A DNA stretch of 64,000 nt from Acidobacteriota bacterium (GCA_016201285.1 JACQDE010000086.1:1-64000), one strand, 5' to 3'; positions 1 through 64,000 are shown, counted from the first letter of the stretch. The notes: generated by a model not told the origin, from the letters alone. A program made the numbers and translations.

Positions 1-348
1 ACGCTACAAAAAGTTGCGGGGGACGATCAGGTCACCATCCAGATGACCGGCGAATCGGCCATGGGGCCGGCTTCCCCGATGCGGCCGGATGTTTTGAAAG
101 CGGTGAGCGAGATCACGAATACTCTCTGGCCCGGCGTGCCGGCGGTGCCCATCATGGTCATGGGCGCGACTGACGGGCTGTACCTCCGAGCGGCGGGTAT
201 TCCGACGTATGGAGTCCAGGGGTTTTTCATGGATCGGGATGACATCCGGTTCCATGGACGAGATGAACGGATGCGCGTGCAATCCTTTTACGAGGGTCAG
301 ACCTTCCTCTACGAATTGGTAAAAACCATGTCGAAGACCAGCCATTGA
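1..348 (+). CDS. M20-family metallopeptidase, C-terminal part (5' end outside window)
   Basis: The reading frame is open from the first base to a TGA at 346-348, so this is the last ~115 residues of a longer protein. The segment GATDGLYLRAAGIP followed by FHGRDER fits the C-terminal catalytic part of M20 zinc peptidases/deacylases, where the HG-x-x-E histidine is a metal ligand and the last helix (YEGQTFLYELV) closes the domain. These enzymes hydrolyse peptides or N-acyl amino acids; substrate cannot be judged from the tail. The next gene starts 33 bases downstream on the same strand. Confidence 0.75.
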   Translation, partial: TLQKVAGDDQVTIQMTGESAMGPASPMRPDVLKAVSEITNTLWPGVPAVPIMVMGATDGLYLRAAGIPTYGVQGFFMDRDDIRFHGRDERMRVQSFYEGQTFLYELVKTMSKTSH

Positions 349-381
349 AGCGTTATCCCGTAAAACTGACCAAGAGAGCCC

Positions 382-885
382 ATGCCTTCCTTCGCCACGC
401 CTGAAGGCACCGCGCGCTTCGCCAAACGCTTGCCGCCGGAGCGCGTCGCCGAAGGCCACTTCCGCGAGCGCAATGACCTGCTGCTTTCCTCCATCGGCAT
501 CGGCACCTACCTGGGCGAACCCAACGCCATCACCGACCAGTCCTACACCGATGCCATCGTTGCCGCCGTTTCCTCCGGCGTGAATGTCATCGACTCGGCC
601 ATCAACTACCGTTTCCAGCGCAGCGAGCGCTCTATCGGCGCCGCGCTTCTCCAAGGGCAGGTCGCGCAGAATCTCCCCCCGTTTGTCGGCAACGTGCTCG
701 GTCTCGACTCCGACGTGCTCAGCGCGCTTCAGTTTGTACGCTCGTCTCCCGGTTTTACCACGGCATTGGTTGGCATGAGCCGTCGCGAGCACGTGGAGTT
801 CGACCTGCAACTCGTCGGCATTCCACCCACGCCCTCCGAGCAATACTTGAAGCTTTTCGAGCAACGGGAATCGGACGATACTTAG
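382..885 (+). pseudogene. aldo/keto reductase with a large in-frame internal deletion
   Basis: The 167-residue frame begins like an aldo/keto reductase (residues ~36-40 SIGIGTYLG, then GVNVIDSAINYR and QRSERSIGAAL at ~80-88) and ends like the C-terminus of the same family (FTTALVGMSRREHVEFDL at ~130-147). The family is normally about 300-380 residues. The whole barrel middle, including the catalytic Lys/His segments, is absent: N-terminal SIGAAL runs directly into LLQGQVAQNLP, which belongs near the end. The frame is kept and no stop interrupts it. A functional reductase is very unlikely. It could be a deletion remnant or an assembly collapse. Confidence 0.75.
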
Positions 886-946
886 AAAAAGGTTCAACCT
901 GGCGGAGGAATTGAGCGGGGGAAATATCTCGTCGGGCCGGTGCTGT

Positions 947-2392
947 TCAGTCCTTCATGGGCGCCAGCCATTTCTCCAGAATGTCGCGGGTCTCTACTCC
1001 CGTCGCTTCCTTGAAAATCGTGGGGAGCTCGTCAATTCGGAACGCGCGCTCTTCCTTCGCGCTCCATGCCATCAGATGTTGCAGCGCATCTCGCAGTCCC
1101 TTCTTGCCTTGCGACCGTTCGCGGATGCGCGCGTCCATCTCCGCTGCCATCAGCCCGCCTCGCGAAAAAACCGTCCGCCCCGTTCGCCAATCCTCACCGT
1201 ATCGCGTGGACGCGATGTGCGAGACCTCGACGAGGGGCATCTTGCGCAAGAACGCGGGCACGTCAGCAAGAGTGCGCCGGAAGCGCAATTCGATCATTCG
1301 CTCCCGGAATTTCTGCGCTTCCGCTTCTGGCATGGCGTTGGCCAGCGCATCCATCGCCGCATACTGCGCGAAGCCCTCGCTGAACCAGATCGAGTCGAAC
1401 ACCGGCGCGAGTTCCCATTGGAACGGAAAGTATCCTTCGCCGTATGCGCGTTTCGGAATCCACGCGTGCGCGATGTGGTGCGCGAAATTGAAGCGCGTCC
1501 GCATCTGCTCCTCTGCGCTCGACTCTGCCGTCAGTCTGCGGTCCAGCCCCAGCGTAAACGTTCCGCTTCCCAGATGCTCCATGCTCAGGCCGTACTGGTG
1601 CAGCTTGGAAACGGGTTTCAGGAATTCCTGCAGGATCGTGTAATGCGCGAACGGCGCCCGTCCGAAATACCGGAACACTGCCTCCAGCGCTTCCGCGCCC
1701 AGCCGGCCGAGAATCCTGGTGTCCGTCGCGCTTTCCGAATACGTCACGAGGAACAGAGGAACGGCGCTGTCAATCTTCTCAATCGTCGTGTTCGGCCCCA
1801 TGACGATCTGCGAATCGGCCAGCGCGTAGAAATTTGCAACCTCGGCCGTCACGCTACCGCTTGCTGGCGGCACCGCCGGCGCCAGTGTGGAAAATACCGG
1901 CCAGTCGCTTGGTCCTTCCGCGCGCAGTCGGAGAGGTTCTTCCTCCTGCCCCTCGACGTAGGCGAAAACGGAATACCCCAGCAAGCCAACATATCCCGGG
2001 CGGACTTTCGACGCGTCTCCGCCGCTGAGCACCTCGCGCTCCATTCGTTCCAGGTCCACCTCATACGCCACTCGCCGCAGCTTGGCCCCCGCCTTGCCGA
2101 GAATCCACCGTGGCCCCTCTTCTCGCTTTACCGGCAGCGCCTCATTCGCCGCACCATACGCCTTCACTTCGCCGACAAACCGGTCGTACGGCTGCTCGCC
2201 GTATCCCATTGGAACTGCCCGTGGCATCACGAGCGTCTGCAGCCCCGCCAGCGGCTCCGCCATTTCGATGCTCACGCGAATTCGGCTTTCGTCCGCGCGC
2301 GAATATTGAACTCCATACGTCATGCGCCCCTGCCCGGCTGTCACAACGGGTGCGAAGAGCAGTGCAACGAAAAAAATCACTGCTCGACTCAT
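947..2392 (-). CDS. M61-like (glycyl aminopeptidase family) secreted protein lacking the catalytic Glu
   Basis: A 481-residue protein with an N-terminal signal-like stretch (residues 5-20, VIFFVALLFAPVVTAG). Residues 301-345 match the M61 gluzincin core: a histidine pair, then WIPKR, and WFSEGFAQY with the third zinc-ligand Glu (E339). In the family the zinc motif is HExxH; here it reads HHIAH (H305, H306, H309), so the general-base Glu is His. The start at 2392 was chosen because ATG overlaps the TGA of the upstream hydrolase (ATGA) and precedes the signal peptide. A frame extending to 2689 would lie inside that hydrolase gene. It may be a non-catalytic paralogue. Confidence 0.8.
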   Translation of the reverse strand: MSRAVIFFVALLFAPVVTAGQGRMTYGVQYSRADESRIRVSIEMAEPLAGLQTLVMPRAVPMGYGEQPYDRFVGEVKAYGAANEALPVKREEGPRWILGKAGAKLRRVAYEVDLERMEREVLSGGDASKVRPGYVGLLGYSVFAYVEGQEEEPLRLRAEGPSDWPVFSTLAPAVPPASGSVTAEVANFYALADSQIVMGPNTTIEKIDSAVPLFLVTYSESATDTRILGRLGAEALEAVFRYFGRAPFAHYTILQEFLKPVSKLHQYGLSMEHLGSGTFTLGLDRRLTAESSAEEQMRTRFNFAHHIAHAWIPKRAYGEGYFPFQWELAPVFDSIWFSEGFAQYAAMDALANAMPEAEAQKFRERMIELRFRRTLADVPAFLRKMPLVEVSHIASTRYGEDWRTGRTVFSRGGLMAAEMDARIRERSQGKKGLRDALQHLMAWSAKEERAFRIDELPTIFKEATGVETRDILEKWLAPMKD

Positions 2393-3060
2393 GCTGCACC
2401 CCGTGCGGATTCCAGTTCCGGATGGCGCTCGTTCATCCACTTGTTCACCGCATCCCCCACTCGGTCCAGCCTCCCCGCGAAGAAGTGGTCCGCGCCGTCC
2501 ACAATCACCAGCCGTTTGGGCCCCGGAAGCTTCTCCATCAGCTTTCGCACATTTTCCTGTGATCCAAACTGGTCCTGCCCGCCCTGCACGAAAAGTTTCG
2601 GCTTGCCGCATGTCTCCAGGAAGGACAAATCGAAATTGTCTGCGGGCAGCCCTAGCCCCACCAGCTCCGTCACGCGCTCGTCTCCGCATCCCACCCGCAG
2701 ACCCACCGACGCGCCAAAGCTGAATCCCGCGAGCAGGATCGGCGCGCCGGAAAATGTCTCCGCCAGGAAATCAATCGCCGCGCGCACGTCGTCTCGCTCG
2801 CCGCGTCCCTCGTTGTGCTGCCCCTCGCTCATCCCTGCGCCTCGGAAATTGAACCGCAGCACGGGCAGGCCAAGCCGGTGCAGCGTCTTCGCCACCTGGT
2901 ACACCACTTTGTTGTGTAGGGTCCCGCCGTACAGCGGATGGGGATGGCACACGACTGTGGCCAGCCGCGCCCTCGCACTCTCCGGCCGCGTCCACAGCGT
3001 TGCCTCCAGCCGCCCCGCCGTTCCCTTTAGAAAAAATCGCCGATGAAAGATTTCTGCCAT
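2389..3060 (-). CDS. alpha/beta hydrolase (COG2945-like)
   Basis: A 223-residue cytoplasmic serine hydrolase. It has the CHPHPLYGG segment typical of this small family (about residue 38), the nucleophile elbow GFSFG near residue 111, an acid in the GGQDQFG segment and the histidine in GADHFF near residue 193, so the triad appears complete. Physiological substrate is unknown. It overlaps the next gene, an M61-like protein, by four bases (ATGA), which suggests translational coupling. The two form a small operon read leftwards. Confidence 0.85.
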   Translation of the reverse strand: MAEIFHRRFFLKGTAGRLEATLWTRPESARARLATVVCHPHPLYGGTLHNKVVYQVAKTLHRLGLPVLRFNFRGAGMSEGQHNEGRGERDDVRAAIDFLAETFSGAPILLAGFSFGASVGLRVGCGDERVTELVGLGLPADNFDLSFLETCGKPKLFVQGGQDQFGSQENVRKLMEKLPGPKRLVIVDGADHFFAGRLDRVGDAVNKWMNERHPELESARGAA

Positions 3061-3149
3061 TCAAAAATAAGGATGGGCGTCCACCTCGGCGGACGCCCTG
3101 CTGTTCGATTCAGGCGGAGTGATCCCGCCACATTTTCTGACCGCTTGTG

Positions 3150-3800
3150 CTAATACGGCCGTGGCTCCGCCCGCGCGGTGAACCGCACGGCCACGCCACG
3201 GATCCCGTCGCGCTCCACGAACCGGATGACCTCGCCCGGTTCTTCCGCCAGCGTGCCGCTGATCAGGCCCGTCGGCTGGTACGGGATCACCACGAATACT
3301 TTCTGCCCGATGGTGTAGGCTTGCGACGAAACGAACAGCACGCCCGTCCGCGACACGTCCAGTGTCACGCTTTCCTCCATCAACATCCCGCTCCGCACCC
3401 GGACGGGCAATGTCATCCGCACGCGCTTTTTTTCACGCTTCTCCGTGCTGGTGATCGGTTTTCCCGGCGTCGCATAGACCGAGTGGTTCCACCGGTCCGC
3501 GTGTGCGCTGTGGAACTGCACCCCCACCTCGATGTCCCCGCCCGGCTGCTTGATGACCCGCACCACTGTTGCTGGGAATTCCGGTCCCTTGACCTCGGCG
3601 GTCGCGGTGTACGGCATCGTCACCCAGATGGTGCTGTTCAACTCGTACGTCTCCCGCGTCCGGAAAAGCAGGCCGTTCCGCGAGACGTCCAGCGTGGTCT
3701 TGATCTCCGTACACTCTCGCGGTGGCGGCACCTGTCGGATGCGCACCGGCATGTCCATGCGCGCTCGCTGTCGGAACCTCTGGTCTCTTCCATCCGTCAC
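3150..3800 (-). CDS. tandem PilZ-domain protein
   Basis: 216 residues with two PilZ-like halves. The first half has RFRQRARMDMPVRI then LDVSRNGLLF. The second has REKKRVRMTLPVRV then LDVSRTGVLF. These correspond to the RxxxR and (D/N)xSxxG c-di-GMP contact motifs. There is no membrane segment or extra enzymatic domain, so it is probably a stand-alone cytoplasmic c-di-GMP effector. A second, single-domain PilZ gene lies divergently about 220 bp away. Ligand binding is inferred from motif conservation only. Confidence 0.85.
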   Translation of the reverse strand: MTDGRDQRFRQRARMDMPVRIRQVPPPRECTEIKTTLDVSRNGLLFRTRETYELNSTIWVTMPYTATAEVKGPEFPATVVRVIKQPGGDIEVGVQFHSAHADRWNHSVYATPGKPITSTEKREKKRVRMTLPVRVRSGMLMEESVTLDVSRTGVLFVSSQAYTIGQKVFVVIPYQPTGLISGTLAEEPGEVIRFVERDGIRGVAVRFTARAEPRPY

Positions 3801-4021
3801 GGTCAGTTTCCTTGGCGTCGGGTCTTGCTTCCATGCTAGGTCGCGTCACGCCTCCGGTCAAGTCGTGACGGGTCGCGGCCTGGGAGCCATGGATTCGGCT
3901 TCGCCGGGCCTGCTCCCCTGCTCTCCACGGGAATGGAAAATCCTCTGGTTGCGCACTTGCGCCACGTTTGGTTCAATGCTAGTTTTGACCGACGAGTTCA
4001 ATGTCTACCCTGGGAGCGCCA

Positions 4022-4348
4022 ATGTCGACGGAGATGGAGCGGCGAGCGTCGCGCCGCTTCATGATGTCTTTGCCCGTCCAGGTTCGTTACGAAGGCACCG
4101 CGGGCCGCGTCGAGCACCGGGCTGTCACCCGCGATGTCAGTTTCCGGGGACTCTATTTCTTGGCCGATACAGGCTATCAGGCTGGGTCGCCCATCGAGTT
4201 CATCCTCACTCTGCCCAGAGAAATCACCATGGCCGGCGACGTTCATATTCGTTGCTATGCTCAAGTGGTTCGCGTCGAGGAGCACGACGCCGCCCGTGGC
4301 GTTGCCGCTCGTATTGACCGCTACGAATTCCTGCCCGGTCCCATGTAA
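4022..4348 (+). CDS. single PilZ-domain protein
   Basis: About 108 residues, nearly all one PilZ domain: ERRASRRFMMSLPVQV supplies the RxxxR motif and TRDVSFRGLYF the DxSxxG-like motif (F replaces the usual variable residue before G). The ATG at 4022 is preferred because GGGAG lies six bases upstream; an ATG at 4001 in the same frame has no clear ribosome-binding site. It is transcribed away from the tandem PilZ gene and probably is another c-di-GMP responsive adaptor. Confidence 0.8.
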   Translation: MSTEMERRASRRFMMSLPVQVRYEGTAGRVEHRAVTRDVSFRGLYFLADTGYQAGSPIEFILTLPREITMAGDVHIRCYAQVVRVEEHDAARGVAARIDRYEFLPGPM

Positions 4349-4456
4349 TCGCCCTTCGGGGAATCCTCCTCGGCTTCCGCGCGCCCCTTGCGGCTCTGAG
4401 TTTTCTTCTTCCATTCGCGGTAGAATGGTCCTTTCCTGCAAAGCATGGGAGGGCTT

Positions 4457-4684
4457 ATGCCGTCGTACGATGCCAAAGTGGCGCTCGTGGAACTGATAGA
4501 AGAGGCGGTTCTGCCTCATCCTGTCCGGCTGCGGGACATGCTCCTCCGCGCCAGGCTCGATCCCGATGCCGCCGTGGAACTGAACCGCGAATTCCAGAAC
4601 TACCTGTCGCACTTCGGCGAAACGCAGAAGATCGCCGGCAGCATCCTGGAAAAACTGGCCCACGCCGAGCTGAAAGCCTCCTGA
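4457..4684 (+). CDS. small helical protein of unknown function
   Basis: 75 residues, charged and predicted helical, no membrane segment. I do not recognise a family. The start at 4457 follows a GGAGGG ribosome-binding site; an in-frame ATG at 4445 lacks one. A TAGAAT -10-like hexamer lies at 4421-4426 but without a convincing -35. It precedes the HAD hydrolase gene by 67 bases on the same strand. Confidence 0.6.
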   Translation: MPSYDAKVALVELIEEAVLPHPVRLRDMLLRARLDPDAAVELNREFQNYLSHFGETQKIAGSILEKLAHAELKAS

Positions 4685-4751
4685 TGCTGCCCGGGACCTT
4701 GCGGCGCCGTGCAGCCTGCGAATGCCTCGCCGATGCTATGGGTCTGCTCCC

Positions 4752-5444
4752 ATGACGATGCCGCGCCAGACCATTCTCGTGGATGCCGACGACACGCTTT
4801 GGGAAAACAACATCTTCTTCGAGCAAACCATTGATGGCTTCATCTCCGCGCTCGAACCTCTCGGCTACCCGCGCGACTATGTCCGCCGTATTTTGAACGA
4901 GACCGAGCGCCGCAACATCCGGCAGCACGGCTACGGCGTCCGCAGCTTCGGCCGCTCGCTCGAGGACACATATCTGAAGCTTGCCGGCAACATGGCCCGC
5001 CGCGACACTCTCGACCAGATTGCCGAGATGGTCCGCGCGCTTGAGCGTATCCCGCCGAAAATCCTCGACGGTGTGCCCGAAACGCTCGCCTATCTGGCCG
5101 GACGCCATCGCCTGATTTTGTTTTCCAAAGGTGAGCCGGCCGAACAGGCTGGCAAAGTCGAGCGTTCCGGCCTGCAATCCTTTTTCGAGGCCATTGAAAT
5201 CGTTTCTGAAAAAACTTCCGCGGCCTATTCGCGCGCTGTTGACCAGTTCCGCATCGTGAAAGCTGCCGGTTGGATGATCGGCAATAGCCCCCGCAGTGAT
5301 ATCAATCCCGCCCTCGATGCCGGCTTGAACGCCGTCTTCATTCCGCATCCGGATACTTGGGAGTTGGAACATTCCGAAGTGCACAGTGGCATCGGCAAGC
5401 TTGTCATCGTGCAGAGCTTCCGTGATCTCCGCCAACACTTCTAG
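4752..5444 (+). CDS. HAD-superfamily hydrolase (YjjG-like)
   Basis: About 230 residues. Motif I is DADDTLW, with the nucleophile and acid/base aspartates; motif II is the SKG after RLILF; the motif III lysine lies around VSEKTS; motif IV is GNSPRSDINPA. This is the pattern of haloacid-dehalogenase phosphatases of the YjjG/phosphoglycolate phosphatase type with an alpha-helical cap. Substrate is unknown, probably a small phosphate ester or nucleotide. The ATG at 4752 puts motif I close to the N-terminus as usual; an upstream ATG at 4722 would add ten residues. Confidence 0.85.
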   Translation: MTMPRQTILVDADDTLWENNIFFEQTIDGFISALEPLGYPRDYVRRILNETERRNIRQHGYGVRSFGRSLEDTYLKLAGNMARRDTLDQIAEMVRALERIPPKILDGVPETLAYLAGRHRLILFSKGEPAEQAGKVERSGLQSFFEAIEIVSEKTSAAYSRAVDQFRIVKAAGWMIGNSPRSDINPALDAGLNAVFIPHPDTWELEHSEVHSGIGKLVIVQSFRDLRQHF

Positions 5445-5560
5445 TCCCCGCTGCACCGGTTTGTCCGCCAACCGCCCGCTTCCCATTGTGCTACTGTATC
5501 CGTTCTCGTGGGGCGACCGGCAGGCCCCCCTTCTTGTTACTGTCGGGAGTTTTTCTGCCA

Positions 5561-6694
5561 ATGGACTGGCACAAAGAATTTGCTGATTTCGGTGACGTGG
5601 CCTATCTGAACGTCTCCACGCAGGGCCCCGTGCCTCTGGCGGCTGCCCGTGCCGCTCAGGTAGCGATTGACTGGAAAAAATCGCCCCACACGATTCCGCA
5701 GGAGACCTATTTCGGCCTTCCCGACAGCATTCGCGCGCTGGTGGCCAGGCTCATCAACGCCGCGCCCGAAGAAATCGCTGTCACCACTGGCGCCAGCGGC
5801 GGCCTGCTCGCGGTGGCCCAGGCGATCGCCTGGCAGCCAGGCGATGAAATCCTCGTCGCACAGGGCGAATTCCCCGCGCACCTCGCCACCTGGATGCCGC
5901 TTGCGGAGCGCGACGCCCTCTGCGTGAAAATCGTCAAGCCTGCCGGTCGCTTCCTTTCTGCCGGCGACTTGATTGCGCAGCTCACCCCGCGCACGCGTCT
6001 TGTTTCCGTGAGTCTCGTGCGTTTCGACGACGCCAGCCTCCTCGATGCGCCGCGCCTCGCCGCCGCGTGTCGCCGCTCCGGCGCTTGCCTTCTTCTGGAC
6101 GTTTCGCAGTGTGCCGGCGCGATGCCCCTTGACGTCCACGCCCTCGGCGCTGATTTCCTCGTCTGCGCCGGCTACAAATGGCTCCTGAGTCCCTACGGCA
6201 CCGGCTTCTTCTGGGTTCGCGGCGGCCTGATGGATCAGTTGCGCGCCGGCCCGCTCTACTGGAAGGCGGTCGAGGGCGCCGCCGATTTCCATTCTCTTCC
6301 GCTCAGCGGCATGAAACCCGCGCGCGGCGCCCGCCGCTGGGATTCGCCGGAAACCGCCAGCTTTTTTAATCTCGCCGCAATGAAAGCTTCGCTGGAATTC
6401 GTGCTCCGTGTGGGTGTGGAGAACATCTGGCATCACAACGCCGCCTTGGTCCATCAGATGATCGAGCGGTTGCCGCGTGACCGCTGCATCCTGGCGAGTC
6501 CTGCGGATGCAGCCGCGCGCGGGCCTTTCGTTTGCTTCGCTGCTCGATCGGCTGGGAAAACGCAGGCGCTGTTCGATAAGCTCAAGGCGGAGAATGTGAT
6601 CGTGGCTTTGCGCGAGAATGCGATCCGTGTCGCGCCGCATCTCTACAACACGCCACGCGATATCGACCGCCTCATCTCCGTCATTTCGGTCTAA
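5561..6694 (+). CDS. aminotransferase class V (cysteine desulfurase/kynureninase-like)
   Basis: 377 residues of PLP fold-type I. Features are TTGASGGLLAV (cofactor phosphate cup), LLDVSQCAGAMPLDV with the Asp that pairs with the pyridine nitrogen, and CAGYKWLLSPYGTGF with the Schiff-base lysine. The fold is that of class V enzymes such as desulfurases and isopenicillin-N epimerase-like proteins. The specific substrate cannot be assigned. The ATG at 5561 fits the conserved N-terminus (YLNVSTQGPVP). The ketopantoate reductase gene follows after 53 bases containing a long hairpin. Confidence 0.85.
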   Translation: MDWHKEFADFGDVAYLNVSTQGPVPLAAARAAQVAIDWKKSPHTIPQETYFGLPDSIRALVARLINAAPEEIAVTTGASGGLLAVAQAIAWQPGDEILVAQGEFPAHLATWMPLAERDALCVKIVKPAGRFLSAGDLIAQLTPRTRLVSVSLVRFDDASLLDAPRLAAACRRSGACLLLDVSQCAGAMPLDVHALGADFLVCAGYKWLLSPYGTGFFWVRGGLMDQLRAGPLYWKAVEGAADFHSLPLSGMKPARGARRWDSPETASFFNLAAMKASLEFVLRVGVENIWHHNAALVHQMIERLPRDRCILASPADAAARGPFVCFAARSAGKTQALFDKLKAENVIVALRENAIRVAPHLYNTPRDIDRLISVISV

Positions 6695-6695
6695 G

Positions 6696-6734
6696 GAGGA
6701 CAGGCTTCCGAGGCGTCGGGACCGGCCTGTCCTC
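6696..6734. repeat. intercistronic hairpin
   Basis: A perfect 10-bp inverted repeat, GAGGACAGGC at 6696-6705 and its complement at 6725-6734, with a further CCGA/TCGG stem (6708-6711/6716-6719) inside the loop. It fills the gap between the aminotransferase and panE-like genes. There is no T-run, so it looks more like an intercistronic or REP-type element than a terminator. The core GGACAGGC recurs near 44609 and 59797. Confidence 0.6.
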
Positions 6735-6747
6735 AGAAAAGGGAACA

Positions 6748-7677
6748 ATGCCTGATCCATCCAATTCCTGGCCCCGCGTTACCGTCCTCGGCGCCGGCGC
6801 CGTCGGCTGCTATTTCGGCGGGATGCTCGCTCGCGCCGGCGCTTCGGTCACTCTCATCGGCCGCCCGGAGCACGTCGATGCCATCAACCGCGATGGCCTC
6901 TTCATGGACAGCATTCATTTCCAGGAGCGCGTCACCGTTGCCGCTGCCACCGGCCCCGCCGCCGCGCGCGACGCCGAAATCGTGTTGTTCTGCGTGAAGA
7001 CTCTGAACATCGACGATTCCGCGCGCAGCCTCGTGGCCCATCTCTCGCCCGGCGCCATTGTCGTCAGCCTCCAGAATGGCGTGGACAACATCGAGCGCAT
7101 CCGAGCCGCCTCTAGTATCTCGGCGCTTCCCAGCGTCGTCTATGTGGCCGCCGCCATGTCCGGGCCCGGACGCATCAAGCATTCCGGACGCGGCGATCTC
7201 GTCCTCGGCCGCTCGCTGCGGAATGATGCCGCGCAGCGCGTCGCCGAATGTTTCACGCGGGCCGGCGTGCCCTGTCGCATCTCGGAAAATATTGACGGCG
7301 ATCTCTGGGCCAAGCTCGTCTGGAATTGTGCCGGAAATGCGATCACCGCGCTTGGCCGCGCCAGCTACGGACAAGTTGCGCGCAATGAATTAGCCTTGCA
7401 GGTCTTTCTGGAGGCGGCGAGCGAAACCATGTCCGTTGCTCGCGCCGCGGGCATCACTCTTCCGCCGGTGGATCTCGCCAATGCAAGCGTTAAACTCGCG
7501 CGCGATCTCGGCAACGCCACGTCCTCCACCGCCCAGGATATCCAGCGCGGCAAGCGCACTGAGATTGACTCCCTCAACGGCTACGTCGTCCGCCGCGGCG
7601 CCGAACTCGGCATCCCCACACCCGTCAACTCCACACTCACCGCCCTCGTCAAGTTATTGGAGGATTCTTCACGCTAG
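6748..7677 (+). CDS. panE: 2-dehydropantoate 2-reductase
   Basis: 309 residues. The N-terminal Rossmann motif is LGAGAVGCYFGG, followed by the family's LFCVKTLNIDD segment and QNGVDN. The C-terminal helical domain has KLVWNCAGNAITALG with the catalytic lysine, and EIDSLNGYVVRRG near the end. It would reduce ketopantoate to pantoate with NADPH in pantothenate/CoA synthesis. ApbA/PanE paralogues of other specificity exist, so the exact substrate is inferred from family resemblance. Confidence 0.88.
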   Translation: MPDPSNSWPRVTVLGAGAVGCYFGGMLARAGASVTLIGRPEHVDAINRDGLFMDSIHFQERVTVAAATGPAAARDAEIVLFCVKTLNIDDSARSLVAHLSPGAIVVSLQNGVDNIERIRAASSISALPSVVYVAAAMSGPGRIKHSGRGDLVLGRSLRNDAAQRVAECFTRAGVPCRISENIDGDLWAKLVWNCAGNAITALGRASYGQVARNELALQVFLEAASETMSVARAAGITLPPVDLANASVKLARDLGNATSSTAQDIQRGKRTEIDSLNGYVVRRGAELGIPTPVNSTLTALVKLLEDSSR

Positions 7678-7738
7678 CACAGGTCGGCTGCTTCAGGCGT
7701 CTTCCTGGCCACACGGCACTGGCCACTATCTGCTGCTC

Positions 7739-9493
7739 TTAAAACGGCGCCACCGCCCGGAACGGGATCGTCACCACGGCTTCCAGTTCCACCGGCTCGC
7801 CCCGCCGCTCGGCCGGCCGGAATTTCCAACGCGCCAACGCCTCCATCGCATTCTGGTCCAGTCGCGGATCAAGGCCTTTCACCACTTGAATGCTGTCCAC
7901 CGATCCATCCTTGCGAATAATTGCGTAGAGAATCACGTCTCCCTGCACCCGCGCTGTGATCAATACCGGCGGGTACTTCGGGTCCACCTTGCGCACCGGC
8001 ACCGGTCCCACTAAGTCTGTCAATGGATCGGTGCGCATCGCCATCTGCGTCCCGTTCGTTTTGTTTCCTTCTTCCGCCAGTTCCGCAAACTGCAGCACCC
8101 AGCTCCCGGTCGCGCTGGCCAGGTTCGGTGCGTTGACGTTCAGCGTGTAAATCCGCTTCGGTCCGAGGATCACTTCCGGCGGCGCGCCCGGTTTCATCGC
8201 TTCGAATGCCGGTGACGGCTTCGTGCGGTTCGGCTCCGGCGAAAGCGGTGCCACGCGCGCTGCTGGCCGCCCCGGCTGCGCATTTGGAGGGACCCGCCGG
8301 TCCGGACGCAAGTCCAGGCCGCCCGTGCCTCCTGGCCCGGCAGTTGTTGAGGCTTTGCTCGGATCACCGCCGGTGATGCTGATTCCCGCGGGTCCCGTGG
8401 CCACGCCCGGCTGTGTTCCGCTTCCCGTTCCGCCCGGGCTTCCCGCGCTTCCGCCTGTGCCGCCGGTTCCGCCCGGCGTCCCGCTTGGACTGCCGCCCGG
8501 CACCCCGGCCTGGCTGCCTTCGGGCGAAATCAATATGCGTGCGGAAAGATTTCCCGCAGGCACTTGCATTGCCGGCGACGGCGGTGCCGGCGTCGCCGAA
8601 AGCGCGATGATGTTTTTCACATTCGCGTCGTTGCCGTTCGGACTCGGCCCAAGTTCCGGCGCTGCCTCAACCTCGCCCGAAACGTTTCGCGCTCCCGCCT
8701 TGGCCACTGCCGTGGGCGTAATCGCCAGCTTCGGCCGGGGAATCGAAACCGCGCTTGGCGCGATGTTCAGATCTCCTTCCAGACGCTGCTCCGCCGGCAC
8801 GACTGGCGCTGCTATTTCCGGCAACGGTCGCCGTGCTTCTCTTCGTCGCAGCCGTGCCTGCTTCAGGGTGAGCTTCGGCCGCGGAGGCTGCGCCGTCTGG
8901 TTCCACTGCACGATGTTGGGCAGTGCCGGCAGGATTTTCGGCGCTTCCGGTGGCGAATCCGGCTGAATCAGTGTCTGCCTCGGATGTGTCGGCCGCGCTG
9001 GCGCTGAAAGGATAATTTGCCGCGGGTGGTACGCATCTGCACCCTTCGGCGGCGCCGGCTTTTTCTCCTCGCCGAGCGGGCTTGGCGGCCGCGCTTTCTT
9101 TCGGGGGAGTGAAGGCGCCACCAGCGGACGCAGATCCCGTGTCGGCGCGTACCACGTCACTTCGATCCGCGGGTACTCACGCTTCGGTTGATTTCTCGAG
9201 GCAAACCAGGACCAGAAGGGAACATTGATGTTGAAGACGATGATGTGCCACAGTGCCGACGCCAGCAGAGCCCTGGCCGGCAGGTTTGTGCGCACCCACC
9301 CATCCCGGAAGAAAGGCGCCTGCGGCCAGCCCCGGGGCGGTGCTGGCCCGTAGAGCAGCGCACGAAAACTGTCCCAGAACGCCTTCGCCGGCGACTCCCA
9401 CACCACGCCGAGCTGCGGCCCGCGCTGAAGCTGCGGCCCCCGATGCGGAGTCGCGCTTTCCTGCGCTCTCGATCTGCTCCCGCCTGCGGTCAT
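7739..9493 (-). CDS. TonB-domain protein with long Pro/Gly-rich linker
   Basis: About 584 residues. An N-terminal cytoplasmic part is followed by a hydrophobic segment (ALLASALWHIIVFNINVPFWSW), a long proline-rich then glycine-rich periplasmic linker (GGSPSGTPGGTGGTGG-type runs), and a C-terminal TonB domain (VDPKYPPVLITARVQGDVIL ... ALARWKFRPAERRGEPVEL). It probably contacts outer-membrane receptors; no ExbB/ExbD genes are in the window. The ATG at 9493 is chosen because a TATAAT box lies just upstream. It is divergent from the AsmA gene and convergent with panE. Confidence 0.8.
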   Translation of the reverse strand: MTAGGSRSRAQESATPHRGPQLQRGPQLGVVWESPAKAFWDSFRALLYGPAPPRGWPQAPFFRDGWVRTNLPARALLASALWHIIVFNINVPFWSWFASRNQPKREYPRIEVTWYAPTRDLRPLVAPSLPRKKARPPSPLGEEKKPAPPKGADAYHPRQIILSAPARPTHPRQTLIQPDSPPEAPKILPALPNIVQWNQTAQPPRPKLTLKQARLRRREARRPLPEIAAPVVPAEQRLEGDLNIAPSAVSIPRPKLAITPTAVAKAGARNVSGEVEAAPELGPSPNGNDANVKNIIALSATPAPPSPAMQVPAGNLSARILISPEGSQAGVPGGSPSGTPGGTGGTGGSAGSPGGTGSGTQPGVATGPAGISITGGDPSKASTTAGPGGTGGLDLRPDRRVPPNAQPGRPAARVAPLSPEPNRTKPSPAFEAMKPGAPPEVILGPKRIYTLNVNAPNLASATGSWVLQFAELAEEGNKTNGTQMAMRTDPLTDLVGPVPVRKVDPKYPPVLITARVQGDVILYAIIRKDGSVDSIQVVKGLDPRLDQNAMEALARWKFRPAERRGEPVELEAVVTIPFRAVAPF

Positions 9494-9502
9494 TGAGATT
9501 CC

Positions 9503-9508
9503 ATTATA
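9503..9508 (-). promoter_or_regulatory. -10 box immediately upstream of the TonB-domain gene
   Basis: On the minus strand the sequence reads TATAAT, nine bases before the ATG at 9493. Transcription would begin about seven bases after the box, leaving a leader of 1-3 bases. No good -35 hexamer is visible 16-18 bases upstream and no ribosome-binding site fits. If this box is used, the mRNA is practically leaderless. Confidence 0.4.
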
Positions 9509-9634
9509 CTCCCCGGCATTCGGCACCATAGCGGCGCTCGGCGCTGTGCGCTCAAATGAACCCTTGTCGCCCGCATGACGTTTTGCCAAGATACCCTTGC
9601 ATCCCGTCGCGCGGTTCGCGGGAGGTTTTCCGAA

Positions 9635-11383
9635 ATGCACGCCACGGAAGTGAAACGCATTCCCCGCTGGGCCAGGTTTCTTCTTGCCCTTGTTGTGCTC
9701 ATCCTGCTCGTGGGCCTCGTGGCGCCCTATTTTCTTGACGCCGATCGTTATCGTTCCACCATCGCCTCCGCCATTCAGGAACAGACCGGCCGCGCTGTCA
9801 CCATCGGCAAGATCCGCGCGCGGCTCCTGCCCCGTGTCGGTTTCGTGATTGAAAACTTCACCCTCGGGAATCCGGCAGGTTTTGCAGAAGGGAATCTCCT
9901 GGCGGTGGATGCCATTCGTGGCGGTCTCTCTTGGGGGCCTCTTTTGAGTGGTGAGCTGCAGCTACATTCCGTCGTGCTGGTGCACCCCAGACTCGTTCTT
10001 CTCGAGGACGATCGCGGCCAGACGAATTACGACTTCCCCACAAAAAAGAAATCTGCCGTTGTTTCTTCCTCCTCGGGTTTCCGCCTCGCCGATATCGCCG
10101 GTATCCGGCTCACCGATGTTGATGTCACACTCGCTCGCGTCACCGGACGCAAGCGCGCCATTGTGCCTTTCATCCACGTCACCAATCTGAGCGCCGACCT
10201 CGGCGATGTGGCGCTGGACGCCACCCGCGTCAAGCAGTGGTCTGCCGACGCCGATCTCGCCGGTGTTCGCGGTGAGCTTTCTGGCATCCGCGGCCAGGTC
10301 GAATTCCGTTCCGGCGAATTCCAGCTCCGCAAAGGAGCCATCGAATCGAAATTTGAAGGGGATCTCGGCAAGGTTGCGCGCGTAAAAGGAAATATCCGCG
10401 TCGCCGACATTGAGAAGGGTGTCGCCGAGTTCGAACTTTCCACGGCGCTTCTGGATCTCGACCAGGTCCTGGCTGTCACCGAGTCCACGCCTTCGGTTCC
10501 GGCTCCCGCCGGCAAGAGCGAACTCATCGCCCGCGGCCGTCTCGCCGCTGATCGCATTCGCTTCGCTCCCTACGAAGCCACCGGCGCCAAAGCCGAGATG
10601 CGCGTCTTCACCGACCGCGTGGAGATCTGGCCTGTCACCATGGTTCTTTACGGCGGCTCCCTCGGCATTTCCGCCCGCGCGGATAAGCGCCAGTCGCCCA
10701 TGCGCTTCTCCGCCAACATCGAAGCCCGCAGCATCGACGTCGGCAAGATGCTGGCCTCCGCTCCCGGCACTCGCGGCAAGATTACTGGCACCGGCGAGCT
10801 CACCCTTCAGGTTTTCGGCTCGCTCGGCTCCGCCGTGCTCAATTCCCTCACCGGCGCCGGCAATTTCGCCGTGCGCGACGGCCGCCTCCCCAGCTTCAAT
10901 CTTGGTGGCGCGGCGCAGGCTCTCGCCAAAGTTCAGCAGATCCTCACCCTTGGCCAGGGCGGCTTGCCCTCCGGCGAAACCTCCTTCAGCGCCATCACCG
11001 GCGACCTCGCTCTGGGCGGTGGCCGCATCTCCAGCAACCGCATCCATGTGGACGCTTCCGTTGGCACCGTGGACATGCGCGGCAGTTTCGGCTTCGACCA
11101 GACGCTCAGCTACGACGGCCAAGCCGTGCTCATCCGCAGTTCTTCCGGCGGCGTCAACAATCCAGTGGACGCCATCACCACCGTTCTTGGCGGTGTGATG
11201 AAACAAACCGTCGGTCGCATTACCGTGCCGTTCGCCATCCGCGGCACCTTTGCCAACCCTAAGATCCAGCCCGGCCGCGGCATTCCCACCATCTCTACAG
11301 CTCCTTCTCCCGGCCAGCAGCAGCCTGCTCAGCAACAGCCGCCCAAGAAAAAGAGCATCTTCGACATCTTCAAGAAACCTTAG
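9635..11383 (+). CDS. AsmA-family protein
   Basis: 582 residues. One N-terminal transmembrane helix (WARFLLALVVLILLVGLVAPYFL) is followed by the AsmA start (RYRSTIASAIQEQTGRAVTIGKIRARLLPRVGFVIENFTLGNP). The C-terminal AsmA-2 part includes GAGNFAVRDGRLPSFNL and DMRGSFGFDQTLSYDG, ending in a Pro/Gln/Lys tail. AsmA-like proteins are periplasm-facing, bridge-like proteins linked to phospholipid transport and outer-membrane homeostasis. The ATG at 9635 follows GGGAGG and gives a short cytoplasmic N-terminus before the helix. Confidence 0.85.
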   Translation: MHATEVKRIPRWARFLLALVVLILLVGLVAPYFLDADRYRSTIASAIQEQTGRAVTIGKIRARLLPRVGFVIENFTLGNPAGFAEGNLLAVDAIRGGLSWGPLLSGELQLHSVVLVHPRLVLLEDDRGQTNYDFPTKKKSAVVSSSSGFRLADIAGIRLTDVDVTLARVTGRKRAIVPFIHVTNLSADLGDVALDATRVKQWSADADLAGVRGELSGIRGQVEFRSGEFQLRKGAIESKFEGDLGKVARVKGNIRVADIEKGVAEFELSTALLDLDQVLAVTESTPSVPAPAGKSELIARGRLAADRIRFAPYEATGAKAEMRVFTDRVEIWPVTMVLYGGSLGISARADKRQSPMRFSANIEARSIDVGKMLASAPGTRGKITGTGELTLQVFGSLGSAVLNSLTGAGNFAVRDGRLPSFNLGGAAQALAKVQQILTLGQGGLPSGETSFSAITGDLALGGGRISSNRIHVDASVGTVDMRGSFGFDQTLSYDGQAVLIRSSSGGVNNPVDAITTVLGGVMKQTVGRITVPFAIRGTFANPKIQPGRGIPTISTAPSPGQQQPAQQQPPKKKSIFDIFKKP

Positions 11384-11467
11384 CAACCTCCCCACTAGAG
11401 CAGTGGAGGAGCGGCGACCGGCTGGCCGCACACTACGTGCTTCTCGGAATGGTTGGGAGAACGACTC

Positions 11468-11568
11468 GTGCTGTTCCCACTTGCATCGTCAAATCGGCGG
11501 GTTTGCGGATGAGGGGCGGGGCTCGCCCCGCCCGCATTGGAGCTATCCCCCAAAAGTTGGAACAGCAC
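11468..11568. repeat. nested inverted repeats between convergent genes
   Basis: GTGCTGTTCC (11468-11477) pairs with GGAACAGCAC (11559-11568); inside lies a strong GC hairpin, GGGCGGGGC at 11514-11522 against 11525-11533. The region separates the AsmA gene from the convergent secreted-protein gene, whose TAG stop touches the right arm. It could be a small palindromic repeat element or a crude bidirectional terminator; no T-run follows. Confidence 0.5.
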
Positions 11569-12080
11569 TAGAGCGCCTGCGCTTGTATCCGCAAGACGCC
11601 GGTGTACGTCCCCGGCGAGAGGTTCAGCCCGGCAGTGTCAATCTGCAAGTCGAGAGTGTCCGTCCTCGTCACTTTCTTGTCGCCCTTCACTTTTTGCTTG
11701 AAGATCGCCAGGCTGCTGCCTGCGGAAAACGGACCAACGCCGGTGAATGGCGAGAACGGCCCGGCGCCCACTTGTCCGGAAACCTTGGAAGAAGGGATCT
11801 GGCCGCCGGACACGCTGCTCAGCGCTGCCGCCGGATTGCTGAAGTAGGCGTAGAGTGTCACCTGCGGTGCGCCGTTCTCAATCTGCCACGTCGTCGTGAT
11901 GGACACCGGCGCGCTTCCCGGAGAAATGCCGCTTGGCTTCAGCGCGAAATTCACAAGCCCCGGCGATGCCGTCACCGTAATGTAGTTGTTTTTCGGTCCC
12001 AGCGGCTCCTGCGCCTGCGCCGCCGCGCTGCTCAGGGCGATCGCCGCCACAAAGCCCAGCATTGTCGAAGGAAACTTCAT
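11568..12080 (-). CDS. secreted beta-rich protein of unknown function
   Basis: 170 residues with a clear signal peptide (MKFPSTMLGFVAAIALSSAAAQAQ). The mature part is rich in Ser, Gly, Thr and Val and looks like an immunoglobulin-like beta fold, ending in LSPGTYTGVLRIQAQAL, an ending common in exported beta-sandwich proteins. I cannot name a family. It lies 54 bases from rsmD on the same strand but may have its own promoter. Likely periplasmic or surface located. Confidence 0.65.
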   Translation of the reverse strand: MKFPSTMLGFVAAIALSSAAAQAQEPLGPKNNYITVTASPGLVNFALKPSGISPGSAPVSITTTWQIENGAPQVTLYAYFSNPAAALSSVSGGQIPSSKVSGQVGAGPFSPFTGVGPFSAGSSLAIFKQKVKGDKKVTRTDTLDLQIDTAGLNLSPGTYTGVLRIQAQAL

Positions 12081-12134
12081 CGGCGCACTCTAGAGTCCTG
12101 CCCCCCTGCCTACAATGTAACCTCTTTTTCCTGA

Positions 12135-12704
12135 TCACGCCAAATCAGACCACTGGTAAATGCTCAACACGGCATCTCCCTGCTCGATCGCGCGCACGCG
12201 CACCAGCTTACCCGACTTCTCTTCCAGTTTTCGCCGCCTCTCATGCTCCACGATCACGCGTCCGCCCCGCGCCAGCAGCGGCGATTCTCCAAGAAACTCC
12301 AGCACCTTCCCATACTCAGCCATATCTCCGTACGGCGGGTCCAGAAAAATGAAATCCGCTTGCGTCCCTTCATTCGCCAGCCAGGCCAGACCCTTCACGA
12401 CGTCCGTCGGCAGCACTTCAGCGTCCTGTTCGATTCCCAGCATGCTCAGGTTTTTCCGGATCAGTGCAACGGCTGCCCTGTGCTTCTCGATGAGCACCGC
12501 CCGCTTCGCGCCACGGCTCAGCGCCTCGATCCCCACCGCCCCCGTGCCTGCGTATGCATCCACAAACACGGAGCCTTCGACCGCCGCCCCGAGAATGTTG
12601 AACAGCGTTTCCCGCAGCCGGTCGCTCGTCGGCCGCATGGCCTGCCCGCGCGGGCCTTTCAGCGCCCGGCTTCCGAATTTGCCCGCGACAACTCGCACGC
12701 TCAA
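12135..12704 (-). CDS. rsmD: 16S rRNA (guanine966-N2)-methyltransferase
   Basis: About 189 residues. The start of the fold, VRVVAGKFGSRALKGP, is followed by the SAM-binding VDAYAGTGAVGIEALSRGA and the N2-guanine methylase motif LDPPYG. It methylates 16S rRNA during small-subunit assembly. I chose the TTG at 12704 because it overlaps the recG TGA (TTGA), has a GAGGGTGGG ribosome-binding site, and places the conserved N-terminus correctly. An ATG at 12737 would lie inside recG. It is probably cotranscribed with recG. Confidence 0.85.
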   Translation of the reverse strand: MSVRVVAGKFGSRALKGPRGQAMRPTSDRLRETLFNILGAAVEGSVFVDAYAGTGAVGIEALSRGAKRAVLIEKHRAAVALIRKNLSMLGIEQDAEVLPTDVVKGLAWLANEGTQADFIFLDPPYGDMAEYGKVLEFLGESPLLARGGRVIVEHERRRKLEEKSGKLVRVRAIEQGDAVLSIYQWSDLA

Positions 12705-14863
12705 CCCACCCTCGCCAGTTGATATCGCCGCTGCCACTTCGGTCCGAGATACGCCACCAGCCGCTTCACTTCGCTCTCCTCCCTTGGGTTTTCAACCAGC
12801 GCAAACGCCTCCCGCCGCGCCAGTTCCAGCAGTTCTTTGTCGCGCAGCGGGCTCGCCACTTGGAAGCCCAGCTCGCCGTGTTGCCGCGTGCCGAAGAACT
12901 CCCCCGGCCCGCGCAATTGCAAATCCATCTCCGCAATCTTGAATCCGTCCGTCGTTTCCGCCATGGTATCCAGCCTCCGCTTGGCCTCCTCCGTCGGTTT
13001 CTTTGGGGAAACGAGAATGCAGTGCGACTTCTCTGATCCCCGGCCAATGCGCCCGCGCAACTGATGCAACTGCGCCAGCCCGAAGCGTTCCGCGTGCTCC
13101 ACCACCATCACCGTCGCGTTCGGCACGTCCACGCCGACCTCGATCACCGTCGTCGAAACAAGGATCTGGATCTCGCCTTTCCGGAACCGCTCCATCACAT
13201 CCTCTTTTTCTTCGCTCCGCATCCGCCCGTGCAGCAGTCCCACGCGCAGCCGCGGCCAGGCCTGTTTCGACAGCCGCTCGTACTCCGCCGTCGCCGCCTT
13301 CAATTCCTGTTTCGACTCCTCGATCACCGGATAGATCACGTATGCCTGCCGCCCGCGCGCCACTTCGCTCCGCACGAATTCCCACACGCCGGGTAAGTGA
13401 TGTTCCGTTGTCACACGGGTTTCGATCGGTGTGCGCCCCGGCGGCAGCTCGTCAATCACGGAGACGTCCAAGTCGCCGTACATCGTCAGCGAAAGCGTCC
13501 GCGGGATCGGTGTGGCTGTCATCACCAGCACGTCCGGATGCGGTTGGCCCTTCTCCCGCCCCACTCCCTTCTCGATCAACTGTTTTCGCTGCATCACGCC
13601 GAACCGATGCTGCTCATCCACGATCACCAGTCCCAGCCGCGCAAACTTCACCGCTTCTTCGATCACCGCATGAGTCCCGACGATGAACTGCGCCGTGCCC
13701 TTCGCCACTCGTTCCCGCGCCGCCTTTTTCTCCCTGGCCGGCAGCCCGCTGATCAGCAGCTCCACACGGTAGCCCGCTCGCGCATACACGCGTCGCGCGG
13801 ATAAGTAGTGTTGCACGGCGAGGATCTCCGTCGGCGCCATCAGCGCAGTTTGGTAGCCGTTTTCGATGGCGATTGTCGCCGCCTCCAGCGCCACAATCGT
13901 CTTTCCGCTGCCCACGTCGCCCTGTAGCAACCGGTGCATCGGCGCCGGCCGCTCCATGTCCGCCGCAATCTCCCCCAGCACGCGCTTTTGCGCGCCCGTC
14001 GGCTTGAACGGCAGAACGCGCTTCACCGCCTCGCGGATCCGGTCCTCGCGCACGCGGAAGGCGATGCCTGTCTCACGCCGTGTTTTCTGCCGCTGGAGCG
14101 CCAGTCCAAGCTGGTAGTAGAAAAATTCCTCCAGAATCAGCCGCTGCTGCGCCCGCGACCGGAACGCATTGAGTGTTTCGAGGTCTTCTTGCGGGGGAGG
14201 GAAGTGTGTTTGCGCAATCGCATCCCGCTTCGAAGGAAGTCGCCCCGAAAAGGCCGGGGTGTTCCACAGCCGTTCCAGCATGGATTTCGGCAAAGGGTCT
14301 GGTAGCGTCGCATCAAGACCCTGGAGTGCTCCGTAGATTACCCGCCGCAACGTCCGCGAGCTCATCCCTCCGATCGCCTCGTAGATCGGCACGATGCGCC
14401 CCACTTCAGTTGAGTCCGTTGCGCCGTCGCCGCTGAGGAGTTCCATCTGCGGATTGATCATCTCAATCCGCGTCGGCCGGTACGGATCAATGTCCGCCTT
14501 TCCGTGCAGCACCATTCGCTGCCCAGTCTTCAGCTTGCCCTCGAGGTAGCCCCCGTGAAAAAACCGGCAGTGCAGCAACCCTGGTTGCACAGGCCCTGCA
14601 TCGCGTACCGCCAGGTGATAGATTGCGTTGCGTCCCCGCGCGAACCGCACCAGCCCGCCGCTCACCACCTCGGCCAGGATGGTGTGCGTCCCTCCCGGCT
14701 GGATTTCCCGGATCTTGCTGAACTGTGTGCGGTCTTCGTAACGAAATGGCAGGTAGTACAGCAGGTCCTCGACGCACTGGATGCCGCGCTGCGCCAGCAT
14801 CACCGCGCGCTGCGGCCCCACGCCCTTCAGGTATTTCACTTCGTCGCTCAGTCCCGGCGCCAT
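12701..14863 (-). CDS. recG: ATP-dependent DNA helicase RecG
   Basis: 720 residues, close to the usual RecG length. The N-terminal wedge domain has YLKGVGPQRAVMLAQRGI and LLYYLPFRYEDR. The helicase core has Walker A LLQGDVGSGKTIVA, Walker B VIVDEQHRFGV, TATPIPRTL, and motifs V/VI STTVIEVGVDVPNA and QLHQLRGRIGRG. RecG remodels stalled forks and Holliday junctions. The gene is followed by rsmD with a 4-base overlap and preceded by a TATATA-rich -10-like stretch at 14874-14882. Confidence 0.95.
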   Translation of the reverse strand: MAPGLSDEVKYLKGVGPQRAVMLAQRGIQCVEDLLYYLPFRYEDRTQFSKIREIQPGGTHTILAEVVSGGLVRFARGRNAIYHLAVRDAGPVQPGLLHCRFFHGGYLEGKLKTGQRMVLHGKADIDPYRPTRIEMINPQMELLSGDGATDSTEVGRIVPIYEAIGGMSSRTLRRVIYGALQGLDATLPDPLPKSMLERLWNTPAFSGRLPSKRDAIAQTHFPPPQEDLETLNAFRSRAQQRLILEEFFYYQLGLALQRQKTRRETGIAFRVREDRIREAVKRVLPFKPTGAQKRVLGEIAADMERPAPMHRLLQGDVGSGKTIVALEAATIAIENGYQTALMAPTEILAVQHYLSARRVYARAGYRVELLISGLPAREKKAARERVAKGTAQFIVGTHAVIEEAVKFARLGLVIVDEQHRFGVMQRKQLIEKGVGREKGQPHPDVLVMTATPIPRTLSLTMYGDLDVSVIDELPPGRTPIETRVTTEHHLPGVWEFVRSEVARGRQAYVIYPVIEESKQELKAATAEYERLSKQAWPRLRVGLLHGRMRSEEKEDVMERFRKGEIQILVSTTVIEVGVDVPNATVMVVEHAERFGLAQLHQLRGRIGRGSEKSHCILVSPKKPTEEAKRRLDTMAETTDGFKIAEMDLQLRGPGEFFGTRQHGELGFQVASPLRDKELLELARREAFALVENPREESEVKRLVAYLGPKWQRRYQLARVG

Positions 14864-14973
14864 GCTGTCCTTTTATATACTATCTGCCGGTGCGCGGCAG
14901 CAGGACACGCTTCCTCCTGTCCTCTCCTGCGGAGTCCGTTCTCAATCGCAGGGCATCCATCGGCTAGGGAACA

Positions 14974-15183
14974 GTGCGACCTTTTTCCAAAGTCGATCGT
15001 TCCAGATGGCTCGATTCTCTGGTGGCTGTCCTGGCCGGTAACGCCCTCTATTTCCTCAACCTTGAGCCGCATCTGCCAGAGCACCTCCACCATCAGCCCT
15101 TCCGGCTCGACGGCGGCCTCTTCCTTGATCTTGCAGTTTGCCTCGCTGTTTTCTCCGCGATTCGCCTGCTCAGAAAGCAGTAA
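14974..15183 (+). CDS. small hydrophobic protein
   Basis: 69 residues from a GTG start. It contains a hydrophobic segment (LVAVLAGNALYFL) and a second one (LFLDLAVCLAVFSAIRLL), separated by a His/Pro-rich loop, so it may be a two-helix membrane protein. It is divergent from recG and upstream of the sigma-factor gene. I do not recognise a named family. Coding status rests on the coherent composition only. Confidence 0.45.
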   Translation: MRPFSKVDRSRWLDSLVAVLAGNALYFLNLEPHLPEHLHHQPFRLDGGLFLDLAVCLAVFSAIRLLRKQ

Positions 15184-15335
15184 TTCCCACCCGCCTGCGT
15201 CTTCCCCGTGGGTGGAGTTTCCCCCGCTTTTCCACTGTCGGGTGTACAAAATCGGACGCTTTCGCTTACCCTTACCTTCGTCAGCCGTCTATTCGGTGTG
15301 AGCTGTCCGCAGGGACGGGCGGCGCCAAGTTCGTT

Positions 15336-16007
15336 ATGCCACTCACCGGAATGGCGTTAGCATTTGAAGGGCACACAGCCCGGCCAACAGTGAAGGCGGT
15401 CAACGAAGAGGCTTTAATCCGGGAGGCTCAGGCGGGCAGCCGCGAAGCCTTCGAGGCCCTCGTACACCGCTATGATCAGGACGTTCTGCGCCTGGCCCTC
15501 AATCTCCTCCGTCGGCCGGAGGATGCCCGCGACATCTATCAGGAAGCCTTCCTGAAGGTGTACCGGAACCTGCACCGATTCCGCTTTGAGTGCAGCTTTT
15601 ACACCTGGCTCTATCGCATTGTCACGAATGTCTGCCTCGATCATCTCCGCCGTCGCAGCAGCCGCCCCGAAGACCAGGCCCCCGATCCCGCGCTTGCTGA
15701 CGGCGAAAGCCTCCCGGTGGATTTCTTTGACCGCCAGCAGGCGCTCCGCGCGGACGCCGACCCTGAGCGCCGCTTAATGGGCCAGGAGATCGGCCGCCAC
15801 ATCGACCGCGCTCTGGAATTGCTTTCCGCTCGCGAGCGCATGGTCTTCGAGCTCAAGCACCATCACGGCCTCAAGCTTCGTGCCATCGGTGACATGTTGG
15901 GTACCTCGGAAGAGACCGTGAAGAATTCTCTGTTCCGCGCAACTCAGAAATTGCGCGCGCAATTGGAGGGTTTCCACCGCGGGGTTCGCGGGGAACGTTC
16001 GCGTTGA
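15336..16007 (+). CDS. ECF RNA polymerase sigma factor (module 1)
   Basis: 223 residues. Region 2 is EALVHRYDQDVLRLALNLLRRPEDARDIYQEAFLKVYR with the DAEDL-like -10 recognition helix, then FYTWLYRIVTNVCLDHLRRR. Region 4 is LSARERMVFELKHHHGLKLRAIGDMLGTSEETVKNSLFRA, a typical -35 recognition helix-turn-helix. The ATG at 15336 begins shortly before region 2. The next gene, 46 bases away, is a zinc-finger anti-sigma protein, so the pair probably controls itself and the envelope genes downstream. Confidence 0.9.
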   Translation: MPLTGMALAFEGHTARPTVKAVNEEALIREAQAGSREAFEALVHRYDQDVLRLALNLLRRPEDARDIYQEAFLKVYRNLHRFRFECSFYTWLYRIVTNVCLDHLRRRSSRPEDQAPDPALADGESLPVDFFDRQQALRADADPERRLMGQEIGRHIDRALELLSARERMVFELKHHHGLKLRAIGDMLGTSEETVKNSLFRATQKLRAQLEGFHRGVRGERSR

Positions 16008-16053
16008 ACGAGTTTTACCAGCCGCGATCTTTGCGGTGAAGAAGGAAACGCCC

Positions 16054-17037
16054 ATGCAGTGCAATGATTTCGGACGATTGGCTGTCTTTTACGCCTGTGA
16101 CGAGTTGGAACCCGCCGAGCGCGAGGCTGTCGAGCAGCACGCCGCATCTTGCGCCTCTTGTGCCGCCTCGCTCGTGCGCGAGCGGCGGCTTATCGAGGCG
16201 GTCGCTTCCCGCCTGCCCGCCGAGCCTTCCGCTGTTTTTCTCGCGCAGTGTCGCGGCGAGCTCGCCGATGTCCTCGACGACTCCTCGCACCTGAGCCTCT
16301 GGCGCCGCTTTCTGGGCTGGCTCCGCCCCAACTCCTGGTTTGCCGTTCGCCCGGCCTGGAGTGCCGCCTTCTGCATCATGCTTGGCATCACCCTGGGCGC
16401 CATGCTCCCGCGCTGGCTCCAGACGGAAGCGCCAATGACGGCGCGTGAGGTCGTTCGCGCTTCGGACACTCCCGGCCTTTCCGCCGATGACTTCCGCAAA
16501 GTCAACCGCATCAGCCTCGTCCCCGGCGGCGAGGCCAGCCGCCCGGGCATTCAGGTCCACATGTTTACCCAGCAGCCCGTCGTTCTCACCGGCACCGTGG
16601 ACAACAGCGACGTCCGCCGCCTGCTCATGTACGTCGTTCAGAACAACCAGCAGTTTGATTCCGGCTTGCGCATGGATTCGCTCGAAGCCCTTCGCGCCCT
16701 CAGCGACGACGCCGAAGTTCGGGGGGCGCTTTGCTACGCTGCACGCAACGACCGCAACCCCGGTCTCCGTTTGAAGGCCCTGGAAACCCTGCGCGGTTTT
16801 CAGCGCGAAGAGCAGGTTCACAAGACACTGCTCGACGCCCTCCTCCGCGACAACAACCCCGGCGTCCGCGTGGAGGCCATCAACGCTCTTCGCGCCATGG
16901 CCGATCAGCCTGAAGGCCAGCCCGACGCCGAGTTAGTCAAGGTCCTTCGCGACCGCATGCGGAATGATCCGAATTCCTATGTCCGCATGCAGAGCGCCGC
17001 CGCCGTGCGTCAGCTTGGCCCGCGCACTCAGTATTGA
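16054..17037 (+). CDS. membrane anti-sigma factor with HEAT repeats
   Basis: About 327 residues. The N-terminal zinc-binding anti-sigma domain has C at MQC, then HAASCASC (H-x3-C-x2-C). A single transmembrane helix follows (FCIMLGITLGAML, residue ~115). The periplasmic part has several HEAT-like helical repeats (MDSLEALRALSDDAEVRGALCYAAR; RLKALETLRGF; RVEAINALRAMAD). It should sequester the ECF sigma factor encoded just upstream and sense something outside the membrane. The ATG at 16054 has AGGA seven bases upstream; an in-frame GTG lies at 16036. Confidence 0.85.
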   Translation: MQCNDFGRLAVFYACDELEPAEREAVEQHAASCASCAASLVRERRLIEAVASRLPAEPSAVFLAQCRGELADVLDDSSHLSLWRRFLGWLRPNSWFAVRPAWSAAFCIMLGITLGAMLPRWLQTEAPMTAREVVRASDTPGLSADDFRKVNRISLVPGGEASRPGIQVHMFTQQPVVLTGTVDNSDVRRLLMYVVQNNQQFDSGLRMDSLEALRALSDDAEVRGALCYAARNDRNPGLRLKALETLRGFQREEQVHKTLLDALLRDNNPGVRVEAINALRAMADQPEGQPDAELVKVLRDRMRNDPNSYVRMQSAAAVRQLGPRTQY

Positions 17038-17069
17038 GCTTGGGCTAACACTGGGAAGTCGTGCTTGTT

Positions 17070-18797
17070 ATGAAGGTACACTTCACAATCCGCCCGCTGT
17101 TCGCACTCCTCGCCGCGACCGCGATTCTCTCGCCCGCAGTGTTTGCGCAGGGCCGGGGGACGCCCGCGCCGGACAACGATGCCCGTCTCGTGGATGAAAA
17201 GTCCGGCTCCTTTACGGTCCGCGACGGCCAGCGGCTGCGTCTCTTCACCGACATTGGCAACATCCGTGTGCGCACACAGAATTCCGGCCAGCTCAGTTAT
17301 CGGGTTCGCATTGAGGCCGACGCGCACCAGCCCGGCGCGCAGCAGTATCTTTCGAAGTTTGTCCTCTCCGCCCGCTCGGTTCCGGATGGCGTCTCTATCA
17401 GCGCCCGTGTGCCCTGGCGCGAATTTCGCGGCCGCCTCTGGGTCACGTTCGAGCTCAACATTCCGCGCAACTTCCAGCTCGACCTCACCACCCAGGCCGG
17501 CAATATCGAAACAGAAAGCATCGAAGGTCGCATCTCCCTCGTCACTGCGGGCGGCAATCTGACCGCCGCGCGCGTGGGCGGTCCGGCGCGGCTGGAGACT
17601 CAGGGCGGCCACATCACCGTCCAGGATGTTGCCGCCGACCTGAGCGCCGTTTCTGCCGGCGGCCATCTCACCGTGGGCAACGTGCAGGGTGACGCCGTGA
17701 TCCGCACCGGCGGCGGGCACATTCGCGTGGCCTCCGTCAAAGGGGCCGCGCAGTTGGAGACCAGTGGGGGCAACATCTCCCTCGAGCGCGCTGGCGCCGG
17801 CATCATTGTTCACACCGGCGGGGGCCGCATTGATTTGGGCGAAACTTGGGGGGCCATTCGCGCTTCTACCGCCGGCGGCAACATCGGTGTTCTCAAGGTC
17901 GTCGGTCCCACGCAACTCGATACCGGTGGCGGTAGCATTTGCCTGACCAAGGTGCAAGGTGCCATTCGCGCCTCCACCTCCGCCGGCACCATCACCGCCT
18001 GGTTCGTTCCGGAGGACAAGGGCGGGGCCAAAGCCCGCCCCTACAGCGGCCCGTCGCAGTTGGAGTCGGGTGCCGGCGACATTCTCGTGTACATCCCGCG
18101 CGAGCTCGCGATTACGATTGACGCCACTGTCGAGTCCCCATCCGAGAATCACATTGATGCCGACCCCGCCATTCCGCTCAAAGTGACCTACTCAGGTTCC
18201 GGTTCCTCGGGCCGGATGGTCCGCGGCGAAGCTGCTTTGAACGGTGGCGGCGAAGTTCTGCGCCTCAGAACCATCACTGGCAATATCCGGCTTCGCTACA
18301 GCGATTCGCCGCGCTTGAGCATCGAGCCCGACTACGACCTCCAACGCCGGCAGATCGAGTACCGCCTCAAGATGCACCAGGAGGAATTCGCGCGCCAGTT
18401 CGAAAAGCAGCAGGAATTTGAGCAACAGGCCAGGGCCAAGGCGAAGGAGCTCGAGCGGGAGATGACCCGGCTCCAGGAATGGCAGTGGAAAATCTTAAGT
18501 CTCTGGTCCGATCGTCTGCGCGTGAATTCTGCCGAGCAGAAGCAGCGCCTCACGCGGTCCGTGGCTCCGATTTATCCGCCCCTTGCCAAGCAAAGGTACA
18601 TCGAAGGCCTTGTTCGGCTCGAGGTCTATGTCTCGAGAGAGGGCGCCGTCGAGGACATCAAAGTTCTCAGCGGTAACATGCTTCTGGTCCCGGCGGCGGT
18701 CGAGGCCGTCAAGCAGTGGCGTTACACACCGGTAGCCGTGGACGGTAAGCCGGTCCCGGTGGTCACCACCATTGATATTGAATTCCGCCTGAACTGA
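17070..18797 (+). CDS. DUF4097 beta-helix protein fused to a TonB C-terminal domain
   Basis: About 575 residues. A signal peptide (LFALLAATAILSPAVFAQ) is followed by a DUF4097-type beta-repeat region (~residues 50-400) with many GG-rich turns such as LVTAGGNLTAARVGG and LETQGGHITVQDV. Next is a charged coiled coil (~420-475, QFEKQQEFEQQARAKAKELEREM) and a terminal TonB domain (VAPIYPPLAKQRYIEGLVRLEVYV ... VKQWRYTPVAVDGKPV). It has no N-terminal anchor apart from the signal sequence. Function is unknown, presumably periplasmic. A GTG start at 17061 is also possible. It belongs to the sigma/anti-sigma operon upstream. Confidence 0.8.
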   Translation: MKVHFTIRPLFALLAATAILSPAVFAQGRGTPAPDNDARLVDEKSGSFTVRDGQRLRLFTDIGNIRVRTQNSGQLSYRVRIEADAHQPGAQQYLSKFVLSARSVPDGVSISARVPWREFRGRLWVTFELNIPRNFQLDLTTQAGNIETESIEGRISLVTAGGNLTAARVGGPARLETQGGHITVQDVAADLSAVSAGGHLTVGNVQGDAVIRTGGGHIRVASVKGAAQLETSGGNISLERAGAGIIVHTGGGRIDLGETWGAIRASTAGGNIGVLKVVGPTQLDTGGGSICLTKVQGAIRASTSAGTITAWFVPEDKGGAKARPYSGPSQLESGAGDILVYIPRELAITIDATVESPSENHIDADPAIPLKVTYSGSGSSGRMVRGEAALNGGGEVLRLRTITGNIRLRYSDSPRLSIEPDYDLQRRQIEYRLKMHQEEFARQFEKQQEFEQQARAKAKELEREMTRLQEWQWKILSLWSDRLRVNSAEQKQRLTRSVAPIYPPLAKQRYIEGLVRLEVYVSREGAVEDIKVLSGNMLLVPAAVEAVKQWRYTPVAVDGKPVPVVTTIDIEFRLN

Positions 18798-18856
18798 TCA
18801 ATCCGGGAAGGGGCCAGGGGTCTGTGGGTCGGGCGTTCATTTCACGAGGGGGAAAA

Positions 18857-19633
18857 ATGTGGAGAATGAATTGGAGCCTCCGTCTTGCTGTGGCGTTGGG
18901 GATCGCGCTGCTTTGCTCCACTGCGGTGCGCGCTGAGGCCGGTTTTGTCAACGAGGAATTCGTTCGCACCCTGCCGCTCCCCAGCGGCGGTGTCTTCGTG
19001 CTCTCCAATGTCAACGGCTCGGTCGAAGTGGATACATGGGAGAAGGAAGCGGTCGAGATTCGCGCTCGGAAATCCACCCGCGGGAGATCGCTCGACCTCA
19101 GCCGTGTGAAGATCGTGGTGGATGCTTTGCCGGGCGAAGTCGCCGTGCGCACGCTTTATCCTGAAAATGAGGGTCTCGAAGTCACTGTCGAATTCAAAGT
19201 CCGCGTCCCCGCGCGCGTTGTCCTTAAGCGCGTGGAAACGATCAATGGTTCCGTGCGCGTCCGCGGCGTCGAGGGCGCCGGCCTGCTCCGCTCCGTCAAT
19301 GGAAACGTCGATCTCCTCGATGGCGCCGGCCGCTTCGACGCGCGCTCCACCAACGGCAACGTGCGCATCGAGCTCCGTCAACTCCCGCCCGGCTCACCAA
19401 TTTCAATTGAAACCGTCAATGGGTCTGTAGTGCTCGCCCTTCCGGCTGATGCCGATGCGGAGCTCGATATCCTCAGCATGAACGGTGACTTCCGTTCCGA
19501 GCTCCCAGTCATGCTCCGCGGCCGGCTCGGTTCCCGTGATTTCCGCGGGCGCCTCGGCCGCGGTGGCGATGCTGTGAAAGTACGGACGGTGAATGGTGGC
19601 ATCCGGGTGGTCGCAGCGCGGCCGTCGGTATAA
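18857..19633 (+). CDS. DUF4097-family exported protein
   Basis: 258 residues with a signal peptide (LRLAVALGIALLCSTAVRAEA). The rest is a DUF4097/adhesin-like beta repeat: VNGSVEVDTWEKEAVEIRA, VETINGSVRVRGVEGAG, RSVNGNVDLLDGAG and later similar turns. The ATG at 18857 is supported by a GAGGGGG ribosome-binding site. It sits 59 bases after the DUF4097-TonB fusion and is one of three DUF4097 genes in the window, each in an ECF-sigma gene set. Molecular role is unknown; an envelope-stress association is inferred from neighbours. Confidence 0.8.
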   Translation: MWRMNWSLRLAVALGIALLCSTAVRAEAGFVNEEFVRTLPLPSGGVFVLSNVNGSVEVDTWEKEAVEIRARKSTRGRSLDLSRVKIVVDALPGEVAVRTLYPENEGLEVTVEFKVRVPARVVLKRVETINGSVRVRGVEGAGLLRSVNGNVDLLDGAGRFDARSTNGNVRIELRQLPPGSPISIETVNGSVVLALPADADAELDILSMNGDFRSELPVMLRGRLGSRDFRGRLGRGGDAVKVRTVNGGIRVVAARPSV

Positions 19634-19642
19634 GCCCGGCGT

Positions 19643-19660
19643 CAGATCCGCCTCGGGCGG
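19643..19660 (+). repeat. dispersed repeat copy, outside the integrative element
   Basis: AGATCCGCCTCGGGCGG at 19644-19660 matches the end of a repeat found several times between 27.3 and 29.0 kb (for example 28946-28967). Its core CCGCC-TCG-GGCGG can fold into a short hairpin. Further GC palindromes follow to about 19715, just before the PDZ gene. Confidence 0.55.
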
Positions 19661-19728
19661 GTAGTTTCGGGGCGGGCGGCGCTGCGCCCCGCTTCCATCG
19701 GGGCGGCGGCCCGCAATTAGGAGGAAGC

Positions 19729-20868
19729 ATGAAAAGAAAAACCTGCGTTTTACTCGGCGCTGTCGCCTTGCTCGCGCACTCACTCGCGGCCCAGCCCGCC
19801 CGCTCTAGTCAGAATTCCGTTTCCGGTGCCTCGGCCGATGTTCGTTCTTCCGTGACGGAAACGCTCGATTCCGCAGCCGTGGCAGCGCAGGCGGAACGCC
19901 CCGGCCTTTTCGGGGAAGTCGGGCAGGTCCAGGGCGACGTGCAGGCGGCACTCGCAAAGGCTCAGGCCGAACTTGCCCGCGCGATGGAAGAGGTTAGGCG
20001 CAAGGCGGCTGCTCATCAGAAAGACATTGCCGCCAAGCTCGCTGTTCACCGCGGCGCCATGCTGGCCGACTTGCAGGCCCGCAAGGCGGAGCTGTCCGTG
20101 CTCGCCCAGGAAAGAGCCTCCCGCGTCATGGAGCCCCTCCTTTCGGTCGAAGAGTCCGAGGGTGGGTGGCTCGGCGTTCAAATTGCCGACGTGGACGCGC
20201 AGAAAGTGAAGGACCTGAAGCTCCCGGCCGAGCGCGGCGTGCTCATCACCGAAGTGGATTCCGATAGCCCCGCCGCCAAGGCCGGGCTTAAGGTCAACGA
20301 TGTCGTCACCGAGTTCAACGGCCAGCGCGTGGAGAGCGCCACTCAATTCCGCCGCATGGTGCGCGAATCGCTTGCTGGCCGCATCGCTCAGCTCACCGTT
20401 TGGCGCGATGGCCGCGCGCAATCGCTTTCCGCCACTCTTGGCGGCCGCCGCGACCGTGCTGACTCGGCCATTCGTATCTTCGGCCCGCGCGATTTCGACT
20501 TCGAGTTTTCCATGCCCGAAATCTTCACCCCGCGCGCGCCCGTGCTTGGCATCAACGCGGAAGACATCAGCGGACAACTCGGCGCTTACTTCGGCGCTCC
20601 CGGCGGCGAGGGCATTCTGGTCCGTGAAGTGAATTCCGGTTCCCCTGCGGAGAAGGCGGGCATGAAGGCCGGCGACGTCATCACCAGAATTGACGGTGAC
20701 CGCATCCGGTCGCTTAACGAACTCCGCGAAAAACTACGTGCCAAGCGCGAGCAGAAAACCGTCAGCGTCGGCGTCATCCGCAAGGGCTCGGAAGTCTCTC
20801 TGAACGTCGAGATCGAGCAGCCCCGCCCGCCCGAGCACCGCCGCATCGCTCGCCGCTCGGCTCTCTGA
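19729..20868 (+). CDS. exported double-PDZ protein
   Basis: 379 residues. A signal peptide (VLLGAVALLAHSLAAQ) is followed by an Ala/Lys/Glu-rich helical stretch (~68-135) and two PDZ domains. PDZ1 covers ~146-240 (GGWLGVQIADV ... SPAAKAGLKVNDVVTEFNG) and PDZ2 ~272-365 (LGINAEDI ... SPAEKAGMKAGDVITRIDG). There is no trypsin-like protease domain, so it is not a complete HtrA/DegP. It may bind C-termini of envelope proteins. It ends the first sigma-factor module and is followed by a strong terminator. Confidence 0.85.
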   Translation: MKRKTCVLLGAVALLAHSLAAQPARSSQNSVSGASADVRSSVTETLDSAAVAAQAERPGLFGEVGQVQGDVQAALAKAQAELARAMEEVRRKAAAHQKDIAAKLAVHRGAMLADLQARKAELSVLAQERASRVMEPLLSVEESEGGWLGVQIADVDAQKVKDLKLPAERGVLITEVDSDSPAAKAGLKVNDVVTEFNGQRVESATQFRRMVRESLAGRIAQLTVWRDGRAQSLSATLGGRRDRADSAIRIFGPRDFDFEFSMPEIFTPRAPVLGINAEDISGQLGAYFGAPGGEGILVREVNSGSPAEKAGMKAGDVITRIDGDRIRSLNELREKLRAKREQKTVSVGVIRKGSEVSLNVEIEQPRPPEHRRIARRSAL

Positions 20869-20892
20869 AAGCTGTGGCTCGCAGAAAAGCAA

Positions 20893-20916
20893 AGGCCCGG
20901 ACTCCGGTCCGGGCCT
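20893..20916. terminator. bidirectional intrinsic terminator
   Basis: A perfect 10-bp stem, AGGCCCGGAC (20893-20902) against 20907-20916, closed by a TCCG loop. A pyrimidine-rich stretch (ctgtctttctcgtt) follows on the plus strand and an A-rich stretch precedes it, so it can serve both convergent genes: the double-PDZ gene and the secreted-protein gene. Confidence 0.8.
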
Positions 20917-20955
20917 CTGTCTTTCTCGTTCCCATTCTTTCGGGCCGCGCCGTGC

Positions 20956-21681
20956 CTATTCGCGACGGATTTCTGCTTTCGACGTCGGCACGGCCAGCCG
21001 CACCAGCCGCCCGTTGCTGACGTACAATTCAATCTCCAGGTCGGCGCTCTTCACCCGCAGTAATTCCGCTTTGATACCCTCGATTTCCTGTGGCCCGCTC
21101 CATTCCACGGTCACTGTGCCCGGCGTCTGGTCCTGCGGAATGAGCACCGCAAACGTCTGCGCCCCTTTCGCGTTCCAGTCGTAGAGCCGCGCCAGAATCC
21201 CGTAGTGGTGGTATAGGTTGTTGTCGAGGATCACCACCTGCGGCGAGTCGAACTGAAATTCCTGCGTGAACGGCTGGGAGCCTTCTGTCCTCAACTCCAT
21301 CCTTGCGCTGCTGCCCACAAAGTTGATCGCGCCGGACACTTTCTTTGGCCCCTGGCTGGACCATTGGTAGTTGAGCGGGCGCCCGTCGGCAGCCAGCCGC
21401 AGCTCCGCGCTCACCTGCGTCGTGCCCCCGCCGGGGATCTTGATTTCCACGCTCCCGCGCGAAATCCAATCGCTTCCGCTCGGCGTGACCGCGAACTCCT
21501 CGGTGCCCACCTGCTGCCCGTCGTAGAGCAGCCGGAACTTTCCCCGATCACCGATTACCACGCCCGGCTCCGTTGGCGCCGCTTTGCTCTTGCTTCCGGG
21601 GCCGTCTTGTCCCGCTGCGCTCCACGGCAGCGCCAGCACCATCGCGCACGAGAATGCGGCGATTCCACTCAATCGTTTCAT
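20956..21681 (-). CDS. exported protein of unknown function
   Basis: 241 residues with a signal peptide (IAAFSCAMVLALPWSAAGQ). The mature part has beta-rich segments such as GKFRLLYDGQQVGTEEF and VSAELRLAADGRPLNYQW, and reads like periplasmic lipid- or polysaccharide-handling beta proteins. I cannot assign a family. Its ATG overlaps the aroK stop by four bases (ATGA), so it is translationally coupled to shikimate kinase, an unexpected pairing. Confidence 0.7.
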   Translation of the reverse strand: MKRLSGIAAFSCAMVLALPWSAAGQDGPGSKSKAAPTEPGVVIGDRGKFRLLYDGQQVGTEEFAVTPSGSDWISRGSVEIKIPGGGTTQVSAELRLAADGRPLNYQWSSQGPKKVSGAINFVGSSARMELRTEGSQPFTQEFQFDSPQVVILDNNLYHHYGILARLYDWNAKGAQTFAVLIPQDQTPGTVTVEWSGPQEIEGIKAELLRVKSADLEIELYVSNGRLVRLAVPTSKAEIRRE

Positions 21682-22229
21682 GTGGTCACCTTCTCAAAGT
21701 GGCCTCGCGCCAGGATTTGCTCCACCACGCGCCGCGGCTCCGCCGTGCCGTCCACGCGATAGTCCGCTTGCTCGTAAAATGGAAGCCGCTGCTCGTAGAG
21801 TTGCCGGAAGCTCGCCTCATCTCGGAAGAGCGGGCGGTTGGTGATGGTTGCGCAGCGTGCCAGCAGATGCTCGATGGGGCAATGGAGCCAGACGACGGCA
21901 CAGCCCGTGCTGCGCAGTACCGCAAAGCTTTCCGGCTGAGCAAAAGTTCCTCCGCCCAGCGCCACCACGGTTGGCCGCTCGCGCTCGGCGGCTTCCCCCA
22001 GCGTCCGCACCAGTGTCTGGTGTTCCAGCTCACGGAAGGCCGGTTCGCCCAGCCGTTCGAAGATGGCTGGAATGCTCACCCCGGCCCGCTCCTCGATCAC
22101 TGCGTCCAGGTCCACGAAATGCCAGCCCATCTGCCGGGCCAGCAACTGGCCGACAGTGGTCTTCCCGCTGCCCATGAACCCTGCCAGGCAAATCAGTTTT
22201 CGGTTGCGTATTTCGCCGGCCGGCGGCAT
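21678..22229 (-). CDS. aroK: shikimate kinase
   Basis: 183 residues. The Walker A loop is GFMGSGKTT, followed by FVDLDAVIEERAG (shikimate-binding Asp), the FRELEHQTL segment with the substrate-binding Arg/Glu, VALGGGTF, and the lid region TITNRPLF. It phosphorylates shikimate in aromatic amino-acid synthesis. It is the fourth gene of a leftward cluster after sigma factor, anti-sigma factor and DUF4097 protein; the gap to DUF4097 is about 29 bases. Confidence 0.9.
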   Translation of the reverse strand: MPPAGEIRNRKLICLAGFMGSGKTTVGQLLARQMGWHFVDLDAVIEERAGVSIPAIFERLGEPAFRELEHQTLVRTLGEAAERERPTVVALGGGTFAQPESFAVLRSTGCAVVWLHCPIEHLLARCATITNRPLFRDEASFRQLYEQRLPFYEQADYRVDGTAEPRRVVEQILARGHFEKVTT

Positions 22230-22258
22230 CTCGCTCGGTCGTGATCGGATTTGTTCAG

Positions 22259-23140
22259 TTAACGCTTTCGGATGGAGATTGTACCACTGAAAGAGGTCAG
22301 TTCGACGCGCGCCGCCCCGGAATTAAATGTCCCGAACAGGCTGTTCGAGATTCCCGGCGTCGTGCGCCGTTCGTGCGAGGGAGGGGTCAGGGTCAGCGAA
22401 GGTTCCCGGTCCACCTTCCCATAAATGGATGTCGCGCGCAGGTCAAACGAATCGCTCTCCGTGTACCGCACCTCGATCGGTCCCCGGTGGTTCTTCAGCA
22501 CGTAGGCTCCCCCCGGAAGGAAATCCCCATCAAAAAAGATGCTGCCGGAATATGTTTGCGCGCGCACGTTCGGGCTTATCGGCTGGATCAGCCGCAGGTT
22601 TCCGCTGATGGAATTCACCTCGATCCGCCCGGCGCACCGCACGCACACCAGCGAGCCGCTCACCGTCTTCACCACCAGGTATCCCGCCACTTCCTCCAGC
22701 TTCACGTCGGCCAGCACCGTCTCAAAAGTCAGATCGCCGGACACCCGCTCCACCACCACCATTCCGGCGTCGTTCCGGATTTGCAGCTCGGTCTCCTCGG
22801 GCACGCTGATTTCGAAGTCGGCTTTCAGTTCCGCCGGCGTCACGCTCTGGTTCAGCACGTGTGTCGTGATGTCAATCCGGTTGCCCCGCTGTTCCACGTC
22901 CACTTCCACTTTGTCGCTCGCGTGTTCCGACACCACCTGGATTTCATTCTTCTGCCAGGACTTCACCGTGATGCGGCCGTTGTCGTTGTGCACCATCACA
23001 ACCGGCCTTATGCTTACGTCGAACTTTCTTTCCACGCGGTGCGCGAAAGCGGCCGGAGCCGCTGCCAGAAGAAGGATTCCGCCCATCGCCCACGCAGCAG
23101 CCTGCGCGCGCACCTTCCCGGGTTCTCTTCCTGCGTTCAT
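22259..23140 (-). CDS. DUF4097-family exported protein (module 2)
   Basis: 293 residues. A signal peptide (GGILLLAAAPAAFAH) leads into DUF4097-type beta repeats: VHNDNGRITVKSWQKNEIQV, RNDAGMVVVERVSGDLTFETV, VKTVSGSLVCVRCAGRIEVNSISGNLRL. The ATG overlaps the end of the anti-sigma gene by four bases (23137-23140). Its position after a sigma/anti-sigma pair repeats the arrangement of module 1 on the opposite strand. Function unknown. Confidence 0.8.
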   Translation of the reverse strand: MNAGREPGKVRAQAAAWAMGGILLLAAAPAAFAHRVERKFDVSIRPVVMVHNDNGRITVKSWQKNEIQVVSEHASDKVEVDVEQRGNRIDITTHVLNQSVTPAELKADFEISVPEETELQIRNDAGMVVVERVSGDLTFETVLADVKLEEVAGYLVVKTVSGSLVCVRCAGRIEVNSISGNLRLIQPISPNVRAQTYSGSIFFDGDFLPGGAYVLKNHRGPIEVRYTESDSFDLRATSIYGKVDREPSLTLTPPSHERRTTPGISNSLFGTFNSGAARVELTSFSGTISIRKR

Positions 23141-23787
23141 TCCTCGCCTCCCGTTCCGCGCTCCGTCATCGTCGCCAGCAAATCTGCCTTCTGCTGGTAA
23201 GCCGAATAGAGATACTCCCGCGCCATCTGGTTGTGGGGTTCTTCCCGCACGGTTTTTTCACACACGGCGATGAACTTGTCAACAATCGCCAGGTTATCCC
23301 GGTAAGTAGCCACCACCGCCGGGTCATGCCGGTGCAGCGCCGCCACTTCTTTCTGTTCCGCCTGCGCATACTGCGGTTGCAGCATCAGTGCGGGCGGCTG
23401 CGGCCGATCCAGTACCATCGCTTCCTGCAGCGGCGTTGTCGACAGGTTCCCCAGCAGCAGCGCCGCCAACAACACGGTCACGTAGGCGCCCGCCAATGCC
23501 GGCCGCGGCAAGATGGCGAAGAGATCCATAAACCACTCGCCGAGGCCGCGCTGGCGGATCAACCCCTCGGTCTCGAGCTGCGCCCGCAGCGCCGTCCAAA
23601 CGCGTTCCGAAGGCGCGGGCATCTCGGCCGCAAGTTCGGCCCCCGACTCTGCAATCGCTTCCATCTCCGCGATAAACCTGCGGCACCGCGTGCACTCGTT
23701 TATGTGCGCGGCCGCGGCCGGCTGTCGGCCGCCTTCCATCCACTGCTCCGAATACTGAAGAAACTCATGGCACTGCATGGTGTTCAT
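23137..23787 (-). CDS. zinc-finger membrane anti-sigma factor (module 2)
   Basis: 216 residues. The zf-HC2-like motif is MQCHEF ... HINECTRCRRF (H-x3-C-x2-C). One transmembrane helix follows at ~120 (LAGAYVTVLLAALLLGNL), then a helical periplasmic domain with EPHNQMAREYLYSAYQQKADLL, which is tetratricopeptide-like. It should hold the ECF sigma factor encoded 33 bases upstream. Translation of the DUF4097 gene is coupled to it through the ATGA overlap. Confidence 0.85.
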   Translation of the reverse strand: MNTMQCHEFLQYSEQWMEGGRQPAAAAHINECTRCRRFIAEMEAIAESGAELAAEMPAPSERVWTALRAQLETEGLIRQRGLGEWFMDLFAILPRPALAGAYVTVLLAALLLGNLSTTPLQEAMVLDRPQPPALMLQPQYAQAEQKEVAALHRHDPAVVATYRDNLAIVDKFIAVCEKTVREEPHNQMAREYLYSAYQQKADLLATMTERGTGGEE

Positions 23788-23820
23788 CCTTCATCAATTC
23801 CGGTCTCTTGCTCTGTTGAT

Positions 23821-24534
23821 CTATCCTCTTTCATCGGGTGTTGGCTTTGTATCCGGGACGTCTCGCTCCTGTTTCGCCGCCTCGCGCTTCTCTCGGGCCT
23901 TCGCTCGTTCCGCTTCGTGCAGCAGCTCCCGCAGCCGCATCCGCGCTTTGTGCAGTTGCGATTTCGAATTCCCGATCGAACATCCCATGATCCCGGCGAT
24001 TTCGTTGTGCTCGTATCCTTGCACGTCGTGCAGCACGAACACTGTTTTGTACCCGGGCGGCAGTTGCTCGATCGCTCGTCCCAGATTCACCCGGTCAATC
24101 GACCCGGTCAGCAACTGGTCCGGCCCGCCGATGTCTTTCCGCGGACCGCCGCTCTCTTCGTCCGGTTCTGTGGCCTCGTCCAGCGACGTTTCCGGCAGGC
24201 TCTTTTTCCGCAGCCGCATCAGCACTACGTTCACGGTCAGCCGGTGCAGCCAGGTCGAAAACGCGGACTCGCCGCGGAACGTTTGGATTTTCCGGAAAAG
24301 CTGGAGGAACGCTTCCTGCGTCAGATCTTCCGCTTCCGCCGTGTTTCCTACCATTCGCAAGCAGAGCGAGTACACGCGACGGTTGTGCAATCGGTACAGC
24401 CGTTCAAACGCCGCCGCATCACCGCGCTGCGCCTGGCGGATGGCGTCCGCTTCCGTCAGCTCGCCGGCTTCGATTCGTCTCGTTCGGGCCACGGTCCCGT
24501 CCGGGACGCATCCGTATGATGGGATGCTCCCCAC
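23821..24534 (-). CDS. ECF RNA polymerase sigma factor (module 2)
   Basis: 237 residues. Region 2 has [40 protein letters not shown], then [20 protein letters not shown]. Region 4 has [45 protein letters not shown] charged tail follows ([16 protein letters not shown]). It is RpoE-like and paired with the downstream anti-sigma gene. About 240 bases upstream, to the end of the next gene, hold no gene; I see only GC-rich inverted repeats there. Confidence 0.9.
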
Positions 24535-24773
24535 GCTCCTGAAGTTGTCCCTGCTGTTGATCTTGCGTCCCGCGGCCGCAAACCGGTTGCGTACGGATCA
24601 GGCTTGCGCGGGAATTCCCGTCCCCGGTCGTTTTCGGACCGGCCTTCGCACCGGGGCAGGGATGCTTATTGTCGCCGGAATCGCCCCGTGCGTCTATCGT
24701 CTCGCGATGGTTCTTTGGGAAGGCTCCACGCCGCCGGCCGGGATCTCAGGGAAGCCGGGGGCGGCCGTGTGTG

Positions 24774-25526
24774 TCAATATCGCGGCGGAACCGGCGTAAT
24801 CAATTGCGCGCTCAAGTGTTGCGCACTCTTGGTGCCGGCTAGTTTGGTGGCCTGTTCTTCAGCCGGCGAGGTGGGAATCCCCCGAAGTTGCTGCTGAAAG
24901 ACCGCAAACCGTTCCTCAGACATGCCCCGCAGGAAGCACTTCATCACAACGATCGCTTCTCGCAGGCACGTGTTCAGGTCGTAGTGCAAGTGATCAAGTT
25001 CCTGCCACGCTGCCCGGGGCTCCACGCTCTGGTTTTCGGCAATCTCTTTCGAAGTCGTCTTGAATTGCCGTGTTAGGCCATCCACGGCCGCCTGTAGCAC
25101 TCGCAGCTTGTGGAAGAAGCGCAGCCGTGTGCTCAGCAGCAGCTTGTGCAGCAGCCACTGGAGTGCGGCCGCCATTCGCGCATCGGAGTGTCGGAAGTTG
25201 GAGGCTGTCAGGGGCAACACCACGGGCAACGCGGACATCCGCCCCCCGTGCTCTTTCATTCCCCGGATCAGGATTCCCACTTTCCAGGCCAGCCGCTCGC
25301 CCAGCTCCCCGCACACGCCGGCCTGCTCGCGCGCCTGCACCAACTGCCCGTTCGACCGCAGCCGCATCGCTTCGTCCAGAGCCACGCTCATCATCGTGTA
25401 CGTCGCTTCCAGCGACACCACCACGTCACGAAAAAGCTGCTGCCGGTCACCGGGCAAGCGCGAAACCCACTCCGCATGAACACAGTCCTCCGCCGGGATG
25501 TTTCGTTGGCCACCAGAGTTTCCCAC
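24774..25526 (-). CDS. helical protein of unknown function
   Basis: About 250 residues, mostly helix, with no signal peptide or membrane segment. Recognisable features are only amphipathic helices (LFRDVVVSLEATYTMMSVAL, LLHKLLLSTRLRFFHKLRVL, LNTCLREAIVVMKCFLRGM). I do not know the family. The start is a GTG at 25524-25526 preceded by GGAGGA, chosen over a longer frame to 25868 that would run through attL and the integrase gene. A TATAAT box lies just upstream. Before the element inserted, this gene was divergent from lysS. Confidence 0.65.
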   Translation of the reverse strand: MGNSGGQRNIPAEDCVHAEWVSRLPGDRQQLFRDVVVSLEATYTMMSVALDEAMRLRSNGQLVQAREQAGVCGELGERLAWKVGILIRGMKEHGGRMSALPVVLPLTASNFRHSDARMAAALQWLLHKLLLSTRLRFFHKLRVLQAAVDGLTRQFKTTSKEIAENQSVEPRAAWQELDHLHYDLNTCLREAIVVMKCFLRGMSEERFAVFQQQLRGIPTSPAEEQATKLAGTKSAQHLSAQLITPVPPRY

Positions 25527-25551
25527 CGTTCCTCCGAGCCCGCCTTTGCCT

Positions 25552-25557
25552 ATTATA
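25552..25557 (-). promoter_or_regulatory. -10 box of the 24774-25526 gene
   Basis: TATAAT on the minus strand, 25 bases before the GTG start, leaving room for the GGAGGA ribosome-binding site at 25530-25535. No clear -35 hexamer is seen at 16-18 bases. It lies just outside the left end of the integrated element. Confidence 0.45.
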
Positions 25558-25607
25558 CTCAACGCGCCTCGGGCCCACCGCTTTTCTTTCCCTCGGCTAC
25601 GGTGCCT

Positions 25608-25631
25608 GTCCTTGACGCTTTCCGAACCCCC
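25608..25631 (+). repeat. attL core, 24-bp direct repeat
   Basis: Starts GTCCTTGACGCTTTCCGAAC and ends in CCCC; identical to 30023-30046. It includes TTGACG, which is the -35 hexamer of lysS in the right copy. Here no -10 box follows at a suitable distance, so this copy is promoter-dead. Confidence 0.85.
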
Positions 25632-25664
25632 GGAGAGCGCCACGGCAGCGGCCAGCGCAAGCCC

Positions 25665-25683
25665 GGTGTCCAGCAGGTGTCCA
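25665..25683 (+). repeat. two 8-bp sites, putative integrase arm sites (left)
   Basis: GGTGTCCA occurs at 25665-25672 and 25676-25683, 11 bases apart, about one helical turn, between attL and the integrase start. The last base of the second copy is the A of the integrase ATG. The same 8-mer or its complement occurs four times next to attR. I infer recombinase arm-type binding sites, which could also repress integrase expression. Confidence 0.5.
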
Positions 25684-26668
25684 TGTTGAAGAAACACGGC
25701 AAGTACTTCGCCGACTGGAGAGACGAACGCGGACGACGCCACCGCAAGAGCTTCGCCACCGCGCACGAAGCGAAGAAGTACCAGACCAAACAGCAGAGCA
25801 CCGCCGCAGCAAAAAAAGCCCCGGCGTCGGGACCGCGCGGGAAGTCCTCGAAGCATTCGCCGAAACACTCCCGCGCAACTACCACGCGGCCTACGTCGCC
25901 AAAGAGCTAGCGCGGCTCGTCGGCCACGTGCCCGCGCATCACCTCACGCCGCTGCACGCGCAGACCATCGTGGCCCGGTGGCGGCAAAGCTACACACGCA
26001 ACACCTGCTACAGCCGCAGACAGGCGCTGGCGCGGGTGCTGCGCTGGTACCAACACGCAACATGTCTGCACGGCCTCACCGATGAAATCCCGAAAGTACC
26101 CGGCCCGCGGCAGCGACAGAGCATCGCCACGCCGCTCGAACTCGGGCAACTGCACGCCGCCGCAGACCCGCTCCTGCGTTTCTGGCTGCGCCTCACCAGC
26201 GCCCTCGCCCTCGGGCAAAACGAAGTCCGCATGCTCAGCGCCGCGCACTACCACGCGGAAAACCGAACGGTGTCCTTCGTCAGGAAAAAGACCGGCGAAC
26301 CCAACACCCTCCCCGTACCCGACGACCTCGCCGAAATCTTCGAAGCCGCGCCCGACTTCGGTGACCCAGCGATGCCGTTCCTGCAGCGCTGGAATCGCGG
26401 GAAGAAACTCAGTGCACAGGCCGTCGCGCACCGCTGGAACACACTCAAAAAACTGGCCGGCGTCCGCGCCGAACTCACCCCGCACGACCTCAGGCGCACC
26501 ACCGCAACTGCGCTCTACGACCTCACCAAAGACCTGCGCGTCGTCCAGCAACTGCTCGGCCACACCAGCATGAAGGCCACCGTCAGCTACGTCGCCCACG
26601 TGGACCCCAGCCAGCTACGGCCCCTACTCGCCCAACTCTGGAAACCCCAAACGGAGGTGAAGCAGTGA
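25683..26668 (+). CDS. tyrosine recombinase/integrase, split by a -1 frame change at an A7 run
   Basis: The N-terminal 45 residues (from the ATG at 25683: HGKYFADWRDERGRRHRKSF, an arm-binding AP2-like start) are in one frame. From 25817 the coding continues in the -1 frame without stops to 26668, giving about 329 residues in total, normal for the family. The change falls on seven A (25811-25817) read as gcA AAA AAA, a correct -1 slippery heptamer. The C-terminal catalytic domain has KKTGEP (beta-hairpin Lys), HDLRRT, LLGHTSM and SYVAHVD with the Tyr. The usual first Arg (TGxR) appears replaced in SALALGQNEV. It could be programmed frameshifting, transcriptional slippage, mutation or sequencing error. 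Confidence 0.75.
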
Positions 26669-26862
26669 AGCAGCAACCACAACTCTTCGCGCCAGTCGGC
26701 TACCGCCACTGCACCGGCTGTCGCGCACTCCTGCCCGAAAACCAACTGCGCTGCGACTCGCGCCGCTGCACGCAGCTACGAGCCAACGCCCACCTGAAAG
26801 CGCTCAAACGCGCCTTCGACTTGTCCAGAGCGCCAGCGGAGGAAAAGAGAGGAGCACCATGA
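26665..26862 (+). CDS. small zinc-ribbon-like protein
   Basis: 65 residues. CTGC at ~16-19 and a second cysteine pair C-x4-C (CDSRRC, ~30-35) could bind one zinc ion; the rest is basic and helical. The GTG start overlaps the integrase stop (GTGA). Family unknown. Its 3' part contains a 20-base sequence (26819-26838) repeated at 29804-29823. Confidence 0.6.
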   Translation: MKQQPQLFAPVGYRHCTGCRALLPENQLRCDSRRCTQLRANAHLKALKRAFDLSRAPAEEKRGAP

Positions 26863-27116
26863 AAACCGCAAAAAAACGGGGGCCCCAGATAGCCCCCCGC
26901 GCACGAAGAACGAGGGGGACCACACCACACAACCCCAACGGGAAGGACACCAGAATCCTCGGAGAAATCACCGTGCGGTGTCCACACTGCGCCACGCTCA
27001 CGGTCTCGCGGATTCTCTACTGCGGGGCGTATCGCATCTGTGCCGAGTGCCGCACGTGTGGACACCACAAACGGCTCGGAGCACGGCTGGCCGGAAGGAT
27101 GGAGGCCGCAGCATGA
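26859..27116 (+). CDS. small basic zinc-ribbon protein
   Basis: 85 residues, very basic N-terminus (KTAKKRGPQIAPRARRTRG), then VRCPHCATLTV and YRICAECRTCGHHKR, giving two CxxC pairs typical of a zinc ribbon. DNA or RNA binding is plausible but not shown. The ATG overlaps the previous stop (ATGA, 26859-26862). Two copies of the 8-bp motif (26977-26984, 27059-27066) lie inside the gene. Confidence 0.6.
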   Translation: MKTAKKRGPQIAPRARRTRGTTPHNPNGKDTRILGEITVRCPHCATLTVSRILYCGAYRICAECRTCGHHKRLGARLAGRMEAAA

Positions 27117-27388
27117 CCTACAAAACCTACAAAATGATTTACATCACCATCGAAACGAGCGCGGTGTCCAGCGAGACGCGCTGCAACTACTGTCGCGCCG
27201 TGCTCCAGAGAAAAGACAACATACAAAACCTCGATGCCCACGACGCGGCAGAATTCCTCACCCAACTCCTCACCCATCCGTGCTTCCAGCCCATCTCTCC
27301 GCCCGCGCCAGAGGCGCGGGCGTCGGATAGATGCGCCCCGGGCGGATCGAATAGACCCGCCTCGGGCGGGAAAGCGGGGACCCAATGA
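27113..27388 (+). CDS. small protein with one CxxC motif
   Basis: About 91 residues. The N-terminal half (IYITIETSAVSSETRCNYCRAVL ... DAAEFLTQLLTH) looks like a real small domain with a single CxxC. The last ~30 residues are encoded by a hairpin and two repeat copies (27301-27369), so the tail may have been added by repeat insertion. The ATG overlaps the previous stop (27113-27116). Function unknown. Confidence 0.55.
   Translation: MTYKTYKMIYITIETSAVSSETRCNYCRAVLQRKDNIQNLDAHDAAEFLTQLLTHPCFQPISPPAPEARASDRCAPGGSNRPASGGKAGTQ
27301..27369. repeat. hairpin plus two copies of a dispersed repeat
   Basis: A perfect 9-bp stem, GCCCGCGCC (27301-27309) against 27313-27321, with loop AGA, is followed by two related 22-base units at 27324-27345 (starting CGGATAGATGCGCC) and 27348-27369 (starting CGAATAGACCCGCC). 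The same unit recurs at 28731, 28946 and, in part, at 28916 and 19643. Confidence 0.6.
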
Positions 27389-27573
27389 TGACGCGAGCCA
27401 GCCGACGAGAGAAAGTGCAGGCCATCGAGAGAGACGTGAACAAACTCGAAACCGAACTCACCAAGGCCATCCGGCAACTCAGCGAGACCGCCGAAGAGCA
27501 ACTCCGCGAATTGAAGCAGAGAACCAAGCGACTGGCCCTCGACATCGAGACGCAGACGGAGAACGACCCATGA
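27385..27573 (+). CDS. small coiled-coil protein
   Basis: 62 residues, almost all one amphipathic helix with heptad spacing (IERDVNKLETELTKAIRQLS and on through LRELKQRTKRLAL). No cysteine pairs. The ATG overlaps the previous stop (27385-27388). Probably a dimerising accessory protein of the element; function unknown. Confidence 0.6.
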   Translation: MMTRASRREKVQAIERDVNKLETELTKAIRQLSETAEEQLRELKQRTKRLALDIETQTENDP

Positions 27574-27764
27574 GCCACCACCAAACAAAAGCGACGGAGA
27601 GCGTGACGGCATACTGCAACCGATGCGGCAAGCGCACGCAGCACGCCGTCTCAGACGGACGACAAGGCCGGTGCACCGAGCACGAAGCGCCAGACCTCAC
27701 CAAGCGCCAAATCGAGAAGCGGCTACGACGTCAGAGAGAAGCCGAAAACCCGCGCCTGTTCTGA
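27570..27764 (+). CDS. small zinc-finger-like protein
   Basis: 64 residues. CNRCGKRTQHAV and a later CTEHE give a C-x2-C ... C-x2-H pattern, followed by a basic helix (TKRQIEKRLRRQREAE). The ATG overlaps the previous stop (27570-27573) and is the last of the chain of overlapping genes beginning with the integrase. Confidence 0.6.
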   Translation: MSHHQTKATESVTAYCNRCGKRTQHAVSDGRQGRCTEHEAPDLTKRQIEKRLRRQREAENPRLF

Positions 27765-28730
27765 CGCACGCGCACCACGGACACGCACACCACCACGGAC
27801 ACGTCCGGGCTTGCCGCTCGGACACTCTAATGCGGTCGTCGCGGTGAGCAGGGAGAGAGCCAGCGTGTTGGTTGCCCCGCTCCGGGAGCAGCCGCAGCAG
27901 TGCCATCCCGTTCGGTCGCTTGCGGGCGCGCGGCGTCTCGGCAGCAGACATCGACCGCCGCGCTGCCCGCTTCGCTTCCTCACGTGGGTTGGTCGGCCCA
28001 TGAGCAGCAAACCATCTCCCCAAACGCAGTCCAGCGTGAGCTAGCACTGGGATGCGGTGCGCCGCGCGTAGAGCCACGCGGATGCGCCACGGCAAAGCTG
28101 GCCGCCATCCGGCGTCCATGCCGTGGCTGCCGCGTGCAGCGCGGCGGTCATCATTCGCGCCGGGCCAGCGCACGCGCTGTCCCGCCTCCACTGCGCAATT
28201 CCCACGCCACCGCCGCAGCGCCTCCGGCGCTAGACGCGGCCCTCGCGCAGCCGCTGGGGCGGCTACGCGCGCTCGGGGCTTCGCCGGTGGGCGGGGAATT
28301 GCTTGCTCCGGTGCGGTCGCGCTCCCGCTCGGGCTTCGCCCTTCGCGCACGCTCCCGCAGCGCGGAGAGCGCGTGCTGCGAAAGCACAGGCCGCTGGCAG
28401 GGCCGGTGCTCCAGGTGTCGGCGCGGGCCGTCGTTCTTTTCTCCGCTCGTTCGGCCACCCTCGCGCGATGCACCAGCGCTCGGTGTCCTAACTTCGCCAA
28501 GCCTGTAGGTGAGTCGCCCTGTTCGGGCTGCCCGCGCCTTATCAGGGTGCGGCCCTTCGTCGCTCCGAGGGTCGCTCCTCAGGGCCGACTATCTTTTTCT
28601 CACGTCGCACCGGCCTGTTCTGCCCAGCGGCCTGTCGCGCAGCACGCGCCAGGTGCCGTTGGTCGTCGCTCCGCTCCGTCGTTGGTCGGGGGCGCTGCCC
28701 CCGAACCCCCGCAGCAAGCCGCCGCCGTGC

Positions 28731-28752
28731 CGGATAGATGCGCCCGGGGCGC
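28731..28752 (+). repeat. dispersed repeat unit
   Basis: Begins CGGATAGATGCGCC and continues into GGGGCGC; related to 27324-27345 and 28946-28967 with changes in the right half. Confidence 0.5.
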
Positions 28753-28945
28753 ACACCGCGCCGCGTGCCGGTGTATGCGCGTCCTCCATCGGCAGCGGCT
28801 TCCGAGGCGCGTGGCACGACTCTGGAGCGCTGGCAGCGATGCCTGTAGAGGGTTAGTGACCGCTCGTTGTCCCGATGGAAACCGCATCGGGCCTCACTCG
28901 TCGCAGACCCGCCTGAAGATGCGCCTCGGGCGCAAACGCGCCACT

Positions 28946-28967
28946 CGGATAGATCCGCCTCGGGCGG
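28946..28967 (+). repeat. dispersed repeat unit, best hairpin form
   Basis: Begins CGGATAGATCCGCC and continues TCGGGCGG, so CCGCC and GGCGG can pair around TCG. A partial unit lies at 28916-28933. Shares 17 bases with the copy near 19644 outside the element. Confidence 0.55.
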
Positions 28968-29056
28968 AAGTGACGCAGGCCGCACGTTCTCGACTCGCCA
29001 CGACCCACAGCACCATCGGGATTGCACCAAAACCGGGCAGGTGAGAAACTCCCTGC

Positions 29057-29689
29057 ATGCGACCGCACAGGCAGCGGCAGCGCCGAGCGCCAGGCCGACG
29101 CCGAGCTAAGCGCGGAGGCCGCCCTGTAAAGGCTACCCCTCCGGAGCAGAGCGCCGCCGCTGCCGAAAAGTCGAACGCCGAGCACGACCCCATAGAACGC
29201 GCCGTCGAGATCCTCGCCAGCGAACTCCCCGCGCTGGTCACCACCGCCGTGCTCCGGGCGAAGAAGGGCAAGCCCGCCACGCTGCTGCGCAGCGTGCACC
29301 GCATGGTCAAAGAGTTGGACACCATGATTGTGCTGCGCAAGAGCACGCGACCGCAGGAGTGGGAGCGGCTCAAGGCGTTCGGCCCTATCACCGGGCGCGA
29401 GGCGCTGATTCTCGGGAACCTGCTCGAGCTGCTGCGCAGCGCCCCGCCACCGGAAGAGGCCAGCACCGCAGGCGGAAGCCCGCACCCGGTCTGGACCCCG
29501 GAGCGCATCCGCGCCGCGCAGCAGGAGCACGACGAGCAAAGCAACAAACTCGTAGGGGCGACCAGGTCGCCCGAACACTCGCCCGAACCCTCACCCTCAC
29601 CCTCGGGCGGATACGACGGCCCGGACCGCCGCAGCCACACCGTCAGCACGTTCTTCGGCAAGCACGAACGGCGACGGCATCGGAAGTGA
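29057..29689 (+). CDS. hypothetical protein of the integrative element
   Basis: 210 residues. A basic N-terminus precedes a helical central part (IERAVEILASELPALVTTAV ... LLRSVHRMVKELDTMIVLRK ... EALILGNLLELL), then a Pro/Ser-rich tail. Codon usage from about residue 40 looks coding (G/C in third positions), unlike the stretch upstream. I do not recognise a family. A hairpin repeat (29556-29572) lies within the coding sequence near the tail. Confidence 0.6.
   Translation: MRPHRQRQRRAPGRRRAKRGGRPVKATPPEQSAAAAEKSNAEHDPIERAVEILASELPALVTTAVLRAKKGKPATLLRSVHRMVKELDTMIVLRKSTRPQEWERLKAFGPITGREALILGNLLELLRSAPPPEEASTAGGSPHPVWTPERIRAAQQEHDEQSNKLVGATRSPEHSPEPSPSPSGGYDGPDRRSHTVSTFFGKHERRRHRK
29556..29572. 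repeat. GGGCGACC hairpin repeat inside a gene
   Basis: GGGCGACC at 29556-29563 and GGTCGCCC at 29565-29572 around a single A, preceded by GTAG. The same element, with a GGCA loop, lies in the intergenic cluster at 62367-62386, and a left half at 5511-5525. This suggests a chromosomal palindromic repeat family that entered the gene's tail. Confidence 0.55.
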
Positions 29690-30022
29690 ACCCGCACTCG
29701 GCACGCCAGCTGGCCCTGCTTGCCCCGCTTGCCCTGAGGGAAGTCGAAGGGAGCGGGGGCGAGGGGAGCGAAAGCGAAGGGCCACGCGGCCCCGATGCCC
29801 CCCACTTGTCCAGAGCGCCAGCGAAGGATCGGGGCCGCCCCGCCCCGGCCCGCCGCGGCCTCCCGCTACAAAGCAGTCAATACCCCGAACCGTAACCCCG
29901 GTGGACACCGCGCCCGTTTGGTGTCCATCTTTTCGCTGGACACCGCCCCACAACCCGCGTAGAGTACCGCTAGCAATGGACACCGGAAACCCGACCGGCC
30001 ACAACTGCTAGCGTAGTTCCTA
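29690..30022. other. right-end non-coding region of the element
   Basis: No credible gene. It holds a REP-like segment (CCCTGAGGGAAGTCGAAGGG near 29732), a 20-base copy (29804-29823) of sequence found at 26819-26838, and the cluster of TGGACACC sites before attR. Confidence 0.55.
29902..29984. repeat. four 8-bp sites, putative integrase arm sites (right)
   Basis: TGGACACC or its complement GGTGTCCA occurs at 29902-29909, 29920-29927, 29937-29944 and 29977-29984, with attR 39 bases beyond the last. Same motif as the left pair at 25665-25683. An 8-mer four times in 83 bases is far above chance. Confidence 0.55.
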
Positions 30023-30046
30023 GTCCTTGACGCTTTCCGAACCCCC
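30023..30046 (+). repeat. attR core, 24-bp direct repeat
   Basis: Identical to 25608-25631. It carries the -35 hexamer and most of the spacer of the lysS promoter, so the element restores the promoter at its right end. Confidence 0.85.
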
Positions 30047-30056
30047 TCGCTATACT
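30027..30056 (+). promoter_or_regulatory. lysS promoter, partly supplied by attR
   Basis: -35 TTGACG (30027-30032), 18-base spacer, -10 TATACT (30051-30056). Transcription would start about 30063, giving a leader of ~25 bases with AAGGA at 30076-30080 before the TTG start. The -35 and 14 spacer bases are inside the 24-bp repeat; the -10 is chromosomal. Confidence 0.75.
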
Positions 30057-30087
30057 CGCCCGCGACTCATTCAGAAAGGATCTTCGC

Positions 30088-31650
30088 TTGCCCTTTGAGC
30101 CACTCGATCAGTACCTTCAGCGCCAGAAAAAGCTGAAAGAGCTGGCGGCCTTCGGCCACGACCCTTACCCGCATCGGTTCGATGCTTCGCACACGGTAAA
30201 GGAGATCCTGGACCGCTGCGGCTCCCGCACCAAAGACGCGCTCGAGGCCGAGAAAGTTCCCGCCCGCGTCGCCGGCCGCATCATGACTCTCCGTCTGCAT
30301 GGCAAGGCCGGCTTCGCTCACATTCAGGGCCAGGGCTCCCGCCTCCAGATCTACGTCAAGCTCGACGTCGTCGGCCAGAGTATTTTCGAACTATTTCGCC
30401 TTCTCGACATGGGCGACATCATTGGCGTCGAGGGCTTTCTCTTCCGCACGAAAACGGACGAGCTCACCGTCTGGGTCGAAAAGCTGACGCTGCTCACCAA
30501 GTCCCTGCTGCCACTTCCCGAAAAGTGGCACGGGCTCTCCGACGTCGAGTTGCGCTACCGCCAGCGCTACCTCGATCTCATCTCCAATGAGGGTGTCCGC
30601 GACATCTTTATCAAGCGCGCCGCCATCATCCGCGAGATTCGCAGCTTCTTCGACACCCGCGGCTACGTCGAAGTCGAAACGCCGATGATGCATCTCATTG
30701 CCGGCGGCGCCACCGCGCGGCCCTTCATCACCCATCACAACACGCTCGACCTCGACCTCTATCTCCGCATCGCTCCCGAACTCTACCTGAAGCGTCTCGT
30801 CGTCGGCGGCCTGGACCGCGTCTACGAAATCAACCGCAACTTCCGCAACGAAGGCATCTCCACACAACACAACCCCGAGTTCACCATGCTCGAGTTCTAT
30901 CAGGCCTACAGCGATTACCGCGACCTGATGGACCTCACCGAGGAACTCGTCACTGGCCTCGTCCGGAATGTCTGCGGCTCGACATCCATCCCGTACGGTG
31001 AGCACACCGTTGATTTCGCAAAGTGGCAGCGTCTCTCCATGCGCGAGGCGATTTGCCGCTACTGGCCCGCCGACGCGGCGCCCGTGCCCACCCCCACTGA
31101 ACTCGCCGTGCCCGGCGGCCCTGCCGTCGGCATCGAGCGGTACAACCAGTGGGCCGCGGGGAAGGCCATGGAGCTTGCTCATGTCCCCAGCGGCGCCACC
31201 GACGGGTTCACCACCGCGTTGCTGTTCGAGCTGATCGCGGAGGACAAGCTCATCCAGCCGACGTTTATTTATGACTTTCCTACGGACATCTCGCCGCTCT
31301 CCAAGCAGCGCGACGACGATCCCTCGCTCGCCGAGCGCTTCGAGTTCTTTGCCGGTGGCCTCGAGCTCGGCAACGCCTTCTCCGAGTTGAACGATCCCGA
31401 CGAACAGGAGCGCCGTTTCCGCGAGCAGATCGCCCGCGGTGGCGATGAGGTCCCCAAGGAGCTCGACCTCGATTACATCCGCGCCCTTTGCCACGGCCTT
31501 CCGCCCGCCGCCGGCGAAGGCATCGGCATCGACCGCCTCACCATGCTCCTTACCGATTCGCACTCCATCCGCGACGTCATCCTGTTCCCGCTGATGCGGC
31601 CCGAAGCTCCTTCCGCGCCCGCGGAGCCGCCCCGCGAAGAGAAAAAATGA
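30088..31650 (+). CDS. lysS: lysyl-tRNA synthetase, class II
   Basis: 520 residues. An N-terminal OB-fold anticodon-binding domain (residues ~55-165, [20 protein letters not shown]) is followed by the class II core. Motif 1 lies around [19 protein letters not shown], motif 2 is [20 protein letters not shown], motif 3 is [14 protein letters not shown]. It charges tRNA-Lys. The start is TTG with AAGGA eight bases upstream. The stop overlaps the next gene (ATGA at 31647), linking it to a lipoprotein-export permease. Confidence 0.95.
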
Positions 31651-32885
31651 AATTCGAATGGATGATCGCGCTGCGCTACTTGCGATCTCCCAACAAACCT
31701 GCCGTCCTCCGTCTGATCACTCTGTTCGCCGTTCTCGGTGTCGCCGCAGGTGTCGGCACGCTCGTCGTGGCTCTTTCGATGAACGCCGGATTCCGCCAAA
31801 CCTTGCAGGATCGCCTCCTTGGAGTTACTGCGCACGTCAACCTCACGCGCTCCGCTGCTGGCGGGATCGCGGACTACCGCGCGCTCCTCGAGAAGCTGCG
31901 CGTTCTTCCAGGCGTCCGCTCTGCCGCGCCGGCCATCTATCAGACCGTTTTGCTTTCGTCCGGGGGCAAAGCCCGCGGGTTGATGGTGAAGGGAATTGAT
32001 CCGGCTCTCGAAAAACAATCCAACGAAATTTTGAATCGCCTCGCCGCTGGAAAAGGAAAAGGCGCGCCGGACTTCGCTCCCGACGCGGACGGCATCGAAG
32101 CGATTCTCATCGGCCGCACCCTCGCGCAGGAACTCTCTCTCTCCGCCGGCGACTACGTCACACTCACCAGCCCGCAGGGCCGGCTCACTCCGTTTGGCAT
32201 GATCCCGCGCACGCGCCGTTTCCGCGTGGCCGCGGTTTTCGATTCCGGCTTTTACGATTACGACGCCAACTGGGCCTTCGTCACTCTCTCTGCCGCGCAA
32301 GGCCTCGCCGGCACATCGGACCTGGTCGGCGTCCTCGAGTTCCGCATCGCGCAGCTCGACCGCACCGGCGAGCTGGCGCAGCAGATCCTCCGCGCCGCCG
32401 GTCCGGGCTTTTCCGCCAGCACTTGGATGGATCAGAACCGCGCCCTCTTCCGCGCCTTGCGCCTGGAAAAGCTCGTCACTGCCATCTTCATCGGCCTGAT
32501 TACGTTTGTTGCCGGCCTGAACATCCTCGTCGTGCTGGCCATGACGGTCACCGAAAAAGCTCGCGACATTGCCGTCCTGATGTCCATGGGCGCCCGCCGC
32601 GAACAGATTCGCAACATCTTCATCTGGCAGGGGCTCGCTGTCGGTGCTTTCGGCACGCTCATCGGCCTGCTCGCCGGTTATTCCCTTGCCGGGGCCGCCG
32701 ACTCCGGCCAATGGATCCGTCTCGACCCCGAAATCTACGCCATTCCCTACGTTCCATTCCATGCCAGTTGGCTCGATGCGTTTTGGATTGCCGCCGCCAC
32801 CCTGTTCATCAGCGTGCTCGCCACCTTCTATCCTGCCCGCGCCGCCGCGCGCCTCTTGCCTGTTGAGATTCTTCGCTACGAGTGA
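31647..32885 (+). CDS. LolC/LolE-type lipoprotein-releasing ABC permease
   Basis: 412 residues. An N-terminal helix ([23 protein letters not shown]) is followed by a large periplasmic domain and three C-terminal helices ([60 protein letters not shown]) with the FtsX-type [14 protein letters not shown] segment. It should extract lipoproteins from the inner membrane for LolA. Only one permease gene is present, so it may act as a homodimer, as LolF-type proteins do. The ATPase partner lies 370 bases downstream. Confidence 0.88.
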
Positions 32886-33252
32886 GAACTCCCTTCAACA
32901 GCCGTCTCTCCACTATGTGAACTCTCGCACCTAGTCTGGCTGTCTGTTTGCTCATAGATCTTGTGCTTATTTTGTGTTCGACAATGGTCTGATGCGATGT
33001 CCTCGGGCTCATTGCTCCGTGTGCTACAATCGTTGCAACGGCAAGGACTTGCGGGCGCTCGTGCACAATGGAATTGGCGTGCAAAGCGGTACACCCTGTG
33101 ACCGGGAGAAAATGGGCAAACTCTTTCTCTTAGTTGGGTAGATGTGAACCCAACCAGGACTGACCAGACAAAGAACTTTTGGCATCTAATCTGGCAGGCG
33201 GCGCAATCGCATCTTGCTTCAGCCGCTGGCCCTCTCGATGGGGAAGGCGGAC
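32886..33252. other. intergenic region before the LolD-like gene
   Basis: Visibly less GC-rich than its surroundings. It holds a short hairpin, GTTGGGT (33133-33139) against ACCCAAC (33148-33154), and a TACAAT hexamer near 33026. I see no gene and no convincing -35. Confidence 0.4.
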
Positions 33253-34053
33253 ATGACGGCGCAGGGAACAGAAAAGGCAACAGCCACGCTCCCGTCGGGC
33301 GGTTCGAGCGATTCTTCTGCCCGCGCGGCTGCTGTTCCTGTGATTCGCGCTGAGAACATCCGCAAAACCTTCCCGTCCGGCGGCGCGGAACTCACCGTTC
33401 TGGCCGGTGTCAATCTTTCCGTCGGCGAAGGCGAGCTGGTGGCCATCGTCGGGCCTTCCGGCTCCGGAAAAAGCACGCTCCTGCACATTCTGGCCGCGCT
33501 GGACACGCCAACAAGCGGTGCTATATACTTCGCTGGGCATTCGCTGGAAGCGCTGACGGAAGCTGAAGTCGCTGACTTCCGTAATCGTCGCGTCGCATTC
33601 GTCTGGCAACGGCATCATCTACTGCCGGACTTCACGGCGGCGGAAAACGTGGCGATGCCTCTTTTGCTGCGCGGTGCTTCGGCAGCGAAGGCGCAGCTGG
33701 CTTCACACCGCTGGCTCGAGGAAGTCGGCCTCGCGGCCCGCGCTCACCACCGTGCCGGCGAGTTGTCCGGCGGAGAGCAGCAGCGGGTTGCCATCGCCCG
33801 CGCTTTGATCGGCGGGCCGGCGTTGCTACTGGCCGACGAGCCTACGGGAGACTTGGACGAAGGGAACGCGGAAACCGTTTTCGAACTCATGCAGCGCCTG
33901 CATCGCTCGCATCGTCTGACCTCCATTCTCGCCACGCACAATCTCGCGCTGGCACGGCGTTGTCACCGCGGGTTTCAGTTGGAGCACGGCATCCTCGAGC
34001 CGTCCCACATCCTGGGACTGAACGGGGCGCAGAGGAAGGGAGAAATCGGGTAA
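33253..34053 (+). CDS. lolD: LolD-type lipoprotein-releasing ABC ATPase
   Basis: About 266 residues. Walker A is GPSGSGKST, the Q-loop FVWQRHHLLPDF, signature LSGGEQQR, Walker B LLLADEPTGDLD, H-loop ATHN. The N-terminal ~35 residues are Ser/Ala-rich and outside the fold. The ATG at 33253 follows GGGAAGG. Assignment to Lol rather than MacB rests on the neighbouring LolC/E-like permease and bamA/skp genes. clpC begins four bases after its stop. Confidence 0.8.
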   Translation: MTAQGTEKATATLPSGGSSDSSARAAAVPVIRAENIRKTFPSGGAELTVLAGVNLSVGEGELVAIVGPSGSGKSTLLHILAALDTPTSGAIYFAGHSLEALTEAEVADFRNRRVAFVWQRHHLLPDFTAAENVAMPLLLRGASAAKAQLASHRWLEEVGLAARAHHRAGELSGGEQQRVAIARALIGGPALLLADEPTGDLDEGNAETVFELMQRLHRSHRLTSILATHNLALARRCHRGFQLEHGILEPSHILGLNGAQRKGEIG

Positions 34054-34057
34054 CCCC

Positions 34058-36484
34058 ATGTTCGAGAAGTACACCGAAAAAGCGCGGCGCGTCATCTTTT
34101 TTGCTCGCTACGAGGCCAGCCAGTACGGCAGCCCGTTCATCGAGACCGAACACCTCCTTCTCGGCCTGTTGCGGGAAGACAAGGCTCTCGCCAATCGCTT
34201 TTTGCGCTCCCACGGCTCCATCGAGTCCATCCGCAAGGAAATCGAGTCGCGCATCACTATCCGTGAGCGCATCTCCACCTCCGTCGAGGTCCCCCTCAGC
34301 CAGGAATGCAAGCGCATTCTGAATTTCGCCGCTGAGGAAGCCGAGCGCCTTAGCCACAAGCACGTCGGCACCGAGCACTTGCTGCTCGGCATCCTGCGCG
34401 AGGAAAAGTGCTTCGGCGCGGAAATCCTCCATGAGCGCGGCCTGCGGCTTTCCACCCTCCGCGAGGAGCTCGCCCGTTCCAGCACCGAAAAAGTTCCCGT
34501 CAACCGGCCCAAAGAGACATCGCTGCTCAGCGAGTTCAGCCGCGACCTCACCCAGTCCGCCACGGAAGGCCAGCTCGACCCGCTCGTCGGCCGCGACCGC
34601 GAGCTCGAGCGCGTCGTTCAGATTCTTTGCCGCCGCACGAAGAACAATCCCGTGCTGATCGGCGAGCCCGGTGTCGGCAAGACCGCCATCGTCGAAGGCC
34701 TCGCCCAGCGCATCGCCGACGGCGACGTGCCGCCCTTCCTCGCCGACAAGCGCATCCTTTCGCTTGACCTCTCCCTCATCGTCGCCGGCACCAAGTACCG
34801 CGGTCAGTTCGAAGAGCGACTGAAGACGATCATGAAGGAATTGATGGAAAGCCAGAACGCCATCGTGTTCATTGATGAGCTCCACACGCTCGTCGGCGCT
34901 GGCTCCGCCGAAGGCTCGCTCGATGCCGCCAACATCCTGAAGCCCGCCCTCAGCCGCGGCGAGATTCAGTGCATCGGCGCCACTACGCCTTCCGAGTACC
35001 GCAAATCTGTCGAGAAGGATCGTTCGCTCGAGCGGCGATTCCAGGCGGTGAAGGTTTCCGCTCCCAACGAGGAGGAAGCCATCCGCGTCCTGCACGGCGT
35101 CCGCGAGCGTTACGAAAAATTCCACGCCGTCAGTTACACCGACGAGGCCATCAAGTACGCGGTCTATCACTCCAATCGGTATATCCCGGACCGCTTCCTG
35201 CCGGACAAGGCCATTGACCTGATTGACGAAGCTGGCGCGCGCGTCAAACTCCGCCAGTCCATGCTCCCCGACGAGATCACCGAAGCGCAGAAGCGCGTGA
35301 AGTTCATCACGCATCGCATGGAAACCGCCATTGCCAATCACGAGTTTGAAAAGGCGCGCTTTTACTCCGAAGAGGAGCGCAAGGAAAAAGAATTGCTCCG
35401 CTCCCTCCGGGAAAAACTCAAGCTCGACGACTCCGCCACCGGCATCGTCACCCGCGAGGACATCGAGGAAGTCGTCGCCCGCTGGACTGGCGTTGCTGTC
35501 ACCTCCATCAAGGAAGACGAGCAGCAGAAGCTCCTCCGCATCGAGCAGGAGATCCACAAGCGCGTCATCAGCCAGGACAAGGCCATCACCGCGCTCGCCC
35601 GCGCGATTCGCCGCAGCCGCGCCGGCCTGAAGTCGCCACTGCGGCCGGTCGGCTGTTTCCTCTTCCTGGGCCCCACCGGTGTCGGCAAGACGGAAGTTGC
35701 CCGCCGCCTCGCCGAGTTCCTCTTCGGCAGCGAAAAATCTTTGATCCGTTTCGACATGTCCGAGTACATGGAGAAGCACTCCGTCTCCAAGCTCATCGGC
35801 GCGCCTCCGGGCTATGTTGGCTACGAAGAGGGCGGCCAGTTGACCGAGCGCGTCCGCCGTGCTCCGTACTCCGTCATTCTCCTCGACGAGATCGAGAAGG
35901 CCCATCCGGATGTGTACAATATCCTGTTGCAGGTCTTTGAAGACGGCCAGTTGACCGACGGCATCGGCAACACCGTCGATTTCCGCAATTCCATCATCAC
36001 CATGACTTCCAATATCGGCGCGCGCCATCTCCAGAAGCGCTCCGCCCTCGGCTTCCAGTCCGCTTCCGAGGATGCCGCCTCCGCCAAGATGGAAGACATG
36101 GTGATGAGCGAAGTGAAGCGCTTGTTCAACCCGGAATTCCTCAACCGCCTCGACGAGATCATCATCTTCAATCCGCTGGCGGATGAGGACCTGCTTCGCA
36201 TCGTGGATTTGCTCGCGGGTCAGATCAACGACACGCTCATTCACCGCCAGGTCCAGATCGTCCTGACGCCGGAAGCCCGCCAGTGGATCTTGGAAAAAAC
36301 CTGCGCGGATCGCAGCTACGGCGCTCGCCCCCTGCGGCGAGCGCTGCAGAAATATGTCGAGGATCCGCTTTCCGAGGCGTTGATCCAGGGCGGCTTGCAG
36401 CGACCTGCCACTCTGGAAGTCTATGTCTCTGGGGACGGCCTCAGCTTCCGGCAGGTTCTGGAAGCAACCCCGGTCGCGCACTGA
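34058..36484 (+). CDS. clpC: ATP-dependent Clp protease ATP-binding subunit ClpC
   Basis: 808 residues. Two Clp-N repeats ([20 protein letters not shown] and [21 protein letters not shown]) precede AAA+ domain 1 (Walker [10 protein letters not shown], Walker [10 protein letters not shown]), a middle domain of ClpC length, and AAA+ domain 2 (Walker [22 protein letters not shown], sensor-2 region [11 protein letters not shown]). It unfolds proteins for ClpP. The short middle domain favours ClpC over the disaggregase ClpB. It sits between lolD and bamA, possibly in one transcript. Confidence 0.92.
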
Positions 36485-36561
36485 GAATCCTACTCGCGCA
36501 AGCCCGGTCTTCGGGGGTTGACCGGGCGAGGAGCACATATCTTGGGTTTGGGGGAGCGGCC

Positions 36562-39408
36562 TTGAAATTGGCAACGGCCGCGATTAAAAAACTCTGTCTC
36601 CGCTGGGCCGCCGCGCTGCTCTTCGTGTGTGTGGTTGGGGCTGGCGCCCCCTCGCTTTGCGCCCAGCAGTCCTCCTCGCTGGTCATTCAGCGCATCGAAA
36701 TCGTCGGCAATCGCCGCATTCCTCGCGACACTTTGAAGGCCCGCATTTTTTCCCGCGAGGGCGATGCCTATAGCGAGGAATCGCTCCATCGCGATTTCCA
36801 GGCCCTCTGGAATACGCAATACTTCGAAGACATCCGTCTCGAAGTCGAGCCTAGTCCTGACCGCCCCGAAGGCCGCATCGTTGTCTTTTACGTGAAGGAA
36901 CGCCCCGTCATCCGTCGCATCGAGTACAAGAATGCCAAATCCGTCACCGAGTCCGAGATCCTCGAGCGCTTCAAGGACCGCAAGGTCGGCCTCTCGGTCG
37001 AAAGTCAGTTCGACCCCACTCGCATCAAGCGCGCGGAGGTCGTGCTGAAGGAGCTGCTCGGCGAGCGCGGCCGCCAGTTCGCCGTCATCAAGACCACCTA
37101 CGAGCGCATCGCCGCCACCAACGCCATCAAGCTCACCTTCAACATCGAGGAAGGCCCCAAGGTCAAGGTTGGCACGATCATCATCGAGGGCAACACCGCC
37201 TTTTCTGATCGCAGGATCATTCGCGCCATGCGAAACTCCCGCCCGTATGCGGTTCCCCTCTACTTGTTCGAGTGGAACGTCCTTAGCAAGACCTTTGATC
37301 GCCGGAAGCTGGCTGAGGATCTCGAGGTAGGCATCCGCGGCCTCTACCAGGACTACGGCTATTTTCAGGTGCTCGTGAAAGAGCCCAGGACGAACACCGT
37401 GGATATCGACCGCGGCGGGCTCCCCGGTCCCTGGCCCCTCCTTGGCCGCAAGCATGGCAAGCGTACCAACATTACGATTCCCATTCAGGAAGGCGAACGC
37501 TTCCGTCTCGGCAAAGTCTTTGTCCGGAGCTCCGACCCCGAGAAGGGCCTCTATTTCAAGACCGACTTCCTCGTGGACTCGTTCCCCATTAAGCCCGGCG
37601 AGATCTTCGCCGTGGACAAAGTCCGCAAGGCCCTTGAGGAATACCGCAAGCTCTACGGCACGTTCGGCTTCATTGATTTCACCGCCACGCCGCTCACCGA
37701 CATTGACCAGCCGAATAAGACGATCAACCTCACGCTTGAGTTCGACGAGCAGAAGCAGTTCTTCGTCCGCCGGATCGAGTTCTCCGGCAACACCACCACC
37801 CGCGACAAGGTGATCCGCCGCGAGGTCCTCCTGGACGAGGGCGACCTCTTCAACAACCGCGCCTGGGAAGTCAGCATCCTCCGCCTCAATCAGCTCGACT
37901 ATTTTGAGCCGATCAAGCCGGAGCACGCCGAGCTCAAGCGCAACCTCAAAGAAGGCACCGTTGACATCAACCTCAAGGTGAAGGAGAAGGGCAAGCAGTC
38001 CATCGGTCTCACCGGCGGCGTCAGCGGCATTGCGGGCAGCTTCATTGGTCTCAGCTATCAGACCAACAACTTCCTCGGCCTTGGCGAAACCCTCACGTTC
38101 TCCGCCGACTTCGGCGACCGCCAGCGCAATTTCATCTTCGGTTTCACCGAGCCGTATCTCTTCGATCGCCCCATCTCCTCCGGCTTCACAATCTTCAACA
38201 GCCGCTTCAGCTATAACCAGGCGCGTGAGACGTCCATCCTCCTTGGCCAGAATGTCCAGGTGGATCCCACTCGCGCCCAGAACTACAACCAGAACCGCAA
38301 GGGCTTCTCCCTCTTCGCCAGCTATCCCCTGCGCCGCTTCGCCTTCACTCGCCTCGGCGTCACGTATTCCTATACCGACAGCACGATTGCCGCCTTCAGC
38401 GATGCTTCCCGGCTGCTCTTCGAGAATCTCCAATTCCGCCAGCTCGCCGGGCCTTCCGCCCTGCGCGGCATCCGGTCCAGCAAGATTACGCCCACGATTT
38501 CACATAATACGGTGGACAATCCCATCAACCCCACCAGTGGCAAGAGTTTCTTCTATGCATTCAATTTTGAGGGCGGCTTCCTCCAGGGCAACGTCAATAC
38601 GATCTCCCATACGTTTGAAGGGAAATATTTCCGCCCCGTCAACAAGCGGCGCAACGTCATCGGCGTCCGCATGATGGCCTCTTTTACGACCGGCTTCGGC
38701 GGCATTGTGTTGCCGCCCTTCAATCGTTTCTATCTCGGTGGCGAAGACAGCGTCCGCGGCTTCGATTTCTTCTCGATTTCTCCTTGGGCCTTCGTCCCCA
38801 CGTCCAAGACGGTTCAGCTCTTTTTCCTCGATCCGCAGCATCTCGACTCGAACGGCAATCCCACTGCGCGCTTTATTCAGGTTCCCGTCCTCGATTACGT
38901 CGCCACCACCCCCGGCGGCGATTCTCAGTTCGTCTCCAATCTCGAGTACCGCGTCCCGATCATTGGCCCGGTGAGCATGAGCCTCTTTATCGATACAGGG
39001 CTGAACGGGCTCGCCCGGAAATCCCAGTTGCAACTCGACTCCGCCGGCGTCCAGAAGCTCCGCCAGCAGTTTCCGAATACGACGGTCAACAACCGCCTGG
39101 ACATCGCCTCCGGATCGAACTTCAAGCTGCGCTCTTCGGCCGGAATCGAATTCGTCGTTCAATTGCCCATTGTTAACGCGCCCTTCCGCATCTACTGGGC
39201 CTATAACTACTTGCGCTACAAACAAGATATTATCGAGCCGCGCGGCGATTTCTTTATCAGCGACGAGTTGAAAAGAACGCTGCCTCCCGGCGTGCTCGAT
39301 TCGCAGATTCTTCCGCAGTTGAATGCGCAACTGACTCGCGATATCGGCCGCGGCAGACCCTTTGAACCGTTGAAAACTTTCCGGTTTACGGTCAGCCGCA
39401 CGTTTTGA
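36562..39408 (+). CDS. bamA: outer-membrane assembly factor BamA
   Basis: About 948 residues. A signal-like N-terminus (LRWAAALLFVCVVGAGAPSLCAQ) is followed by POTRA domains (VIQRIEIVGNRRIPRDTLKARIF and later RIEFSGNTTTRDKVIRREV among others), then the Omp85 barrel (GLSYQTNNFLGLGETL, PFNRFYLGGEDSVRGFDF). It ends in the aromatic residue typical of outer-membrane proteins (VSRTF). A TTG start at 36562 with GGGGGAG upstream is chosen; the longer frame to 36283 lies inside clpC. It inserts beta-barrel proteins with Skp, encoded nearby. Confidence 0.92.
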   Translation: MKLATAAIKKLCLRWAAALLFVCVVGAGAPSLCAQQSSSLVIQRIEIVGNRRIPRDTLKARIFSREGDAYSEESLHRDFQALWNTQYFEDIRLEVEPSPDRPEGRIVVFYVKERPVIRRIEYKNAKSVTESEILERFKDRKVGLSVESQFDPTRIKRAEVVLKELLGERGRQFAVIKTTYERIAATNAIKLTFNIEEGPKVKVGTIIIEGNTAFSDRRIIRAMRNSRPYAVPLYLFEWNVLSKTFDRRKLAEDLEVGIRGLYQDYGYFQVLVKEPRTNTVDIDRGGLPGPWPLLGRKHGKRTNITIPIQEGERFRLGKVFVRSSDPEKGLYFKTDFLVDSFPIKPGEIFAVDKVRKALEEYRKLYGTFGFIDFTATPLTDIDQPNKTINLTLEFDEQKQFFVRRIEFSGNTTTRDKVIRREVLLDEGDLFNNRAWEVSILRLNQLDYFEPIKPEHAELKRNLKEGTVDINLKVKEKGKQSIGLTGGVSGIAGSFIGLSYQTNNFLGLGETLTFSADFGDRQRNFIFGFTEPYLFDRPISSGFTIFNSRFSYNQARETSILLGQNVQVDPTRAQNYNQNRKGFSLFASYPLRRFAFTRLGVTYSYTDSTIAAFSDASRLLFENLQFRQLAGPSALRGIRSSKITPTISHNTVDNPINPTSGKSFFYAFNFEGGFLQGNVNTISHTFEGKYFRPVNKRRNVIGVRMMASFTTGFGGIVLPPFNRFYLGGEDSVRGFDFFSISPWAFVPTSKTVQLFFLDPQHLDSNGNPTARFIQVPVLDYVATTPGGDSQFVSNLEYRVPIIGPVSMSLFIDTGLNGLARKSQLQLDSAGVQKLRQQFPNTTVNNRLDIASGSNFKLRSSAGIEFVVQLPIVNAPFRIYWAYNYLRYKQDIIEPRGDFFISDELKRTLPPGVLDSQILPQLNAQLTRDIGRGRPFEPLKTFRFTVSRTF

Positions 39409-39485
39409 TCCGTTGCAAGCGGCGGCTTTTGGCGGCTCCAACGCAAAACGCTCAACGGATGGGTGGATAGTTTGGAGGATTTAGA

Positions 39486-42400
39486 ATGAGGCGATGCACA
39501 AGCCGGATTTTGTTGCCGACCATGCTGATGCTGGCGGCGATTCTGAGCAACTGCGGGGGGGGAGGGAGAAATCCCAACCAGGGCGGCAAGGTGCAGGTCG
39601 CCATCGCCCCGATAGCCGCCGCAGTGACGTTGAATGGCACGCTGTCGTTTTCGGCTTCGGTCACCGGCGTCACGACAATCCAGATCGCCGCCACTGGCGG
39701 CGCCGTCCGCGCCACCAACGTCGTGACCATCACGACCACCACGGCTCACAGCTTGACGGCCGGACAGATCGTCACCATCTCGGGGGTAACCGACGCGAGC
39801 TTCGTTGGCACCTTTGTCATCGTTTCCGCTCCGTCATCCACTGCGTTCACGTACACGCAGACGGGGGCGGATGCAACGAGCGGCGGCGGGACCGTCGCCA
39901 ACATTACGGTGAACTGGCTCGTGAACGACGTACCGGGAGGAAACGCAACGTTCGGGACGATCACGACCGCCGGCCTGTACACGGCCCCCAGCACTCTTCC
40001 GCCGCCCGCGACCGCGACGATCACTTCGACCGGCGCCGCTCGCTCCGCCAACGTCGTGACCATCACGACCACCGCGGCTCACAATTTCGTTGTCGGGCAG
40101 CTCGTGATCATTGCCGGCGTCACCGACACGAGCTTCAACGGGTCCTTTCTGATCAGCACGGTGCCCACGACTACGACGTTTACTTACTCGCAATCCGCGA
40201 ACAATGCCACCAGCGGCGGCGGGTCGATCACTTCGTATGCCGTCAAGGTCAAAGCGGTGAGTGTTGCGGACTCGAGCGCGACCGCGACCGGCATCGTTGA
40301 TATCAGCTCGGGGGTGACCGTGCGGGTCACGCCGGCGACCGCCGTGGTGGGGACAAACGAGACGTTTCAGTTCTTTGCTGCCGTGACGGGAAGCTCGAAC
40401 TCCTCGGTCACTTGGTCCGTGAACGATATTGCGGGCGGGAACTCGACCGTGGGGACGATCACCTCCAGCGGCCTCTTTACGTCTCCCGCTACCCCCCCCA
40501 ACTCCAGCACGATCAGCATCGCCGCAAACGGCGCAGTTCGTTCTTCGAATGTCGTGACCATTACGACCTCCACCGCGCATGGTTTCCAAGCCGGCCAGAG
40601 TGTGACCATCTCCGGCGTTTCCGCCGCGAGCTTCAACGGCACATTCACCATTGCCTCGGTCCCTTCTACGGCTACATTCACCTACGCGCAAACGGGACCC
40701 GACGCCACGAGCGGCGGCGGAACGGCCGTTTCGGGTTCCAGTTCGGTGACGATCAAAGCCACCTCCGCAGCGGACCCCACGAAATCCGCCACCGGCTTGG
40801 CCGTCGTGCAGACTGCGGCCGACCCCACCCTGGCCTCCATCAACCCGACCACGGCCCCTCAGGGCGCAGTGTTCCAGGACGTCTTTCTGGCGGGAACCAA
40901 TTTCCTTTCCACAACCATCGTGCGCGTCAACAGTGCGCCTCTCCCTCCTGCGGCGATTTCGCAGTTCAGCGCTTCACTGATCCGAATCCGCATTCCCGCG
41001 ATTGCGCTGGCCGCGCCCGGCACGCTGGTGATCGACGCGCAGCGGCAGAGCGGCGCCACCTCAGCGTCACAGAATCTGGCCGTCGTGGCCGTGCGCCCCG
41101 CATTGGTGGGGGCCTCGCCGGATAGCGCCGCGCAAGGCGCGGCGGGGACTTTCAGTTTCAATGTCAACGGCGGCTATTTCGGCGCAGCTTCCAGCCCGTC
41201 CATTACCGCCGAATTTGTCAGTGGCAGCGGCGCCACACGGGCGGCCGCGGTGAACGCGTCCAACGAGGCACGCCAGGCCAGTGTCACGCTCCTCGGCAGC
41301 TCTGACCTGACCGCAGCGGGATTGTTTTCGGTGGCCATCCGGAACTCGTCCAACCCTGCTTTGTTTACGGCCACTAACCTGGCGGTGCGACCGTCAGGTT
41401 CGCCGACTGTCTTGGCGCCTGCCACCCCGGTCGGCAGCCGGCCGAGCGCGATCGCCATCAACACGGCTACAGGGATTGCCGTGGTGTCCAATCGTTGCTC
41501 GAACACCCTGACGCGGATCGACGTGGCCACGCTCGCCCCCATCGGCACGGACATTCCCGTCGGAACGTATCCGACCGGCGTGGCCGTGGACGACTTGCGC
41601 AATCTGGCAGTGGTGGCGAACAACGGGAGCAACACCGGTTGCACAGGGCCGGCGGGGACGCCGAGCATTTCCATTGTGGACCTCGCGGCGGGCGCAGTCA
41701 CCGCCACGATCACCGCCAACGTCAGTGGCGCTCCATTTTCAGTGGCCGTGAACCCAATCACCGGCCTGGCCCTGGTCACCTACCAAAGTACGAACCACGC
41801 GGACATTCTGGATCTCACGCAGACGCCGCCGGTCATCGTGAGCACGACCACCATCACCACGGGCGCCAACCCGCAGGTGGCCGTCGAGCCGCGGCTGAAC
41901 TGGGCCGTGGTGACCCCCGGCGGGTCCGGGACGCTCTCGATTGTGGACCTCGCGCAGCGCGCGACGGCGGCGGTCGCGGCGTCGAACGGAGTCAGCCGGG
42001 CGAGCGGTGTTACCACCGTCACCACAGCGGCCGCCCACAGTTTCCGGCAGGGCGATGTGGTGCTGATCTCCGGTGTGGCCGACTCCAGCTTCAATGGGAC
42101 CTTCACCATTTCGGCCGTGCCTACGAGCACTGCTCTTACTTACGCGCAGACCGGCGCGCCCAATGCGTCCAGCAGCGGAGGTACCGTCGTCACCACATTC
42201 CCTCTCGCCACCGCCACGATTGGACCGAATGCCCGCGGCATCGCCATCAACACGTTTACGCAGCAGGCCATCCTGGCGGACCCGAGCGCTACCGGCCCTC
42301 TGCTCTTCAATCTGTTCGACCAGGCGGTGACCAATTTCTCCTTGAGCGAGATCGGGGCCACAGCCGCTGCCTTCAACCCCTTTACGAATATTGCCGTGAC

Positions 42401-43769
42401 CATAAATGCCAACACCAACGAGGCCTCCGTGATTGACCCGGAGATCCCCACTCGACTAGCAAAATTGACCGTGGGTAACGGGCCGCGGGCAGTCGCGATT
42501 GACCCGGGTACGAACACGGCTCTGGTGGCGAACGAAACGGACGGCACCGTAACGCCGATCGGACTCGGCGCGATTCGATCTCTTCACATCGCTGCCATCA
42601 GCCTGCCGCTCTCCCGGCAATTTGCGCCCGGGGTCACGCTTTCGTCCACTTCCGGTCTGCCGCTCACGATTCTCGGGAAAGGCTTTGTCAGTGGGTCGCA
42701 GGTACGGCTGGACGGAGTGCCCCTGGGACCTGTCTCGAGCTTCGCGGACCGGCAGTTGACGGTCACGGTTCCAGCGGTACTTCTGGCCGGGCCACGGAAT
42801 TACGTTGTGGACGTGCTCAACCCGAGCGGTGAGATCTCCAACGTCTTGAATCTTGCCGTAGTCCAGTCGGTGGACCTGGTCGGGGCGGGAGGGGCCTCGT
42901 GTTCGACGCCGGCGCCGTCGGCGGTGGCCATCGACCCGCAACGCGATCTGGCGGTGGTGACCAACTTCGGGTGTGACAGCGTGTCCCTTGTGGATCTCAC
43001 GAGCGGAACGATCACGGCCACCGTGGCAGTAGGGTCTAAGCCTCGTGGCGTGGCGGTGAGTTCGCGCTTGGGCAGGGCTGTTGTCACGAACAGCGGGGCG
43101 GGCACCGCCTCTCTTCTAAACTTGGCCGCTGCGCCGCCGGCCGTGACCACAAGCGTGACGGTGGGGAGCGAACCGCTGGGCGTGACCATGGATGAGGGAA
43201 CCGGGAGGGCGATTGTGGCCAATGCCAGCTCGAACACGCTCAGCCTCTTCGACGCAAGTGCAGGAGGGTCCCTCGTTTCGCTAGCGGTGGACACGCGGCC
43301 GGTGGCCGTGGCCGTTGACACGGATCGCCAGGTCGCTGCGGTGGCGCACGCCGCGGCCAACAACGTTGCCGTGGTGAACCTTTCCACTCTTTCGATCAGC
43401 GGACGAGTGTCGAATGTTTCGCTTCCGACGGCGGTGGTCTTTGATCCGGTGACACGAATGTTCATTGCCAATGCAAGTTTGGGCAACAACCTCGTGCTGG
43501 TGCGCCCGGACACGCTCCAGGCCTCCGCCCTGCGCGCCGGCATCAATCCCACTTCAATCGCCTACAACGTCAATAGCGCCACCCTGGTCACCACCAACAG
43601 CGTCGGCAACAACTTCTCGGTGATCGACTTTATTGACCGTCGTGTGCGCGTGGTTCTCCCGATCATGGCCTCCCAGCAGTTTGCTGTGGACATCCATCCT
43701 CGCACCAATCTCGCTGTGATCGCGGATGCGACCAACAACAGAGTCCTTCTGGTTCCGCTGCCGTGGTAG
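39486..43769 (+). CDS. large lipoprotein with Ig-like modules and YVTN-type beta-propeller
   Basis: 1427 residues. Signal II-like start (LMLAAILSNC, with unusual Asn before Cys). A ~65-residue module (VVTITTTTAH ... GTF ... FTYTQTGADATSGGGT) occurs at ~73-137, 183-247, 349-414 and again at 834-901. Between them are Ig-like segments (VNWLVNDVPGGNATFGTIT, VTWSVNDIAGG). An IPT/TIG-like domain lies at ~445-535 (INPTTAPQG). Propeller repeats run from ~640 (RPSAIAINTATGIAVVSNR) to the end. Probably cell-surface; function unknown. SD GGAGG precedes the ATG. Confidence 0.8.
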   Translation: MRRCTSRILLPTMLMLAAILSNCGGGGRNPNQGGKVQVAIAPIAAAVTLNGTLSFSASVTGVTTIQIAATGGAVRATNVVTITTTTAHSLTAGQIVTISGVTDASFVGTFVIVSAPSSTAFTYTQTGADATSGGGTVANITVNWLVNDVPGGNATFGTITTAGLYTAPSTLPPPATATITSTGAARSANVVTITTTAAHNFVVGQLVIIAGVTDTSFNGSFLISTVPTTTTFTYSQSANNATSGGGSITSYAVKVKAVSVADSSATATGIVDISSGVTVRVTPATAVVGTNETFQFFAAVTGSSNSSVTWSVNDIAGGNSTVGTITSSGLFTSPATPPNSSTISIAANGAVRSSNVVTITTSTAHGFQAGQSVTISGVSAASFNGTFTIASVPSTATFTYAQTGPDATSGGGTAVSGSSSVTIKATSAADPTKSATGLAVVQTAADPTLASINPTTAPQGAVFQDVFLAGTNFLSTTIVRVNSAPLPPAAISQFSASLIRIRIPAIALAAPGTLVIDAQRQSGATSASQNLAVVAVRPALVGASPDSAAQGAAGTFSFNVNGGYFGAASSPSITAEFVSGSGATRAAAVNASNEARQASVTLLGSSDLTAAGLFSVAIRNSSNPALFTATNLAVRPSGSPTVLAPATPVGSRPSAIAINTATGIAVVSNRCSNTLTRIDVATLAPIGTDIPVGTYPTGVAVDDLRNLAVVANNGSNTGCTGPAGTPSISIVDLAAGAVTATITANVSGAPFSVAVNPITGLALVTYQSTNHADILDLTQTPPVIVSTTTITTGANPQVAVEPRLNWAVVTPGGSGTLSIVDLAQRATAAVAASNGVSRASGVTTVTTAAAHSFRQGDVVLISGVADSSFNGTFTISAVPTSTALTYAQTGAPNASSSGGTVVTTFPLATATIGPNARGIAINTFTQQAILADPSATGPLLFNLFDQAVTNFSLSEIGATAAAFNPFTNIAVTINANTNEASVIDPEIPTRLAKLTVGNGPRAVAIDPGTNTALVANETDGTVTPIGLGAIRSLHIAAISLPLSRQFAPGVTLSSTSGLPLTILGKGFVSGSQVRLDGVPLGPVSSFADRQLTVTVPAVLLAGPRNYVVDVLNPSGEISNVLNLAVVQSVDLVGAGGASCSTPAPSAVAIDPQRDLAVVTNFGCDSVSLVDLTSGTITATVAVGSKPRGVAVSSRLGRAVVTNSGAGTASLLNLAAAPPAVTTSVTVGSEPLGVTMDEGTGRAIVANASSNTLSLFDASAGGSLVSLAVDTRPVAVAVDTDRQVAAVAHAAANNVAVVNLSTLSISGRVSNVSLPTAVVFDPVTRMFIANASLGNNLVLVRPDTLQASALRAGINPTSIAYNVNSATLVTTNSVGNNFSVIDFIDRRVRVVLPIMASQQFAVDIHPRTNLAVIADATNNRVLLVPLPW

Positions 43770-43870
43770 TCGATGGGCAGCGCCGTTGGGCGCGTCCAAC
43801 CGCCCCGCTCTCGCCTGCATCCGAGTTGCAGCCCCCGGTCCAGGGGCCTGAGGGCTGCGCCGGATTTGCA

Positions 43871-43899
43871 TTGACCCCGCGCCGGCTCGCGCGTATAAT
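43871..43899 (+). promoter_or_regulatory. strong sigma-70-type promoter of skp
   Basis: -35 TTGACC (43871-43876), 17-base spacer, -10 TATAAT (43894-43899). It is followed by a leader of ~36 bases with AAGGAG near 43931 before the ATG at 43942. A 7-bp stem, GCAGCCC (43828-43834) against 43852-43858, lies just upstream and may mark the end of the lipoprotein transcript. Confidence 0.85.
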
Positions 43900-43941
43900 C
43901 GCCGTTTTGTGAATAGCGCATTTTTCCCCCAAGGAGTGAGC

Positions 43942-44598
43942 ATGAACGTGAAACGTGCAGTGTTGGCCGCGGCCGCTCTTCTGTTGGCGCCCGCTGCCCA
44001 GGTTTACGCGCAGGCCGGCGGCGCTGCCGCTGCGGCCTCGCAGAAAGTCGGCATTCTGAATGTTCGGCAGGCCGTCTTCAGCACCGCTGAAGGCAAGCAG
44101 GCCCTCGCTGAGTTGCAGTCCCAGTTCGCCCCGCGCAATAACGAGCTCGATACTTTCCGCAAGCAGATCGACGATGTCCAGAACCGGCTCCGCAGCGGCG
44201 ACCGCACCCTCAGCGACGAGGAAAAGGCTCGGCTCCAGCGCCAGGGCGAGCTGCTTTCCCGCCAGGCCCAGCGCAAGCAGCAGGAATTCGAGGAAGACGC
44301 GCAGGCCGCTCAGGGCGAAGTCTTCGACCGCATCGCCCGCAAGATGGACGACGTGATGAGTCGCTACGCCCGCGAGAACAGCTACAGCCTCGTCATTGAC
44401 GTTTCTTCGCAGAACGTCGTCGTCTTCGCCGCTCCGCAGACAGACATCACCCCGGACATCGTCAAGCTCTACGACCAGGCGTTCCCGGTTCGTGGTGGCG
44501 CCGCCGCTCCCGCGGGCGCAGCGCCGATGCTGCCCGGCACTCCGCGTTCGTCCCAACCCCGGCCGCAGCCGCCGGCCCAGAAACCGCCGCAACGGTAA
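43942..44598 (+). CDS. skp: periplasmic chaperone Skp/OmpH
   Basis: About 218 residues. A signal peptide (AVLAAAALLLAPAAQVYAQ) is followed by the OmpH/Skp pattern: VGILNVRQAVFSTAEGKQAL, a long charged coiled coil (residues ~65-140) and IVKLYDQAFPVRG, then a Pro/Ala/Gln tail. It binds unfolded outer-membrane proteins on the way to BamA. The start at 43942 has AAGGAG upstream; a GTG at 43909 would add residues that are not part of the signal. A strong promoter precedes it and an intrinsic terminator follows, so it is probably monocistronic. Confidence 0.88.
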   Translation: MNVKRAVLAAAALLLAPAAQVYAQAGGAAAAASQKVGILNVRQAVFSTAEGKQALAELQSQFAPRNNELDTFRKQIDDVQNRLRSGDRTLSDEEKARLQRQGELLSRQAQRKQQEFEEDAQAAQGEVFDRIARKMDDVMSRYARENSYSLVIDVSSQNVVVFAAPQTDITPDIVKLYDQAFPVRGGAAAPAGAAPMLPGTPRSSQPRPQPPAQKPPQR

Positions 44599-44604
44599 TG
44601 GCGC

Positions 44605-44630
44605 GCAGGACAGGCGATCAGCCTGTCTGC
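44605..44630. repeat. imperfect hairpin with the GGACAGGC core
   Basis: GCAGGACAGGC (44605-44615) pairs with 44621-44630 with one bulged base around GATCA, shortly after the skp stop. Shares GGACAGGC with the hairpin at 6696-6734. Confidence 0.5.
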
Positions 44631-44649
44631 GGATGCATCCGTGCTCTCC

Positions 44650-44684
44650 ACAGGGGCGTACACCGTACGCCCCTGTACTTTTTT
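44650..44684 (+). terminator. intrinsic terminator after skp
   Basis: A perfect 12-bp stem, ACAGGGGCGTAC (44650-44661) against 44665-44676, with loop ACC and a run of six T at 44679-44684. Confidence 0.9.
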
Positions 44685-44876
44685 CAGCCGTCGCTCCGGC
44701 TTCCCGATCACTCTGCAGGCGCACCTCGGCACTTCGGAAGGCAATACGTCTCCATTACATTTCAAGGCCCGCCATCTCCCGGCGGGCCTCCGCTTTCCCT
44801 GGACCCCAAATCCTGATGCCTGCCCCCTTCTTCCTCTTTGATGCCGAATTGACCCACTACCTTTCATTCCTTTACC

Positions 44877-44905
44877 TTGCATTTCCGTGCATGGGCGGCT
44901 ATACT
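44877..44905 (+). promoter_or_regulatory. promoter of the rimP-nusA-infB operon
   Basis: -35 TTGCAT (44877-44882), 17-base spacer, -10 TATACT (44900-44905). The predicted start near 44912 gives a leader of about 140 bases before rimP, containing a terminator-like hairpin. The rest of the 44685-44876 gap holds no gene that I can support. Confidence 0.75.
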
Positions 44906-44934
44906 CTTCCCGCTTGAAGCCGGTCGCACGTTTC

Positions 44935-44957
44935 AGTGGGCGCGAGCCCACTTTTTT
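44935..44957 (+). terminator. leader terminator (attenuator) upstream of rimP
   Basis: AGTGGGC (44935-44941) pairs with GCCCACT (44946-44952) around a GCGA loop, and six T follow at 44952-44957. It lies between the promoter at 44877-44905 and rimP, so transcription must read through it, which suggests attenuation of the nusA operon. Confidence 0.7.
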
Positions 44958-45050
44958 GTTGGCCGGAAAACTGGAGAGCCTTTCGGGCGCCTCGGTCCCA
45001 GGCGTGTCTCTCCGAAGAGCAGCGGTCGTGTGCCGCCATAGTGAAACTGG

Positions 45051-45500
45051 ATGGATTTGCAGAAGATTCGCGAGGCTGCCGAGCGAGTAGCCCAATCTGA
45101 AGCGCTGGAAGTTGTTGACGTTGAATGGAAGGTCGGCAAGCAGCGCTTCCTCCGGGTTTATATTGACAAGCCCGGTGGGGTCAGCCACAACGATTGCGAG
45201 GCGGTTTCGAAGCAGTTGAGCGTGATTCTCGACGTCGAGGACCTCGTTCCCGGCCCCCGGTACACCCTGGAAATCAGTTCGCCCGGTCTCGACCGCAAGC
45301 TGCTGAAGCTGGCCGACTACGAGCGTTTCATCGGCCGCCTGGCTCGCATCTCGCTCGATGCGCCGGTGGAGAATTCGAAGTTCTTTGAGGGCCGTCTGGC
45401 CGGCTATGCCGACGGCGTCGTGCACATCGAGGTGAAAGGCCGCCGCGTTGCCTTGCCCTATGCGGCCATTCGCAAGGCCCAGTTGGTGGTCGAGTTTTAG
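45051..45500 (+). CDS. rimP: ribosome maturation factor RimP
   Basis: 149 residues. The N-terminal domain is LEVVDVEWKVGKQRFLRVYIDKPGGVSHNDCEAVSKQL and the C-terminal SH3-like part begins after YTLEISSPGLDRKL, both hallmarks of RimP. It helps 30S subunit maturation. The order rimP-nusA-infB-DUF503-rbfA-truB is the classical one. Expression is probably governed by the promoter and attenuator upstream. Confidence 0.93.
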   Translation: MDLQKIREAAERVAQSEALEVVDVEWKVGKQRFLRVYIDKPGGVSHNDCEAVSKQLSVILDVEDLVPGPRYTLEISSPGLDRKLLKLADYERFIGRLARISLDAPVENSKFFEGRLAGYADGVVHIEVKGRRVALPYAAIRKAQLVVEF

Positions 45501-45549
45501 CGGAGCTGAGGGGGAACGGATTGCTGCTCCCCGGTGAGGGTACGACACA

Positions 45550-47025
45550 ATGTCAAGTCCGCTGCTTCAGACAATCGAACAGATCAGCCGGGAAAAGCAT
45601 ATCGAGCCCGAGGTCATCGTCGCGGCCATCGAAGACGCCATGGTTGTCGCCGCCCGCAAATACTACAAGACGGAAGAGGATCTTCGCTCGAAGTTCAATC
45701 CTGAAACCGGCCACGTGGACGTGTATGCTGTGCGCCTGGTCGTCGAGGAAGTCGCCGACTCCAGGCGCGAAATCACTCTCAGCGAAGCCCGCAAGCAGGA
45801 TCCCGCCGCCGAGATCGGTGGCGAAGTTATCTTTTCCAGACCCACCGACGTGCTCGGCCGCATTGCCGCGCAGACCGCCAAGCAAGTCATCATGCAGAAG
45901 GTGCGCGAAGCCGAGCGCGACACCATCTTCAACGAGTACAACGGCCGCGTTGGCGAGATGCTGAACTGCATCGTCAAGCGCACCGAAGGCCCCGATCTCA
46001 TCGTGGACCTCGGCCGCACCGAAGCTCGCCTCCCCAAGCGCGAACAATCGCGCCTCGAGACCTACAACGTCGGCGACCGTCTCCGCGTCGTCATCCGTGC
46101 CGTCGAGCGCGCCGCCAAGGGGCCGCAGGTCATCGTTTCCCGCGCGGACGGCATACTTGTCCAGCGCCTGTTCGAAATGGAAGTCCCGGAAATTTACGAT
46201 GGCACCGTGCAGATTCGCGCCACCGCCCGCGAGGCCGGCGAGCGCACGAAGATCGCTGTCAGCAGCCGCGACCGGGACGTGGACCCTGTCGGCGCCTGCG
46301 TCGGCATGAAGGGCATGCGCGTTCAGTCCATCATCCGCGAGCTCCGCGGTGAAAAGATTGACATCATCCCCTTCAACGAAGAGACCGTGGCCTTCGCGCA
46401 GAAGGCGCTGAGCCCCGCCAAGGTTACCCGCGTCCAGATCGTGGACCCGGAAGAGAAGCGCCTCGAAGTCATCGTCGAGGATACCCAGCTTTCTCTCGCC
46501 ATCGGCAAGAAGGGCCAGAATGTCCGCCTTGCCAGCAAGCTCGTCGGCTGGAACATTGACATCAAGAGCGAGGAAGAGAAGCGCCGCGAGATCGAAGAAC
46601 AAATGGCCGCCCTCACCGCTCCCGGCACCCCGCTTTCCGATCTCGTCGGCATCGGCCCCAAGACCATCGAAAAGCTTGAGTCCCACGGCGTCACTCAGAT
46701 CGAGCGCCTTGCGGAGATGACTCCCGAACAGTTGATGGAAATCCCTGGCATCGGCGAGAAGATGGTCGAAAAGATTCGTCTCGCGGTGGCCACCTATTTC
46801 GAAACGCTGGAGTCCCAGCAAGCCGCCGCCGCAGAAGCCGCCGCCGCTGCGGAAGCGGCCGCTGCCGCGGAAGTCCCAGCGGAGGCGGCAGTCGAAACCG
46901 CCACCGAGGAAGCCCCCGCATTGGCGGAGACTGCCGGAGAAGTGGTTGCCAAAGTTGCGACGGAGGAAATCGCCGCGGAAGGCGAGGCGCCAGTACAGCC
47001 GGCGCCCGCCGAGGAGCAGGACTAG
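45550..47025 (+). CDS. nusA: transcription termination/antitermination factor NusA
   Basis: 491 residues. The N-terminal RNA polymerase-binding domain (~1-125) is followed by S1 (VGEMLNCIVKRTEGPDLIVDLG), two KH domains (DPVGACVGMKGMRVQSIIRELRGEKIDIIPF; LSLAIGKKGQNVRLASKLVGW), then a helix-hairpin-helix repeat (LVGIGPKTIEKLESHGV, MEIPGIGEKMVEKI) and an Ala/Glu-rich acidic tail. It controls pausing and termination and may regulate its own operon through the leader hairpin upstream. Confidence 0.95.
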   Translation: MSSPLLQTIEQISREKHIEPEVIVAAIEDAMVVAARKYYKTEEDLRSKFNPETGHVDVYAVRLVVEEVADSRREITLSEARKQDPAAEIGGEVIFSRPTDVLGRIAAQTAKQVIMQKVREAERDTIFNEYNGRVGEMLNCIVKRTEGPDLIVDLGRTEARLPKREQSRLETYNVGDRLRVVIRAVERAAKGPQVIVSRADGILVQRLFEMEVPEIYDGTVQIRATAREAGERTKIAVSSRDRDVDPVGACVGMKGMRVQSIIRELRGEKIDIIPFNEETVAFAQKALSPAKVTRVQIVDPEEKRLEVIVEDTQLSLAIGKKGQNVRLASKLVGWNIDIKSEEEKRREIEEQMAALTAPGTPLSDLVGIGPKTIEKLESHGVTQIERLAEMTPEQLMEIPGIGEKMVEKIRLAVATYFETLESQQAAAAEAAAAAEAAAAAEVPAEAAVETATEEAPALAETAGEVVAKVATEEIAAEGEAPVQPAPAEEQD

Positions 47026-47036
47026 ATCCGTTGAGT

Positions 47037-49772
47037 ATGTCTGAGCATCCCAATCAAATTCGCATTAACGATCTGGCCCGGGAACTCGAGGTCAAGTCCA
47101 AGGCCGTTATCGAATTGCTCCCCGACGTCGGCGTGACCGAAAAAAAGACGCACTCCAGCTCCATCGACGAATCCGTCGCCGTAAGAGTTCGCCAGCATTT
47201 TCGCGTTCTGGCGGAAGCGGAAGCTCAAGCCGAAGCTGCTGCGACGGCGGAAAAGGCAGCGAAAGAAGCCGCGGCCAGGGCCGCGCGCTCTCGCCCTGCT
47301 GCGCCGCCTGTAAAGCCCGCAGCTCCCCCTGCGGCGCCACTCGCGCCTGCGCTTCCCACGGCTGTGCCGGCTGCTGTTTCACCGCCTGCAGCCGTGCCCC
47401 CAGCCGTTAAGCCCGCGGCTCCGGTCGTTGTTCCCAAGGGTCCTCTGCCGGCGGCGCCTGCTGCCGGAATTCGTCCGGCTGCGCCGGTGCCGCCGAAAGC
47501 TGTGCCCGCGCCACCCGCGGCGCCGCATGCTCCTGCACCGCCGCGTCTTGCGCCGGTGTCCACGCCTCCGGCAAAACCCCTGGCGACTCCTGGACAGCCA
47601 ATTGTCAAGCTTCCGTCTCGTCCGCCCGGCTCGCAGGGACGGCCCAGCGGTCCCGCCGGTGCTCGTCCGGCGGCTTCTGGTCCCGGTGCTGCCCATTCTG
47701 GCGCTCGTCCCGTCCCGCGTCATCCGATGCGTCCGGGGCAACCCATGCGTCCGGGCCAGCCCATGCGTCCGGGCCAGCCACGCCCCGGCGGCCGTCCTGC
47801 GCCGATGTTGCCTCCAGACAAAGTTCCGCCGAAAGCTGAGCCCGGCAAACCAATTTATGCCCGTAAGCCCCCGGCCCGTTCGCGCCCCTTGGCGGAAAAA
47901 CGATTCGAGGAAGGCGAGCGTAAACTCCACCCGGTTCGTTCTCGCCCCGGCGCTCCCGGTGCCCGTGCCACCCGCGCCGAGCCCGTTTCCATGCCTGTGC
48001 CGCGTGAGCCGCGCGAGATCACCATCACGGAGGGCGTCACCGTTCGCGAACTCGCGGAGAAACTCGACGTTCGCGCCAGAGACCTGTTGAAAACCTTACT
48101 CGACCGCGGCGTCTTCGCCAGCATCAATCAGGCGCTCGACACGCAGACGGCTACGACCCTCGCCGAGGCCTTCAGCGGCATTGTCCGCGTGATTTCCTTT
48201 GAAGAGGAAGTTGTCGAGGAAACTGCAAAGGTCGAAACTTCCGGCAAGACCGCGCCTCGCCCGCCGGTTGTCACGGTCATGGGTCACGTGGACCACGGCA
48301 AGACGAGCCTGCTCGACGCCCTCCGCAGCACCGAAGTTGCCGCTGGGGAAGCCGGCGGCATTACGCAGCATATCGGCGCGTCCCAGGTGGACGTGGACGG
48401 CAAGCGCGTCGTCTTCATTGACACGCCCGGCCACGAAGCCTTCACCCGCATGCGCGCCCGCGGCGCCCGCGTCACCGATATCGTCGTCCTCGTGGTCGCT
48501 GCCGACGACGGCATCATGCCGCAGACGCTGGAGGCCATTGACCACGCGCGCGCAGCCGCCGTGCCCATCATCGTCGCCGTCAACAAGATCGACAAACCCG
48601 ACGCCCAGCCGGAGCGCGTCAAGCGCCAGCTTTCCGATCGCGGCCTGATGCCCGAGGAGTGGGGCGGCGAAACCGTTGTCGTCGAAGTCTCCGCCCGCGA
48701 AAAGAAGAACCTCGACCGCCTGCTCGAATCCATCTTGCTCGTGGGCGACCTTCGCGAGCTGAAGGCCAACCCGGACGCGCCCGCCACCGGCACGGTTCTC
48801 GAGTCCCGCGTGGACAAGGGCCGCGGCCCGGTCGCCACCGTCCTGGTCCAGAACGGCACTCTCCGCGTCGGCGACGTCTTCATCTGCGGCGCCGTTTATG
48901 GCAAGGTTCGCGCCATGTTCGACGACCGCGGCCGCCCCGTGAAGTCTGCGCCTCCATCCGCGCCGGTCGAAGTTCTCGGCCTGCAGGGTGTCCCGGAGGC
49001 CGGCGACCAGTTCCAGGTGGCCGACGAAGCCAAGGCCCGCCACATCGTTGAATACCGGCAAGCCAAGCGTCGCGAAGCCTCGCTGGCCCGCACCCTCGGC
49101 TCCCGCATCACCCTCGATCAGTTGCATGAGCAGCTCAAGGCTGGCGAAGTCAAGGAACTCCCCGTTGTGATCAAGGCGGACGTGCAGGGCTCCGTCGAGG
49201 TGTTGAGCGAGCTTCTGCCCAAGCTTTCCACTGATGAGGTGCGTCTTAAGATCATCCATGCCAGCGTTGGCGCCGTTGCGGAGACCGATGTCCTCCTCGC
49301 CTCCGCCTCCAATGCCATCATCATCGCCTTCAGTGTTCGCCCGGACCGCAAGGCCGCCGATCTCGCCCAGCAGGAAGACGTCGAGATCCGCACCCACACG
49401 ATCATCTACGAGCTTGTGGACGAGATTAAGAAGGCTCTCGTCGGCATGCTCGAACCCGTCTTCAAGGAAACTTATCTCGGCCGCGCCGAGGTGCGCGACA
49501 CCTTCCGCGTCAAGGGCGTGGGCGCGATTGCCGGCTGTTACATTCAGGATGGCCTGGTGAAGCGCGACGCTGACGTTCGCCTCCTGCGCGATAACGTCGT
49601 CATTTTCACCGGCCGCATCGGTTCCCTGCGCCGCTTCAAGGACGACGTGAGCGAGGTTCGCGCCGGCTTTGAGTGCGGCATTGGCATCGCCAACTTCAGC
49701 GACGTGAAGATCGGCGATATCATTGAGTGCTTCACCGTCCAGAAACTGGTGGCGGCGGGGACTCCCGCATAA
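47037..49772 (+). CDS. infB: translation initiation factor IF-2
   Basis: 911 residues. The N-terminal IF2-N motif is [22 protein letters not shown] long Pro/Ala-rich linker (~70-320, with an [12 protein letters not shown] repeat) precedes a second IF2-N domain ([21 protein letters not shown]) and the GTPase core: G1 [10 protein letters not shown]3 DTPGHEAF, G4 NKID. Domains II-IV follow to the end. It brings initiator tRNA to the 30S subunit. An in-frame TTG at 47031 is a possible alternative start. Confidence 0.95.
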
Positions 49773-49827
49773 CCCACCGGCTCGGCGGCTGCGCGTTGGG
49801 CCCTGGCGGTTCTTGAGGTGATCGGAA

Positions 49828-50109
49828 ATGCCGATCGGCCTCCTCACGCTCGAAATTCACATCCCCGACGCCCGCTCGCTGAAGGATAAGCGCCAGGTGC
49901 TCCGCAGCCTGAAGGATCGCCTCCGCGGCCAGTTTAATGTCGCGGTGGCCGAACTGGATCATCAGGATGTCTGGCAGCGCGCTCTCGTCGGCGTCGTCAC
50001 GCTGTCCAACGATGAGCATCATCTGCGCGATTCACTGGAAAACGTCGCTGCCGAAGCCGAACGCCTCCTTGGCCGTGACTTGGTTTCGCAGGAGATTGAA
50101 ATTCTCTGA
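49828..50109 (+). CDS. DUF503-family protein (YlxP-like)
   Basis: 93 residues: LLTLEIHIPDARSLKDKRQVLRSLKDRLR, FNVAVAELDHQDVWQRALVGVVTLSND. This fits DUF503, a small protein typically encoded between infB and rbfA (ylxP of Bacillus). Its role is thought to be in ribosome assembly but is poorly defined. Synteny is as expected. Confidence 0.88.
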   Translation: MPIGLLTLEIHIPDARSLKDKRQVLRSLKDRLRGQFNVAVAELDHQDVWQRALVGVVTLSNDEHHLRDSLENVAAEAERLLGRDLVSQEIEIL

Positions 50110-50139
50110 TCGCTGAAGACTGTGTGCGGATAACTTCCT

Positions 50140-50502
50140 ATGACCGTTGCTGGCCACAGACACGAACGCATCGCCGAGGAAATTCGCCATGAAGTCAGCG
50201 GCATGATCACCGGCGAACTGAAAGATCCGCGCATCGCCGGCCTTGTTACCGTCACCGAAGTCCGCATCTCGCCGGACCTCAAACTGGCCCGCATCTTCGT
50301 CAGCGTGCTGGGCTCCGAAGAGGAACACGCCTCGACTCTGAAAGGGCTCGCCGCTGCTGCCGGTTTTATCCGCCGCGAGTTGGGCCTGCGCCTCCAGATG
50401 CGCCGCAGCCCCGAGCTGCTTTTCGTCCTCGACCGCAGCGAGGAATACAGCCAGCGGATCGACGAGCTCCTGCGGGAAACAAAAAAGCAGGAAAAACCCT
50501 GA
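50140..50502 (+). CDS. rbfA: ribosome-binding factor A
   Basis: 120 residues with the RbfA KH-like fold: RIAEEIRHEVSGMITGELKDPRIAGLVTVTEVRISPDLKLARIFVSVLG, then RELGLRLQMRRSPELLFVLDRSEEYSQRIDELL. It assists 16S rRNA 5' maturation and 30S assembly. It lies between DUF503 and truB, 19 bases before the latter. Confidence 0.93.
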   Translation: MTVAGHRHERIAEEIRHEVSGMITGELKDPRIAGLVTVTEVRISPDLKLARIFVSVLGSEEEHASTLKGLAAAAGFIRRELGLRLQMRRSPELLFVLDRSEEYSQRIDELLRETKKQEKP

Positions 50503-50521
50503 ACGGATCTGACGGTTCCTG

Positions 50522-51496
50522 ATGCCTCGCAAACGCCCTGCGCCCTCCGTCGAAGGCGCGCTGCTGATCAACAAGCCCGCCGGCAAGACGTCTCACGATG
50601 TCGTGGACGCCGTCCGTCGCATCCTCGGCTTCCGCGAAATCGGCCACCTGGGCACGCTCGATCCGCTGGCCACCGGCGTTCTCGCCCTTCTGCTGGGCCG
50701 CGCCACGCGCCTCGCCCGCTTTTATGTGGGCCGCCGCAAGCGTTACGACTGTGCCATCCGCTTCGGCTTTGCCACTGACACCTACGACGCCGATGGCGAG
50801 CCGGCCGGCCCCGACGCCGCCCCGGAAATCATCCGCGAGCAGGCCGAGGCCCTTGCGGCTCAGTTTGTCGGCCGCTTTCCCCAGGTGCCGCCGCCTTACT
50901 CTGCAAAGAAAATTCACGGCCGCCCTGCGCACGAGCTCGCGCGCAAGAAAAAGCCGGTCGAGTTGAAAGCAGTGGAAGTGGAAGTCTATGAATTTCGGAT
51001 CACGGCCGTGAAAAGTTCGCTCGTCCGCTGCGTCATCGAATGCGCCGCGGGAACCTACATTCGTTCACTGGCCCACGAGATGGGTATCCGGCAGGGAAGT
51101 GGCGCCCACCTCGCGGAGATCGCCCGCACCGCCGTCGGCGAATTTACGCTGGACCAGACCATCACCCTGCAGGAACTGGAGCAGGCCGCCCGCGCCAACC
51201 GTCTCGCGGAGGTCGTTCTTCCCATCGAGCGCTTGCTCTCCGACCTGCCGCGCGTCACTGTGTTGCCCGTCATCGAGCGCCGCGTGCGTCATGGCGCGCG
51301 TTTCAACGTTCAGATTGCGCAAATCCAGCCCGGCCGCGTCACATCCGCGCAGGGTGCGACCGCCCAACTGGACTCTGGTGAACTGAAGCCTCCCTGCCTT
51401 CGCGTCTTCAATCACGAGGAAAAGCTCATCGCCATTGCCCAGGCCATCGTGCCCCGCACGTATCAGCCGGTCGTCGTCCTCGACGCCGCCCCCTGA
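50522..51496 (+). CDS. truB: tRNA pseudouridine55 synthase
   Basis: 324 residues. LLINKPAGKTSHDVVDAVRRIL, then the catalytic-Asp motif GHLGTLDPLATGVL, and the PPPYSAKKIHGRPAHELAR and GTYIRSLAHEMG segments are all characteristic of TruB. It forms the T-loop pseudouridine of tRNA. It ends the rimP operon and faces the convergent secretin gene 21 bases away; I see no terminator between them. Confidence 0.95.
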   Translation: MPRKRPAPSVEGALLINKPAGKTSHDVVDAVRRILGFREIGHLGTLDPLATGVLALLLGRATRLARFYVGRRKRYDCAIRFGFATDTYDADGEPAGPDAAPEIIREQAEALAAQFVGRFPQVPPPYSAKKIHGRPAHELARKKKPVELKAVEVEVYEFRITAVKSSLVRCVIECAAGTYIRSLAHEMGIRQGSGAHLAEIARTAVGEFTLDQTITLQELEQAARANRLAEVVLPIERLLSDLPRVTVLPVIERRVRHGARFNVQIAQIQPGRVTSAQGATAQLDSGELKPPCLRVFNHEEKLIAIAQAIVPRTYQPVVVLDAAP

Positions 51497-51517
51497 TCCC
51501 GCGTCGTCCGGCGCCGC

Positions 51518-54445
51518 TCACTGCGGTGGTCTCTCGGACGTTGCTGCTCCCGGTGTCGTCCCCGAATCCTTTCGTCCCGCGTAAATCGTCCGGTCCTTCC
51601 GCTGCGCCAGCCGGATGCGGCGTGGTGTAATGACGACAATCAGCTCCGTCTCGCGCCTCAACCCCTGTTTCTTGCTGGCCACTCGCCCGGCTCCGGCGAT
51701 CGCCCCCACACCAGGCCATCCGCTTGTTGAGCGGTCAACGCCCTGTTGCAGGATTCCTGCCAGCACCGTCGGTTCGTTCTCCCGCAGCCGGACCGTTTGC
51801 TCCACCGTCCGGTTCGTGATCACCGGAATGCTGTTGAATCGCTCCGGCGCAAAGCTGCGGATTTCGAACTGCAATTGCAGCGTTACTTCGCGGTTCGCGT
51901 GAAGCCGCGGTGTCGCGCGCACTTTTACGCCCAGGTCCTCGAACTGCATCGCGGGGTACGGCGTCTGCGCCGCCTGCGACGTGGGCAGCACCGTCGTCGT
52001 GTTCAAAAAGACCGTCACGTTGTTCGCGTTGCGGTTCGCCGCCACCAGGTCCAGCCGCCCGTCGCCGTCGAAGTCCGCCGGCGCCACCGCGAACGGCGCT
52101 GCTGTCGCCGTAAAGTCCGAGGTCACAAACCTCCCGTTGCCCAGCCCGCTCAGTATCGAAATCGTGTTCGCACCCGAATTCGCCACTGCCAGGTCCAGCC
52201 GGCTGTCTCTGGTGAAGTCGCCCACCGCCAGCGCCGCCGGCTGCGCGCCGGTCGCAAAGTCGTTTTTCACCGCGAACGTCCCATCGCCGTTTCCCAGGAA
52301 CACGGAAACGCTGTTCGATCCTCGGTTCACCACGGCGATGTCCGCTTTGCCGCCGCCGTCGAAATCGCCGGTGACGATTCCCACTGGGTCCGTCCCGGTC
52401 GCCAGCGTCACGCCCGTGCTGAAAAACCCATTCCCTGTGCCCAGAAAGATGGAGACCGTGTCATCGCCCGAGTTCGTCACCGCCAGGTCTGGCCGCCCGT
52501 CGCCGTTGAAGTCGGCGACCGCAATCCCGCTCGGCCCCACACCGGTCGTCAGCGCCGTGTTGAAACTGAAATTGCCGTTCACCGTTCCCAGAAACACGTG
52601 CACGGTGTTGTCTCCGGAATTTGCCACCGCCAGGTCGGGCACACCGTCTCCGTTGAAGTCCGCGCTCACCAGCGCCACAGGAGTAGTTCCGGCAATCAGC
52701 GTTGTCGTTGGAGTGAAGCTCCCCGTGCCCGTCCCCAGTAGAATCTCCACCGTGTTGCTCGAAGAGCTCGCAACTGCGACTGCCAGGTCGAGCTTCCCGT
52801 CGCCATTGAAATCCCTGGCCAGTACCGCGCGCGGCTGGGAACCCACAGGAATGTCCGTCTTCGCCCCGAAATCGCCGCTTCCCGTATTCAGCAGGATGGA
52901 GACGGTGTTCGATGCCGAGTTCGCCGTCGCCAGGTCCGGCTTTCCATCGCCGTTAAAATCTCCCGTCGCAATCGAAGCCGGCCCCAGGTCCGTCGCGAAG
53001 TCCGTCTTCTTGATCCCCGGAATGATTTGCCCACCGGTGATGCCGGGTGTCAGCACCGCGAAGCTGATGGGGAAACGGTCCCCGACGAAAAACGTCGCCG
53101 GCTGCCCGTCTTCCGCGCGCAGTAACACGCGCCGCGCCCGCTGCACCAGGCTCAGCGTCTCCGCGAACTCAGCCGCCGCTCCGGGCAGCGTGGAAAGAAA
53201 AATCGTCTTGCCCCCGCCGAACGCGATCAGCGGCGGCAGCAGGGAAGCCGCCCCCACCTGCCCCGATGCCAGTCGGGCCGCCAGTTCCGCCTGACTCAGG
53301 TTGCCGAACCCGCCGGTTCCGAACACTCGTTGGATCACTCGCAGCAGCGCCTCGGTGGATTGCTGCGCCTCTCTGACGTCAGCCGGGCTCAGCGTGAAGA
53401 CGCGTCCGGAAGTCGGCGGCGTCACCCCCAGCGCCTGCGACCGGCTGCGGTCCACTTCCAGGAATTCCACCTCCAGCATCATCTCTCCGCGCGCTTGGTC
53501 CAGTTCCCGGATCAGTTCGATCGCCAGCGCCACCGCCTGCGGTTCGCCGCGCAGCACCAGTTGCCGTGTGTCCGTGTTGAGCAGGGGGTTGGCGATGCCG
53601 GCAATGTCCCGCGCCATCTGCCGGATTTCCGTCATCTCCTCTTGCGAGGTCGAGGCCGCCAGCTCCACCGTCCGCGTGATCCGTTCTGCATATTGCCGCC
53701 GCTTATCCGGCGTGTCCGGCAGCACCAGGAACGTCTTCTCGTCAATCACGCGGATAAATGTTCCTGTCTGCTGCTCCAGCAGGCTCACCGCCGTTTCGAA
53801 ATCCACATCCGCCACCCGGAATCGGAACTGCTTTCCGCCCACGTCCTGGTCAAACGCCATCGTCAGCCCGAACTGCTTCGCCACCTCCTCGTACGCCCCG
53901 AGCGTGTTCCCCCGGTAGTCGAACGTGTGTTTCGCCGGCCGGGGCTTGATCTGGATCACTCCCGCATCGTATTCCGACCGCCGGCCCATTTCCCGCGAGC
54001 TTTGCGCCTCCATCTGTGACAGCCGTTCCAGCGCCACCCGGTATCCTGGATCCAGCGCCAGAGCCATGCGGAGTTCGCTTCGCGCCTCTTCCAATTGCCC
54101 CTGCACCGCCTCGAGTTCAGCCCGGTCCATGTGCTGCTGCACTAGGCGGAATTTCGCCCGCTCGCGCCGCGCCACGTACTCCGCGTTACCGGGCGCAAGC
54201 TGTACCGCCTCGGAGTAGAGTGCAAACGCCGTGTTCCACAGTTCCGCCTGCTCCGCTTCCACGGCGCTCTTGTAAAGTGTCTGGGCCTGCTTTGCGCTGG
54301 TAGCAGCCGCAGCCGATTCTTGCACGCTGCTGGCGCGCGGCTCTTCCTGCTTCGCGCGACCGGACTGCCCCCCGGATGCGGGCGGAAAGACGACGGCACC
54401 AACCATTAGAACCGCCAGGACTCGCCTTGTCGTCTTGTGTCTCAC
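51518..54445 (-). CDS. secretin-family protein with an FG-GAP propeller inserted in the secretin domain
   Basis: 975 residues. Signal peptide (~1-26), TPR-like helices (~50-145), STN/N0-like domain (~173-240), N1-like domain (~255-335), start of the secretin C-domain (~430-460, RRVLLRAEDGQPATFFVGDRFPI). Then comes a seven-repeat FG-GAP block (~477-818) with DFNGDGKPD-type calcium loops at ~496, 545, 596, 645, 694, 743 and 791. The secretin domain resumes at ~828 (YPAMQFEDLGVKVRATPRLH) and ends with TVLAGILQQGV and ELIVVITPRRI. No other secretion or pilus gene is adjacent. Confidence 0.82.
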   Translation of the reverse strand: MRHKTTRRVLAVLMVGAVVFPPASGGQSGRAKQEEPRASSVQESAAAATSAKQAQTLYKSAVEAEQAELWNTAFALYSEAVQLAPGNAEYVARRERAKFRLVQQHMDRAELEAVQGQLEEARSELRMALALDPGYRVALERLSQMEAQSSREMGRRSEYDAGVIQIKPRPAKHTFDYRGNTLGAYEEVAKQFGLTMAFDQDVGGKQFRFRVADVDFETAVSLLEQQTGTFIRVIDEKTFLVLPDTPDKRRQYAERITRTVELAASTSQEEMTEIRQMARDIAGIANPLLNTDTRQLVLRGEPQAVALAIELIRELDQARGEMMLEVEFLEVDRSRSQALGVTPPTSGRVFTLSPADVREAQQSTEALLRVIQRVFGTGGFGNLSQAELAARLASGQVGAASLLPPLIAFGGGKTIFLSTLPGAAAEFAETLSLVQRARRVLLRAEDGQPATFFVGDRFPISFAVLTPGITGGQIIPGIKKTDFATDLGPASIATGDFNGDGKPDLATANSASNTVSILLNTGSGDFGAKTDIPVGSQPRAVLARDFNGDGKLDLAVAVASSSSNTVEILLGTGTGSFTPTTTLIAGTTPVALVSADFNGDGVPDLAVANSGDNTVHVFLGTVNGNFSFNTALTTGVGPSGIAVADFNGDGRPDLAVTNSGDDTVSIFLGTGNGFFSTGVTLATGTDPVGIVTGDFDGGGKADIAVVNRGSNSVSVFLGNGDGTFAVKNDFATGAQPAALAVGDFTRDSRLDLAVANSGANTISILSGLGNGRFVTSDFTATAAPFAVAPADFDGDGRLDLVAANRNANNVTVFLNTTTVLPTSQAAQTPYPAMQFEDLGVKVRATPRLHANREVTLQLQFEIRSFAPERFNSIPVITNRTVEQTVRLRENEPTVLAGILQQGVDRSTSGWPGVGAIAGAGRVASKKQGLRRETELIVVITPRRIRLAQRKDRTIYAGRKDSGTTPGAATSERPPQ

Positions 54446-54492
54446 GAGCCATGTATTGTAGCGGTAGGCCGTGCAAATCCAAGCGATTTCCC

Positions 54493-54522
54493 TTGACGCC
54501 CCGCCTCCCTGCTAGGTACACT
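54493..54522 (+). promoter_or_regulatory. promoter of the iron-transport operon
   Basis: -35 TTGACG (54493-54498), 18-base spacer, -10 TACACT (54517-54522). Transcription should start at about 54529-54530, at the edge of a perfect palindrome. Confidence 0.75.
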
Positions 54523-54529
54523 GTTTGTT

Positions 54530-54554
54530 CTAGTTGAAACTAAGTTTCAACTAG
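54530..54554. promoter_or_regulatory. palindromic operator over the transcription start
   Basis: An 11-bp arm, CTAGTTGAAAC (54530-54540), and its exact complement GTTTCAACTAG (54544-54554) are separated by TAA. Position and symmetry suit a dimeric repressor such as a DtxR/MntR-type regulator, and such a domain is encoded in the same operon (58243-59316). The ATG follows six bases later. Confidence 0.7.
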
Positions 54555-54560
54555 CGGACC

Positions 54561-55826
54561 ATGTTCTCGGCACTCATTATCGCCCTCCGGGAAGGCGTCG
54601 AAGCGGCTCTCGTGGTTGGCATTGTTCTCGTCTACCTCAACCGCACCGGCCGCGCCGCCCTCGCCCGCTTCGCCTGGACCGGCCTCGGCCTGGCCCTTGC
54701 CGCCAGCTTTGCCGGCGCCGCCCTGCTCGACCGCTGGAAGGTGAACCAGGAAGGCTTCGAAGGCCTCCTCATGTTCCTCGCCGCCTTCTTTGTGGCCACC
54801 ATGATTTACTGGATGAACCGCGTGGCTCGCAGCCTCAAGCACGAAATCGAGCAGCGCGTCGAATCCTATGCGCAGCAAACGGCCCTCGCCGCCGGCCTCG
54901 GCATCGCCACGTTTGTCTTCCTCATGGTGCTCCGCGAAGGCGTCGAGCTCGTCCTCATCCTCCGCGCCGTCGAGGTCTCCACCCAGGGCCTTGGTGTCTG
55001 GATTGGCGCCGCGCTCGGCCTTGCCCTGGCCGTCGCCGTCGGACTGTTTTTCTTCAAGGGCACGCTTCGGATTCCCCTCGCTCGTTTTTTTGCCGCCACC
55101 ACCGTCATTCTCTGGATCGTGGCCTTCCAACTTTTCCTCACCGGCATCCACGAGCTGAGCGAATCCATGTGGATTCCCTCCAGCGAGCGCGAGATGGCCC
55201 TCATCGGCCCCATTGTCCGCAATGACATTTTCTTCTTTGTTCTGATTCTCGGTGCCGCGGCTGTGGTTGTCCTCCGCGAATGGCTGGCTCTCCGCCACGC
55301 AAGCGCCGCCGCCCCGGAGGCAAACGCCGCCGACCGCCGCCGTCTCGAGTGGGAGCAGCGCAAGCAGCGCCGCTGGGCCATTGCCGCCGCTCTGGCCTGT
55401 GTCGCCGTTGTCGTTGTGCTCGCCGCGGATTTTATCTACGCCACCGCCGCCGCCGCGCCTGCCGATGCCAATGTCCTCGTCCCCGAGAGCGGTCAGCTTC
55501 GCATTCCGCTTGCCGACGTGAACGACTCCAATTTGCATTTCTACTCGGTGGAGATCGACCGCACCGCCGTTCGCTTCCTGGTCATTCGCAAACCCGGCAG
55601 CGGCTACGGCACTGCGCTCGACGCCTGTCTCATCTGCGGCCCGAAGGGCTATTTCCAGGACGGTTCCAACGTCATCTGCCGCAATTGTGCGGCCGCCATT
55701 TACGTTCCCTCCATCGGCGATGTTGGCGGCTGCAATCCCATTGGCTTTCCTTCGCGGGTCGAAGGCGACCGTCTCGTCATTGATCTCTCCGCGCTGGCGG
55801 AGGCTCTCGGCCAGCAGAAGAAGTAG
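54561..55826 (+). CDS. FTR1-family iron permease fused to an FtrD-like (DUF2318) Fe-S domain
   Basis: 421 residues. About seven transmembrane helices carry the two REGxE motifs of FTR1 permeases (REGVE at 10-14 and 125-129). After a further helix (~273-290) comes a periplasmic DUF2318-like domain with C356-x2-C359, C373-x2-C376 and C391, matching the Fe-S/FtrD family. In FtrABCD and P19-FTR1 systems these are separate proteins; here they are one. It likely imports iron using redox chemistry. A promoter with a palindromic operator precedes it and an ABC permease gene begins three bases after its stop. Confidence 0.88.
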   Translation: MFSALIIALREGVEAALVVGIVLVYLNRTGRAALARFAWTGLGLALAASFAGAALLDRWKVNQEGFEGLLMFLAAFFVATMIYWMNRVARSLKHEIEQRVESYAQQTALAAGLGIATFVFLMVLREGVELVLILRAVEVSTQGLGVWIGAALGLALAVAVGLFFFKGTLRIPLARFFAATTVILWIVAFQLFLTGIHELSESMWIPSSEREMALIGPIVRNDIFFFVLILGAAAVVVLREWLALRHASAAAPEANAADRRRLEWEQRKQRRWAIAAALACVAVVVVLAADFIYATAAAAPADANVLVPESGQLRIPLADVNDSNLHFYSVEIDRTAVRFLVIRKPGSGYGTALDACLICGPKGYFQDGSNVICRNCAAAIYVPSIGDVGGCNPIGFPSRVEGDRLVIDLSALAEALGQQKK

Positions 55827-55829
55827 CTC

Positions 55830-57116
55830 ATGTTCTTTCGAGTCGTTGGCGAATCCTTTGCGCGCAACCCGAGCCGCAAGCTGCTCATGGCCGCGGCGCT
55901 CGTTCTCGGCATGGCCGTGGCCACCGCCACGCTCACCGTCGTCCTCGACGTCGGCGACCGCCTCGCCCGTGAGTTTCGCAGCCTCGGCGCTAACCTGCTC
56001 GTCACTCCCCAATCAGACACGCTCCCTCTCGAAATCGGCGGTGTGGACTATCGCCCCGTGGACGAGGGCGCCTACCTCCCCGAAAGCGAGCTCGGCAAGC
56101 TCCGCACCATTTTCTGGCGTTTGAACATTGTCGGCTTCTCTCCATTCCTTGAAGTTCCCATTGAGTTTTCCGCCTCTGCTCGCGCGTCCGCCGTTTTCCG
56201 CGCCACGCTCATCGGCACCTGGTTCGAGCATGACGTGCCCATCCCGGACGGTGCCGCGTTCACCACCGGCGTCCGCATCACGCATCCTTGGTGGCGCGTG
56301 GACGGCCGCTGGCCGGCCGGCGCCGCCAGCGAATGTGTTGTGGGACTGACGCTCGCCCAGCGTCTCGGGGTGAAGGCGGGCGATTCGCTCACCCTTCGTG
56401 CTGGCAGCGCGGACGTGTCCCTGCAGGTCACCGGACTTCTCTCCACCGGCGGCCCGGAAGACGAAGCCGTTGTTGCTCCGCTTGCTGTTGCCCAGTCGCT
56501 TGCGGGACGTCCCGGCCAGTTCCGGCGCCTTCTGGTCAGCGCCCTCACCACTCCCGAGGACGCGTTCGCCCGCCGCGATCCCGCTTCGATGACGCCCGCC
56601 GACTACGATCGTTGGTATTGCACTCCTTATATCTCTGCGATTGCGCATCAGATCCGCGAAGTGCTCCCCGGCGTCGAGGCTCGCGCCATTCGTCGTGTTG
56701 CTGAAAGCGAAGGTCACATTCTCACGCGCGTCAGCGGACTGATGTGGCTCGTCACGCTGGCCGCGCTGTTGGCTGCCACTCTCGCCGTTGGCGCCGCTTC
56801 GGCCACCACGGTCCTCGAGCGCAGCTCCGAGGTCGGCCTGATGAAAGCCCTCGGCGCACCCGGCTGGACGATTTCGCTCTTCTTTCTGGCCGAGCAGATT
56901 CTGATTGCCTTTGTCGGTGGCATCGTCGGCTTTGGCTTCGGTGTTCTTCTGGCCCGCGTCTTGGGCGAAAGCGTTTTCGGCATCCCGCCCACGCTGCGCC
57001 TGATTCTTCTGCCGGTCGTTCTCGTGCTGGCGGCGCTTGTGGCTCTTCTGGGGAGTCTTCTCCCATTGCGCCGCGCCGCGCGGCTCCAGCCCGCGCCGAT
57101 TCTGAGGGGTGAGTGA
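55830..57116 (+). CDS. MacB/FtsX-type ABC permease 1
   Basis: 428 residues. An N-terminal helix (LLMAAALVLGMAVATATLTVVL) precedes a large periplasmic domain (~45-300) and three C-terminal helices, with the FtsX-type segment ERSSEVGLMKALGAPGWTISLFFLAE at the cytoplasmic face. This is the MacB topology, which usually does mechanical work across the membrane rather than transport through it. The second permease starts at its stop codon (TGATG). Confidence 0.85.
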   Translation: MFFRVVGESFARNPSRKLLMAAALVLGMAVATATLTVVLDVGDRLAREFRSLGANLLVTPQSDTLPLEIGGVDYRPVDEGAYLPESELGKLRTIFWRLNIVGFSPFLEVPIEFSASARASAVFRATLIGTWFEHDVPIPDGAAFTTGVRITHPWWRVDGRWPAGAASECVVGLTLAQRLGVKAGDSLTLRAGSADVSLQVTGLLSTGGPEDEAVVAPLAVAQSLAGRPGQFRRLLVSALTTPEDAFARRDPASMTPADYDRWYCTPYISAIAHQIREVLPGVEARAIRRVAESEGHILTRVSGLMWLVTLAALLAATLAVGAASATTVLERSSEVGLMKALGAPGWTISLFFLAEQILIAFVGGIVGFGFGVLLARVLGESVFGIPPTLRLILLPVVLVLAALVALLGSLLPLRRAARLQPAPILRGE

Positions 57117-58246
57117 TGTTCTGGCGCCTGCTCTGGCAGCTTCTTCGCGCCAGCCGCAGCCGCCTTGCTGTCGCGCTGGTGGCCGTCGCCGCCGGAGCCG
57201 CGGTCTGTTCCGCGCTGATCAATCTTCATCTCGACGCCGAGCGCAAGCTCACTCGCGAATTCCGCACCCTCGGTGCCAATGTCGTTGTCGCGCCCTCTCG
57301 CTCGGCCGGTTCCGGTGGCGAAGCGCCGCTTCTTGGGGCCGGTGTCCTGGAGAAAATCGCCGCTGCGCGCGCATCCGAAGTCGTTGCCGCCGCGCCGTAT
57401 CTCTACATCGTCGCGCGCGCCGCGAACGACCGCAGCCTCATTCTTGCCGGCACCTGGCTCGACGAAGTCCGCCGGATGTCCTCTTGGTGGAAGCTGCAGG
57501 GAGACTGGATCTCCTCCCGTGACGACCTCACCCGCTGCCTTGTTGGCCGCGCCGTGGCGAAACAGTTCAGCCTTGTTCCCGGCAGTGAGCTCCTCTTGCG
57601 TTATGCGGGGCGCTCCGTCCGGCTCGTCGTCGCTGGTGTGGTCAGCGCCGGCGGCACCGAAGACAATCAGGTTTTCGTGAATCTGCCGGTGGCCCAGCAA
57701 CTCGCGGGTCTCGAAAGCCGCTTCGGCGTCGTCCAGTTGAGCGTCACCGGTTCCGCCGCGCAGGTCGAGCAAGTGGCGCGCGGCCTCGCCGTCGCACTTC
57801 CCGGCCTCAACGTCCGCCCGATTCGCCAGATTGCCGAGGCGGAAGGCCAGTTGCTCTCCCGCATCCGCGTGCTGATTCTCGCTACTGTGGTGTTGATCCT
57901 CGCGCTCACCGCGCTCTGTGTCTTGGCCACGATGGCCGCTCTGGCCCTGGAGCGCCGCCGCGACGTCGGCCTCATGAAAGCCCTCGGCGGCTCGATGAAC
58001 CGCGTTGTTCGCTTGTTCCTCACCGAGGCTGCCATTCTTGGCGTTGCCGGCGGTACGCTTGGCTGGGTTGGCGGCGTGTTTTTGTCCGGATGGATCGGCC
58101 GCAGCGTGTTTGGCTCCGCGATTTCTCCGCGCCCCGAAGTTCTTCCCCTCACCGTGGCCCTGATGTTCGGTGTGGCTCTGGCCGGCGCGTTGCCATTGCG
58201 CTTGCTCGGTCAGGTGCGACCCGCAGTGATTCTGAGAGGCGAATGA
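57116..58246 (+). CDS. MacB/FtsX-type ABC permease 2
   Basis: 376 residues, same topology as its neighbour: N-terminal helix (LAVALVAVAAGAAVCSALI), periplasmic domain, three C-terminal helices and ERRRDVGLMKALGGSMNRVVRLFLTE. The two permeases share the N-terminal segment after the helix (TREFRTLGANVVVAP here, AREFRSLGANLLVTP in permease 1), so they are paralogues likely to form a heterodimer. The ATG at 57116 overlaps the upstream TGA; a GTG at 57113 is an alternative. Its stop overlaps the ATPase start (ATGA). Confidence 0.85.
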   Translation: MFWRLLWQLLRASRSRLAVALVAVAAGAAVCSALINLHLDAERKLTREFRTLGANVVVAPSRSAGSGGEAPLLGAGVLEKIAAARASEVVAAAPYLYIVARAANDRSLILAGTWLDEVRRMSSWWKLQGDWISSRDDLTRCLVGRAVAKQFSLVPGSELLLRYAGRSVRLVVAGVVSAGGTEDNQVFVNLPVAQQLAGLESRFGVVQLSVTGSAAQVEQVARGLAVALPGLNVRPIRQIAEAEGQLLSRIRVLILATVVLILALTALCVLATMAALALERRRDVGLMKALGGSMNRVVRLFLTEAAILGVAGGTLGWVGGVFLSGWIGRSVFGSAISPRPEVLPLTVALMFGVALAGALPLRLLGQVRPAVILRGE

Positions 58247-59316
58247 TGCCCCCGCTCGTCCAGGTTGAAAAGCTCACCAAGGAATACAGCGCCGTCCGCG
58301 CGCTCGATCAGGTCACTCTTTCTATCGACGCCGGCGAATGGATCGCCATCATGGGCCCCTCCGGCTCCGGCAAGACAACCCTCATCAATATTCTCGGCGG
58401 TCTGGACAAACCCAGCTCCGGCAGTGCCGTCGTGGATGGCACCGACGTCGCCACCCTCGACGAGCGTTCCCTCACCAGTTACCGCGCCGAAAAAATCGGC
58501 TTCGTCTTTCAGCAGTTTCATCTCGTGCCCTATCTCACTGCTCTCGAGAACGTCATGCTCGCTCAGTATTTCCACAGCATGACCGACGAATCCGGAGCCC
58601 GCGAGGCCCTGCGCCGCGTCGGCTTGGCCGATCGCGTCACGCATCTCCCTGCGCAATTGTCCGGAGGTGAGCAACAGCGCGTCGCCATCGCTCGCGCGCT
58701 CATCAACCACCCCCGGCTGATTCTCGCCGATGAGCCCACCGGCAACCTCGATGAAGCCAACGAGCAGCTCGTCGTCAACCTGCTTCGCGAGCTCCACGCC
58801 GAGGGCCACACGATTCTCGTCGTCACTCACGACCCCTCCATCGGCCGCCTCGCCGGCCGCCGCGTCGAGCTCGCCCACGGCCGTCTCGCGCAGATCACCG
58901 TCTTTTCCGCCGAAGACGAGGAGCGCTTCGACCACCTGCTCGAGCGCATCTGGATTGCCAACGAGGAGGGAAGTAAAGCCCTGATCGAGCCGTCGCACAC
59001 GCTTGGCCTGCTCGACCCTGCCGTCATGCTGCGGAAAATGGCGGAGCTGCAACTGGTGGAGTTAAGTGATTCTGCCGTGATTCTCACGGCCCGCGGTGAA
59101 GGCCGCGCCCGCGGCGTCATTCGCCGTCACCGCCTCGCTGAGCGGCTCTTCCGTGACACCTTTGCCATGGCCGATCCGGAAATGGATTCACAGGCCTGCC
59201 GCTTCGAGCACATCATCAGCCCGGAGCTCGACGAAAAAATCTGCACCTTTCTCGGCCACCCCAAGACCTGCCCCCACGGCAACCCCATTCCTCCCGGCCC
59301 CTGCTGCCCCGCGTAG
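58243..59316 (+). CDS. ABC ATPase fused to a DtxR-type metalloregulator
   Basis: 357 residues. Residues ~4-220 are a LolD/MacB-type ATPase: Walker A GPSGSGKTT (38-46), Q-loop FVFQQFHLVPY, signature LSGGEQQR, Walker B LILADEPTGNLD, H-loop THD. From ~225 the sequence matches the iron-dependent repressor family: winged helix (LLERIWIANEEG ... VMLRKMAELQLVELS), then RRHRLAERLF with H296 and E300, ACRFEH with C319, E322 and H323, and FLGHPKTCPHGNPIP. The metal ligands are those of DtxR-type proteins. I infer a metal-sensing ATPase that may repress its own operon. Confidence 0.87.
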   Translation: MMPPLVQVEKLTKEYSAVRALDQVTLSIDAGEWIAIMGPSGSGKTTLINILGGLDKPSSGSAVVDGTDVATLDERSLTSYRAEKIGFVFQQFHLVPYLTALENVMLAQYFHSMTDESGAREALRRVGLADRVTHLPAQLSGGEQQRVAIARALINHPRLILADEPTGNLDEANEQLVVNLLRELHAEGHTILVVTHDPSIGRLAGRRVELAHGRLAQITVFSAEDEERFDHLLERIWIANEEGSKALIEPSHTLGLLDPAVMLRKMAELQLVELSDSAVILTARGEGRARGVIRRHRLAERLFRDTFAMADPEMDSQACRFEHIISPELDEKICTFLGHPKTCPHGNPIPPGPCCPA

Positions 59317-59355
59317 CGACGTGGCCATCTTCGTTCTTCTGCTAACATATCGCTG

Positions 59356-59754
59356 GTGCCGCTGCCACTCGACACGCGCAAGAAACCCGCCTCCGTGAAG
59401 ATCCACGTCTCCACCGGCGGCGGCGTGGACATCACTTGGTCCGACGGCCACTCCAGCCACTATGATTTCATTTATCTGCGGGAAAAATGTCCCTGTGCCA
59501 GTTGCGACGACGTGCGCAGAAAAAAGGCGGCCGTCCCGTTCGAAAGCAGCCAGGCCCCTGCGCCTCTGCCCGGCTTGGGGCCGTCTCTTCCCATGTACAA
59601 GCCCGCGCCGAAAGCAAAATCCGCCCATGCGGTTGGCAACTACGCCATCCGCTTCGACTTCTCCGACGGCCACTCCACCGGCATCTACAGCTTCGACTAT
59701 CTCCGCGAAATCTGTCCCTGCGACGCCTGCGTCCGCGAATTCCGCTCCTTGTAG
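59356..59754 (+). CDS. DUF971-family protein with two CxCxxC motifs
   Basis: 132 residues from a GTG start. Two segments, YLREKCPCASCDD and YLREICPCDACVREF, are typical of DUF971 (the N-terminal domain of gamma-butyrobetaine hydroxylase-like proteins), found alone or beside Mrp/ApbC Fe-S carriers. The cysteines probably bind zinc or an Fe-S cluster. It lies 39 bases downstream of the ATPase-regulator, on the same strand, and probably belongs to the same operon, fitting an iron-related role. Confidence 0.8.
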   Translation: MPLPLDTRKKPASVKIHVSTGGGVDITWSDGHSSHYDFIYLREKCPCASCDDVRRKKAAVPFESSQAPAPLPGLGPSLPMYKPAPKAKSAHAVGNYAIRFDFSDGHSTGIYSFDYLREICPCDACVREFRSL

Positions 59755-59970
59755 CGGCGGTTTGGATTTGTACTGAGCGGTGCCGAAGGAGGCGGGCGCC
59801 ATAGGACAGGCTTCAACCTCTCCGCTCTCTCTGAGCAGAGACCCGAACCAACGGCGCTTGTGACGCGGGTTCTCCAGCCTGGATTCCCACCTCGGCGAGT
59901 CTTCTGTTCTGCATGAAGGCGCAGCAACTGCCTTGGGCAGCACTGGAGAATGCCGCGCCCATTCAATTGT

Positions 59971-60408
59971 CTAGTTCGGCCCGGCGCCCTGCTTCATTAG
60001 ACCGGCCGCAGCGGCGTATGCATCTGCCCAGGCTTGCGCCAGTTCGTCGTTCCACATCGGGCCGGCTGTTTTCGCCATGGCTTGCAGCAGGCATTCCCCG
60101 ACAGCGTCGTAATGCGCGGCTTGTGCTCCGTAAGCCACGTGCATTTTGCCGAGGCCCTGAAGATAAGGGGCCAGATAACCCGGCTTGTCCAGGTTGCGCA
60201 CGATGACCACCAGCGAGCGCAGCAGCTTCGCTCGCTGCTCCGGCATGCGGGTGCTGTCAAACATCGGCCGCACCTGCGGATACTTGGTGAACAGGATGTC
60301 GTAGAACGTCGCCACCAGTTCGTCTCCCTTGTGGCTGATTGCTCGCAAGCTTTCCCGCAAGACTTCTACTTTCAGTCCATTGCCTTCTTGCCCGTTGGTT
60401 GGCGCCAT
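59971..60408 (-). CDS. single-domain globin
   Basis: 145 residues. LRESLRAISHKGDELVATFYDILFTKYPQVRPMF is the A-C helix region of bacterial globins (flavohaemoglobin/Vgb type); LGKMHVAYGAQAAHYDAVGECLLQAM contains the proximal (F8) histidine. There is no reductase domain. It would bind oxygen or NO through haem. The ATG at 60408 has GGAGGAGG upstream; a longer frame to 60540 adds unrelated residues. Function is inferred from family. Confidence 0.8.
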   Translation of the reverse strand: MAPTNGQEGNGLKVEVLRESLRAISHKGDELVATFYDILFTKYPQVRPMFDSTRMPEQRAKLLRSLVVIVRNLDKPGYLAPYLQGLGKMHVAYGAQAAHYDAVGECLLQAMAKTAGPMWNDELAQAWADAYAAAAGLMKQGAGPN

Positions 60409-60655
60409 TGTCCCCGTCCTCCTCCCCAACACCATCGGCGGGACTTCCGCGCACTTTAGCCCGCGCTCGCGGGTCCCTTTCTGCTTGGAGTCGGTCCGCT
60501 GCCGATGGCGAGAAGGCTCATTCCGAGGGAGGAAAACCACTGCACGCGTCTGGGCGTGCCACGCCGCTGGTTTTACATGCCAGCTGAGCTCTTAGGTCCG
60601 CGCTTGTCTTGTGGGCAGACCGGCCACTTGGTTTACTCTGCGGCGCGAAAGCGTT

Positions 60656-61597
60656 TCATTGCCCGATCCCTCGCTCGCCGTGACGGAAGTGCCGGTCCAA
60701 CTCCGAGGAATAGCGTTCGCCGACGCGCCCGGCATTCTGCATGAGCCACTCGCTCATCCGCGTCTTGCCCAAGGCCGGCCCGTCAGCGACGAGCAGGTTC
60801 GCCATCAATCCCTGGATCTCCTCCCGCGTCAGCACTACATCGCGAACCACGATCCCGCTCAGACGGCAACACAGCAGCGCTAGCGCCGGCGCCACATGCA
60901 CAATTTTCGCTGAGCTGCCAATCGTCTTGGCAATCAGCCTCACCAACTCCTCGAATGTGAAAATCTCCGGCCCCACGGCATCCGCGATGAAGTGATCGCT
61001 CTGCTCCGCCGCGTTTACCACCAGTTCCGCCATGTCCTCCACAAAAATTGGCTGCAGCTGGTAATCTCCCGCGCCTGGCACGCCGAAGGCGGGGAACTTC
61101 CGCAGGAACCACGCAATGTTATTGATCAGGATGTCTTCGGGACCGAAAATCACTGCTGGCCTCAGAATCGCATACGGCAGCCCGGATTCCCGGATGGTAC
61201 TTTCAATCTGTGCCTTCCCGCGGAAATAGGGCAGGGAAGAACTCGCCGACGGGTTCGTGATACTCACGTGAACAATTCGCCGCACGCCCGCCCGCTCCGC
61301 CGCACGAATCAGGATCTGCGAGTTCTCGACGGCTTGGTCGAATGTCACGCCGCCATGCGAGAACCGCACCCAATACGTGTTGATCAGTGTCGTTGCGCCT
61401 CGCAAACTGTTGGCAAGCTCTTCTGGTCTGTCGAAATCATACCGAGCGACGCTGACCTGCTCGCCAAACGGGTTCGGCCGCTCCGGGTGCCCCGTCAGTG
61501 TCCGCACTTGCCTTCCCCTGGCCAGCAAGCGCCGCGTAATGTACTTGCCCGTGTAACTGAATGCCCCTGTCACCACGTTCAGCTCGGGTGTTTCCAT
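60656..61597 (-). CDS. NAD(P)-binding epimerase/reductase (NmrA/SDR-like)
   Basis: 313 residues. The N-terminal dinucleotide motif is VVTGAFSYTGKYITRRLL (variant GxxGxxG), followed by [33 protein letters not shown], matching atypical extended SDRs related to NDUFA9 and NmrA. No catalytic YxxxK is obvious (Y and K occur as YFRGK). It is probably a nucleotide-sensing or oxidoreductase protein of unknown substrate. The ATG at 61597 places the Rossmann motif at the N-terminus. Confidence 0.75.
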   Translation of the reverse strand: METPELNVVTGAFSYTGKYITRRLLARGRQVRTLTGHPERPNPFGEQVSVARYDFDRPEELANSLRGATTLINTYWVRFSHGGVTFDQAVENSQILIRAAERAGVRRIVHVSITNPSASSSLPYFRGKAQIESTIRESGLPYAILRPAVIFGPEDILINNIAWFLRKFPAFGVPGAGDYQLQPIFVEDMAELVVNAAEQSDHFIADAVGPEIFTFEELVRLIAKTIGSSAKIVHVAPALALLCCRLSGIVVRDVVLTREEIQGLMANLLVADGPALGKTRMSEWLMQNAGRVGERYSSELDRHFRHGERGIGQ

Positions 61598-61779
61598 CTT
61601 CAAACCGTCCTTGTTGTTCGTGAAGCGGCTCGGCCGCCTGTTCTTTCCCCAACTGGACAAGCCCTCTTGGGATCGCCCACGGAATATGCTCCGCCTAACC
61701 CTGCTGAATTGCCAGTTGAATTAGGTTTACGTTTTTGCCGAAAGATTTGAATTCGAGGTAGGAAACAAAACCAGCGTCA

Positions 61780-62256
61780 TTATCCGCCGTACGCGAACCC
61801 CGCTGCCCGCACGGTCAGCGGTTCTTCTTCCCGTCGCACGCCTGCCGCCACCACTTCCGCCACAAAAACCGTATGGTCGCCCCGCTTCACTTCGTCCACC
61901 ACGCGGCATTCAAACCACGCTGCTGCGTCCGCGAGCACCGGCGATCCCGTCTTGCCCGCCTCGAAGCGGTACCCGCTCAGCGTGTCGCCATCCTGCACCG
62001 CCGGCTTGAAAAACGTCGTCGCCAGCTTCTTTTGCCCTCTCCCGACAATGTGGACTGCGAACGCGTGCGACATCTTGATCGCCTTGTGCAGCGCACTGTC
62101 GCGCCGGATGCCCGCCATCACCAGCGGCGGCGCGAAGGAGCACTGCGAAAGCCACGTCACCGTGCCCGCCGCGTATTTTTCCCCCGCCCGCGCCGTCGCT
62201 ACGTACAGCCCGTAGCTCACCAGCCGCAGCGCCTTTTTCTTCTGATTCGGATCCAT
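61780..62256 (-). CDS. flavin reductase-like FMN-binding protein
   Basis: 158 residues. YGLYVATARAGEKYAAGTVTWLSQCSFAPPLVMAGIRRDSALHKAIKMSHAFAVHIV is the FMN-binding split-barrel pattern of the flavin reductase family; AWFECRVVDEVKRGDHTVFVAEVV closes the barrel. It may supply reduced flavin or act as a stand-alone flavoprotein. No monooxygenase partner is visible nearby. Confidence 0.82.
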   Translation of the reverse strand: MDPNQKKKALRLVSYGLYVATARAGEKYAAGTVTWLSQCSFAPPLVMAGIRRDSALHKAIKMSHAFAVHIVGRGQKKLATTFFKPAVQDGDTLSGYRFEAGKTGSPVLADAAAWFECRVVDEVKRGDHTVFVAEVVAAGVRREEEPLTVRAAGFAYGG

Positions 62257-62292
62257 TGCCCCTCTTGGAGTACGGGAGCTTGCCTGCCCTGA

Positions 62293-62419
62293 GTCCGCCG
62301 CGGCGGACCGAAGGGCTCCCGCCTTGCCTCTGTATCGCCGGCGTTCTCGCCGGCTCTCTTGTGTAGGGGCGACCGGCAGGTCGCCCGCACGGTTGTGTAG
62401 CGGCGGCTTTACGCCGCCG
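62293..62419. repeat. cluster of four palindromic elements
   Basis: In order: a 16-base perfect palindrome (62293-62308); GCCGGCG/CGCCGGC with loop TTCT (62337-62354); GGGCGACC/GGTCGCCC with loop GGCA (62367-62386); CGGCGGC/GCCGCCG with loop TTTAC (62401-62419). They fill the gap between the flavin reductase gene and a small membrane-protein gene. The third recurs at 29556-29572. Confidence 0.65.
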
Positions 62420-62427
62420 TCTTCTCG

Positions 62428-62787
62428 CTACTTCGCCCGCAGCACCAGCCCCGCCATCACCGCTCCGCGCAGCGCCAGCACTCCGCCCGCCGTGCCCAGC
62501 AGCGCTCCAATCCAGCCGAACGGCGCCAGCGTGATCACGAGCATGCACACGCCCATCAACGCCAGCGATGCCCCGCGCACCCGGTGCTCCCACCGCGTCA
62601 CGTACTTCCCCGCGCGCAGCCACGCCCGCACTCCGAGCACAAAAAGCAGCCCTCCCAGTGCGATCCACACTTGCGACTTCCGGTCCCACAGAAAACGCCC
62701 CGTCGCGGCCACGCGGATCAGCAGCAACCCGAGCAGCACGAACACCAGTTCTTGTCCCAGCCTGATCAGCGTCGCAGAGCTCTGCAT
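62428..62787 (-). CDS. small membrane protein
   Basis: 119 residues with four likely transmembrane segments (LVFVLLGLLLIRVAA, VWIALGGLLFVLGVRAW, ASLALMGVCMLVITLAPF, LLGTAGGVLALRGAVMAGLVL) and a positively charged loop (LRAGKYVTRWEHRVRG). I do not recognise the family. It follows the cyclophilin fragment on the same strand. Confidence 0.65.
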   Translation of the reverse strand: MQSSATLIRLGQELVFVLLGLLLIRVAATGRFLWDRKSQVWIALGGLLFVLGVRAWLRAGKYVTRWEHRVRGASLALMGVCMLVITLAPFGWIGALLGTAGGVLALRGAVMAGLVLRAK

Positions 62788-62792
62788 CGCCG

Positions 62793-62999
62793 TTAGACTC
62801 GCTCGATGGTTACCTTCTGCAGCACGACCGCTTCCAGCGGACGGTCGCTCCGGTCCCGCGCCACTTCGGAAATCTTGTCGGCCACGTCCTGCCCTTCCAC
62901 CACTTCGCCGAAGATTGCGTGATGGTCATCGAGCCACGGGTCGCTTTCGGTCAGGACGAACACGCCGCAAACTTCACCGAATCCGTTACCCGCTGGCAC
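62793..62999 (-). pseudogene. C-terminal fragment of a cyclophilin-type peptidyl-prolyl isomerase
   Basis: Only about 68 residues. WLDDHHAIFGEVVEGQDVADKIS followed by RDRPLEAVVLQKVTIERV-like residues is the last third of a cyclophilin, which is normally 160-200 residues. The active-site N-terminal two thirds (FHR, QxGD, GSQFF) is missing; the DUF4440 gene begins immediately upstream. A deletion remnant or an assembly error. Confidence 0.7.
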
Positions 63000-63030
63000 T
63001 TTTAGTCCGCAGCGGCCACACGCGCAACTC

Positions 63031-63519
63031 TCACGGCCGCGGCGCGGCGTTCCACATCTCCTGCTTGATCTTCCACTCCCCGTTCGCCTCGCGATGCAGA
63101 ACCAGTATCATCTTGCCGTATCCCTCGATCGGCGGCTTCCCCTCCGGCGGCTGCACCACTTGATGTTCCGTCGCCCATTCCGACGCCCAATCGCCTGACA
63201 CCTGAATATCGTGAAATTCCACTTCTTCCTTGTTCACCTCGTACCCGGGCATTTTCGAGACGATCGCTTCGACCCACGCTACAATCGTCTTCTTCCCGAT
63301 CAGCGGCGCTTCCCCGGGCATCAAGTCGACTCCGTCTTCCGCCCACAGCGCCAGCACGCCTGCGGTATCCAGCTTCAAGTGCAGTTCCACAAACTTTTTG
63401 TTAAACGCCTCAATCTCTTTCCGCCGCGCGCCATCTGAAGATGCCGCCTTCATCCGAAACACACCCACAGTCATTAGCACAATCCCCGCCGCCAGAAACA
63501 TTTTTCGTGAAACAGACAT
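63031..63519 (-). CDS. exported DUF4440/SnoaL-like protein
   Basis: 162 residues. An N-terminal hydrophobic signal (MFLAAGIVLMTVGVFRM) is followed by the cone-shaped NTF2/SnoaL fold: RKEIEAFNKKFVELHLKLDTAGVLALWAEDGVDLMPGEAPLIGKKTIVAWVE, and GDWASEWATEHQVV. Such proteins are often ligand-binding or dehydratase-like, with no firm function. The ATG at 63519 has GGAGG six bases upstream. Confidence 0.75.
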   Translation of the reverse strand: MSVSRKMFLAAGIVLMTVGVFRMKAASSDGARRKEIEAFNKKFVELHLKLDTAGVLALWAEDGVDLMPGEAPLIGKKTIVAWVEAIVSKMPGYEVNKEEVEFHDIQVSGDWASEWATEHQVVQPPEGKPPIEGYGKMILVLHREANGEWKIKQEMWNAAPRP

Positions 63520-63754
63520 CGGCATCCTCCATATTCCGAACAAGAGACTCGCGCTCAATCTATCCAAAGCCACGTCTGAAGCAAAGCCTAAGCTGCGAGT
63601 GCCATTTTCCCTATCCCCCGTCCCCTCTCCTTTATTTGGAAGCTTTTGACTCTTTGCGTGTGATTAAGAATTGCCTCGCGACCTAGCGACGCGGCTGTAT
63701 TGTCCTGACCTTGTCGGGGAGCCGTGCAGACCGGACGCGACAGAATGGAGCTTC

Positions 63755-64000
63755 ATGAAGCCTGGTGTTCACTCCGACTACCACCCCCTTACGGTGCACT
63801 GCGCCTGCGGTCATACTTTCCAGACGCACTCGACCATCAAGGACAAGATGCTCCGCGTGGAAATCTGCTCAAAAGAAATCACGGACGAGCAGCGCGTGAA
63901 CATCGGCGCCGCCACCTCCTACAGCGGCCACCACACCGTCTACCAGCACGCCCATTTCGAATTCGGCCTCGAAAACGTCAGCCGCCAATTCGTCTGGTCC
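63755..64000 (+). CDS. rpmE (L31) N-terminus fused in frame to ThyX-like sequence (runs off the end)
   Basis: The frame is open from ATG 63755 to the last base. Residues 1-40 ([19 protein letters not shown] ... RVEICSK) are the start of ribosomal protein L31, with the CxC and first Cys of the later CxxC. The expected CHPFYTG segment is absent; instead residues 41-82 ([20 protein letters not shown] ... [17 protein letters not shown]) resemble flavin-dependent thymidylate synthase ThyX. The change falls near 63875. A true fusion would be unprecedented to my knowledge; a deletion or misassembly is more likely. Confidence 0.65.

Follow-up and report, generated by a model that had tools for sequence, protein, structure and literature searches.

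The window, a stretch of 64,000 nt from the genome of an Acidobacteriota bacterium, carries an exact direct repeat, GTCCTTGACGCTTTCCGAACCCCC, at 25608-25631 and 30023-30046, the copies being 4,415 bp apart and the second lying directly in front of the lysyl-tRNA synthetase gene lysS (Table 1). When the central 18 bases were searched with one mismatch allowed, these were the only two copies in the 3.67-Mb genome, and a simple base-frequency estimate places the chance of an exact 24-mer repeat within 4.4 kb at about 1e-8 to 1e-7. The original prediction of a perfect 24-bp repeat bounding about 4.4 kb was borne out by this unique pair. No tRNA gene and no RNA family (Rfam) was found in the window, and the exact 24-mer was absent from the viral contigs searched.

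An integrase had also been predicted at the left end of the repeat-bounded segment, and a Phage_integrase domain (PF00589) was matched there at 1.8e-19 on the fused frames; the fold also matched XerA/XerC-like and lambda Int chains. The gene lies, however, in two frames that are joined only by a -1 shift at 25811-25817; this split, a conserved frameshift signal and the loss of a catalytic arginine had been overlooked. The remaining cargo comprises several consecutive small ORFs rich in Cys, a GC-rich region in which no genes are clear, and an orphan ORF; none of it matches a known family. The orphan ORF had one weak match among 396 phylum genomes and nothing useful in viral contigs or plasmids, and no defence match was obtained with PADLOC.

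Table 1. Features of the integrated element and its chromosomal surroundings, in window coordinates.
Feature	Position	Strand	Evidence or remark
Divergent chromosomal gene left of the element; lysS neighbour in empty sites	24774..25500 (start approximate)	-	tblastn/blastn to G001, G002
Integrated element of 4,415 bp; the second 24-bp core continues to 30046	25608..30022	.	Exact direct repeat; missing at the orthologous site of two congeners
attL, left attachment core; carries the lysS -35 region but lacks the -10	25608..25631	+	Exact repeat
Arm-type repeat pair GGTGTCCAGCAGGTGTCCA, ending at the integrase start codon	25665..25683	+	Same layout in sibling elements
Integrase frame 0 (75 aa before the stop), arm-binding-like N-terminal domain	25683..25910	+	
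Slippery heptamer A_AAA_AAA at the frame switch	25811..25817	+	
Integrase frame -1, core-binding and catalytic domains	25817..26668	+	
Codon GGG, Gly at the catalytic Arg I position	26213..26215	+	Alignment column 178
Small Cys-rich ORF, start overlapping the integrase end	26665..26862	+	No family
Small zinc-ribbon-like ORF	26859..27116	+	Match below cut-off
Small ORF, weak BED-finger match	27113..27388	+	Below cut-off
Small coiled-coil-like ORF	27385..27573	+	
Small Cys-containing ORF	27570..27764	+	
Orphan ORF, 210 aa	29057..29689	+	Unmatched in Pfam, PHROG, NCBIfam and PADLOC
Four arm-type repeats TGGACACC/GGTGTCCA (29902, 29920, 29937, 29977) near the right end	29902..29984	.	
attR, right attachment core; gives lysS TTGACG and 14 of the 18 spacer bases	30023..30046	+	Exact repeat, family promoter comparison
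lysS promoter TTGACG-18-TATACT (TTGACG 30027-30032, 18-bp spacer, TATACT 30051-30056)	30027..30056	+	Kept through the family
lysS, lysyl-tRNA synthetase, chromosomal target gene	30088..31650	+	

A direct-repeat core, an adjoining integrase and an empty site together place the segment among the site-specific integrative elements. It is not an ICE, as no conjugation genes were found and the integrase alone, in 4.4 kb, matches a family, nor a prophage or phage satellite, the PHROG matches being limited to the integrase and weak coiled-coil matches; the tyrosine-type recombinase and the direct repeats, with no inverted ends, also set it apart from IS elements. The window integrase keeps K203, H268, R271, H294 and Y303, and has glycine at the position of catalytic Arg I, where nine other aligned homologues have arginine; Arg I was likewise present in the other 21 fused homologues scanned. 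Because of this replacement the window copy is probably immobile, that is, an element no longer able to move itself and fixed in place. Decay does account for the loss of Arg I in the window copy alone.

The right core is followed by TCGC and then by TATACT upstream of lysS. As had been predicted, the right copy supplies TTGACG and most of the 18-base spacer at the expected positions, and the lysS promoter survives integration, the family-conserved TTGACG-18-TATACT being intact at the right junction. A TATACT promoter precedes lysS, with the repeat absent, in about 30 family genomes, and its form is mostly TTGAC(G/C)-N17/18-TATACT; the family's conserved lysS promoter reads TTGACGCT…TATACT. 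The empty site that the original prediction called for was recovered in two congeners, where the joined flanks (25201-25631 plus 30047-30150) match uninterrupted loci, with the alignment running straight across the junction. In G001 (C232) the alignment covers 535 bp at 79%, both spans being 534 bases, with equal spans either side of the junction; in G002 (C82) 530 bp were aligned at 75%. The divergent left gene and lysS are adjacent in both. Because of these empty sites and the conserved family promoter, the core is taken to be chromosomal promoter sequence, which the element matches with an attP core of its own. On the preferred reading, the tyrosine integrase of the element recombined this attP core of 24 bp with its counterpart in the lysS promoter, a stretch of -35 and spacer; since attP has the same 24 bases, the right junction restores TTGACG-18-TATACT exactly and lysS keeps its promoter, with only the sequence upstream of the -35 replaced on insertion.

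That replaced upstream sequence might alter lysS expression, for example through an excision switch of the kind by which 5'-end elements such as SpyCI switch mutL (discussed in PMC4701971). Such an effect was considered rather unlikely, as the -35, spacer and -10 are unchanged and, with Arg I lost, the window copy is a poor candidate for switching.

The use of a promoter as an attachment site had been described as unusual, which holds, although it is not unprecedented, as 5'-end and promoter targets are known elsewhere. According to PMC4701971, tyrosine-integrase ICEs of Streptococcus use the 5' ends of ftsK, rbgA and ebfC, and also lysS; like the window element, they integrate at the 5' end of essential genes and leave the downstream gene intact. 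Unlike it, they are conjugative and their 5' cores lie at the coding 5' end and not at the -35 box; their lysS insertion is counted among the 3'-end targets, and the text covered mentions no frameshift. The dusA islands (PMC4482086) also insert at a 5' end, where the island provides a new -35/-10 and N-terminus, but they rebuild coding sequence, and no frameshifted integrase is described in the text covered. TnGBS, as cited in PMC4701971, resembles the window element in inserting close to promoters, but has a DDE transposase and inserts 15-16 bp upstream of the -35, with no core within the promoter.

A second, diverged element with a different core lies in the lysS -35 region of another genus of the same family (G501). 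It is 4.7 kb long and bounded by TTTCTTGCCAGTGGCA, and its integrase is 36% identical to that of the window over the fused protein. The left core adjoins the divergent gene, and the right core continues TAACCAGCCGT-TATACT and then lysS, giving a right junction of TTGCCA-17-TATACT, which is the form of the lysS promoter in that genus. The core starts 4 bases before the -35, as does the window core, and its flanks, once joined, match G017 and G027 continuously across the junction. Apart from those of the window and G501, no duplicated promoter cores were found when up to 15 kb in front of about 30 lysS genes was searched. The nearest relative of the window integrase (G477, 45%) sits in a DUF2461 gene, and the shared lysS target is therefore not simply a matter of recent common descent; the independent, diverged element in another genus indicates that the promoter targeting is real. 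The insertion, its empty sites, the conserved promoter and the second, independent element at the same promoter are shown by comparison.

Sibling elements span 1.6-4.8 kb and occupy tRNA 3' ends (L223 and L224, judged from the repeat sequence), gene 3' ends (asnS in L219, prolyl oligopeptidase in L229), first codons (mnmG in L221, ppc in L222 and trpG in L220, the last with two tandem copies), the start of a nucleoside hydrolase gene (L226), and the interior of MmgE/PrpD (L213) and DUF2461 (L215) genes; one lies in front of a TPR protein, at a promoter-like TTGGAA-16-GATAAT (L217). The specificity of the integrase clade is varied, with promoter and start-codon regions frequent targets. No members of the clade were found in the viral contigs, phage records or plasmids searched.

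Frame 0 of the window integrase reads MLKKHGKYFADWRDERGRRHRKSFATAHEAKKYQ...AAKK from 25683, and the remaining protein is encoded in frame -1 from the heptamer. Homologues were sought in genomes of the phylum (396), the family (89) and the class (399), as well as in genome contigs; a single-sequence integrase scan of the contigs gave no match, and a profile scan gave matches. In 24 of 24 homologues examined, all from Terriglobia, frame 0 encodes the N-domain and frame -1 the catalytic part. An in-phase AAAAAAA, CCCAAAA or GGGAAAA, that is, the canonical heptamers A_AAA_AAA, C_CCA_AAA and G_GGA_AAA, was present 107-128 nt after the start in 20 of these 24, usually with a stem downstream. The other four (L052, L199, L200 and L211) have no canonical heptamer and still show the frame split. 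Elsewhere in these genes, only 4 such heptamers occurred at 5,750 codon positions (0.07%); the binomial figure of 1e-40 is overstated since the sequences are related, and chance is excluded.

Because MAFFT alignments of the slip region misplace the stem arms, stem pairing was given an alignment-free score, with shuffled sequences and other positions within the genes as controls. The best stem starting 4-11 nt past the heptamer had a mean score of 18.6, compared with 12.0 at control codon positions of the same genes (Fisher p about 1e-11, with independence assumed); the difference in mean MFE z-score was modest (-0.75 vs -0.27). The stems begin 4-10 nt past the heptamer, and their arms differ between elements (GGCGGTG/CACCGCC, GGCGAG/CTCGCC, ACGCGGA/TCCGCGT, GCCTCGG/CCGAGGC). 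This spacing is close to that of known sites, where -1 stimulators usually start 5-8 nt downstream (PMC4066793). The downstream structure is a clade-wide signal, the window's own stem being weak and not significant by itself (p 0.21-0.25). From the conserved in-phase heptamer and this structure we strongly infer programmed -1 ribosomal frameshifting in a tyrosine integrase. Translation in frame 0 would yield a short arm-binding protein, and slippage on the heptamer about 125 nt after the start, aided by the downstream stem, would yield the full integrase.

The switch of frame might instead be made by RNA polymerase, through programmed transcriptional realignment, as A7 runs can cause transcript slippage, a mechanism suggested for several IS transposases (PMC3711429). 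Against this, CCCAAAA or GGGAAAA, which permit tandem tRNA slippage and contain no long homopolymer, serve in about half of the clade, the direction is always -1, which is read as a ribosomal sign in PMC3711429, and stems lie downstream of the heptamer; polymerase slippage is decidedly unlikely on these grounds. It is very unlikely that the two frames encode separate arm-binding and internally started catalytic proteins with no frameshifting: internal GTG and TTG codons do exist in the -1 frame (GTG 25928 in the window), but a start there would cost the protein some of its core-binding domain, conservation of the -1 frame reaches as far as the heptamer (KK|SP), and heptamers recur in phase at one location far more often than chance would allow. 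That the integrase is a pseudogene or a homopolymer assembly error in a decaying element is highly improbable and, as a general explanation, ruled out by the homologues, since against the Arg I to Gly change in the window and the run of seven As, a typical error site, stand the -1 split shared by all 24 homologues, which come from independent assemblies (many of the genomes compared being metagenome assemblies), the occurrence of CCCAAAA and GGGAAAA, which are not error-prone homopolymers, and the openness and conservation of both frames.

With ribosomal frameshifting as the preferred reading, the window element is very likely a small, site-specifically inserted integrative element whose clade this analysis found in Terriglobia alone, and whose integrase is made by programmed -1 frameshifting. 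In a tree with distant outgroups, some of them poor alignment rows, the frameshifted integrases all fell on one side of a branch with support of 65/4, which weakly suggests a single origin. The arrangement resembles that of IS1, IS3 and IS911 (PMC4066793, PMC3711429), in which frame 0 encodes an N-terminal DNA-binding protein and the full recombinase is made by -1 slippage at a heptamer of the A_AAA_AAA/G type with a downstream stem; unlike the window element, those have DDE transposases and no site-specific attachment core. Programmed frameshifting is classic for DDE transposases, and the recoding surveys examined mention none for the tyrosine class. No report of integrase frameshifting was found in the searchable full text, which included PMC3711429, PMC4066793 and, in part, PMC5009743, and frameshift control of tyrosine integrases was apparently not previously described in the literature searched.

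The unshifted product consists of the arm-binding-like domain and an unconserved tail. GGTGTCCA occurs in 10 copies in the element and in 3 in the other 59.6 kb of the window. Paired arm repeats were found at both ends in nearly all of 14 elements, varying by element and agreeing between its two ends (GGTGTCC, GGTGACA, GGTCTCC, GCTGTCC). The conserved N-domain of 45 aa and the putative arm repeats at both ends are consistent with an integrase of the arm-binding-domain type. As arm pairs directly precede the start of int, the unshifted product could bind arm sites and regulate the element. The short products of IS1 and IS3 provide an analogy for such a regulatory role. The intS gene of KplE1 is also comparable, in that arm sites and integrase overlap the int promoter at attL, with negative autoregulation, but there the full integrase represses itself and there is no arm-binding product of frameshifting (PMC2951348). 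On the analogy with the IS1/IS3 products and with the autoregulated intS, it is proposed that the short product acts both as an int repressor and as an arm-site competitor: being more abundant, it would bind the arm repeats, repress int and compete with the full enzyme, which would keep the element quiet.

Taken as a whole, the reading is put forward tentatively, at slightly less than even chances: -1 frameshifting would fix how much arm-binding protein is made in free form relative to full integrase, this free domain would serve as repressor and as a brake on recombination, the logic of IS1/IS3 would have evolved separately in lambda-like site-specific recombination, and the clade would repeatedly have taken the promoters and start-codon regions of essential genes as attachment sites. 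If this is true, a single gene splits arm binding from catalysis by a translational ratio, and such integrases of Terriglobia would be liable to annotation as broken or partial genes. The lysS case, in which the promoter of a single essential gene has received elements in its -35 region twice and independently, offers a clean model of harmless promoter targeting.

In the congener (G001), two lysS loci were found, both of them partial. One of these (L043, on contig C232) is an empty site, and in the other (L045) position 1 of contig C147 lies precisely within the attachment core's CCCC. The presence of two partial lysS loci may reflect a strain mixture or an inserted relative.

Within the window element, a sequence of approximately 65 bp (CTTGCCCCGCTTGCCCTGAGGGAAGTCGAAGGG...) was also present at about 12 places in the genome, and is a dispersed, REP-like repeat. 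A 24-base repeat with a palindromic centre (TCGGATAGATGCGCCCCGGGCGGA) occurs in four copies in the element, with two further matches in the rest of the genome.

Coordinates of repeats in the window element and of the tandem sibling element
Feature	Sequence	Positions
Dispersed repeat, ~65 bp	window	29715-29780
24-base repeat	window	27323-27370, 28730-28753, 28945-28968
Tandem element (L220)	G259:C6	49339-53792

Among the sibling elements, the one at the trpG start is present twice in tandem, with three core copies. In L221 (mnmG) and L229 (prolyl oligopeptidase), the integrase is followed first by a small ORF that the two have in common (...RALxHCKxxWxxAxxxAxxKGxxxxxALRMA), and elements of family f11 may have this ORF as their conserved second gene. 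In L215, a short stretch resembling an integrase N-terminus (MMQKYGRWYADW) lies before the interrupted DUF2461 gene, approximately 376 bp upstream from where the integrase starts; it is possibly a scar left by an older element.

Two sibling elements with different targets, L213 (contig C21) and L214 (contig C34), were harboured by the same genome (G501, another genus of the family). The DNA of these two elements was 76-96% identical in matching blocks, over most of the element length, and the identity of their integrases was only 57%. This pair represents target switching together with integrase divergence.

Follow-up and report, generated by a model that had tools for sequence, protein, structure and literature searches.

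The described system closest to the locus reported here is the P19-FTR1 iron-uptake system of Campylobacter jejuni (Cj1658-1663; CJJ81176_1649-1656). Its genes for FTR1, an FtrD-like protein, two MacB-like permeases and an ATPase follow each other in that order and stand under an iron-responsive operator (PMC6083913). A second point of comparison is offered by the ATPases MetN and ModC, which carry C-terminal regulatory domains and show trans-inhibition. In these proteins the ligand-sensing domain is placed C-terminally on the ATPase and is expected to dimerise across both ATPases, providing a precedent for a sensor borne by an ATPase (PMC10710835). The third point of comparison is the family of metal-dependent repressors DtxR, IdeR and MntR.

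The stretch of DNA analysed here (the window) comprises 64,000 nucleotides from an Acidobacteriota bacterium (GCA_016201285.1, JACQDE010000086.1:1-64000). Between positions 54561 and 59754, five open reading frames lie on the same (+) strand, separated by short or overlapping gaps, and were read as one operon. The first gene (54561..55826, 421 aa) encodes an FTR1 iron permease (Pfam FTR1 3.7e-38, aa 1-202) and an FtrD-like (DUF2318) domain (5.2e-26, aa 320-414) as a single chain. It is followed by two MacB/FtsX-type permeases, permease A (55830..57116, 428 aa; Pfam FtsX 2.1e-15, MacB_PCD 4e-10) and permease B (57116..58246, or from a GTG at 57113; 376 aa; FtsX 6.5e-14, MacB_PCD 9.8e-14). The fourth gene (58246..59316, 356 aa) encodes an ABC ATPase of the LolD/MacB type (aa 1-216; ABC_tran 1.6e-35) that continues into a DtxR-derived domain (aa 217-356), and the fifth (59356..59754, GTG start) a GBBH-like_N protein, formerly DUF971, with two CPCxxC motifs (Pfam 7e-25). 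A P19-FTR1-type gene set, i.e. FTR1, FtrD-like, two MacB/FtsX permeases and a MacB/LolD ATPase, is present and its order is kept in relatives. Pfam matches and gene order thereby bear out a preliminary description of the locus as a five-gene iron-uptake operon related to P19-FTR1.

Several differences from the C. jejuni system are nevertheless evident: FTR1 and FtrD form one chain, the operon is without P19 and thioredoxins, the ATPase bears the DtxR-derived domain, and the GBBH-like_N gene ends the operon. The absence of P19, which the preliminary description had also remarked on, extends to the whole genome (93% complete), where zero matches to PF10634 were obtained. Because this genome lacks P19 and also FeoB, the operon is probably the organism's main inner-membrane iron importer.

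In the window's family, the GBBH-like_N gene closes the operon irrespective of whether the ATPase is fused or unfused, and nearly all family loci have it beside the ATPase; in most of the distant loci examined, it was not found adjoining the ATPase. Divergent from the iron operon, the minus strand encodes at 51518-54445 a 975-aa secretin-like protein with a TPR region (Secretin 1.7e-21) and about eight FG-GAP repeats inserted within the secretin part. In a sister species within the same genus (G052, locus L193), the same secretin-like gene adjoins a feoA-feoB pair under the same iron box as the one described below. The fusion ATPase was not detected at that locus and, conversely, the window's genome is the one without FeoB. 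It seems that one iron importer has been swapped for another beside the secretin-like gene.

The ATPase and its DtxR-derived extension are encoded by one open frame with zero internal stops, and ABC_tran and Fe_dep_repr_C (PF02742, 4e-25) are matched in the same chain, as expected from the earlier reading of an ATPase continuous with a DtxR-type metal-binding domain. The best Foldseek matches of the ATPase part were MacB ABC domains, E. coli MacB being the best solved structure (TM 0.89 of the target). A survey of 84,980 genomes then yielded 63 loci. At all but three, the ATPase and the DtxR-like domain lie in one frame; two exceptions end at a contig edge (L189, L190) and the third is a FeoB-linked form (L187). 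FTR1-FtrD and both permeases were found at every fusion locus long enough to show them, so that the co-occurrence of fusion and FTR1-FtrD genes holds wherever the locus is complete. The fusion is conserved across Acidobacteriota, two of the loci belong to Planctomycetota (L185, L188), and in the window's order (named relatives: Candidatus Acidiferrales / subgroup 2 Acidobacteriota) the operon occurs in most genomes. Its carriers form a large group of soil bacteria that are uncultured.

Dozens of independent genomes thus carry the fused gene, and two separate genes, a frameshift or an assembly artefact were ruled out for this reason. Given its breadth, including Planctomycetota, and its constant company of the FTR1 system at complete loci, the fusion is old and selectively maintained. 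Two single records deserve mention: in L191 the DtxR-like domain is divided between two reading frames, owing to either a frameshift or an error of sequencing in that genome, and L155 bears the title Betaproteobacteria, yet its match is to an Acidobacteriota genome belonging to the family of the window, the record being probably mislabelled or misbinned.

The DtxR-like domain differs from the repressors in its DNA-binding half. PF02742 is matched by 43 of 43 fusions and PF01325, the DtxR DNA-binding domain, by none of the 43, whereas both models, PF01325 at 1.4e-13, recognise the standalone DtxR encoded in the window's genome. The first helix of the domain (aa 222-240, 58909..58965, + strand) is retained in the AlphaFold model and contains D229-H230, with DH in 50 of 54 sequences. 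It is followed by a degenerate winged-helix region (aa 241-284, 58966..59097), recognised as such from column consensus and pLDDT, in which helix 2 is missing and the recognition helix is variable. Among the fusions, the column consensus is 0.86 in the metal domain, 0.50 in the helix 2-3 region (aa 243-271) and 0.56 in the recognition helix, the surroundings of which form the most variable part of these proteins. In 11 standalone DtxRs from the same order, a small set that is less diverged than the fusions, the recognition helix TPPAVTAALKRM reaches a consensus of 0.99.

The structure predictions point in the same direction. Helix 2 is absent from both AlphaFold models, that of the whole chain and that of the domain alone; residues 241-257 are mostly coil, and pLDDT falls below 50 at 249-255, the expected position of helix 2; this helix could also be present but badly predicted. 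The remainder of the domain overlays IdeR and DtxR at a TM of about 0.8, and the third DtxR domain is not found in the fusion. Regarding the C-terminal region, the preliminary description was consequently right about the metal-binding domain and not about a winged helix, which is degenerate and unrecognised by the DtxR DNA-binding model. In fusions from another family of the same class (L250, L252), the degenerate winged helix has a His/Pro-rich insert in its wing, e.g. HPPHPHDHKPFVNPCHD in L250.

Because the DNA-binding part has decayed, the sensor probably controls the pump and not the genes. Our main reading, to which we give a probability of roughly 0.6, is that a domain derived from DtxR/IdeR has kept its sensing and dimerisation half, has lost its DNA-reading half, and reads cytosolic Fe(II) to control the transporter directly.

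The retained half comprises the metal-binding/dimerisation domain and a conserved Cys tail (aa 281-356, 59086..59313, + strand), PF02742 covering residues 281-349. The residues listed for this stretch are H295, E299, C318, E321, H322, C333, C342, H344, C353 and C354. The five metal residues named in the preliminary description as H296, E300, C319, E322 and H323 are all among them, being H295, E299, C318, E321 and H322 if the second ATG is taken as start. The primary-site ligands H230, C318, E321 and H322 are near-invariant among fusions. In detail, H230 aligns with the metal ligand Met10 of DtxR (in hmmsearch, profile position 15 falls on DtxR residue 10) and is His in 50 of 54 aligned sequences, the replacements being E, D or N. 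The other three ligands correspond to DtxR C102, E105 and H106. Out of 43 sequences three depart from them, all distant members with a single ligand replaced (C318Q in L184, C318H in L186 and E321D in L183).

A Cys at the C102 position is typical of the iron type; the standalone DtxR has a Glu here (AERLEH versus ACKFEH in the fusion). The ancillary site is more labile: 32 sequences have HH at positions 295 and 314 and 10 have RD, with a tendency of the two positions to covary. The tail cysteines C333, C342, C353 and C354 are almost invariant and absent from classical DtxRs. Overall, the fusion thus shares with DtxR, IdeR and MntR the metal-binding/dimerisation domain, the iron-type primary ligands (C318 being DtxR C102) and the general fold, and departs from them in its eroded DNA-binding domain, the lack of a third domain and its attachment to an ABC ATPase.

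Further insight comes from close relatives without the domain. In twelve examined relatives (L054-L065), the operon is otherwise the same and the ATPase simply stops without the DtxR-like part. On a tree of the four concatenated transporter proteins, obtained by a quick search and containing some long branches, the fused and unfused states require six changes, and well-supported branches force at least five of them. The outgroup loci, from other Acidobacteriota and Planctomycetota, are fused without exception. This suggests, and does not prove, that the fused state is ancestral, since it was a search for the fusion that brought up the outgroup loci. That the sensor has moved into a gene of its own was ruled out, as the unfused genomes retain canonical DtxRs only and no member of the sensor subfamily was found there. 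As the domain is repeatedly absent from otherwise identical operons, it appears dispensable for the transporter, as would be the case for a regulatory add-on.

This last observation bears on a different role that could be imagined for the domain, namely that of an iron acceptor or metallochaperone which receives Fe(II) from the side of the permeases and passes it on via the DtxR site and the cysteines of the tail. Such a role would fit a tail that is conserved as strongly as the sensor site, and a domain found only on iron importers. However, transport presumably proceeds regardless in the intact operons that lack the domain, and to our knowledge sites of the DtxR kind serve for sensing in every relative that has been studied. 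We therefore regard iron transfer as unlikely.

Control of the transporter, the reading we prefer, receives its strongest hint from loci with a second, unrelated importer. A profile of the domain was searched against 396 Acidobacteriota genomes, and the scores split into a sensor subfamily at 102 bits or above and canonical DtxRs below 90. Thirty loci of the upper group, the window's own included, were read. An ATPase fusion adjoining a permease gene was present in 18, and in 10 a free DtxR-like-FeoA protein is encoded beside FeoB, directly downstream of it; in the remaining 2/30, an importer was not seen within the short stretch read. Examples of the free form are L187 from Calditrichota and L220, L227, L240 and others from Acidobacteriota, and PF01325 gave no match in the FeoB-linked proteins of L187 and L220. 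Like the ATPase fusion, the DtxR-like-FeoA protein has a degenerate winged helix, the FEHII motif and the TCPHGxPIPPGxCC tail; unlike it, the protein is free, carries a FeoA domain and adjoins FeoB rather than FTR1 and the ABC genes. The association with FeoB suggests that the module acts on importers. More broadly, we tentatively propose, at somewhat less than even odds, that a DtxR-derived sensor without DNA binding could serve to govern bacterial iron importers in general at the post-translational level, attached in one case to the FTR1-linked ABC ATPase and in the other to FeoA, the partner of FeoB.

The proximity of a degenerate winged-helix protein to FeoB, together with five conserved cysteines, also recalls FeoC, which acts on FeoB (PMC10710835). 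By analogy, the domain might be an iron-sulfur or redox sensor, made of the degenerate winged helix and the Cys cluster, that affects transporter activity or turnover and does not sense labile Fe(II). A pure iron-sulfur sensor would not need the primary DtxR ligands, though, and these are near-invariant, H230 included, which renders the proposal rather improbable.

Regarding transcription of the operon, a 25-bp near-perfect palindrome, CTAGTTGAAACTAAGTTTCAACTAG, is located at 54530..54554, 31 bp upstream of the FTR1 start. It is unique within the window, where dinucleotide shuffles yield none, and unique genome-wide with up to 3 mismatches allowed. Among relatives its consensus is AGTTGnnAn5TnnCAACT, and the motif typically stands 30-55 bp before FTR1. 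The box precedes FTR1 in 20/20 fused and also in 11/11 unfused loci, the latter scoring 31-36 bits with a matrix built from the fused loci alone, compared with 11 for the best of 930 shuffles. The exact motif occurs in 67 of 95 genomes and a backwards control in 5. Furthermore, the box precedes feoA (with feoB behind), TonB-dependent-receptor-like, bacterioferritin-like and other genes in relatives, the identities of all except FeoA being read from sequence and not from Pfam.

A private operator for the fusion was ruled out, as the box stands before feoA and before TonB-receptor, bacterioferritin-like and CbiX-like genes in relatives; for the same reason, the palindrome is regarded as a conserved, general iron box. 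Its spacing is Fur-like, 7-1-7 (TGnAAnT-n-AnTTnCA), and the same genome encodes two Fur-family proteins and a canonical DtxR whose DNA-binding domain is intact. Most likely a separate regulator, a Fur-family protein or the standalone DtxR, binds the box. In three loci (L199, L198, L200) the iron boxes are paired, 39-56 bp apart, before TonB-receptor-like genes and the gene of a secreted protein, a homologue of which has a single box upstream in L194. In L196 and L201 boxes are found before a CbiX-like 'HGG' protein, and in L196 before a divergent bacterioferritin-like gene too.

Although the genome's single operator site does sit at the fusion-encoding operon and the overall fold is DtxR-like (TM about 0.8 to IdeR), the idea of the preliminary description that the fusion represses this operon, for which the metal-bound protein would have to leave or span the membrane complex and bind the palindrome via its diverged winged helix, is highly improbable in view of the 0/43 matches to the DNA-binding domain, the variable recognition helix, helix 2 absent from the models, the missing third domain, the operator persisting in loci without the domain, and the box at other iron genes.

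The alternative contained in the same description, allosteric gating of the ATPase without DNA binding, is better supported by the missing PF01325 matches and the operator in unfused loci, and corresponds to our main reading. In mechanistic terms, the two ATPase copies of each transporter would bring two sensor domains together, and metal bound at H230/C318/E321/H322 would lock a DtxR-type dimer, altering how far the ATPases close. With plentiful iron the ATPases would stop cycling, trans-inhibition being the most plausible sign of the effect, and transcription would be under separate control, exerted at the upstream iron box by a regulator of Fur or DtxR type whose gene lies elsewhere. The arrangement would resemble that of MetN and ModC, from which it differs in the unrelated regulatory fold, in a metal replacing methionine or molybdate as ligand, and in permeases of MacB/FtsX type in place of importer-type ones. 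It counts against this mechanism that MacB-type ATPases usually power mechanical work or export.

The open-access papers searched yielded neither an account of an ATPase-DtxR fusion nor one of a DtxR-like-FeoA protein beside FeoB, and novelty is claimed provisionally. Little is understood of how feedback reaches iron importers as proteins; most known cases act on transcription (Fur, DtxR) or through turnover of a protein (FeoC). At this locus, the fold of a thoroughly studied repressor seems to have been turned into a regulator of a transporter. As close relatives with and without the domain exist, its function is testable by comparing paired operons. As a caution, fusion ATPases and DtxR-like-FeoA proteins beside FeoB should not be annotated as transcriptional repressors. 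Altogether, the fusion offers a way into the puzzling ABC part of P19-FTR1 systems, which are widespread, and, if the broader proposal is true, one sensor fold would gate two unrelated iron pumps.
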